NCBI GenBank assembly: GCA_902604055.1
Contig: CACKXA010000006.1
Location: 1 to 40,759, forward strand
Direction: 5' to 3'
Origin: an uncultured Pelagibacteraceae bacterium
GTDB lineage: Bacteria; Pseudomonadota; Alphaproteobacteria; Pelagibacterales; Pelagibacteraceae
DNA length: 40,759 nt
Positions 1-40,759 of the stretch are shown here, piece after piece. The notes below the pieces were generated by a model, which ran no database searches, had not been told where the DNA came from, and worked only from the letters and a program-made list of their open reading frames with translations. A program made the translations under genes and the position numbers. Each line of letters opens with the position of its first letter. Within the stretch, counting starts at the first letter, position 1.

Positions 1-29
1 AATTTATTTACAGATTTATTATTTAACAT
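1..29 (-). CDS. mreD: probable mreD, first codons only (cut by window edge)
   Basis: An ATG at 27-29 on the minus strand directly abuts the mreC stop (TAA then ATG). It opens a frame reading M-L-N-N-K-S-V-N-K before the window ends. The assignment to mreD, the membrane partner of MreC in the elongasome, comes from the usual mreB-mreC-mreD order and the zero-spacing junction. Nine residues cannot identify a family on their own. Confidence 0.45.
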
Positions 30-878
30 TTAAAAACCCTCTTTATTTTTTTTTGATAAATCTATTTTGACAAATGAGAGTTGACTAGTTTCAGAAAAAA
101 GTTTTACTCCTCCATTTTCATCTGTCTTTCCAATGGGTGATCCAGGAGAAAAAATACCGTCTTTCCCTGAAGTAAAAACATCAACACCCTCCTCTATTTC
201 ATAACCTTCTGGAAGATATTCTAATAAAGGCCGAGTTCCTCCATTGCCTTTTAAAATTGCTTGTACCGTCTCATCTCCAAAAGTAACTGGGATCCTGCTG
301 TTTAAATCTGTTAAAAGTAAAACTCTTGAAGATAAATAATTTGTTTCCACGACTCTGCCAACTAAATATTCTTTATCAAGTACTGGCATACCTTTTAAAA
401 CACCTGACTTAGAACCCCTATTGGTTATGATTGATCTTAAATAGGGACTTTTTTTATCTATTAGCACTTTTGAAAGAATCATATTTTCTTTTTTAAGATA
501 AGATTCTTCAGACTCTAAAATTTTTTGTAAATTTTTATTTTGATTTGTTAGATATTCAACATTTAATTCTTTTGTTTTAAAAATTTCTAATTCTTCTTTT
601 AATCTTTCATTTTCTTTTTTTAGGCTCAATAAACCAGTAAGTTCTCCTGATGCTTTAGGAATAAACCTTAATGGAGATGATGCTACTAATGAAAGTCTGT
701 AAATACCATCATTGATAATAGATCTAACTGGTTTCATAAAAGTAAAACCATAAACATCTAGAAAAAAAATAATTGTAGCTATAATGATTAAAGATACTAA
801 AGAAAATTTTTGTGCTGCTCCTCTTTGCAAAAGAGCTGAACGAAACGCTATTCCAAAATCATCTCTACTAGAAGACAT
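30..878 (-). CDS. mreC: rod shape-determining protein MreC
   Basis: 282 aa, the usual MreC length. A short cytoplasmic N-terminus precedes one transmembrane segment at about residues 26-45. A Lys/Glu-rich coiled coil follows at about 83-130, then the beta-rich periplasmic domain with stretches such as GVLKGMPV and VGRVVE that are typical of the family. MreC connects cytoplasmic MreB filaments to the periplasmic wall-synthesis machinery. It lies 17 bp downstream of mreB on the same strand and abuts the putative mreD, so it belongs to an mreBCD operon. Nothing abnormal is seen. Confidence 0.95.
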   Translation of the reverse strand: MSSSRDDFGIAFRSALLQRGAAQKFSLVSLIIIATIIFFLDVYGFTFMKPVRSIINDGIYRLSLVASSPLRFIPKASGELTGLLSLKKENERLKEELEIFKTKELNVEYLTNQNKNLQKILESEESYLKKENMILSKVLIDKKSPYLRSIITNRGSKSGVLKGMPVLDKEYLVGRVVETNYLSSRVLLLTDLNSRIPVTFGDETVQAILKGNGGTRPLLEYLPEGYEIEEGVDVFTSGKDGIFSPGSPIGKTDENGGVKLFSETSQLSFVKIDLSKKNKEGF

Positions 879-895
879 TTATCTCTTTAGAAAAA

Positions 896-3500
<2,605 letters not shown>

Positions 3501-3513
3501 ATACTAAATAAGC

Positions 3514-3541
3514 ATATTACAAGTAAAACGAGAATATGCAA
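3514..3541 (-). promoter_or_regulatory. candidate sigma-70-type promoter of leuA
   Basis: On the minus strand TTGCAT (3536-3541) and TAATAT (3514-3519) are separated by 16 bp. The predicted transcript start lies only a few bases before the leuA ATG at 3500, so the mRNA would be leaderless or nearly so. Such hexamers arise easily in AT-rich DNA, so this is suggestive only. Confidence 0.3.
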
Positions 3542-3583
3542 ATATTTATACAAAAATCACTTTATTTTTTTGATCAGAATGGG

Positions 3584-4615
<1,032 letters not shown>

Positions 4616-5164
4616 TTAATTGAATATCTTTGCCCCTTTTGTCATTGCTACTGCACCTGTTCTAGAAGTGCTTATAAGTCCTAATCTTTTTAAATCAAGC
4701 GCTAATTTATCAATCTCAGCTCTTAGTGCTGTAACTTGTATTACGAAAGATTTTTTTGTTTTATCTAAAACAATTGGGTTAAATTTTTTACAAATTTTTT
4801 TTATTTTTTCTTGTTTCGCTGAATTTGCAAGCATTTTAAATAAAGCAAGTTCTCTAAATAAAATATCTTTTTCTCCTCGTTTGAAGTCTGCAACTTTATG
4901 AACAGGGACAAGTTTTTTTAACTGTAAATTTATCTGCTCTATTACTTGTGGTGTTCCCTCAGTTACAATTGTAATTCTTGATATATGTTTCTTTTTATCT
5001 ACTTCGGCTACCGCTAAAGACTCAATATTATATCCTCTTCCAGAAAATAGACCTACTACTCTTGCAAGTACTCCAGCTTCGTTATCCACCCAAATTACTA
5101 TTATGTGGCGTTCTAATTTTCCAATTTTTCCTGGAATACTATATGCGGACTTTGATTTAGACAT
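4616..5164 (-). CDS. ilvN: acetolactate synthase small (regulatory) subunit
   Basis: 182 aa. An ACT domain begins near residue 19 (HIIVIWVDNEAGVLARVVGLFSGRGYNIESL), where branched-chain amino acids bind for feedback control. A second C-terminal ACT-like domain of the IlvN/IlvH family follows. Its ATG shares one base with the ilvB stop (TAATG), which indicates translational coupling and a fixed ratio of large to small subunit. The length fits the IlvH-type small subunit rather than the very short E. coli IlvN. Confidence 0.95.
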   Translation of the reverse strand: MSKSKSAYSIPGKIGKLERHIIVIWVDNEAGVLARVVGLFSGRGYNIESLAVAEVDKKKHISRITIVTEGTPQVIEQINLQLKKLVPVHKVADFKRGEKDILFRELALFKMLANSAKQEKIKKICKKFNPIVLDKTKKSFVIQVTALRAEIDKLALDLKRLGLISTSRTGAVAMTKGAKIFN

Positions 5165-6930
5165 TAAACTAACACCTTTCCTTCGTCCGAGATTTCTTCC
5201 TCTTCTTCTGGTCCTAATATCATTTGATTATGGGGTTTTCCTGAAGGTATCATTGGAAAACAATTTTCAGATTTATCTACAACACAATCAAATATCACAG
5301 GCCTTTGCACATCAATCATTTCTTTAATCTTTTTGTCCAATTCATCTGGCGTTTTGGCTCTAATTCCAACGCAACCATAAGACTCAGCTAATTTTACAAA
5401 ATCAGGAAGTGCTGCTGTATAACTTTCTGAGTAATTCTTTTCATGCAAAAGTTCCTGCCATTGTCTTACCATGCCCATATATTCATTATTCAAGATAAAT
5501 ATTTTTATAGGTAACTTGTACTGAACTGCAGTCGACATTTCTTGCATGGTCATTAAGACAGATGCTTCACCAGCTATATCAACTACTAATTTCCCAGGAT
5601 TTGCTATTTGAACACCAATCGCTGCTGGAAGACCATAACCCATGGTTCCTAGTCCGCCAGAAGTCATCCAACGATTAGGTTTATTAAATTTATAATGTTG
5701 AGCTGCCCACATTTGATGCTGACCAACTTCGGTAGTAATAAAAGTATCTTGCCCTTTTGTTAATTCATATAATCTTTGGACAGCATGTTGAGGCTTTATT
5801 ATTTTATCACTATTAATAAAATTAAGAGATTTTTTTTCCCTCCACTTGTCAATTTGTTCCCACCAATTAGATGTTTTTTGCTTATTAGAATTTGAAAAGT
5901 TTTTATTTTTTTCTTTAAATCTTTTAATTAAACTTTTTAAAAGTGTTGAAACATCACTTATTATAGCTAAATCAACTTTAATATTTTTTCCTATTGAAGA
6001 TGGATCTATATCAACATGTATTTTTTTTGATCCAGGTGAAAACTCGTCAACCTTTCCAGTAATTCTATCATCGAACCTTGCTCCAATATTTATCATTAGA
6101 TCACAATCGTGCATTGCATTGTTTGCTTCGAAAGTACCATGCATTCCCAACATTCCTAAAAATTGTGGATCATCTCCAGGATAAGCACCTAACCCTTGTA
6201 AAGTAGAAGTAATAGGAAAGCCTGTTAGAGAAACTAACTCTCTTAAATATTTACTTGCGTCTGGACCAGAGTTTATAACTCCACCACCTGTATAAAAAAT
6301 TGGCTTAGATGATTTTTTTATTAAATCAATAAATTTATCTAATTCTTTATTAGATAACTTGTGTGCGGCTCTACCATTAAGTTTTTTCTTTAGAGTATTT
6401 TTTGTAAATTTGTATTTACCTTTTTTGAATTGTATATCTTTAGGAATATCAACTAAAACTGGACCTGGCCTTCCTGTAGTGGCAACTTCAAAAGCTAAAT
6501 GTAAAACTCTAGATAGGTCATTAACATCTTTCACTAACCAATTATGTTTTGTACATGGACGAGTAATACCTGTCGTATCACATTCTTGAAATGCATCTGT
6601 TCCAATTAAATGAGTTGGTACCTGTCCTGAAATACATACTAACGGAACAGAGTCCATATAAGCATCTGTCAAAGCTGTTACTGCATTAGTTGCTCCTGGT
6701 CCAGAAGTTACAAGTAGCACTCCTGGTTTTCCACTTGATCTAGCATATCCCTCTGCAGCATGACCAGCTCCTTGTTCATGTCGTGCTAAAATATGTTTAA
6801 TAGATTTATGATTTTTTAATTCGTCATAAATTGGAAGCACTGCACCTCCTGGATAACCAAAAATATATTCGACTTTTTGATCCTCTAATGCTTTAAAAAC
6901 TATTTCTGCTCCACTAATTAATTTAGGCAT
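5164..6930 (-). CDS. ilvB: acetolactate synthase large (catalytic) subunit
   Basis: 588 aa, full length. It carries the thiamine-diphosphate domains in order: the Pyr domain with the activating Glu in the HEQGAGHAAEGYAR segment (Glu about residue 52), a central FAD/Rossmann-like domain, and the PP domain with the diphosphate/Mg motif. It makes acetolactate (or acetohydroxybutyrate) from pyruvate, the first common step of valine, leucine and isoleucine synthesis. One oddity is that the Mg-binding motif reads G-E-A-S, with Glu at residue 455 where the family normally has Asp. A plausible promoter sits directly before the start codon. Confidence 0.96.
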   Translation of the reverse strand: MPKLISGAEIVFKALEDQKVEYIFGYPGGAVLPIYDELKNHKSIKHILARHEQGAGHAAEGYARSSGKPGVLLVTSGPGATNAVTALTDAYMDSVPLVCISGQVPTHLIGTDAFQECDTTGITRPCTKHNWLVKDVNDLSRVLHLAFEVATTGRPGPVLVDIPKDIQFKKGKYKFTKNTLKKKLNGRAAHKLSNKELDKFIDLIKKSSKPIFYTGGGVINSGPDASKYLRELVSLTGFPITSTLQGLGAYPGDDPQFLGMLGMHGTFEANNAMHDCDLMINIGARFDDRITGKVDEFSPGSKKIHVDIDPSSIGKNIKVDLAIISDVSTLLKSLIKRFKEKNKNFSNSNKQKTSNWWEQIDKWREKKSLNFINSDKIIKPQHAVQRLYELTKGQDTFITTEVGQHQMWAAQHYKFNKPNRWMTSGGLGTMGYGLPAAIGVQIANPGKLVVDIAGEASVLMTMQEMSTAVQYKLPIKIFILNNEYMGMVRQWQELLHEKNYSESYTAALPDFVKLAESYGCVGIRAKTPDELDKKIKEMIDVQRPVIFDCVVDKSENCFPMIPSGKPHNQMILGPEEEEEISDEGKVLV

Positions 6931-6936
6931 AGATAC

Positions 6937-6964
6937 AATCTAGCCTAGAAAAACTTCCCGTCAA
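6937..6964 (-). promoter_or_regulatory. candidate promoter of the ilvBNC operon
   Basis: Minus-strand TTGACG (6959-6964, five of six matches to the -35 consensus) and TAGATT (6937-6942) are spaced by 16 bp, just after the miaA stop. The expected transcript start falls at or next to the ilvB ATG (6930), and no Shine-Dalgarno sequence is seen there. This suggests a leaderless transcript. Confidence 0.4.
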
Positions 6965-6967
6965 GTT

Positions 6968-7885
6968 TTAGCTTATAACTTTTAATGTTTTTTTTAAAAG
7001 TACAGTAAAGTCTTTAGAATAAAGCTTGTTCCAGTTCTTCATATGGCCTCTCGCCCAAGTATTCTGCCTTTTGGCATATTGCCTTGTTTTAATGTTAATG
7101 AGTTCTTTACATTTATCCAAATTGATATTTTCCATTAAGTAATCATTTATTTCTCTTACCCCAATCAATTTATTGGCTGAAAGGGACTTGTTTAATTTCA
7201 ATAAATTAAATTTTTTTACTTCATCGACACAATTTTTACTAAACATTTTTTCAGTTCTAGATGAAATTTTTTTTAATAATTCATCTCTAGGTATATCTAT
7301 AAAAATTTTATTTATTTCATAACCTGAAAATTCAAATTTTGTGTTTGAAATCCAATCAAATAAAGATTTTTTTGTTTTAATATAAACCTCGTAAGCTCTT
7401 TGAGATCTTTGGGAGTCAGTTGATAAAATTTTGTCTTTTGATTTTGGATCAATCTTTATTAGTTCTTTATAAAATTTTTTATACCCCAGATTTTTGAAAA
7501 GATTTCTTGTTTTTTTCCTAGTATTCTTATCTATAGCGGGTATTTTACTTATACCTTTAGTTATTGTGTTAAAATATAAACCAGTACCACCAACTATTAT
7601 TGGAATTTTTTTCTTTTTGTGACAGTTGGCTATCTTTGTTTTAGCTAAATTAAGCCATTCACCTGCGGAAAAATGTTTCTGCACTGATATAAAACCATAT
7701 AGATGATGTTTAACTTTTTTTACTTCTTGTTTATCAGGTCTTGATGATAAAATTGAAAATTCTTTGTATGCCTGCATGCTGTCAGCATTTATTATTTCTC
7801 CGTTCAGCTTTTTAGCTAAATGAATTGCTAACTTTGATTTACCTGATGCAGTAGGGCCTGCTAAGAGAATTATTTGTTTTAACAA
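6968..7885 (-). CDS. miaA: tRNA dimethylallyltransferase MiaA
   Basis: 305 aa, normal MiaA length. It opens with the P-loop LLAGPTASGKSKLA (residues 7-20), followed by the substrate-contact segment INADSMQAYKEF and the IPIIVGGTGLYF motif, all diagnostic of the family. It adds the dimethylallyl group to N6 of A37 in tRNAs that read codons starting with U. Its start lies one base after the degP stop, so it is probably the last gene of the hflK-hflC-DUF2065-degP-miaA run. In gammaproteobacteria miaA also lies near hflKC. Confidence 0.96.
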   Translation of the reverse strand: MLKQIILLAGPTASGKSKLAIHLAKKLNGEIINADSMQAYKEFSILSSRPDKQEVKKVKHHLYGFISVQKHFSAGEWLNLAKTKIANCHKKKKIPIIVGGTGLYFNTITKGISKIPAIDKNTRKKTRNLFKNLGYKKFYKELIKIDPKSKDKILSTDSQRSQRAYEVYIKTKKSLFDWISNTKFEFSGYEINKIFIDIPRDELLKKISSRTEKMFSKNCVDEVKKFNLLKLNKSLSANKLIGVREINDYLMENINLDKCKELINIKTRQYAKRQNTWARGHMKNWNKLYSKDFTVLLKKTLKVIS

Positions 7886-7886
7886 T

Positions 7887-9293
7887 TTAATTTATTTTAA
7901 CACCTAAATATCTTCTTCTATTATTATTATCTATAATAGAAAGTAGTAAATTTTTATCACCTTTTTTAATTGCCTTATCTACAACATCTTTTAAATCTGA
8001 AGTTTTGGAAATAGAGGTTTTTTTTGCTTCGATTATAATATCATTTATATTTAATAATCCTTTCAAAGGACTTTTATTAGAAATTTCAGTTATCACCACT
8101 CCTTTTGTTATCTTTAGTTTCCTTGAGGAGATATCATCTTTATTTAAATCTCTTACACTAATCTTTAATTTTTCAATTTCTACTTCCTCTGTTTTTTTTT
8201 TCTTAGATTTCTTTTCTTTAAACTCTTCAGATGACTCGAGTCTTCCCAGTTTTAATGTTTTTGAAATAAGTTTTTTGTCTCGCCAGATTTTAAGTTTTAC
8301 ATTTTTTCCAACTTTTGTATTAGCAACTACTTTTGGCAAAGTCCTCATCGTATCTATTTTTTTTTCGTCAAATTCTAAAATTATATCACCAGCTTTTATT
8401 CCAGCTTTATCTGCAGGGCTTTTTTCTCCGACACTAGCTACAAGAGCTCCTTCGGGAGTTTTAAGTTCTACAGCCTCAGCGATTTCTTTTGTAACTTCTT
8501 GAATTCGAACACCTAACCATCCTCTTCTTGTTTCACCAAAATCTATTAGTTGGTCAATCACTTTGGATGCAGCATTTGCTGGAATAGCAAAACCAATTCC
8601 TATAGAACCTGATCTGCCTGGAGCAATTATAGCAGTGTTTATTCCAATAACTTTTCCTTTTAAATTAAATAAAGGTCCGCCTGAATTACCTTGATTGATT
8701 GATGCATCGGTTTGAATAAAATCATCATACCTAGTCATTCCTATATCTCTATTTCTTGCAGATACTATTCCAGAAGTCACGGTTCCTCCTAATCCAAAAG
8801 GGTTACCTATTGCAACTACCCAGTCACCTACTCTTGCTTGGTCTGAGTCGCCAAATCCCACTGGAGAAAATTTATCAGTAGTTTGCATTTTAAGGACAGC
8901 AATATCCATGTAAGGATCTGCTCCAATTACTTTTGCCTTATATTCTTTTGAGTTTACTTTCACTAAAATATCATCGGCGCCCGCAATTACATGGTTATTT
9001 GTTATTACGGTACCGTTTTCTTTTATAATAAATCCTGAGCCTAAGGATGAAGCTTTTCTTTCTGTTGGTCTCTGAAAATCTTTAAACATTTCCTCAAATG
9101 GCGAACCAGGCGGAAATTCAAATGGAAACTGATTAGATGTTGTTTTGACAGTTTGGGTGGTTGAAATATTCACTACAGATGGCATTAACTTCTCCGCTAA
9201 ATCTGCAAAAGATTCTGGAACTGCTCTAACACTAGTTAAAGGAATAGTATTTAAAATTAAAAATATAAAAAATATCTTCTTGAATAATTTCAT
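7887..9293 (-). CDS. degP: periplasmic serine protease, Do/DegP family
   Basis: 468 aa. An N-terminal hydrophobic signal segment (residues 4-24, ending near SVRA) precedes a trypsin-like domain. The catalytic triad is visible as His101 (ITNNHVIAG), Asp130 (DIAVLKM) and Ser204 (QGNSGGPL). Two PDZ domains follow: one at about 255-350 (WLGVRIQEV, GIKAGDIILEF), and a second degenerate one after a Lys/Glu-rich linker, ending in RRYLGVKIN. It degrades or refolds misfolded envelope proteins. Its ATG abuts the stop of the DUF2065 gene. Confidence 0.93.
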   Translation of the reverse strand: MKLFKKIFFIFLILNTIPLTSVRAVPESFADLAEKLMPSVVNISTTQTVKTTSNQFPFEFPPGSPFEEMFKDFQRPTERKASSLGSGFIIKENGTVITNNHVIAGADDILVKVNSKEYKAKVIGADPYMDIAVLKMQTTDKFSPVGFGDSDQARVGDWVVAIGNPFGLGGTVTSGIVSARNRDIGMTRYDDFIQTDASINQGNSGGPLFNLKGKVIGINTAIIAPGRSGSIGIGFAIPANAASKVIDQLIDFGETRRGWLGVRIQEVTKEIAEAVELKTPEGALVASVGEKSPADKAGIKAGDIILEFDEKKIDTMRTLPKVVANTKVGKNVKLKIWRDKKLISKTLKLGRLESSEEFKEKKSKKKKTEEVEIEKLKISVRDLNKDDISSRKLKITKGVVITEISNKSPLKGLLNINDIIIEAKKTSISKTSDLKDVVDKAIKKGDKNLLLSIIDNNNRRRYLGVKIN

Positions 9294-9479
9294 TTAACTT
9301 TTTATATACCAAATTATTAAAAATCCTATAATCAAGAATGTAACACCAAAAGTTCTTAGTGTATTTGTTGAGGTATTCTTAATTAATTCAAGCATATTTT
9401 TAACTCTTGACGGAAAAATGGCAAGCAACAATCCCTCGACAAAAAAAACTAAGCCGATTGCTGTAATTATTTCGCTCAT
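9294..9479 (-). CDS. small membrane protein, DUF2065 (YjeT-like)
   Basis: 61 aa with two hydrophobic helices (about residues 4-22 and 40-58) separated by a basic loop containing PSRVK. Size, the opening I-x-A-I-G-L-V-F-F-V-E-G and the position after hflKC match the DUF2065/YjeT family, which neighbours hflC in many proteobacteria. The function is not established. It is probably an inner-membrane accessory of the HflKC/protease group, an inference from neighbours only. It lies 12 bp after hflC and abuts degP. Confidence 0.8.
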   Translation of the reverse strand: MSEIITAIGLVFFVEGLLLAIFPSRVKNMLELIKNTSTNTLRTFGVTFLIIGFLIIWYIKS

Positions 9480-9491
9480 TGACGAGCTAAA

Positions 9492-10370
9492 CTATCTCTT
9501 TTTAAGAGCTGGATTAGCAGATTTTCCAAAGAATTTAAAAAATTCACTATCAGGAGATAATACTAAAGATGTTTCGCCACCTATTAGAGCTTTTTCGTAA
9601 GCTTGCATGGCTCTATAAAATGCAAAAAATTGGGGGTCTCGGCCAAATGCGTCTGCAAATATTTTATTTCTTTTACCATCTCCCTCACCTTTCATAATCT
9701 CAGATTTTTTATTTGCTTCAGCTAATAAAACTGTAACATCTTTGTCTGCAGTCGATCTGATTTTCTGTGCGATCTCTGCTCCCTGAGCTCTAAATTCTTT
9801 TGCTTCTCTTTCCCTTTCAGTTTGCATTCTTTTATAAATCGCTTCACTATTCGCTTGAGGTAGGTCAGCTCTTTTAATTCTCACGTCAACTATTTCTATT
9901 CCAAAATTCTTAGCTTCATTATTGACATCGTTTTGAATGATTGACATTTGTTTTGTTCTATCAGTAGATAGAAGTGTTGCTAATTCTTGCGTTCCTAATA
10001 CACCTCTTATTCTTGAATTTATAATTGTAGATAATCTTGATCTGGCAACTCTTTCATTTCCAACTGAAATATAAAATTTTAATGGATCAACAATCTTAAA
10101 TCTTGCGATAGCATCAACGATCAATCTTTTTTGATCTGCAGCTATAACTTCTTCTGGTGCGTTATCTAAATTTAATATTCTACGGTCCAAATAAACTACG
10201 TTTTGAATAAAAGGCAATTTAAAGTTTAGTCCTGCTTTAGTTATGATTTTTTTAGGATCACCAAACTGCAGAACTATTGCCTGGCTAATTTCTTGTACAA
10301 TAAATAAACATTGAAATAAGGTTACTCCAATAATTATTATAGCTGGAATTAAAAATTTACCTGATCTCAT
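9492..10370 (-). CDS. hflC: membrane protease modulator HflC
   Basis: 292 aa. One N-terminal membrane anchor (residues 6-26) is followed by an SPFH/band-7 domain (AIVLQFGDPKKIITKAGLNFKLP onwards) and a long charged helix rich in Ala/Glu/Arg/Lys. The extended YKRMQTEREREAKEFRAQG segment is characteristic of HflC. HflC and HflK form a periplasm-facing cage around FtsH and modulate its proteolysis. Its ATG overlaps the hflK stop by one base, so the pair is translationally coupled. Confidence 0.95.
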   Translation of the reverse strand: MRSGKFLIPAIIIIGVTLFQCLFIVQEISQAIVLQFGDPKKIITKAGLNFKLPFIQNVVYLDRRILNLDNAPEEVIAADQKRLIVDAIARFKIVDPLKFYISVGNERVARSRLSTIINSRIRGVLGTQELATLLSTDRTKQMSIIQNDVNNEAKNFGIEIVDVRIKRADLPQANSEAIYKRMQTEREREAKEFRAQGAEIAQKIRSTADKDVTVLLAEANKKSEIMKGEGDGKRNKIFADAFGRDPQFFAFYRAMQAYEKALIGGETSLVLSPDSEFFKFFGKSANPALKKR

Positions 10371-11473
10371 TAATTGCTACTCCCTGATTTTTTAAGTTCT
10401 GGTAATGGTAAATACGGTACTACACCAGAGCCTGATTCTTTGTCTATGATTACCTTGTCTATGTCAGCTAAAACTTTTTCCATTGTTTCTAAATACATTC
10501 TTTCTTGAGTAACTTGTTTGGCATTTTTATATTCATTGTAAATTGCTAAAAATCTACTTGCTTCACCTTCTGCTTTGGCAACTACCTCTTTTTTATATGC
10601 TTCGGCTTGTTGTAAAACCTGTTCTGCTTCACCCCGAGCTCTTGGAATTACATCGTTAGCATAAGCCTCTGCCTCATTTTTTGATCTTTCTCTATCCGCT
10701 CTTGCTGCTTGAACATCTCTAAACGCGTCTATAACTTGTGCTGGCGGGTCAGCTTGTTGAGTTTGAACTTGAGTAATCTGAATTCCAGAATTGTATTCAT
10801 CTAAAATTTGTTGTGTAATTTCCTGAACTTCAACCTCAATATTTGATCTTCCTTCAGTTAAAATTGTTTGGATTTCATTTTTTGCTATAACTTCTCTCAT
10901 TGCAGTTTCAGATGTTGCTTTAACTGTCTCAACTGGACTTTGAATATTAAATAAGAATTTACCTGCATCTTTGATTACCCAAAAAACTGAGTAATTTATA
11001 TCAACAATATTTTCGTCCCCAGTTAACATTAAGCTTTCTTCTGGAACATTGCCAACTCCTGATGATCTACCGGTATCACTAGCTGGTCTAAAGCCTACAT
11101 CAACCCTATTAACTTTTGTAACTTTTGGAGTAAGAACTCTCTCGAAAGGCATTGGAAAATGGTAATGTAAACCTGGTTGTGTTGTGTTAATAAATTTACC
11201 AAATCTTAAAACTACTCCTTGTTCATCTGGTAACACTCTGTAAAGACCGCTTGCTATGTAAAGGACTAGTATGATCATAAGACCATAAACTATAGGTTTA
11301 GAGCCTCCTGATTTTCCGCCAGAGAATTTGTTTATAGTTTTTTGGAAATTCTTAATCACGTCATCTAAATTCGGAGGTTCTCGTCTTGTGCCTGAACCAT
11401 TCCCATCAGAGCTTCCTCCAGGTGAAGAACCCCATGGTGACTGATTTTTGAAGATTTTATCTTTAAAACTCAT
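10370..11473 (-). CDS. hflK: membrane protease modulator HflK
   Basis: 367 aa. The cytoplasmic N-terminus is rich in Gly, Ser and Asn (typical of HflK), followed by a transmembrane helix at about 63-82, an SPFH domain (VLPDEQGVVLRFGKFINT onwards) and a long helix with the family segment VQAARADRERSKNEAEAYAN. It is the partner of HflC in the FtsH-associated complex. It is the first gene of a five-gene minus-strand run and is divergent from mrp, sharing a 77-bp control region. Confidence 0.96.
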   Translation of the reverse strand: MSFKDKIFKNQSPWGSSPGGSSDGNGSGTRREPPNLDDVIKNFQKTINKFSGGKSGGSKPIVYGLMIILVLYIASGLYRVLPDEQGVVLRFGKFINTTQPGLHYHFPMPFERVLTPKVTKVNRVDVGFRPASDTGRSSGVGNVPEESLMLTGDENIVDINYSVFWVIKDAGKFLFNIQSPVETVKATSETAMREVIAKNEIQTILTEGRSNIEVEVQEITQQILDEYNSGIQITQVQTQQADPPAQVIDAFRDVQAARADRERSKNEAEAYANDVIPRARGEAEQVLQQAEAYKKEVVAKAEGEASRFLAIYNEYKNAKQVTQERMYLETMEKVLADIDKVIIDKESGSGVVPYLPLPELKKSGSSN

Positions 11474-11550
11474 GACACTTTATATAGTGACTTTTTGTAC
11501 AAAAACAAGTTAAGTAATAGCGATATTATGACCAATATAACAATAAAACT

Positions 11551-12345
11551 ATGAGTCAAAAACCACCTCCAAAGCAGTTTGTTAAAACACCAATTAATGG
11601 AACTAAATTTACCTTATTAATTTCAAGTGCCAAAGGTGGGGTAGGTAAATCGACTGTAGCTGTCAATCTAGCTTTTGCTTTACAAAACCTAGGGCTTAAA
11701 ATTGGAATTTTAGATGCTGATGTTTATGGCCCATCTTTACCTAAATTAATCAATTTAAATGAAAAACCAAAAAGTGAAGATGGTAAAGCTATGAAGCCTG
11801 TTGAAAAATTTGAAGCTCAATGTATGTCTATGGGCTTTTTAGTTGATGAACAAACACCAATGATTTGGAGAGGCCCTATGGTTATCAGTGCTATTAAAAC
11901 TATGACGCAAAAAGTTTTATGGAAAGATAGAGATGTCATCGTAATCGATATGCCTCCTGGCACTGGAGATACTCAATTAACATTCGCACAAGAAGTAAAA
12001 GTAGATGGTGCAATAATTGTTTCAACTCCACAAGATTTAGCTTTATTGGACGTTAAAAGAGGAATTCAAATGTTTGATAAGACGGGTGTTAAGATCTTAG
12101 GCTTAATAGATAATATGAGTTTCTTTAAAGGAGATGATGGCAAAAAATATAAAATTTTTGGTGAAGGAGGAGTAGAAAAAACTGCAAAAGAATTTAATAA
12201 AGAATTCTTAGGTCACCTTCCTTTGCATCAAGATTTAAGAAATTCTGCAGATATTGGAGATCCATTAACCCATTCTCAACCAGATCACGAAGTTTCAAAA
12301 TTATTTAGTAAAATTGCTGAAAAAATTAAACAATCTTTTCTTTAA
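11551..12345 (+). CDS. mrp: Mrp/ApbC-type P-loop ATPase, iron-sulfur carrier
   Basis: 264 aa. The deviant Walker [11 protein letters not shown] lies at about residues 27-36, followed by [13 protein letters not shown] and the Walker B-like [12 protein letters not shown], both diagnostic of Mrp/NBP35 ATPases. The protein is shorter than E. coli Mrp because it lacks the N-terminal MIP18/DUF59 domain. The C-terminal CxxC that binds the bridging cluster in canonical Mrp is not evident either: after the GLIDNMSFF motif the expected Cys pair is replaced by FKGDDGKKY. Its Fe-S role is therefore less certain than the family name implies. It ends 20 bp inside the 3' end of thyX. Confidence 0.88.
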
Positions 12346-13273
12346 ATTCAAACGCAGCCATCAATTCATTCCATTCTCTTTTAGAAAGCCCTGAATTTTC
12401 ATAATTAACTTTTTCACCTTTTACTAGTTGTTGAATTATTTTTTTACCCTTTGACGAAACATGAACAGCACCAACCCTATAATCAAGAAACGCAGCATGA
12501 GTTATTGGCACCCATTTTTTCACCGTATCAAGCATTGTCTCTGCATAAACTCTAATTTCATATTGAGCGTGACTATCAGCCCTGAGAAATAAAAAATTTA
12601 ATAAGTTTAAAAGATCTGTTTTCCAATACCATTGTGTATAAGAATTTAGAGTTAAATTCATTCTAGCCAATTCCCTAGCAAGTCCAGATTTTTTTTCATC
12701 TATTATTGTGCCATCAAATTTTTCGTTTAGCATTTTTTCGTAATTATCATAAGTTTTTGTAGCATCATCTTTTAAAATTTTTAAAACTTCATCTGCTTGG
12801 TTTCCTGTAATTAACTCTCCTCTTCCTTGACGATTAGAAGTGGACTGGGCAGACAACTGTTCCTTTGCGGGAAGATAAAATTCTTTATCTAATATTGAGT
12901 ACCTAGCCGAATACTCATTAACGTTAGCTGTTCTATGTCTTATCCATTGACGTGCGATAAATATTGGAAGTTTAACATGATATTTTATCTCACACATTTC
13001 AAATGGAGTTGAGTGCCAATGTCTCATTAAATATTTAATTAAACCCTCATCTGTAGAAACTTTTTTAGTTCCCTTTCCATAAGAAACTCTTGCAGATTGA
13101 ACAATAGAAGTATCGTCGCCCATATAATCAACAACTCTAACAAATCCATGATCTAGGACAGGAAGAGCTTCATAAAGAATTTTTTCTAATTCAGGTGATG
13201 TTACCCTTTTAGTCTGATTTTTTTGGGATTGTTGATCTGCAATTTCTTGCTTTTGTTCTGGTGTTAGTTTCAT
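12326..13273 (-). CDS. thyX: flavin-dependent thymidylate synthase ThyX
   Basis: 315 aa from the ATG at 13271-13273. The ThyX signature RHR-x7-S is seen as [13 protein letters not shown] (RHR at residues 112-114, Ser122). ThyX makes dTMP from dUMP using FAD, NADPH and methylenetetrahydrofolate. An open frame continues upstream to 13402, but that extension (beginning [11 protein letters not shown]) is the antisense of the tmRNA acceptor piece and should not be translated. The start [10 protein letters not shown] is better because it lies outside the tmRNA. The 3' end overlaps convergent mrp by 20 bp. No thyA is seen in the window. Confidence 0.93.
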
Positions 13274-13287
13274 TTTGAATAAACTTA

Positions 13288-13315
13288 TTGAATCTATTTG
13301 TAAGAGTTTTATATT
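13288..13315 (+). promoter_or_regulatory. candidate tmRNA promoter
   Basis: TTGAAT (13288-13293) and TATATT (13310-13315) are separated by 16 bp in the gap between divergent thyX and ssrA. The transcript would start near 13322, at a short perfect hairpin AGTTGGTTTTCCAACT (13321-13336) that would form the 5' leader of pre-tmRNA and be removed in processing. Confidence 0.35.
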
Positions 13316-13342
13316 AATAGAGTTGGTTTTCCAACTATGACG

Positions 13343-13401
13343 ATAAACGAATTTCGTAATAAACATTACGGACGTGGGGGCAGTACCCACCACCTCCACC
13401 A
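13343..13401 (+). ncRNA. ssrA: tmRNA acceptor piece (permuted two-piece ssrA)
   Basis: The 3' end CACCTCC-A-CCA (13391-13401) pairs with GGGGGTG at 13414-13420 to form a 7-bp acceptor stem with one G-U pair. Just before it GTGGG (13374-13378) and CCCAC (13386-13390) form a T-arm-like stem whose loop lacks the normal TTC motif, as is usual in alphaproteobacterial two-piece tmRNA. A hairpin CGTAAT/ATTACG lies at 13355-13370. The 5' boundary is approximate. CCA is encoded in the DNA. Confidence 0.85.
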
Positions 13402-13413
13402 TTTACAACTTAT

Positions 13414-13579
13414 GGGGGTGAATTAGGATCGACGGGTGTCTAAAGGCTATTCTTTCGTACGAGATGGTTCCGACGTAACGGGCCAATTTACAAATGCTAA
13501 CGAAAGTTACGCACTTGCTGCTTAATTAACTTAGTTAATTAAGTTACGGGGTCCGGGGCACCTGGCAACAGAACGCCCC
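13414..13579 (+). ncRNA. ssrA: tmRNA coding piece, tag ANESYALAA
   Basis: It begins GGGGGTGAATTAGGATCGAC, the conserved alphaproteobacterial tmRNA 5' end. The resume region encodes GCT AAC GAA AGT TAC GCA CTT GCT GCT TAA (13496-13525), giving tag ANESYALAA after the tRNA-borne Ala. The ALAA end is the usual ClpXP degron. A hairpin AATTAAC-TTA-GTTAATT follows the stop (13524-13540). The piece ends in GGGGC...GCCCC (13555-13579). The permuted order (acceptor piece first) means the RNA is cut into two by removing the 12-nt spacer at 13402-13413. It works with SmpB to free stalled ribosomes. Confidence 0.92.
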
Positions 13580-13583
13580 TTTT
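13555..13583 (+). terminator. possible tmRNA terminator
   Basis: GGGGC (13555-13559) and GCCCC (13575-13579) can pair and are followed directly by TTTT. The hairpin is part of the mature RNA end and may also stop transcription. The right arm is the part repeated at 13762, 16395 and 17146. Confidence 0.45.
13561..13579 (+). repeat. tmRNA-end repeat, copy 1 (putative att site within ssrA)
   Basis: CCTGGCAACAGAACGCCCC, the last 19 bases of the tmRNA coding piece. Three further exact copies lie downstream in the same orientation. Identity with copy 2 extends to 24 bases (13558-13581 against 13759-13782). Confidence 0.9.
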
Positions 13584-13588
13584 AAAAT

Positions 13589-13756
13589 ATGATAAATGAG
13601 TTTTTTATATTCTGCGTTAAAGTCTTAGAAATAATTGGTGATGCAACTGGTATGGGCTATGAATTAGCTAACATTGTTATATTCGTTATTATACAGCCTG
13701 GGTTAATACTATTATTTTTTATACTTTGGAGAATGGAGAAAAAGAAGAAAGGTTAA
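13589..13756 (+). CDS. 55-aa single-span membrane peptide in the first cassette
   Basis: ATG at 13589, 55 codons, TAA at 13754-13756. The product starts MINEFFIFCVKVLEIIGDAT, has a hydrophobic span at about residues 27-47 (ANIVIFVIIQPGLILLFFIL) and a basic tail WRMEKKKKG, so a membrane peptide with the tail in the cytoplasm is likely. The start lies 9 bases after the tmRNA end and the stop 2 bases before the next long repeat, so the gene fills the segment between two repeats almost completely. No Shine-Dalgarno sequence is visible; expression may depend on tmRNA read-through. I do not recognise a family. Confidence 0.6.
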   Translation: MINEFFIFCVKVLEIIGDATGMGYELANIVIFVIIQPGLILLFFILWRMEKKKKG

Positions 13757-13761
13757 CTGCA

Positions 13762-13780
13762 CCTGGCAACAGAACGCCCC
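13762..13780 (+). repeat. tmRNA-end repeat, copy 2 (putative att site)
   Basis: Exact 19-base copy of the tmRNA 3' end, 201 bp downstream of copy 1 and within a 24-base identity (13759-13782). It contains only the right half of the tmRNA terminal hairpin, as expected for a displaced attachment site. Confidence 0.9.
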
Positions 13781-13824
13781 TTCCAAAGACTCAAAACTCC
13801 CGTTAAACAATAATTTTTAAAAAA

Positions 13825-13835
13825 GTGGTCACACT
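13825..13835 (+). repeat. GTGGTCACACT direct repeat, copy A
   Basis: An 11-base word repeated exactly at 14468-14478. The two copies flank the pair of orphan minus-strand genes. It may be an operator or an insertion boundary; function unknown. The stretch 13783-13876 around it has no other gene that I can support. Confidence 0.4.
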
Positions 13836-13876
13836 GGTGGCACAGTAAGAAAAGAAATTTTAGTGTGCGGGGGAAT

Positions 13877-14017
13877 TTAATGAATAGTTTTATCTTTGCT
13901 ATCTTGATCTTCAAAAAAATTATAAATATCTAATTCAACCCACTCAATTTCAGGATCATTTGTGTCTTGTGTGATTGTTTTTTTAGTGTACAGGATTTTC
14001 TCTTTTTCTTTAGTCAT
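13877..14017 (-). CDS. 46-aa acidic orphan protein
   Basis: Minus-strand ATG at 14015-14017, 46 codons, stop TAA at 13877-13879. It is preceded by a strong Shine-Dalgarno sequence, AAGGAG, a few bases before the ATG; such sites are scarce here, which supports real translation. The product begins MTKEKEKILYTKKTITQDTN and continues acidic (EIEWVELDIYNFFEDQD), soluble, with no Cys. It starts 10 bases after the stop of the 124-aa gene, so the two form an operon. No family is recognised. A small partner, antitoxin or regulator role is possible but unsupported. Confidence 0.6.
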   Translation of the reverse strand: MTKEKEKILYTKKTITQDTNDPEIEWVELDIYNFFEDQDSKDKTIH

Positions 14018-14027
14018 GCTCTCCTTT

Positions 14028-14402
14028 CTAATTCAACTTGTTTCTTTCGCAGTCCCTATCAATTGTTTGCCAGTCACCTTCCTCGAAAGGTATATTTATA
14101 TCGTTTAGAACTCTTTTAAGCTTCTCCAACCTGTCTGCACGCCCGTCAATATTTTTCAAAAACATACAAAACCATTTATAGGCAGATTTTTTTAAAAACT
14201 TTTTATCAATATTAATCCAATTTTCGAAGTCCATACATTGAGGGGTATTATAAGTATATTCATTATAACTTATCTTTTTTCCATCATCACTCAACGAATC
14301 TAACCAGCAACAAATTTGATTTTTTCCCTCATCAATAACTTGATAAGCTTCATAATGATCTGAAAGATCATCTGAATTAAAATCTAATTCTAGTTGTTTC
14401 AT
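14028..14402 (-). CDS. 124-aa orphan protein of unknown function
   Basis: Starts MKQLELDFNSDDLSDHYEAY. The protein is acidic, Asp/Lys/Asn-rich and soluble, with aromatic-rich stretches (YKWFCMFLKN, CCWLDSLSDD), four Cys, no signal peptide and no membrane span. I recognise no domain. It is divergent from the HNH nuclease gene across 124 bp that hold two inverted repeats, and is followed by the 46-aa gene. Lying inside the repeat-bounded unit, it was probably acquired with the nuclease/methyltransferase pair. Immunity, anti-restriction or regulatory roles are guesses from position only. Confidence 0.65.
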   Translation of the reverse strand: MKQLELDFNSDDLSDHYEAYQVIDEGKNQICCWLDSLSDDGKKISYNEYTYNTPQCMDFENWINIDKKFLKKSAYKWFCMFLKNIDGRADRLEKLKRVLNDINIPFEEGDWQTIDRDCERNKLN

Positions 14403-14428
14403 TTTTTGACTGTTGTTGAAGTTTATGC

Positions 14429-14444
14429 GTTAAAGAACTTTAAC
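14429..14444. promoter_or_regulatory. candidate operator, perfect inverted repeat
   Basis: GTTAAAG-AA-CTTTAAC, 7-bp arms with a 2-bp centre, lies in the 124-bp gap between divergent genes (14402 and 14527). Size and symmetry suit a dimeric repressor site that could control both directions. Confidence 0.4.
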
Positions 14445-14467
14445 AATTATAAATATATACAATAAAT

Positions 14468-14478
14468 GTGGTCACACT
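14468..14478 (+). repeat. GTGGTCACACT direct repeat, copy B
   Basis: Exact copy of 13825-13835 in the same orientation, in the divergent control region and adjoining the hairpin at 14479-14502. Confidence 0.4.
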
Positions 14479-14502
14479 ATGATATCTAGTTTTAGATGTC
14501 AT
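14479..14502 (+). promoter_or_regulatory. inverted repeat / hairpin before the HNH gene
   Basis: Arms ATGATATCTA and TAGATGTCAT with a GTTT loop, 10 bp with one G-U pair in the RNA, followed by ATTTTTAAAT. It lies 24 bases before the HNH start and could be a second operator, a leader hairpin or a weak attenuator. Confidence 0.35.
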
Positions 14503-14526
14503 TTTTAAATGGTATAACTCATTTAA

Positions 14527-15006
14527 ATGAAGAGTTCAAAAGCACAACTTGCCAAAAAAGAATTTCTTGATAAAGGAAATAAATTACCGATTTGTGTAAA
14601 TGATGGTTGTAATAACACTGTTGTTGTCAGGGAGTGGAAGTATTGGTCTTTTAAATCTGAATGTGGATCTTGCACTGATTGTAGAAAAAGAAAACTTTAT
14701 AAGATCATACAAGGAGAAAAAATAATTAAAAAGGGAACAAAGAAGACTATAAAAAACGATGTTATAATTCACAAAAAAGATTTCTGTGAAAATAACAACG
14801 GACATTTAGGTTTCTCTTGTCCAGTAAAAACTAATCTATGGAGCAACTTTCTTGAAAGTCTTGATCTTGATCATATTGATGGTGATCATATGAATAATAA
14901 ACCAAAAAATGTCAAAACTTATTGTAAACTATGTCACAATAGGAAATCAAAAGAAACAGGTGATTGGGATTCAAATAAACCATCAAGGAGAAATATAGAT
15001 ATATAA
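14527..15006 (+). CDS. HNH endonuclease, putative restriction enzyme
   Basis: 159 aa. The C-terminal HNH (beta-beta-alpha metal) motif is clear: LDLDHIDGDHMNNKPKN (Asp115-His116, Asn123/124), then LC-xx-CH (Cys133, Cys136, His137) followed by RKSKETGDW. N-terminal Cys23, Cys28, Cys46, Cys49 and Cys52 suggest a second zinc-binding site. The stop is one base before the methyltransferase ATG, a tight operon that argues for a type II restriction-modification pair. A homing-type HNH nuclease is the alternative. The start at 14527 has no clear Shine-Dalgarno sequence. Confidence 0.82.
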   Translation: MKSSKAQLAKKEFLDKGNKLPICVNDGCNNTVVVREWKYWSFKSECGSCTDCRKRKLYKIIQGEKIIKKGTKKTIKNDVIIHKKDFCENNNGHLGFSCPVKTNLWSNFLESLDLDHIDGDHMNNKPKNVKTYCKLCHNRKSKETGDWDSNKPSRRNIDI

Positions 15007-15007
15007 T

Positions 15008-16318
15008 ATGAAGTTATTTAAAGAAATTGGAATTAGGGAAAAAAAAGATTTATCTGACGCCAATATTTTAAAGGCGCTAAAAAAACTTGGTAAGTTAGAC
15101 AAAAAATTTAAAGACCAAGACTTACTTTTAAACCTAATTTCTTCAGAAAATAAAAATATTAGATACTATGCAATTAATAATCTTGCAAAAATTAATAATG
15201 AAAAATTACTAAAAAATTTTGAAAAATTTTTGTATCAAGAACCCACTTCTTATGTTCGGAGAGAAATTGCTTCTGCTATAGGTAGATTAAGAAGTAAAAA
15301 AGCGATACCTCTGATGAAGAAAATTATCAAGGACAAAGATCCTAATATAATACTTCAAGGCGTAAGAGGATTATTAGTATTTAAAAAAGATAAGGATATT
15401 CAAAATATTTTGAAAGGTTTAAAAAATCATCCTAATGAGATAGTACAAAAAGTAATTAATATAGAATTCTTTGATATGAATGAATACTCTTCCAAACACT
15501 CGTATTCTCCTGATAATTTAAAAAACTGTATTGCAAATGGAGATGTTATAAAATTATTAAAAAAGGTAGAAAATGAAAGCGTCCATCTTACTTTTACTTC
15601 ACCTCCGTATTATAATGCAAGAGACTATTCTATTTACAATTCTTATAACTCTTATTTAAAATTTTTATGGAATGCATTTAAAGAAGTGCATAGAGTTACA
15701 AAAGAAGGAAGATTTTTTATTCTAAACACATCTCCAATAATAATTCCAAGAACAGGAAGAAAATATTCAAGTATAAGATACCCCATACCATTTGATATAC
15801 ATCACGAAATGATAAAAATGGGTTGGGAATATGTTGACGATATAGTTTGGTTAAAACCTGAACCAAGTGCAAAAAATAGAGTCGCTGGATTTAATTTACA
15901 TAGAAAACCCTTAGCGTATAAACCAAATTGTGTAACAGAAACTTTGATGGTTTACAGAAAGAAAAGTAATAAATTAATTGACTGGATCTTTAAACAATAT
16001 TCTCAAGAAGTTGTTAAAAAAAGTAAAATTAAAGATGGTTATGAAACGTCAAATGTCTGGAAAGTTGACCCATCAAGTGACAAAAATCATTCAGCAGTTT
16101 TTCCAGTTAGTTTATGTGATCGAGTTATAAACTACTATTCGTTTGAAGGTGATCTTGTTTTTGATCCTTTTGCAGGCAGTGGATCTGTTGGAACATCTGC
16201 AATTAAAAACAAACGGTATTTTTTTCTTACAGAATTAAATAAAGATTATTTTAAATTACTTAAACAAAAATTTAACTCTAATTTATTTGATGATGTTAAG
16301 ATTGGAATTAAAGACTAA
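15008..16318 (+). CDS. HEAT-repeat / DNA methyltransferase fusion (class beta)
   Basis: 436 aa. Residues about 30-155 form alpha-helical HEAT-like repeats (IRYYAINNLAKI, VRREIASAIGRLRSKKAIPL, IILQGVRGLLVF). The catalytic part follows: motif IV TSPPYY (197-202), then the AdoMet motif I FDPFAGSGSVGTSA (385-398) and the ELNKDYF end. Motif IV before motif I puts it in the beta class of amino-methyltransferases (N6-adenine or N4-cytosine). The region between, 240-300, is the expected target-recognition part. It is directly downstream of the HNH nuclease gene and would protect host DNA from it. The HEAT domain is unusual for such small enzymes. Confidence 0.88.
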   Translation: MKLFKEIGIREKKDLSDANILKALKKLGKLDKKFKDQDLLLNLISSENKNIRYYAINNLAKINNEKLLKNFEKFLYQEPTSYVRREIASAIGRLRSKKAIPLMKKIIKDKDPNIILQGVRGLLVFKKDKDIQNILKGLKNHPNEIVQKVINIEFFDMNEYSSKHSYSPDNLKNCIANGDVIKLLKKVENESVHLTFTSPPYYNARDYSIYNSYNSYLKFLWNAFKEVHRVTKEGRFFILNTSPIIIPRTGRKYSSIRYPIPFDIHHEMIKMGWEYVDDIVWLKPEPSAKNRVAGFNLHRKPLAYKPNCVTETLMVYRKKSNKLIDWIFKQYSQEVVKKSKIKDGYETSNVWKVDPSSDKNHSAVFPVSLCDRVINYYSFEGDLVFDPFAGSGSVGTSAIKNKRYFFLTELNKDYFKLLKQKFNSNLFDDVKIGIKD

Positions 16319-16394
16319 AAACTCAATTTTAGTACACGAAGTTTTACTCGAAGTATTTTAAAAAGTGTTTATTTATGTTAATTATAAACTTGTG

Positions 16395-16413
16395 CCTGGC
16401 AACAGAACGCCCC
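16395..16413 (+). repeat. tmRNA-end repeat, copy 3 (putative att site)
   Basis: Exact 19-base copy, followed by TT as in copies 1 and 2. It lies 77 bp after the methyltransferase stop and bounds the nuclease/methyltransferase unit on the right. The bases between hold only a weak GTTTAT/ATAAAC inverted repeat (16367-16389). Confidence 0.9.
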
Positions 16414-16441
16414 TTAAGTAATAAAAATAGAGGTTGAAATT

Positions 16442-16489
16442 ATGTTTGTAGCGATGAATAGATTTAAAATTGTAAAAGTATTAATCTAA
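16442..16489 (+). pseudogene. remnant of an antibiotic-biosynthesis-monooxygenase-like gene
   Basis: An ATG with GAGG about 8 bases upstream opens a 15-codon frame, MFVAMNRFKIVKVLI, then TAA. The first dozen residues read like the start of ABM-domain (HmoA-like) proteins, where MFVAMNRF or similar is common. The similarity then stops at about 16478, at the very end of sodB, whose stop codon occupies 16481-16483. I infer the 5' stub of a gene cut off when sodB or the neighbouring DNA was joined here. It is short, so identity is tentative. Confidence 0.4.
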
Positions 16490-17074
16490 ATTTGACTCAA
16501 CAAATTCCCAGTTAATTAGTTTTTCATAAAAATTTTCTAAATATTCTGGTCTTCTATTTTTATAATCTACATAATAAGAGTGTTCCCACAAATCGCATCC
16601 TAAAATTGGTTTCATATTATGAACAAGTGTGTTTTCAGCGTTCGGAGTTTTATTAACTACTAATTTTCCATTATCAATAGATAACCAACACCAGCCAGAT
16701 CCAAACTGTGTAATACCTGCTTGTATAAATTGTTTCTTAAATTCTTCTACACTTCCAAAGTCAGACACAATTCTATCTTTTAATTTCTTTGGCATAGAGC
16801 CGCCTCCGCCTGGTTTCATACATTTCCAAAATAACATATGATTCCAATGTTGACTGGCGTTATTAAAGATACCTGATTTTGATTTATCTTTTGAAGAATG
16901 AATTATTATTTCCTCTAAAGTCATTTGAGACATATCCGAACCCTCAATAAATTTATTTAAATTAGTTATGTAAGTTTGGTGATGTTTTCCATAATGAAGA
17001 TCTAGTGTTTCTTCAGACATGATGGGTGCGAGAGCGCTTTTTAAATAATCTAGATCTGGTAACTTAAATGTCAT
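16481..17074 (-). CDS. sodB: superoxide dismutase (Fe/Mn family)
   Basis: 197 aa, usual length. The N-terminal helical domain has the metal His in LDLHYGKHHQTYITNLN (about residues 25-41) and the ASQHWNHMLFWKCM segment. The C-terminal domain has FGSGWCWLSI and the metal-binding D-x-W-E-H in CDLWEHSYYVDYKNRRPEYL. The overall sequence resembles bacterial FeSOD, but the metal cannot be fixed by reading alone. It is cytoplasmic (no signal peptide). It lies alone between tmRNA-end repeats 3 and 4, opposite in direction to the neighbouring cassette genes. Confidence 0.95.
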   Translation of the reverse strand: MTFKLPDLDYLKSALAPIMSEETLDLHYGKHHQTYITNLNKFIEGSDMSQMTLEEIIIHSSKDKSKSGIFNNASQHWNHMLFWKCMKPGGGGSMPKKLKDRIVSDFGSVEEFKKQFIQAGITQFGSGWCWLSIDNGKLVVNKTPNAENTLVHNMKPILGCDLWEHSYYVDYKNRRPEYLENFYEKLINWEFVESNLD

Positions 17075-17099
17075 GTGAAGTTATTACAAAAAATTGATT

Positions 17100-17110
17100 G
17101 ATAATGATAT
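17100..17110. promoter_or_regulatory. possible Fur-like half site upstream of sodB
   Basis: GATAATGATAT, 26 bp before the sodB start, matches one half of the classic Fur box (GATAATGATA...). The second half is degenerate. Iron control of an FeSOD would make sense, but a half-site match in AT-rich DNA is weak evidence. Confidence 0.2.
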
Positions 17111-17145
17111 CGCAATACTGACGCATTTTTAAAAAATTTTGAACG

Positions 17146-17164
17146 CCTGGCAACAGAACGCCCC
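17146..17164 (+). repeat. tmRNA-end repeat, copy 4 (putative distal att site)
   Basis: Exact 19-base copy, followed by CC instead of TT. It lies 71 bp upstream of the sodB start and 9 bp from the end of the glycosyltransferase gene, and marks the right end of the repeat array. Confidence 0.88.
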
Positions 17165-17173
17165 CCAAATAAT

Positions 17174-18589
17174 TTATTCTATTAATTTTAATTCTATATT
17201 ATTAAAGTTTTTGATTTCAAGAACATTAAAATTTTTGACATTTTCAATTTTACAATCTTTGCCATTAAAATCTTGAAAACAAATATGCCAAGTTTTTACA
17301 CTAATTTTATTACTTGGCCAAAATTTTAAATCAAAATTATTTTTTTTATTTAAATATTTTATATAATTGTTTAAGGCATTAACTGTTGCCTGCTCATTCT
17401 TCATTTTTGTCACTTTTAAAATATAGTTTTTATTACCTGATTTTTCTATAAATTTCATGGCTGCTGTATATTCTGGTTTGGATACGATACGGTCTTGAAA
17501 AAACTGTTTAAAAGTTTGCTCGGTAAAATGATTCCCAAAAGTTAATATTACTAGTAAGGAAATTAAAATAATCTTGAATTTATTTTTTATTTCAAAAGCC
17601 AGAACAGCTATTACCAAGTTAATTGGAATTAACACAAATATGATATATCTACTGACTAATACAGGTTCAAAAATAATTCCAAAAACGATAGGTAAAAAAT
17701 AAGATAGAAATATAATTGATAACAGTAGCACAATAATTTCTAAATTTTTTATTTTTTTTAAGTTTGTAGCAATTAGAAAAACAAAAACAAATAAAAATAT
17801 TAATCCTAACAATCTTGATCCAAAAAAAGACGAAAAATAAAAGTTAGTGAAAAATTTTAAATCTGGATTTGTCATCCAAAAATAGTCATTCGCCCCTCCA
17901 ACACCAGCTGCAAGTTTAAAACTTTGAAAGTATATTAAAGACGCAAATATCAAAATTATTAAGTTAGATGCAATTAAATGAATATTTTTTTTTTTATACT
18001 TAAAAAAATGTAAAATTAAGTAAAGCAAATATGATAGAAAAATAATTATTGCAAATGGATGCAAAGCTACGAGTATTAATGAAATAAAAAAGTAAAGAAC
18101 ATATAGTGCAAAGGTAAATTCACTTTTTTTTAAAATTTTAAGAAAAAGGATTAATGATAAAGATGAAAAAAAAAATAGCGTAGAGTAAACTCTTAATTCT
18201 TGTGAATATGAAATTAAAAAAATATTTAAACTTAATAAAAAACTTGTAAATAAATAAGATTTATTTCTTGAGATTATCCAAGATAAATAACTTACTGTAA
18301 ATATCGATAATGAACTCAAGATAACAGAAAAAAGTCTACCATTTTCAACGGTATAACCAAAAAATGTAAATATAAATTTTAATAAAAAATGATAAGTCGC
18401 AATATTTATATCAATCAAATTATTTTGTTTTAAGGTTTCTTGAAATGAAAACTCAGGATTGGCTATATAAAAGCTTATCACTTCATCATACCATAGATCA
18501 TCAAATGAGTGATTGTAGTATCTTAAGAAAATTCCAAAAAAACATATTAGAAAAAATATGTACTTTTCTTGAAAAAAAATATTTTTCAT
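17174..18589 (-). CDS. GT-C fold membrane glycosyltransferase (family 39/ArnT-like)
   Basis: 471 aa from the ATG at 18587-18589. Around ten hydrophobic helices alternate with short loops up to about residue 360, followed by a soluble periplasmic tail. The first loop has LWYDEVISFY, with the Asp-Glu pair (about residues 35-36) that marks the active site of lipid-phosphate-sugar-dependent GT-C transferases. It probably moves a sugar from a polyprenyl phosphate to a periplasmic or lipid acceptor; the substrate cannot be read. A TTG start one codon upstream is possible, but the ATG gives the neat TGATG overlap with the preceding small gene. Confidence 0.8.
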   Translation of the reverse strand: MKNIFFQEKYIFFLICFFGIFLRYYNHSFDDLWYDEVISFYIANPEFSFQETLKQNNLIDINIATYHFLLKFIFTFFGYTVENGRLFSVILSSLSIFTVSYLSWIISRNKSYLFTSFLLSLNIFLISYSQELRVYSTLFFFSSLSLILFLKILKKSEFTFALYVLYFFISLILVALHPFAIIIFLSYLLYLILHFFKYKKKNIHLIASNLIILIFASLIYFQSFKLAAGVGGANDYFWMTNPDLKFFTNFYFSSFFGSRLLGLIFLFVFVFLIATNLKKIKNLEIIVLLLSIIFLSYFLPIVFGIIFEPVLVSRYIIFVLIPINLVIAVLAFEIKNKFKIILISLLVILTFGNHFTEQTFKQFFQDRIVSKPEYTAAMKFIEKSGNKNYILKVTKMKNEQATVNALNNYIKYLNKKNNFDLKFWPSNKISVKTWHICFQDFNGKDCKIENVKNFNVLEIKNFNNIELKLIE

Positions 18590-18669
18590 CAAAATATATA
18601 TTTGTCAGCTAAGTAAATAAGTATTCCTAAAGCAATACCAAGTAATATCCAATAATAGTTTTCTTTCAT
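18589..18669 (-). CDS. 26-aa single-span membrane peptide
   Basis: ATG at 18667-18669, 26 codons, TGA at 18589-18591; the product starts MKENYYWILLGIALGILIYL and ends ADKYIF. It is one transmembrane helix with a Gly-x3-Gly pattern that favours helix packing. Its ATG overlaps the stop of the MazG-like gene by four bases (ATGA) and its TGA shares a base with the ATG of the glycosyltransferase (TGATG). Overlap at both ends argues that it is translated, as a coupled micro-gene. It may be a helper of the glycosyltransferase or only a coupling leader. No family is recognised. Confidence 0.55.
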   Translation of the reverse strand: MKENYYWILLGIALGILIYLADKYIF

Positions 18670-19040
18670 CGTGTAATTAGCTTATTTAAATTTGGCTTAA
18701 AGTAGTTTGGTCCTTTCATCACTTTTCCATATTCATTATAAATTGGCTTTCCATCTGCTCCTAATTTACTCATGTTTGAATTCTGTACTTCTTGAAAACA
18801 CTTGTCTAAATTTATTCCAAATGCATGTCCTGCTCCGTAAGTTACATAAAGAATATCAGTTAAGGCATCGGCAACCTCTTTTATATCTTTTTTATCAATT
18901 GCTTCCTTGAGTTCTTCAAGTTCCTCATTGATCAAATCGTATCTGAGTGAAGTAATTTTATCATTTGGAAAACCCGCTTTTTCTTTAATTTCTTGACCGA
19001 AAGTTTGCATAAATTTTTTAACTTTTTCAAAATTTGTCAT
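18666..19040 (-). CDS. MazG-like nucleotide pyrophosphohydrolase
   Basis: 124 aa. The all-alpha MazG/HisE-type metal motifs are visible: E39-E40-x2-E43 (INEELEELKEA) and E55-x2-D58 plus D62 (EVADALTDILYV). The C-terminal segment SNMSKLGADGKPIYNEYGKV with GPNYFKPNL is typical of short MazG-like proteins that hydrolyse nucleoside triphosphates, probably as a house-cleaning enzyme. Which nucleotide is used cannot be told. It is the first gene of a minus-strand trio with the 26-aa peptide and the GT-C gene, and is divergent from fumC. Confidence 0.85.
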   Translation of the reverse strand: MTNFEKVKKFMQTFGQEIKEKAGFPNDKITSLRYDLINEELEELKEAIDKKDIKEVADALTDILYVTYGAGHAFGINLDKCFQEVQNSNMSKLGADGKPIYNEYGKVMKGPNYFKPNLNKLITR

Positions 19041-19056
19041 ATTTCCTCAATAAAGT

Positions 19057-19084
19057 TTGTCTATATTTAAATTGAGTGTATTAT
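19057..19084 (+). promoter_or_regulatory. candidate fumC promoter
   Basis: TTGTCT (19057-19062) and TATTAT (19079-19084) are spaced by 16 bp in the 58-bp gap between the divergent MazG-like gene and fumC. GGAAG shortly before the ATG may serve as a ribosome binding site. Confidence 0.4.
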
Positions 19085-19098
19085 AGGAAGAATCATAA

Positions 19099-20487
19099 AT
19101 GAAATATAGAATTGAATCAGATAGTATTGGAAAAATTAAGGTATCTGGTGATAAGTATTGGGGGGCCTCAACAGAGAGATCGAACAAATATTTTAACATT
19201 GGAGATTTTATTGTTAGGCCAGTAGTTATTCACTCAATAGCTATTATTAAAAAAGCTGCGGCCATTGTAAACTCTAAAAATAAAGATTTAGACCCTAAAA
19301 TTAGCAAATATATTATCAAAGCTTCTGAAGAAGTAATGAAAGGGAAGCTAGATAAACATTTCCCTTTAAAGGTTTGGCAAACAGGTTCTGGCACTCAGAC
19401 AAATATGAACGTAAATGAAGTTATAGCAAACAGAGCCATAGAAATGATGGGTGGTAAAATGGGCTCAAAAAAACCTATTCATCCTAATGATCATGTTAAT
19501 AAATCACAATCTACAAATGATGTATTCCCTACTGCAATGCACATTGCCATAGCATTAAAGTCAAAAGAAAAACTCTTACCTTGTCTTAAATTATTGGAAA
19601 ATGAGCTAGAAAAAAAATCCAAAGAGTTTAAAAGCATCGTAAAGGTTGGAAGGACACATTTGCAAGATGCTACCCCACTTACTTTAGGTCAAGAATTTTC
19701 TGGTTATCATTCTCAGCTAAAGAAATGTATTTTAAGGATTGAGTCAGCATTAAAAGAAATATTTTATCTAGCACAAGGTGGTACTGCTGTAGGAACGGGT
19801 TTAAACACTAGAAAAAATTTTGATAAGAAAATAGTCAAAGAAATTAGCAAAATTACTAAATTACCATTTAAGCCCGCATCTAATAAATTCGCTGCTTTAG
19901 CTGCCCATGATGAAATAGTTAATTTTTCAGGCACTCTTAATACAACGGCAGTTTGTCTTATGAAAATAGCAAATGACATCAGATTTCTTGGCTCAGGTCC
20001 TAGAGCTGGATATGGAGAATTAATTTTACCATCCAACGAACCTGGGTCTTCTATAATGCCCGGGAAGATTAACCCCACTCAATCAGAAGCTGTTACAATG
20101 GTTTGTGTCAAAGTTATTGGTAATCATAATGGTATAACGATGGCTGGCTCTCATGGTCACTTTGAACTAAATGTGTTTAAACCTCTAATTATTCATAATA
20201 TTCTTCAATCAATTGAAATTATGAGTGACTCAGCTAAAACGTTTGCTTTATATTGTGTAAAAGGGATTAAAGCAGATAAAAAAAGAATTAAAAGTCTTTT
20301 AGAGAGCTCTCTCATGATGGTAACAGCACTTGCTCCAAAAATTGGATATGATAAGGCTGCTCAAATAGCAAAAATAGCTCATAAAAAAGGAACAACTTTA
20401 AAAGAAGAAGTTATAAACGCAGGATTAGTTGAAGAGAAAGAATACAATAAGATAATGAGCCCTATTAAGATGACCAAACCAAAATAA
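19099..20487 (+). CDS. fumC: fumarate hydratase, class II
   Basis: 462 aa, same length class as E. coli FumC. Family signatures are [40 protein letters not shown] (His187) and the mobile loop [15 protein letters not shown] with Ser318, the residue that acts as base in the superfamily. The N-terminal W-G-A-S-T-E-R-S-x-x-Y-F-N-I-G matches FumC rather than aspartase or argininosuccinate lyase. It interconverts fumarate and malate in the TCA cycle without an Fe-S cluster. The stop lies 1 bp from the convergent AsmA-like gene. Confidence 0.97.
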
Positions 20488-20488
20488 A

Positions 20489-21889
20489 TTATATAATTTC
20501 AATTAAAAAATTTTTAATCTTAGCCGTCTTAAATACGCCTAAAAGACTTTCATTTAATAAAATTTCCTCTACTGACTTTTTAAAATAATTTAAATCTTCT
20601 TTTTTTGCATTATAAGTCTTCCCAGCTGAAATATTTTCAAAATTAATTTTATTATTTAAAATATTTATTGACCCAGTAATATTTAAATCTCGTAAATCTA
20701 CATTGATTTTTTTTCTAATTGAAAATTTTTTTAAAATTTTTTCTTCATCTTTTATATCAATAATACATTTAAAATTTAATCTTGGAAATTCTTCTAATAA
20801 AAAACTATCTCCCCTACATTCAATTTTTCCTCCCAATATATCTATATTGCTTAAAAAGGTAAGCCGTCCGTGCTCTAATTCTATTTTTGATTTGAAAGCC
20901 TGAGTTATATTTTTGACTTTTATTTTTTTATTCAAGTTTATTTCTATTTGACTATTAAACTTTTTTAATACTTCTCGGTTTTTTAAGATTTCTTTTAAAT
21001 TTACTTTATCGAATAACTTGCGATTGAATTTATTAATCTCAATGCTTGAGATAATTTCAAAAAAAGGATTGAAAGTTATTAGACTATTTAAAGATAGAGA
21101 TATGTCATTATTTCTAAAATTTGCTTTCATTATTTCTAGTCTATTGTTTTGAATAACAAAATTTAATTTTAAATAATTTTTTAAAACTATAATCTTAGAA
21201 AATCCAGACGCAAAGCCAGCATCAATTTTTTCAAAATCTAATTTTGCTTTTACTCCAGAATTTAAAATTTTAAAACTTATTTTTTTGTTCTTTTCATCAC
21301 TTTTTAGTTTAAATTTTTTTTTGAAAATAATTCCAGAAATCTTGTTTTTTTTAAAACCGTAATTAGAAAATGCTATATTATTAATTTCAAATATTGAATT
21401 ATTATTCTTTTTAAAAATTATATCTAAGTCTTGAATATCTATTCTATTTTTTAATTTATTAAAAAAAATAATTATATCTTTTGTATTATCTATATTAAGA
21501 ACTAATTTATTTTCTTTCATAAAGACTTTTCGAGCCTTAAAATTTTGATAATTATAAATATTTTTTAAATTTAAAAATATTCTTAAATTCTTTGTTTTTA
21601 ATGAAATAGCTTCATTTTTAATATTAAGATTTGCATTCTTTATAGACAAATTTGGTAATGGGAATACGTCATATTTAATTGAGTCAAATCCTTTAAGTTC
21701 CAAATTATAAAAATTGTCTAAGGATTGACTTAAAACGTTAAGCTTTTTTTCGTAATTGATAAATTTTGGTATTAAAAGAAATAAACAAAGTGCAACAAAA
21801 AAGATTGAAATTATGTACCTTAAAAAGAAAAAAAAATTAAAAAATTTAGAATACTTGTTGTGAATTCTTTTGTAGAACTTATTAATCAT
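20489..21889 (-). CDS. AsmA-like envelope protein
   Basis: 466 aa. A short cytoplasmic N-terminus and a single signal anchor (about residues 20-42, IISIFFVALCLFLLIPKFIN) precede a long, Lys/Asn/Ile-rich periplasmic region of repeated beta-strands with patterns such as LPNLSIKNANLNIKN and LNITGSINILNNKINF. This is the look of the AsmA family, now linked to lipid transport between membranes. Sequence drift is strong, so the call rests on architecture, the D-V-F-P-L-P-N-L-S motif and size. It converges on fumC and is divergent from uvrD. Confidence 0.72.
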   Translation of the reverse strand: MINKFYKRIHNKYSKFFNFFFFLRYIISIFFVALCLFLLIPKFINYEKKLNVLSQSLDNFYNLELKGFDSIKYDVFPLPNLSIKNANLNIKNEAISLKTKNLRIFLNLKNIYNYQNFKARKVFMKENKLVLNIDNTKDIIIFFNKLKNRIDIQDLDIIFKKNNNSIFEINNIAFSNYGFKKNKISGIIFKKKFKLKSDEKNKKISFKILNSGVKAKLDFEKIDAGFASGFSKIIVLKNYLKLNFVIQNNRLEIMKANFRNNDISLSLNSLITFNPFFEIISSIEINKFNRKLFDKVNLKEILKNREVLKKFNSQIEINLNKKIKVKNITQAFKSKIELEHGRLTFLSNIDILGGKIECRGDSFLLEEFPRLNFKCIIDIKDEEKILKKFSIRKKINVDLRDLNITGSINILNNKINFENISAGKTYNAKKEDLNYFKKSVEEILLNESLLGVFKTAKIKNFLIEII

Positions 21890-21933
21890 TTTTTATATTT
21901 TTATAACTAGTGTATAAATGAAATTTTCAAAAT

Positions 21934-23972
21934 ATGAACAATTTAGATAAATTAATCGAAAATTTAAACAAAGAGCAAAAAGAAGCAGTTTTAAGTACTG
22001 AGGGACCAAATTTAATTGTAGCTGGGGCTGGTTCAGGTAAAACCAGGGTTCTTACAACAAGATTAATTCATATCATTAATGAAAAGAAGGCTTGGCCAAA
22101 CCAAATTTTATGTGTGACTTTTACAAACAAAGCAGCAAAAGAAATGCAGAGCAGAGTAATGACTTATATAAAGGGCAGTTCAAATGCAGTTCCATGGTTA
22201 GGAACATTTCATTCAATTAGTGTGAAGTTTCTTAGAAGACATGCAGAAGCTTTGGATTACAAAAGTAATTTTACTATTTTAGACACAGAAGATCAAAAAA
22301 AGTTAATAAGAAATATAGTAAAAGGTGAGGATTTAGATGCTAAAAAATTTTCACCTCAATTAATCATGTACCATATAGATCAGTGGAAAAACAAAGGACA
22401 ATTGCCAAAAGATGTTAATATTCAAAAGGGTGGAGCTATTATTAAAGCAGTTCTCAAAGTATATGAAATTTATCAAAAAAAGATGAAAGATTTAAATGCT
22501 TTCGATTTTGGAGATTTAATTTTATTTTGTGTAAAACTTTTTGAAGAAAATCAAGACATACGAGAAATTTATCAAAAAAACTTTAAATATATTTTAGTAG
22601 ATGAGTATCAAGATACTAATTTTATTCAAAATAAGTGGTTAAATTTGCTAGTGAATAATAAGCAAAATATATGCTGTGTAGGTGATGATGATCAATCTAT
22701 TTACAGCTGGAGAGGAGCTGAAATAAAAAATTTTTTAACTTTTGATAAAATATATAAAAATTGTAAAGTTTTTAAGTTAGAACAAAACTACCGCTCTACA
22801 AAAAATATATTAGAAACAGCTTCAGCTTTAATTTCTAACAATTCAAATAGAATGGGAAAGAAATTATGGTCGTCCTCTTCTCAAGGCGAAAAAGTAAAAT
22901 TAAATTGTTACAAATCTGGAAAAGATGAAGCTCAGGGAATAAGTGACATTATCGAACATAATCTTAAGAAAAAATATTCTCTGAATGAAGTATCAATACT
23001 GGTCCGAGCTATTTATCAAACTAGAGAGTTTGAAGAGAGATTTCTACAATTAGGTATTGGATACAGGGTGTTAGGTGGGATTAAGTTTTACGAAAGAGCA
23101 GAAATAAAGGATGCAGTTTCTTATTTGAGAATTATAAACCAAAAATTTGACGATTTAGCCCTTGAAAGAGTAATTGGATCTCCAAAAAGAGGTGTAGGAG
23201 AAAGTACTTTAAATCAAATTTATCTTTATGGGAGTCAAAATAAACTGTGCTTGGAAGATTCAATTATCAAAATTTTAGAAAAAGGACAATTCAAACCAAA
23301 AATTAAAACTGCTTTAAAACAATTAATCAATTTAATTCATAAATGGCGGAAAGATTCTACGAGTATGAAACATTTTGACTTGCTTAAATTAGTTTTAGAC
23401 GAGTCAGGTTATTCATCAATGTTAAAAGATAAAAAAGATTTAGAAAATGAAAACAGATTAGAAAATTTAAAAGAATTGTTACGAGCCATGCAAGATTATG
23501 ACAATTTACAAAATTTTTTAGAACATGTTGCTTTAGCTACATCAATAGATCAAAAATGGGAAGGTGCAAAAATAAATTTAATGACTATGCATGCTGCAAA
23601 AGGATTAGAATTCGATGTAGTTTTTTTGCCCGGATGGGAAGAAGGTTTGTTTCCACATCAAAAGTCTTTAGAAGAAAAAGGAGACTTCGCTTTAGAGGAA
23701 GAAAGAAGACTGGCGTATGTTGGAGTAACAAGGGCCAAAAAAGAAGCCTATTTATCTTTCGCCATGAAGAGGACTTATCACGGAGATTGGATGGATGCTA
23801 TACCCTCAAGATTTATTAATGAAATTCCTGAAGAAGGCGTTGAAAAAAATGAATTTCAAATAGATAAACCAATTGATGAATTTGATTTTAATCAAGATAA
23901 TTCATTGGATTTTAATGATGAAGATTACCGTAGTCCTGGATGGAATAGATACAAAAAAAATAAAATGCTCAA

Positions 23973-23985
<13 letters not shown>
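21934..23985 (+). CDS. uvrD: UvrD/PcrA-type DNA helicase
   Basis: 683 aa, superfamily 1A helicase. The Q-motif LNKEQKEAV precedes Walker A GAGSGKT (31-37). Further motifs are TFTNKAAKEMQ, the Walker B DEYQDTN, GDDDQSIYSWRGA, QNYRST, and near the end LMTMHAAKGLEFDVVFLPGWEEGLFPH and EEERRLAYVGVTRAK. It unwinds DNA 3'-5' in nucleotide-excision and mismatch repair. The C-terminus is short and acidic, then basic. It overlaps pepP by 13 bp, indicating coupling. UvrD is favoured over Rep because SAR11-like genomes usually have one such gene, but the two cannot be separated by motif alone. Confidence 0.95.
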
Positions 23986-27713
<3,728 letters not shown>

Positions 27714-27718
27714 TTAAA

Positions 27719-28540
27719 TTATCTAATTTTCTTTAGAATTTTTCTAAAAAAATTATCATCTTTTTTCACTTCAACTTTTTTAATTTCATAGTCTTTGTTT
27801 AAGATCTTATAAGTTTGCTCAAACCATTGACTAGAGTTGTAGTTGTACCCTAAAATTTTTGCATATTTTTTTGCTTCTCCCTCCAGACCTAGATAAAAGT
27901 TAATTTCTACTAAGCGATGAAGAGCTTCTTCGATGAAAACTGTTTTTTCATAATCCTCTATTATAATTTTAAGTCTATTAATTGCTGGAACCCATTTTTG
28001 CACTGAAATGTAATATTTGGCTATGAATAATTCTTTAGCAGCTAATTGATTTTGAATTAAATCTTTCTTAAATTTTAAATCTAAAGCATAATCTGAATTT
28101 GGATATTTTCTTAAAAAAAAATCAATTTTTTTGTCAGCTTCAATTAGAGGTTTAAGATCTTTTTTTTCATCAGTAATTTGTTCAAAATGAATTATAGCAA
28201 TTAGATAATGCGCATACATTATATTTTTGTCTGCAGGGTATTTTCGCAAGTATCTATTTAAATTTTCTAAAGCTTCTGTGTAAAAATTTATTCCATATAA
28301 AGCGTAACTGGACATCACTGCAGATCTAGCAGAGTACTCAACTATTTTAAAATTTAGTTCAGCCTCTGAGAATTTTTTTTCTGCAAAAAAATAATCTCCT
28401 TTTTCAAAAGCATTTAACCCCTCTTGATATAATTTATATGGATCAGCTTGATCTTTAGGATTGTATTCAAAATCTTTATTTTTTGAACAAGAGAGCAAGC
28501 AAAATATTAAGACAAAAATTAAGATAAATTTTTGATACAT
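27719..28540 (-). CDS. bamD: outer membrane assembly lipoprotein BamD
   Basis: 273 aa. A lipoprotein signal peptide has its lipobox at LLSC (Cys18). TPR-like helical repeats follow (YQEGLNAFEKGDYFFAEKKF, YTEALENLNRYLRKYP, KIDFFLRKYPNSDYALDL), matching the BamD/ComL fold. BamD binds BamA on the periplasmic side and helps insert outer-membrane beta-barrels. Position directly after lpxC, at the end of the division and cell-wall cluster, is common in alphaproteobacteria. The C-terminal basic stretch is ordinary. Confidence 0.93.
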   Translation of the reverse strand: MYQKFILIFVLIFCLLSCSKNKDFEYNPKDQADPYKLYQEGLNAFEKGDYFFAEKKFSEAELNFKIVEYSARSAVMSSYALYGINFYTEALENLNRYLRKYPADKNIMYAHYLIAIIHFEQITDEKKDLKPLIEADKKIDFFLRKYPNSDYALDLKFKKDLIQNQLAAKELFIAKYYISVQKWVPAINRLKIIIEDYEKTVFIEEALHRLVEINFYLGLEGEAKKYAKILGYNYNSSQWFEQTYKILNKDYEIKKVEVKKDDNFFRKILKKIR

Positions 28541-28586
28541 TTTAAATTCATATCAAATAAATTATATTTGGTAAAATTATGTTTTA

Positions 28587-29513
28587 TTATATGCTGGCTG
28601 ATGGGCTTTTTTTTAATAATTCTTTAATTTGATTATTTTTTTTTACCATATTTCCACTTTCTAACGTCCAATTTGAATTGTCGGAAAAAAATTTAACTAA
28701 AAGTTTATTTGTTAGTGCATGACCTCCTTGAGAAGTTTTTATATGTCCAAATATTCTATTTCCTGACAACATTAAATCTCCCAAACAATCTAATATTTTA
28801 TGATATACAAATTCGTGTCTATTCCTTAAACCATCATCGTTTAATATTTCTTTTCCTTTTACAATTACTGCATTTTCAAGTGAACCACCTTTAGCTAACC
28901 CTTGGCTTTTTATAAAATCAATATCTTCGTAAAGGCAAAAAGTTCTTGAATTGTATATATTATATAGATCGGTTTCACTTAGCTTAAATTCTTTTCTTCT
29001 TGTTCTAATTAATGGATTGCTGTAAACAATTTCAAAATCAACAACTAAATCGTTATCTAAAGGTTCTATTGACATAAATTTATTTCCGTCTCGAATTTCC
29101 ACTTTTTTTAATACTTTAATAAATTTTCTTGGTTCCTTTTGTTCCTTAATTCCTACTGATCTAATAGCATCAACAAATTCAGATGCAGAACCATCTAAAA
29201 TTGGCACTTCAGAAGCGTCGATCTCTACTAAAGCATTATCTATACCTTCACCAAAAAAAGCTGCCATTAAGTGTTCTACAGTGGAAACTGTAGTTCCATT
29301 ATTGTTTTTAATTTTTGTGCAAAGAATTGGTTCAACTACGTTTTGATAATTTGCCTCAATAAGATTTGATTGATCTATATCTGTTCTACAAAACTTTATT
29401 CCGAAATTTTCATCAGCAGGTTTTACTATTAAATTTACGGTTACTCCGTTGTGCAACCCAACTCCGTTAAGTTTTATAACATCGTTAATGGTTTTTTGAT
29501 TAAAACTTTGCAT
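28587..29513 (-). CDS. lpxC: UDP-3-O-acyl-N-acetylglucosamine deacetylase LpxC
   Basis: 308 aa from the ATG at 29511-29513 (MQSFNQKTINDVIKLNGVGL). The open frame extends 21 codons further up, but that part is hydrophobic, unlike the family, and reaches to the ftsA stop. The zinc-binding TVEHLMAAFFG and HKILDCLGDLML (His and Asp ligands) motifs and the GVGLH start are diagnostic. LpxC carries out the committed step of lipid A synthesis. It follows ftsA directly; many alphaproteobacteria have ftsZ between these genes. Presence of lpxC implies an LPS-type outer membrane. Confidence 0.95.
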   Translation of the reverse strand: MQSFNQKTINDVIKLNGVGLHNGVTVNLIVKPADENFGIKFCRTDIDQSNLIEANYQNVVEPILCTKIKNNNGTTVSTVEHLMAAFFGEGIDNALVEIDASEVPILDGSASEFVDAIRSVGIKEQKEPRKFIKVLKKVEIRDGNKFMSIEPLDNDLVVDFEIVYSNPLIRTRRKEFKLSETDLYNIYNSRTFCLYEDIDFIKSQGLAKGGSLENAVIVKGKEILNDDGLRNRHEFVYHKILDCLGDLMLSGNRIFGHIKTSQGGHALTNKLLVKFFSDNSNWTLESGNMVKKNNQIKELLKKSPSASI

Positions 29514-29579
29514 TCGAAATTGTATACAGAATAGAATAGTTACTTTTAAAACAAAAATTGTTTCCAAAAAAAACAAATA

Positions 29580-30773
29580 TCATCCAAATAAAGACTTAAA
29601 AATCCTTGTAATTAGAGAGTTTTTTATTTGGGTTACAGGTATAGCCTCCTTTTTCCATCCAAAAAAAGATAAGTTAGCAGCTCTCATAGTTGTCTCTTCA
29701 TTTAAAAAGTCTTCATGCAAACTAATTTCAAAATAGCGTTTCTCATTAAGAGAAGAAAAAAAATCATCTTTAAAGTTAGCGATTATTTGTTTGTCGTCTA
29801 TACCTAAGTAAATTTTACAATTTTTCTTTTTAAATGAAAATATATTAATATTTTTATTAAAAATAATCTTAATAATTTCTTCTATTCTTGCTTTTGCAAT
29901 ATCTTTAATTAGTTTTTTTTCTATTTTTTTGAAGCGTCCTTCAGGAAAACAATTTTCACTAAATACTTCGTTTTCTTTTAAATTTCTTCCTACTTTCTCA
30001 TCTAATATCTTATTAATAACTTCTTTATTTATAGAACAAACTTTTTGAATATCTTGTAAAATTATATTCGTACCAAAATCAAAATATTCAATAAATTTTA
30101 GAGATGACTGATCAAAAAAAATTATAGAGGAATTATCTTTATTAATCTTTATTTTAAAAAACGTTTCTAAATTATCATTTTGTTCAATAAGTTGAGTTCC
30201 CTCTATAAATTTTTTGATAAGAATTTTTTTTATATTCAAATTATTTTTATAAAAAATTTGTTTAATATTTTTTAAATCGCTATTTTGAATCAAAAGAAAC
30301 GAAAGTTCATGGTTATAGAAATCTCCAAATAATCCTATAGGTAAGGTTTGAAGATGAACACCGTCTAAGATACTCTTAGAGTTAAAGATGTGTAAAATAG
30401 TTTTTTCATCTTCATTTTCAATTATTGTAGATTTTAGTGAGTTTAAAATATAAGAAATATTTTCTTTTAATACCTGAGAACCGTTTAATTTTTTTGACCC
30501 TGAAATACTATTACATGAAAATTTAAAACTACCTAAAATTAGTATTACATCTTCAAAAACATGATTAAGTTTACTTTCAATTATTTTGATATTTTTCTTT
30601 ATCTCTTCTTGAGCTTGAGAAATATTTATTATTTTATAACTGTTAATTGTATTATGAATAGCTGTAACTTTTTCAATTACAGAAAAACTTTGACCATCTG
30701 TAATTCCTATAGCTGTAAATACATATTCACTATCATTTATTTCAACAAATAAAGTTGGTGAATTTAATTTCAT
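29580..30773 (-). CDS. ftsA: cell division protein FtsA (divergent)
   Basis: 397 aa. The sequence is weakly conserved, but the N-terminal actin-like strand pattern (LFVEINDSEYVFTAIGI), an IxC-type 1C-subdomain region and a C-terminal amphipathic helix, SLITRIFKSLFG, that would bind the membrane as in FtsA, are all present. Position between ftsQ and lpxC supports the call. FtsA tethers FtsZ filaments to the membrane and recruits later division proteins. The phosphate motif normally reading DLG is not well kept at the start, so nucleotide binding may differ. Confidence 0.82.
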   Translation of the reverse strand: MKLNSPTLFVEINDSEYVFTAIGITDGQSFSVIEKVTAIHNTINSYKIINISQAQEEIKKNIKIIESKLNHVFEDVILILGSFKFSCNSISGSKKLNGSQVLKENISYILNSLKSTIIENEDEKTILHIFNSKSILDGVHLQTLPIGLFGDFYNHELSFLLIQNSDLKNIKQIFYKNNLNIKKILIKKFIEGTQLIEQNDNLETFFKIKINKDNSSIIFFDQSSLKFIEYFDFGTNIILQDIQKVCSINKEVINKILDEKVGRNLKENEVFSENCFPEGRFKKIEKKLIKDIAKARIEEIIKIIFNKNINIFSFKKKNCKIYLGIDDKQIIANFKDDFFSSLNEKRYFEISLHEDFLNEETTMRAANLSFFGWKKEAIPVTQIKNSLITRIFKSLFG

Positions 30774-30776
30774 AAA

Positions 30777-31436
30777 TTAATTTAAAATAAGCTGATCTTT
30801 AATTCTATAATCAAATATTTTATATTTTTTAAATTGAGTATTATCCATAAAATTAATAAAATTATTTAAACTAAATAAATAATTATTTGCTGGTAATTTA
30901 ATTATTTTCCCATTATTTAAAATTAAATCCCACCTTCCTGTTTCAAAAAAATAGAATGATTTTATCATCTTGATTGGAAAATTTACATTTTGAAGATCTA
31001 AATATAAAGTATAGAAATCTTTACCATTTCCAAAAACATTGGGTAAATCCTGGTATATATCAATATTAAAAAAATCTATTAAATTTCCTTTGCTAGAAAT
31101 ATAAAACTTTTTTTTTTTATCTATTAAAATTGCAATTGGTTGTTTTTCTTTAATTTCTAACTTAATAGTATTTGGATAAATTTTTTTTATACTAAAACTT
31201 TCAATAAAGGAATCTTCGTTTAAAATTTTCGTAATTTTATCAGAGTTTAAATTGAATAAATTTTCATTGTACAAATAGCTTAATTTTTCATTTATGGTCT
31301 GATCGTTTAAAATAACATTATTTTCAATTATAATTTTTTTTATATTAAAATTTGAATTAATTTTTATGTCAAATTTCGGATTATAAGAAGTTAAGGTAAC
31401 AAAAAGCGTAAACAACCCGAATATTGTTTTTTTCAT
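30777..31436 (-). CDS. ftsQ: cell division protein FtsQ
   Basis: 219 aa, shorter than E. coli FtsQ. The N-terminal signal anchor is very short (residues 2-18). The POTRA domain follows (FNIKKIIIENNVILNDQTIN, then FNLNSDKITKILNEDSFIESFSIKKIYPNTIKLEIKEKQPIAI, where a basic P-N-T-x-x-I-x-I-x-E is typical), then the beta domain with GRWDLILNNGKIIKLP. It links early and late divisome proteins in the periplasm. Its start overlaps the ddl stop by 4 bases and it precedes ftsA by 3. Confidence 0.9.
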   Translation of the reverse strand: MKKTIFGLFTLFVTLTSYNPKFDIKINSNFNIKKIIIENNVILNDQTINEKLSYLYNENLFNLNSDKITKILNEDSFIESFSIKKIYPNTIKLEIKEKQPIAILIDKKKKFYISSKGNLIDFFNIDIYQDLPNVFGNGKDFYTLYLDLQNVNFPIKMIKSFYFFETGRWDLILNNGKIIKLPANNYLFSLNNFINFMDNTQFKKYKIFDYRIKDQLILN

Positions 31437-32371
31437 TTGTTAATGCTTGCACTTAATAATATTTTTTCAACTAAATTTTCAAAAGATATACCTTTGTAAT
31501 AAGCTATTTCTGGAACCAATGATAAACTAGTCATTCCTGGCTGTGTATTAATTTCTAAAAGATAAAACTTATTTTTAAATAATTTAAAATCTGATCTAGT
31601 AACTCCTTTGCAACCAATTACTTTATGGGCTTTTTTTGCTATCTTAAGCACTTCTTTATATTGTCTCTTTGTTAAATTAGCAGGCATTATATGTTTTGTT
31701 TTTGCTGCTTTTGAGTATTTTGCTTTATAGTCATAAAATTTTCTTTTGGGTTTAAGTTCAATTGCACCTATAGAGGCGCCATTAATTACAGCAACCTGAA
31801 TTTCTTGTCCGGCTACAAAGGGTTCATAAATAAGTTCTAAATATTTTTTAAATAGAGATTTGGTAGCTTTAGTCAATGTTGAAATATTTTTGCATATATT
31901 GACGCCTAGACTAGAGCCTTCGTTCGCAGGTTTAACAACAATCGGAAAGCTAATTTTTTTTTTTTTTATTAGTTCTAATAATCTTGTTTTTTTAAAATTA
32001 TTTTTAGTAAAAACAAAATATCTCGGTGATCGTATTTTATTTTTTTTAAAGATTTCTTTTGAAATTATTTTGTTCATTGCTTTATATGAGCTTATTACTC
32101 CTGAATGAGTATAAGGAATTCTTAAACATTCAAAATAAGTCTGAGCAACACCGTCTTCACCATTTTTTCCATGAAGGGCATTAAAAATAATATCTATTTT
32201 ATCTTTATCAATTGAACTGTAAGATTTTTTTTTTGGATCAAAAGTTGATATTTTTTTATAGCCAATTTTCTTTAAAGCTTTGACACAGGCTTTGCCACTA
32301 TCTAGACTAACTTTTCTCTCCCCAGAAGTGCCTCCAAGAACAACTAAAATTTTTTTATTTTTCATTTCCAA
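31433..32371 (-). CDS. ddl: D-alanine--D-alanine ligase
   Basis: 312 aa ATP-grasp enzyme. Seen are VVLGGTSGERKVSLDSG at the N-terminus, ALHGKNGEDGVAQ, the ATP-grasp strands FPIVVKPANEGSSLGV, and the metal/ATP site FYLLEINTQPGMTSLSLVPE. It makes the D-Ala-D-Ala dipeptide used by MurF. The start could be the ATG at 32371 or the one two codons later; both overlap the murB end. It lies between murB and ftsQ, as in most dcw clusters. Confidence 0.96.
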   Translation of the reverse strand: MEMKNKKILVVLGGTSGERKVSLDSGKACVKALKKIGYKKISTFDPKKKSYSSIDKDKIDIIFNALHGKNGEDGVAQTYFECLRIPYTHSGVISSYKAMNKIISKEIFKKNKIRSPRYFVFTKNNFKKTRLLELIKKKKISFPIVVKPANEGSSLGVNICKNISTLTKATKSLFKKYLELIYEPFVAGQEIQVAVINGASIGAIELKPKRKFYDYKAKYSKAAKTKHIMPANLTKRQYKEVLKIAKKAHKVIGCKGVTRSDFKLFKNKFYLLEINTQPGMTSLSLVPEIAYYKGISFENLVEKILLSASINK

Positions 32372-33263
32372 TTATTTTAATCTCTAGCTCAAGACTCTCT
32401 CCAGTTTTTATTTTTACTTCTTTTTTTACTTGATAGATTAGTTTTTCTATATCTGAAGATTTGGCTTTTCCTTTATTAACAAAAAAATTACAATGTTTTT
32501 CAGAAATTTTTGCGTCTCCAATATAAAGTTTATCACATCCAGACTCTTTTATTAGCATCCATGCCTTTTTACCATTTACGTTTTTAAAGGTACTTCCACC
32601 TGTTTTAATTTGGCTTGGCTGTGTTTCCTTTTTTTTTTGCATAAGATCATTTTGTTTTTTTTCAATCAAATCTTTGGATTTTTGTTTCCCTTTTAATTTT
32701 GCAGATAAAATGATGTAATCCTTAGGTAAATTAGTCCCTCTGTAATAAAATTTGATTTCATCACTATTAATTTCTTTTTCAAGACCTAAATTATTAATGA
32801 TCTTAATTGATGAAATAATTTTAGACATATCAACTCCATAACACCCGCTATTCATAATAACTGCCCCTCCTATAGAACCAGGAATACAAGATAAGAACTC
32901 CATTCCACCAATTTCATTTTTTTTTGCAAAATCAGAAACTCTTTTATCTAATGCTGCTGCTCCAACTTCAATTACATCTTTTTCAACTAATTTCATTTCT
33001 GCAAATTTTGAACCAAGCTTAATTACTGCGCCATCTACACCAGAGTCTCTAATCAATGTATTTGAACCGGCACCTAAAATATGAAACTTAAATTCATTTT
33101 TTTTTACTTCTGTAAGGAAATGTTTTAGTTGATCTTTGTTTTCGGGTCTAAAAAAAATTTCAGCTGGGCCTCCTAGATTAAACCAGCTATATTTTGATAG
33201 TTTTTCTTTAATGTATAGATTTTTACCAAATATGTTTTGTAGAGATTTTATGTTTAAACTCAT
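32355..33263 (-). CDS. murB: UDP-N-acetylenolpyruvoylglucosamine reductase MurB
   Basis: 302 aa from the ATG at 33261-33263, which overlaps the murC stop by four bases (ATGA); a frame up to 33290 exists but the coupled start is the better fit. It is a FAD-binding oxidoreductase: SWFNLGGPAEIFFRPEN, LGAGSNTLIRDSGV, GSIGGAVIMNSGCYG and GGSTFKNVNGKKAWMLI match type II-like MurB. It reduces UDP-GlcNAc-enolpyruvate to UDP-MurNAc with NADPH. Confidence 0.95.
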   Translation of the reverse strand: MSLNIKSLQNIFGKNLYIKEKLSKYSWFNLGGPAEIFFRPENKDQLKHFLTEVKKNEFKFHILGAGSNTLIRDSGVDGAVIKLGSKFAEMKLVEKDVIEVGAAALDKRVSDFAKKNEIGGMEFLSCIPGSIGGAVIMNSGCYGVDMSKIISSIKIINNLGLEKEINSDEIKFYYRGTNLPKDYIILSAKLKGKQKSKDLIEKKQNDLMQKKKETQPSQIKTGGSTFKNVNGKKAWMLIKESGCDKLYIGDAKISEKHCNFFVNKGKAKSSDIEKLIYQVKKEVKIKTGESLELEIKIIGNEK

Positions 33264-34657
33264 AAGCTTTTTTTTAATTCTCTCATCCATTGGGAAATCG
33301 ATCCTGCTCCCATACCAATTATAACCTCGTCATTTATTAAATTCTTCCTAAAGTATTGTGAGAGTTCCTCCTGGTTTTTCACAAGAATTACCTGAGTATT
33401 AGACTCTTTGGCTATCATTTTTGCAAAATTATGGAGGTTAAAATTTAAATTTTTCTTTTCTCCAGCTGCATAAATAGGACAAACTAAAACTAAATCTGAC
33501 TTAATAAAAGATTTAGAAAAATCTTTTTTTAAAGACATGATTCTTGAATATCTATGTGGTTCAAAAACTGTGATAATTTTTCTATTATTATAAACTTTTT
33601 TAACTCCATTTAAAATTGAATTAATTTCTGTTGGATGGTGTGCATAGTCATCAAAAAATTCATTTTTATTTTTTTTAAATATTTTAGTCATTCTTCTTTG
33701 AACTCCCGAAAAATTTTTTAAAGCTTTTTTAATAGTATCAATTTTAACTCCAAGATTTAAACATACTGCTACTGCTGCTGCTGCGTTTAAAATATTATGT
33801 TCTCCTATTAACTTAAGGTTGATGTTTTTAATAATTGTTTTATTTTTATTGGAGTTTTTATAATGCAAATCAAATGTTGAGTAATCAATACTGTATCTAG
33901 AATTACTAATCATATAATTTGCTTTTTTGTTAAATCCATACGTAAAAATATTTTTATTTTTTAATTTAGGTAAAATTTTTTCAATATTCTTATTATCTAT
34001 ACAAATTAAAGATTTTCCAATTGGAGGAGTTTTGTTTATAAATTCTATAAAAGCATTTTCTAAATTTTTATAGTTTTTGTAAAAGTCTATATGTTCAAAA
34101 TCTATATTTGTTACTATTGAATAATTAATCGGAAGTTTTAAAAAGCTACCATCTGACTCGTCTGCCTCCAAAATTGCCCAATCTCCTTTTCCTAATTTAG
34201 CATTACTATTAAAAGAATTAATAACTCCTCCATTGATAATGGTTGGATCTAATTTTTGATCAGACAAAATTTTAGCTACTAAAGATGTGGTAGTAGTTTT
34301 TCCATGAGATCCAGTAATAATGATATTTTTTTTAAGCGAAACTACGTTAGCTAATACTTCGGCTCTTGAATAAATTGGTATCTTTTTTTTTTTTGCTTGT
34401 TTAATCTCTATGTTGTTGTTTTTTATTGCTGATGATTTAACTACAATAGTTGCTTTATTAATGTTTTTTTGCGCATGTCCAATAAATACACTTATGCCAG
34501 CCTTAGAACAATTTGAAGTACTTTTATTTTTATTTTGGTCACTACCTTGAATCTTAAACCCCATATTTTTCATTACTTGGGCTAAGCCACTCATTCCTAT
34601 CCCTCCTATTCCTATGAAGTGAATAATTTCTTTTTGACCTATTCTAATATTTTTCAT
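33260..34657 (-). CDS. murC: UDP-N-acetylmuramate--L-alanine ligase MurC
   Basis: 465 aa Mur ligase. The N-terminal Rossmann motif IHFIGIGGIGMSGLAQVM (12-29) is the MurC hallmark. The ATP P-loop is ITGSHGKTTTTSLVA, and the central LEADESDGSFL and the C-terminal DDYAHHPTEI and FEPHRYSR motifs follow. It adds the first amino acid (L-Ala) to UDP-MurNAc in the cytoplasm. It overlaps murG by 14 bp upstream and murB by 4 bp downstream. Confidence 0.97.
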   Translation of the reverse strand: MKNIRIGQKEIIHFIGIGGIGMSGLAQVMKNMGFKIQGSDQNKNKSTSNCSKAGISVFIGHAQKNINKATIVVKSSAIKNNNIEIKQAKKKKIPIYSRAEVLANVVSLKKNIIITGSHGKTTTTSLVAKILSDQKLDPTIINGGVINSFNSNAKLGKGDWAILEADESDGSFLKLPINYSIVTNIDFEHIDFYKNYKNLENAFIEFINKTPPIGKSLICIDNKNIEKILPKLKNKNIFTYGFNKKANYMISNSRYSIDYSTFDLHYKNSNKNKTIIKNINLKLIGEHNILNAAAAVAVCLNLGVKIDTIKKALKNFSGVQRRMTKIFKKNKNEFFDDYAHHPTEINSILNGVKKVYNNRKIITVFEPHRYSRIMSLKKDFSKSFIKSDLVLVCPIYAAGEKKNLNFNLHNFAKMIAKESNTQVILVKNQEELSQYFRKNLINDEVIIGMGAGSISQWMRELKKSL

Positions 34658-35744
34658 TTAAAATTTTTGCTATCTCTTTGTCTATATTTTCATATACTGA
34701 TTTGTCAGAATATTGTCTTTGTTTATTAATCACCTGGTTTAATAAACTTTTTTCTTTACTAATTCTGCTAATTAATCCAAATAACTCAGTTTTGATATCC
34801 TCCTCTTTAATCAGGTATCCATAATTGTGTTTTTTGTAATAAATAGCATTTTTTAGTTGGTGATTGTCAGCCGATGAAGGTAACGGAATAGAAATAAAAG
34901 GTACTTTTACATTAATCAATTCAGCAAGCATTGAGGAACCAGATCTCGTTATTGCTAAATTAGCTTTTTGGAAATAATCCATGATATTGCTTTTAAAATT
35001 AAAAATTTCAAAATTGATGTTTAAATTTTTATAATAGGAGTTGAGAAACTCATTTTGATCTGGCAAACACTGCTGATAAATTTTAAAGTCGATATTAGCA
35101 TCAACACACTTTTTAAAAATTTTAGGTAGTTCCTCTGCAAAAATCTTTGCAGCCTGACTACCGCCTAAAATCAAAATTTTTAATTTTTTGTCATCTAATT
35201 TATGAAATTGTTCTAATTTAGCATTAAGTATTTCCTTACGAATTATATTGCCAATTTCTATAACATTTTCTTTATATTTTTGGGAAACTCCTTCTAAATC
35301 CTTGCAGGAAACAAAAACTTTTTCTGCGAAAGGGGTTAGATACTTATTAGCCTTACCCATGAATAAATTATTTTCATAAATTATGAATGGAACTCTAAGT
35401 ATTTTAGCGGCTATACATACCGGAAAAGATGAATAGCCACCCATTCCAAAAATTAAATTTGGTCTATTAAATAAAAGAAAAATAAATGATCTTGTTAATG
35501 CATAAATTATCATCGTTATAGAGAATATTAATTGAAAAAAATCTTTTTTAAAAATCGTTGATGAAGAAATTATTGAAACTTTTATATCTTGATAATCTTT
35601 CAAATATTTATACCCTCTTCTATCTGAAATTATTTCAACATTAATATTTTTGTCTTTAAAGTGTTTTGCTAAACTGTAAGCAGGAAAAATATGTCCTCCT
35701 GTACCTCCTGTTGCTATTACTATCTTTTTGACATTATTATTCAT
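34644..35744 (-). CDS. murG: MurG, lipid II-forming N-acetylglucosaminyltransferase
   Basis: 366 aa, GT-B fold of family 28. The glycine-rich loop ATGGTGGHIFPAYSLA lies at the N-terminus, followed by FGMGGYSSFPVCIAA, the inter-domain LGGSQAA and the donor-site TRSGSSMLAEL and PLPSSADNHQLKNA. It adds GlcNAc to lipid I on the inner face of the cytoplasmic membrane. A hydrophobic segment at about residues 70-95 fits membrane association. It overlaps ftsW by 8 bp and murC by 14 bp. Confidence 0.96.
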   Translation of the reverse strand: MNNNVKKIVIATGGTGGHIFPAYSLAKHFKDKNINVEIISDRRGYKYLKDYQDIKVSIISSSTIFKKDFFQLIFSITMIIYALTRSFIFLLFNRPNLIFGMGGYSSFPVCIAAKILRVPFIIYENNLFMGKANKYLTPFAEKVFVSCKDLEGVSQKYKENVIEIGNIIRKEILNAKLEQFHKLDDKKLKILILGGSQAAKIFAEELPKIFKKCVDANIDFKIYQQCLPDQNEFLNSYYKNLNINFEIFNFKSNIMDYFQKANLAITRSGSSMLAELINVKVPFISIPLPSSADNHQLKNAIYYKKHNYGYLIKEEDIKTELFGLISRISKEKSLLNQVINKQRQYSDKSVYENIDKEIAKILNEKY

Positions 35745-36864
35745 CTATATCTAATTTAATTTTTGTATAATTTAAAATAACTCCAGCTAGAACCGCACTT
35801 CCAATCAATGATGAGCCGCCGTAACTCAAAAAAGGCAAGGTCATACCAGTCGTTGGTAGTAAACTTGTGTTAACACCTACATGAATAAATGTTTGAAAAA
35901 TAAGAAGTGAGGCTAGACCGCATAAAGACAACTTAATAAGTTCATCATTTTTAACTATGCAATTTTTTATTATTCTAAAAGCAATATAAAGAAAAATAGT
36001 TATTATCAAAATAGATACTGTAGAACCATATTCCTCAGAAATAATTGCAATTATATAATCTGTATGTTGTTCAGGAACATTATCCTTAAGTATTCCTTCT
36101 CCCATACCTTGACCCTTTAAACCTCCCTGTTTAATAGCATCCAAAGCTTTAGTAGATTGAAAATTATCTCCTTTTGTTGGATCTAAAAATGTCACTAAAC
36201 GATTAATAACATAACCAAATTTTTCAGGCATTATAAATAAAAGACTTGCTAATGAGACTAAAAAAATAATAAAAAAAACTAAAATATATAAAAAACTCAC
36301 TCCTGATACAAAAACTGTTGCAATCCAAGTTCCAATTAATAAGATTGATTGTCCTAAGTCTGGTTGACCAATTAAAAGAATTATAACCGAAGCTAATAAT
36401 AAAAAGCTTAATAAGTATCTTAATTGAGAACTTTTGAGTTTTTCTAAAGTTAAAACTTTTACTGTTGTTAAAATAAAAAAAGGCTTTAAAAGTTCAATTG
36501 GTTGTAATCTGAATAAATAGAAATCTAACCATCTTTTAGCACCTTTTACTTCTATTCCAATTATTGGAACTAAAACTAATAATAAAAAAGATATGATAAA
36601 AAGTGGTATAACTGCTCTTTTTAATAAAGTTGTCTCAATAGCAGAAATAACTAACATTATAAATAAAGCTAAAAATGTAAATACTAAATGTTTAGTAAAA
36701 AAAAAATAATACGTTTTATTTAACCGTTCACCAGCTAAAGATGAAGTGGACGAAAATGAGAAGAAAAGACCTAAAAAAAATAAAATAAAGAAACAAATTA
36801 ATATATTTTTATCAATATTTCTCCAATAATCATGAAACTCAAATCTAAATAAATTTTTTAGCAT
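35737..36864 (-). CDS. ftsW: FtsW, SEDS-family peptidoglycan polymerase
   Basis: 375 aa with about ten transmembrane helices. SEDS family marks are the FSFSSTSSLAGERL segment after helix 1, KGAKRWLDFYLFRLQPIELLKP, GQPDLGQSILL, KQGGLKGQGMGEG and the C-terminal LPTTGMTLPFLSYGGSSL. Position between murD and murG makes it FtsW, the septal glycosyltransferase partner of a class B PBP, rather than RodA. It overlaps murD by 20 bp and murG by 8 bp. Confidence 0.95.
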   Translation of the reverse strand: MLKNLFRFEFHDYWRNIDKNILICFFILFFLGLFFSFSSTSSLAGERLNKTYYFFFTKHLVFTFLALFIMLVISAIETTLLKRAVIPLFIISFLLLVLVPIIGIEVKGAKRWLDFYLFRLQPIELLKPFFILTTVKVLTLEKLKSSQLRYLLSFLLLASVIILLIGQPDLGQSILLIGTWIATVFVSGVSFLYILVFFIIFLVSLASLLFIMPEKFGYVINRLVTFLDPTKGDNFQSTKALDAIKQGGLKGQGMGEGILKDNVPEQHTDYIIAIISEEYGSTVSILIITIFLYIAFRIIKNCIVKNDELIKLSLCGLASLLIFQTFIHVGVNTSLLPTTGMTLPFLSYGGSSLIGSAVLAGVILNYTKIKLDIDE

Positions 36865-38137
36865 ATATTTTACTTAATTTCTTAAATTCATTTCCACGAT
36901 CTTCAAAATTTTTAAACTGATCAAAAGAAGCTGCTCCCGGACTAAATAGAATCGTACTATCAAGATTTTTTATTAATCTACTATCTTTTAATGCGCTTAT
37001 TGTTGCGTTTTTTAAGTTTTTAGATACTGAGAATTTAACTTTATTTTTTAATTGTTTTTTAAAAAAACTAATATTTTTTCCAATTATATAGGACTTAATA
37101 ACATTCTCTTTTACATCTTTTAAATTTATCTTATCTTTATATTTTGGTAAACCTCCTAGTATCCAAAATATATTTTTTTTTCCCATCAATGCAGACTTAG
37201 AAGATTGTAGGCTTGTTGCTTTTGAGTCATTTATAAAAACTATATTCTTTTTTTTATAAAAAATTTCATACCTATGAGGCAATCCGACAAAAGAGTTCAT
37301 GGATTTAATAAATGATTTTTGATTAATCTTTAATGATTTTGCTAATGTAAATGCAAAAATCATATTTTCATCATTTGTACTTGATTTTAAATAAAAGTTT
37401 CTAATTTTAAATTTTATTTTATGGTATTCCTTAATTTTAGTAGATATTAATTTGCTTCGGTATTTTTTTTTTCTAAAAATCTTTTTAAAACCATCGTTTA
37501 GCAAGGCAAAATTATGTGTATTTTGTAAATTAAATATTTTTAATTTAGAGGACATATATGCATTAAAAGATCCATGCCAATCTAAATGATCGTTAGTAAC
37601 GTTAAGCAATATTGCATAATTAGGGTGAATAAATCTTGAATGAGAAAGCTGGAAAGAAGAAGTTTCTATCACTAAAAAAATATTTTTTTTTATTTCTAGA
37701 TCAAGAACTGGGGTTCCGATGTTTCCACCTAATTGAACTTGAAACTTATTTTTTTTAAGTAAGTGATAAATAATCTTACAAGTAGTAGATTTGCCATTAG
37801 ATCCCGTTACTACAATAGATTTAAAGTTTGAGTTACTCAAATATAATAAATCTATATCTGTTATAATCTTATTTTTGTATTTTTTTAAGTCTTTTTTAAA
37901 TTTTGCTTTTTTTAAGCTCACTCCTGGACTTAAAACAATATAATCAACTTGTTCAATACTTCTTTTAAGGTTTACAATTTTTTTTAACCTATGTTTTTTT
38001 CTTAAATTTATATTATCATCCCAAATATAAAAATTGCTGATTTTTTTTTTTTTAAAAAACCTAATTACTGATTCACCTGTAGAACCTAGTCCATATATCA
38101 AGAAAGAAAATCTTTTTAAATTTATTGTATCAGACAT
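36845..38137 (-). CDS. murD: UDP-N-acetylmuramoylalanine--D-glutamate ligase MurD
   Basis: 430 aa Mur ligase. The N-terminal domain reads FLIYGLGSTGESVIRFF, followed by DYIVLSPGVSL, P-loop VTGSNGKSTTCKII, GNIGTPVLDL, IETSSFQLSHSRFI with the carbamylated-Lys neighbourhood, and DHLDWHGSFNAYM. FINDSKATSLQS and LFSPGAASFDQFKNFEDRGN near the end are clear MurD signatures. It adds D-Glu to UDP-MurNAc-L-Ala. Sequence is very Lys/Asn/Ile-rich, as expected for this base composition. Confidence 0.96.
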   Translation of the reverse strand: MSDTINLKRFSFLIYGLGSTGESVIRFFKKKKISNFYIWDDNINLRKKHRLKKIVNLKRSIEQVDYIVLSPGVSLKKAKFKKDLKKYKNKIITDIDLLYLSNSNFKSIVVTGSNGKSTTCKIIYHLLKKNKFQVQLGGNIGTPVLDLEIKKNIFLVIETSSFQLSHSRFIHPNYAILLNVTNDHLDWHGSFNAYMSSKLKIFNLQNTHNFALLNDGFKKIFRKKKYRSKLISTKIKEYHKIKFKIRNFYLKSSTNDENMIFAFTLAKSLKINQKSFIKSMNSFVGLPHRYEIFYKKKNIVFINDSKATSLQSSKSALMGKKNIFWILGGLPKYKDKINLKDVKENVIKSYIIGKNISFFKKQLKNKVKFSVSKNLKNATISALKDSRLIKNLDSTILFSPGAASFDQFKNFEDRGNEFKKLSKIYAKKFI

Positions 38138-38140
38138 TCG

Positions 38141-39226
38141 CTAACGTAATTTTAACGTTGCTAAACCAATTAAGGCTAGTATTATTGCAATAATCCAAAA
38201 ACGAATTACTATTGTAGACTCTGCCCAGCCTTTTTGTTCAAAATGATGATGTATGGGTGCCATTCTAAAAATTCTTTTACCTGTGAGTTTAAATGAAATT
38301 ACTTGAACTATCACAGATACAGTTTCTAGCACGAACAAACCTCCTATAATGGCAAGCACAATTTCATGTTTGGCAATTATTGCGACTGCGGCTAACGAGC
38401 CGCCTAAAGATAAAGATCCAGTATCTCCCATAAATATTTTAGCTGGCGGTGCATTATACCAGAGAAAGCCCAGACAAGATCCTACGATGGACCCACAAAA
38501 TATTGATAGCTCTCCAACGTCGGGTATGTATTGCAATTGAAGGTATTCAGAAAAAATCGTATTACCAACAACGTACGAAATAAGAGTAAAAGATAGAGCG
38601 ACTAACATTACTGGCACGGTTGCTAATCCATCTAGCCCGTCAGTCAAATTTACAGCATTTGAAGATCCAATTATTACAAATAAACCAAAAGGAATAAAAA
38701 ACAAACCCATTTGCCAAATTAAATTTTTAAAAAAAGGGAAATAAAGATTGTATAAATATTCATGATCTGAGAATTTAATCAGGATAACCAAAGCTAAAGC
38801 GCTAATAATCAATTGCCCAAGAAACTTTAATTTAGAATTAAGTCCTCTAGAATTTTTAAATTTTATCTTTAGTAGGTCGTCAATAAAACCTAGTGTTCCT
38901 AAACTTAAAGAAACAAATATTAATGTCCAAATATAGATATTATTTAAGTCTGCCCATAATAGTGTACTAGTTAATATACCAATAATAATAATTACTCCAC
39001 CCATTGTAGGCGTTCCTGATTTTTTAATTATGTGGTCAATAGGGCCGTCTTGTCTAATTGGACCAGAAATCATTTTTTCAGAAAAAATTTTGATAAGAGG
39101 ACCACCAATTAAAAAAACTACAATCAAAGATGTTATCACTGATAAACCTGTTCTGAACGTTAGATATTTAAATACGTTAAGAAAAGAATAATTTTCTATT
39201 AATGATGTAAGTAAATTAAATAACAT
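38141..39226 (-). CDS. mraY: phospho-MurNAc-pentapeptide transferase MraY
   Basis: 361 aa, about ten transmembrane helices. Family marks are KSGTPTMGGVIIIIG, LGFIDDLLKIKFKNSRGL (the DDxxK catalytic Asp pair), SSNAVNLTDGLDGLA, and MGDTGSLSLGGSLAAVAI, ending with the HHHFE motif in RMAPIHHHFEQKGWAE. It transfers phospho-MurNAc-pentapeptide to undecaprenyl phosphate, giving lipid I. It starts one codon-length gap away from the murF stop and ends 3 bp before murD. Confidence 0.97.
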   Translation of the reverse strand: MLFNLLTSLIENYSFLNVFKYLTFRTGLSVITSLIVVFLIGGPLIKIFSEKMISGPIRQDGPIDHIIKKSGTPTMGGVIIIIGILTSTLLWADLNNIYIWTLIFVSLSLGTLGFIDDLLKIKFKNSRGLNSKLKFLGQLIISALALVILIKFSDHEYLYNLYFPFFKNLIWQMGLFFIPFGLFVIIGSSNAVNLTDGLDGLATVPVMLVALSFTLISYVVGNTIFSEYLQLQYIPDVGELSIFCGSIVGSCLGFLWYNAPPAKIFMGDTGSLSLGGSLAAVAIIAKHEIVLAIIGGLFVLETVSVIVQVISFKLTGKRIFRMAPIHHHFEQKGWAESTIVIRFWIIAIILALIGLATLKLR

Positions 39227-40378
39227 TTAAACACCTCTAATCATTGTTTTGCTAATAACATTTAGTCCTGTTGCGTTAGAACCTTTTATCATCAAATAAT
39301 CACCATTAGTGATTATATTTTTTAAAATTAAGTCTACATCTTGATTGCATTGACAAATATTTCCTCTCTTAGACTTATTTAAGTTTTTATATGCAAAAAG
39401 CATCTTTTTTCCCTTTATAAAAACCTTATCGATATCAGACTTGTTAATAAGTCCTGATAATTCCCTATGATAAGCCTCTGATCTTTTGCCGAGCTCAAGC
39501 ATATCACCTAACAACAAATATTTTTTAGATTTGTTTTTTTTCAATTTTGAGTATGAGTTTAATGCATTTTTGACTGTAAAGGGATTAGCATTATAACTTT
39601 CGTCTATTAAATTGAATGTTTTTTTGTATCTTCTGATCTTATGAATTTTTCCTCTACCATCAGAGGGTTGAAAGCTTTTGAAAAATTGGGCAGTTTTCTG
39701 TAAATTTAAATTTAGTTCCCGTAGAACAGTAATTGATGCTAGAACAGTATAAATATTAATATCTTTAACTGTAAATTTTGTTAATTCACCTTTAACATTA
39801 ATTATGATTTTGTTCATTTTTCTATTTTTAGTTATCTTAATTAGCCTTATGTCTGATTTTTTGGATTTACCAAAAGAAACAACATTTAGTTTTTTAGATT
39901 TAGCCTTTTTATTAAAATAATTAAAAAACTTATCATCATGATTTAAGATTACAGTGCCATTTTGCTGAACGTTATCGATTATTTCGCCTTTGGCTTTAGC
40001 TATGCCCTTAATATTTTTAAAATTTTCAATATGAGCTTCGGCTACATTAGTGATAATAGCTATATCTGGCTTAACCATTTTAGATAGTTTATTTATTTCA
40101 CCCATCTTGCTCATGCCTAACTCAAATACCCCAAGTTGATGGAAAGGTTTTAAATTTGATAAACTTAGAGGAACTCCATAGTGGTTATTGTAGGATTTTG
40201 GGGAAGCATACGTATCTTTATAATTTTCAAGTAACGTAAAAAGAACATTTTTAAGAGTTGTTTTTCCAGCACTGCCTGTAATTCCTATAATTTTAGCATT
40301 AGAATATTTTCTTTTTAGATTAGCAAAATCATTTAAAAAGTTTAGAGGGTTTTTAAATTTAATTATTTTTTTTTTTGT
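39227..40378 (-). CDS. murF: MurF, central and C-terminal domains (3' part of a frame-broken murF)
   Basis: The frame is open from 40378 to the stop at 39227. It contains the ATP P-loop GITGSAGKTTLKN, the MurF-type KSYNNHYGVPLSLS and FELGMSKMGEI segments, TNVAEAHIENFKN, ESYNANPFTVKNAL and LGDMLELGKRSE, all expected for the D-Ala-D-Ala-adding ligase. No good start codon precedes the P-loop in this frame; the first ATG (40114) would delete the ATP site. The N-terminal MurF domain lies upstream in another frame, so one base is missing or ribosomes/polymerase slip at the A11 run (40366-40376). An intact MurF is essential, so I doubt a true null. Confidence 0.85.
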   Translation of the reverse strand, partial: TKKKIIKFKNPLNFLNDFANLKRKYSNAKIIGITGSAGKTTLKNVLFTLLENYKDTYASPKSYNNHYGVPLSLSNLKPFHQLGVFELGMSKMGEINKLSKMVKPDIAIITNVAEAHIENFKNIKGIAKAKGEIIDNVQQNGTVILNHDDKFFNYFNKKAKSKKLNVVSFGKSKKSDIRLIKITKNRKMNKIIINVKGELTKFTVKDINIYTVLASITVLRELNLNLQKTAQFFKSFQPSDGRGKIHKIRRYKKTFNLIDESYNANPFTVKNALNSYSKLKKNKSKKYLLLGDMLELGKRSEAYHRELSGLINKSDIDKVFIKGKKMLFAYKNLNKSKRGNICQCNQDVDLILKNIITNGDYLMIKGSNATGLNVISKTMIRGV

Positions 40379-40759
40379 TTAATGTTTTTTTTAGATGATA
40401 CAATATAGCTAGCTCCTTTATTTATAGCTTTTGTAATAAATTGATTTCCATCATTATTTTTTCCCTCGATCGCCAAAAATAAATTGTTTTTTTTAATCTC
40501 TCTTGAGTCCATCGCAAGACCATCGCTCTTGTAAAATTTTTTATTTTTAATAATCTTATTGATTATTTTCGAATTAAATAAAAATGCTTGTTTTTTTTTG
40601 GTAATAATTTTTTTTCTTACTTTTATATTATTGATTATCTTTTTATCCGATATGAATAGAATTTTATTTCCGTAATCTTGAAAACTTTCATGTCCTTTCC
40701 CAGCAACAAGAATTATCTCATTAGGTTCTGCATTTATTATAGCTTTTTTTATAGCCTTA
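40363..40759 (-). CDS. murE: MurE C-terminus fused to MurF N-terminal domain (partial)
   Basis: The frame is open from the window edge to TAA at 40363-40365. First comes the end of MurE (EIILVAGKGHESFQDYG, the conserved GKGHE motif). Without any stop this continues through a Lys-rich linker into the MurF N-terminal domain: SDGLAMDSREIKKNNLFLAI, then EGKNNDGNQFITKAINKGAS. This indicates a MurE-MurF fusion. The frame then hits the A11 run and stops, while MurF continues in the next frame. MurE adds the third stem-peptide residue (diaminopimelate in most Gram-negatives), MurF the D-Ala-D-Ala. Confidence 0.75.
   Translation of the reverse strand, partial: KAIKKAIINAEPNEIILVAGKGHESFQDYGNKILFISDKKIINNIKVRKKIITKKKQAFLFNSKIINKIIKNKKFYKSDGLAMDSREIKKNNLFLAIEGKNNDGNQFITKAINKGASYIVSSKKNIKQKKK
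40366..40376 (-). other. eleven-A homopolymer where the murEF frame breaks
   Basis: On the coding (minus) strand C is followed by eleven A and then TAATT. One extra A, or a -1 ribosomal shift on A-AAA-AAA, would join the upstream MurE/MurF-N frame to the downstream MurF frame without a stop. Confidence 0.8.

Follow-up and report, generated by a model that had tools for sequence, protein, structure and literature searches.

Among known systems, the locus studied here resembles those of the CfrBI family; in the CfrBI system, the genes are divergent and their overlapping promoters are under methylation control (PMC12707154). Small plasmids of E. coli, Salmonella, and Klebsiella carry a CfrBI nuclease together with a methyltransferase that is 48% identical to the present enzyme over the catalytic domain but has a different N-terminus. 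A second point of comparison is Hpy99I, a small nuclease that belongs broadly to the HNH/Endo VII enzymes and lies beside a methyltransferase; 12 of 13 Helicobacter relatives adjoin a methylase (PMC6083498). Hpy99I nevertheless carries an Endo VII motif with a consensus other than that of classic HNH enzymes (PMC6083498), and it is likened to the present nuclease by description. In the additive flexible islands of Methylophilaceae, variable cargo likewise accompanies direct repeats that copy an RNA gene's end (PMC10872708), although that gene is a tRNA gene, whereas the present site is a permuted tmRNA in a SAR11-like host. A further likeness to the gene pair is an HNH-methyltransferase pair of viral contigs, for which we found no published name. 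Neither the combination of HEAT, methyltransferase, and HNH nor an HNH-methyltransferase system of marine phages turned up in literature searches.

The window, a 40,759-nt stretch of Pelagibacteraceae contig CACKXA010000006.1, contains an HNH nuclease gene and a HEAT-methyltransferase gene, both open and on the same strand (Table 1). An earlier note on this DNA had described an HNH gene that stops one base before the methyltransferase gene and a HEAT region that precedes a class-beta domain; the reading frames, Pfam, and AlphaFold2 agree with this description. Separate, adjacent nuclease and methyltransferase genes are the arrangement of a type II system. The methyltransferase is of the CfrBI-family type, but the nuclease beside it is an HNH protein, and the PF09516 nuclease of that family was found neither in the window, where no remnant was detected, nor in the assembled part of the genome (74% complete). 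The pair shares its HNH family (identity up to 62%), gene order, and tight spacing with the viral pair, but the viral methyltransferase lacks HEAT and belongs to another clade. We consider it likely that the locus encodes a hybrid type II restriction-modification pair, in which a CfrBI-type HEAT-methyltransferase is joined to a phage-type HNH nuclease.

Table 1. Positions of the gene pair, its domains and motifs, and the surrounding tmRNA site within the window
Feature	Position	Strand	Basis or remark
HNH nuclease gene, 159 aa	14527..15006	+	open ORF; stop codon 15004-15006
HNH core LDLDHIDGDHMNN, residues 112-124	14860..14898	+	conservation in 41-sequence alignment
HEAT-methyltransferase gene, 436 aa, CfrBI-type class-beta DNA aminomethyltransferase	15008..16318	+	
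HEAT solenoid, residues ~17-155	15056..15472	+	Pfam HEAT_2, AlphaFold2 model, structure matches
Catalytic domain, residues 172-433	15521..16306	+	Pfam, structure matches, sequence
Motif IV TSPPYY, residues 197-202	15596-15613	+	sequence
Motif I FDPFAGSGS, residues 385-393	16160-16186	+	sequence
Permuted alphaproteobacterial tmRNA (ssrA), insertion target	13284..13582	+	Rfam RF01849 E 4.9e-63; ARAGORN
tmRNA 3'-end direct repeat, left border of the pair's segment	13762..13780	+	exact 19-mer
tmRNA 3'-end direct repeat, right border of the pair's segment	16395..16413	+	exact 19-mer
Additional tmRNA-end repeat	17146..17164	+	exact 19-mer
Superoxide dismutase gene	16481-17074		in next segment, 16414-17145
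124-aa ORF in the pair's segment, divergent from HNH gene	14028..14402	-	

Pfam detected HEAT_2 (E 1.7e-26) and N6_N4_Mtase (E 3.7e-38, residues 192-419) in the methyltransferase. Structure prediction, which had been proposed as a check, bore out both of these domains. The AlphaFold2 model of the methyltransferase (mean pLDDT 85.5) consisted of a HEAT solenoid over residues ~1-160 and a class-beta fold over residues 172-433. The best structural matches of the solenoid were designed alphaRep/HEAT proteins (Z 14-17), and the catalytic domain matched TTHA0409 (Z 26.8), CcrM (Z 24.5), and M.PvuII (Z 21.6).

The earlier note had regarded HEAT repeats on a methyltransferase as an unusual domain order. 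A rare architecture was rejected, however, as HEAT-methyltransferase relatives were confirmed in 307 genome stretches. The best 80 of these 307 came from Bacteroidota, Chloroflexota, Patescibacteria, DPANN archaea, and other groups, and 74 of the 80 loci also had a CfrBI-family nuclease, nearly always as the immediate neighbor. Absence of the HNH gene from most loci with such a methyltransferase had been named in advance as a sign of an orphan methylase. That absence was found among the HEAT-bearing relatives, with a CfrBI-type nuclease in place of HNH; it does not point to an orphan methylase, since a nuclease is present both ways. The odd feature of the locus is the pairing and not the domain order.

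The closest relative, with a methyltransferase 84% identical to that of the window, was found in the Pelagibacteraceae single cell AG-907-M07 (L177). There, a CfrBI nuclease gene lies divergently upstream of the HEAT-methyltransferase gene, elsewhere on the chromosome, with neighboring genes that are typA-like and groEL-like as judged from their sequences. The L177 nuclease was detected at E 4.2e-30 and served as the positive control for the search that found none in the assembled part of the window's genome. At E 1e-40, no HEAT-methyltransferase was found in 396 sampled other genomes of the family, though L177 carries one, or in 168 other genomes of the genus.

Matches of the window HNH protein to Pfam, PADLOC, and PHROG were all weak, and the Pfam HNH match reached 14 bits, below the curated cut-off. 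Despite this, the HNH assignment is secured by 64 viral homologues. In a 41-sequence alignment, 35 columns were invariant, the HNH residues among them, and the window protein kept all of them; the core is followed by the invariant N128 and by TYCKLCH (131-137). The predicted structure (pLDDT 88.2) placed the HNH fold at residues 82-155. The HNH domain thus has both its catalytic residues and its fold. Residues 1-81 form a Cys-rich, zinc-ribbon-like N-terminal part, in which the conserved pairs C23/C28 and C46/C49 may bind zinc. Solved structures provided no good whole-length match; the HNH half alone aligned, over residues 82-157 and with Z up to only ~4.

Several modification-dependent enzymes use HNH domains (PMC12707154), and the present protein could be such a type IV-like enzyme, or a nicking enzyme, acting independently of the methyltransferase. 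No modification-reader domain of known kind was detected in the 159-aa protein, and a nuclease that cut the methylation mark made by its neighbor would be self-harming. We regard this explanation as highly improbable.

A scan of IMG/VR recovered relatives of the window HNH on 64 contigs, with 35-63% identity over the best segment. In 52 of the 64 loci, the gene directly 3' of the HNH gene encoded a class-beta methyltransferase without HEAT, of ~265 residues, that matches the catalytic domain of the window enzyme; a methyltransferase was counted as immediately next if it matched the window enzyme at E < 1e-20 and its start lay no more than ~60 bases from the end of the HNH gene, which it mostly overlapped, usually by a few bases. 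The earlier note's reading as a nuclease-methyltransferase pair is thereby supported. A search from the methyltransferase side found an HNH gene at 59 of 80 viral loci. The viral contigs include near-duplicates, so these counts are not independent (39 distinct methyltransferase sequences among 51). The window methyltransferase is probably not an orphan: the HNH gene that adjoins it is a conserved neighbor of its superfamily in viruses.

The window HNH itself was not found elsewhere in cellular or plasmid DNA: bacterial and archaeal genome contigs gave 46 pattern matches and no confirmed one, and the searches of 246 other genomes of the family, of plasmids, and of the L177 genome were negative. 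Among annotated phage isolates, matching HNH proteins were only 29-45% identical. One viral pair (L060, 2835-6339) lies between psbA and psbD on a contig of probable cyanophage origin, these genes being judged from their protein sequences, and its methyltransferase had no match among the annotated phage isolates at E 1e-30. The viral HNH-methyltransferase pair thus appears to be unrepresented in the annotated phage isolate collection. The pair occurs in many viral contigs, and we found no description of it in the literature; phages could turn it on host DNA or on rival phages. As a separate observation, about 20 viral pair loci (L041, L052, L054, L055, L065, L076, and others) also encode, within ~1.7 kb, another class-beta methyltransferase that is distantly related.

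Homing nucleases of phages are commonly of the HNH class, and the window HNH might be a free-standing homing endonuclease that landed by chance upstream of an effectively orphan methyltransferase. The position of the L060 pair recalls the homing endonuclease F-CphI, which lies beside psbA in cyanophage S-PM2 (PMC6083498). In the phage collection, however, neither the window HNH nor the L060 HNH had a cyanophage match at E 1e-5. The 12 unpaired viral HNH loci are also relevant: contig ends cut 3 of them, but the other 9 stand alone. Those stand-alone genes that were placed on the tree form one clade nested within the paired ones, apart from the distant L093, so that their solitude looks secondary. 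Further, the partner at the 52 paired loci belongs to a single methyltransferase family; the two genes usually overlap and the genome contexts vary, and we judge chance landing of a homing endonuclease to be unlikely.

The two genes of the hybrid pair differed in their phylogenetic placement. In a quick methyltransferase tree, which contains some long branches, the window enzyme grouped with that of L177 (SH-aLRT 100), deep among CfrBI-paired HEAT enzymes and separate from the viral HNH-paired clade. In the HNH tree, the window protein fell within the viral HNH radiation (SH-aLRT 95). Because the methyltransferase is thus of cellular, CfrBI-paired descent, the HNH of viral descent, and the CfrBI nuclease not found here, the simplest reading is that the HEAT-methyltransferase changed its nuclease partner. 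Such a swap would not be viable unless the new nuclease cut where the resident enzyme protects. If true, the locus would offer a clear example of a type II system whose nuclease was replaced in nature; likely donor and resident forms are both available, namely the viral pair and the SAR11 relative with its HEAT-methyltransferase and CfrBI nuclease.

The junction of a viral-type HNH with a HEAT-methyltransferase was seen once, in a 74%-complete assembly of 45 contigs, and could instead reflect a decayed or assembly-made couple, in which the HEAT-methyltransferase is a regulatory orphan and the adjoining HNH gene is dying or misjoined. Methyltransferases that lack a counterpart nuclease have been reported from Pelagibacter (PMC9516812). 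The window HNH also has a long branch, with D91N and C147W at otherwise nearly invariant residues, and could by these signs be decaying. Against decay, both reading frames are intact and every invariant HNH column is kept, as are the HNH catalytic residues and the methyltransferase motifs. The two genes, 1 base apart, are about as closely coupled as those of the viral pairs, and exact tmRNA-end repeats frame the segment on either side. A decayed or misjoined couple is therefore considered improbable, and we infer that the HNH and the methyltransferase are cognate and act together.

Target-recognition regions usually diverge between methyltransferases of different specificity. Over the putative target-recognition stretch (residues 246-350), identity of the window enzyme with viral HNH-paired enzymes was 48-53%, and with the plasmid CfrBI-type enzyme it was 49%; at the SAM-binding end, identity was lower in these comparisons (32-44%). 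Higher identity at residues 246-350 than at the SAM-binding end is expected if the target is shared; the support is moderate, because viral and plasmid enzymes, when compared with each other, show roughly equal conservation of both regions (39-43% against 42-48%). The methyltransferase groups may share a target, and the two unrelated nucleases may act at that same site. If true, two unrelated nucleases would have been exchanged around a single conserved methylation target. The recognition site of CfrBI is CCWWGG, and by analogy our guess is a target resembling it. CCAAGG seemed depleted relative to the reversed word in HNH-paired phages. After Markov correction, CCWWGG ranked about 10th of 64 degenerate palindromes, and phages without the HNH gene were similarly depleted; avoidance of CCWWGG was therefore non-discriminating, and we draw no inference from it.

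In the proposed working of the hybrid pair, the HEAT-methyltransferase would methylate an amino group at the target and thereby protect host DNA. The HNH nuclease directly upstream, probably co-transcribed, would replace the usual CfrBI-family nuclease and cut the same target when it is unmethylated, as a defense against incoming DNA. The pair would have entered the genome as cargo, by insertion at the tmRNA 3' end. With regard to its source, aquatic phages, a probable cyanophage included, may carry a complete system of HNH and CfrBI-type methyltransferase, from which a SAR11 cell joined the nuclease to a HEAT-methyltransferase of the same specificity; we hold this scenario tentatively, at somewhat short of an even chance.

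The HEAT solenoid had been suggested to serve target recognition. Viral enzymes paired with the same HNH family lack HEAT, so that HEAT is not needed for the HNH partnership, and such a role in this pair is not supported. Judged by these gene pairs, HEAT is dispensable both for pairing with the viral-type HNH family and for basic catalysis. It may instead stabilize the enzyme, bind DNA nonspecifically, or make protein contacts. HEAT-methyltransferases were present on three viral contigs (L097-L099), one of which also had a CfrBI nuclease. In L097 (3158-4846), helix-turn-helix, HEAT, and catalytic domains are combined in a single viral methyltransferase chain, downstream of which lie another protein and a further methyltransferase.

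The location of the pair between tmRNA-end repeats, claimed previously, was confirmed by exact 19-mers at both borders. The tmRNA end recurred exactly three times, with a chance expectation of 0. Of 169 genomes of the genus, 132 contained the same 19-mer, 61 of them in 2-5 copies, and these genus-wide arrays hold other cargo, in agreement with the suggested acquisition at the tmRNA. Across 20 array regions the cargo was varied and included superoxide dismutase. Restriction systems, which the earlier note had called scarce in streamlined SAR11-like genomes, were found at this tmRNA site in two further members of the genus, of type I in L271 and type III-like in L274. No obvious integrase was present among the listed reading frames of the arrays; the single tyrosine recombinase gene found in this assembly lies on another contig.

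The 124-aa reading frame in the segment of the pair had no Pfam, PADLOC, or PHROG match and is probably separate cargo, because its homologues sit in the tmRNA arrays of other genomes. It is flanked by a 15-base direct repeat, AAAAGTGGTCACACT at 13821-13835 and AAATGTGGTCACACT at 14464-14478, upstream of the HNH gene; this repeat is a possible operator and possibly a product of chance.

The arrays are cassette-like (13561-17164 in the window; L269-L288), with exact copies ~0.15-6.4 kb apart and small, varied cargo. Superoxide dismutase genes were found between tmRNA-end repeats (exact or with one mismatch) in several genomes, for example at 2909-3502 in L276 and 3927-4520 in L278, and may be mobile cargo. 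Many otherwise unlike minus-strand cassette genes, often near a repeat, start with a near-identical signal peptide (MKKLLAIVVLGLLWSGN-like). Examples were seen in L269, L270, L273, L276, L278, L282, L283, and other arrays, as if a promoter and signal peptide were common to the cassettes.
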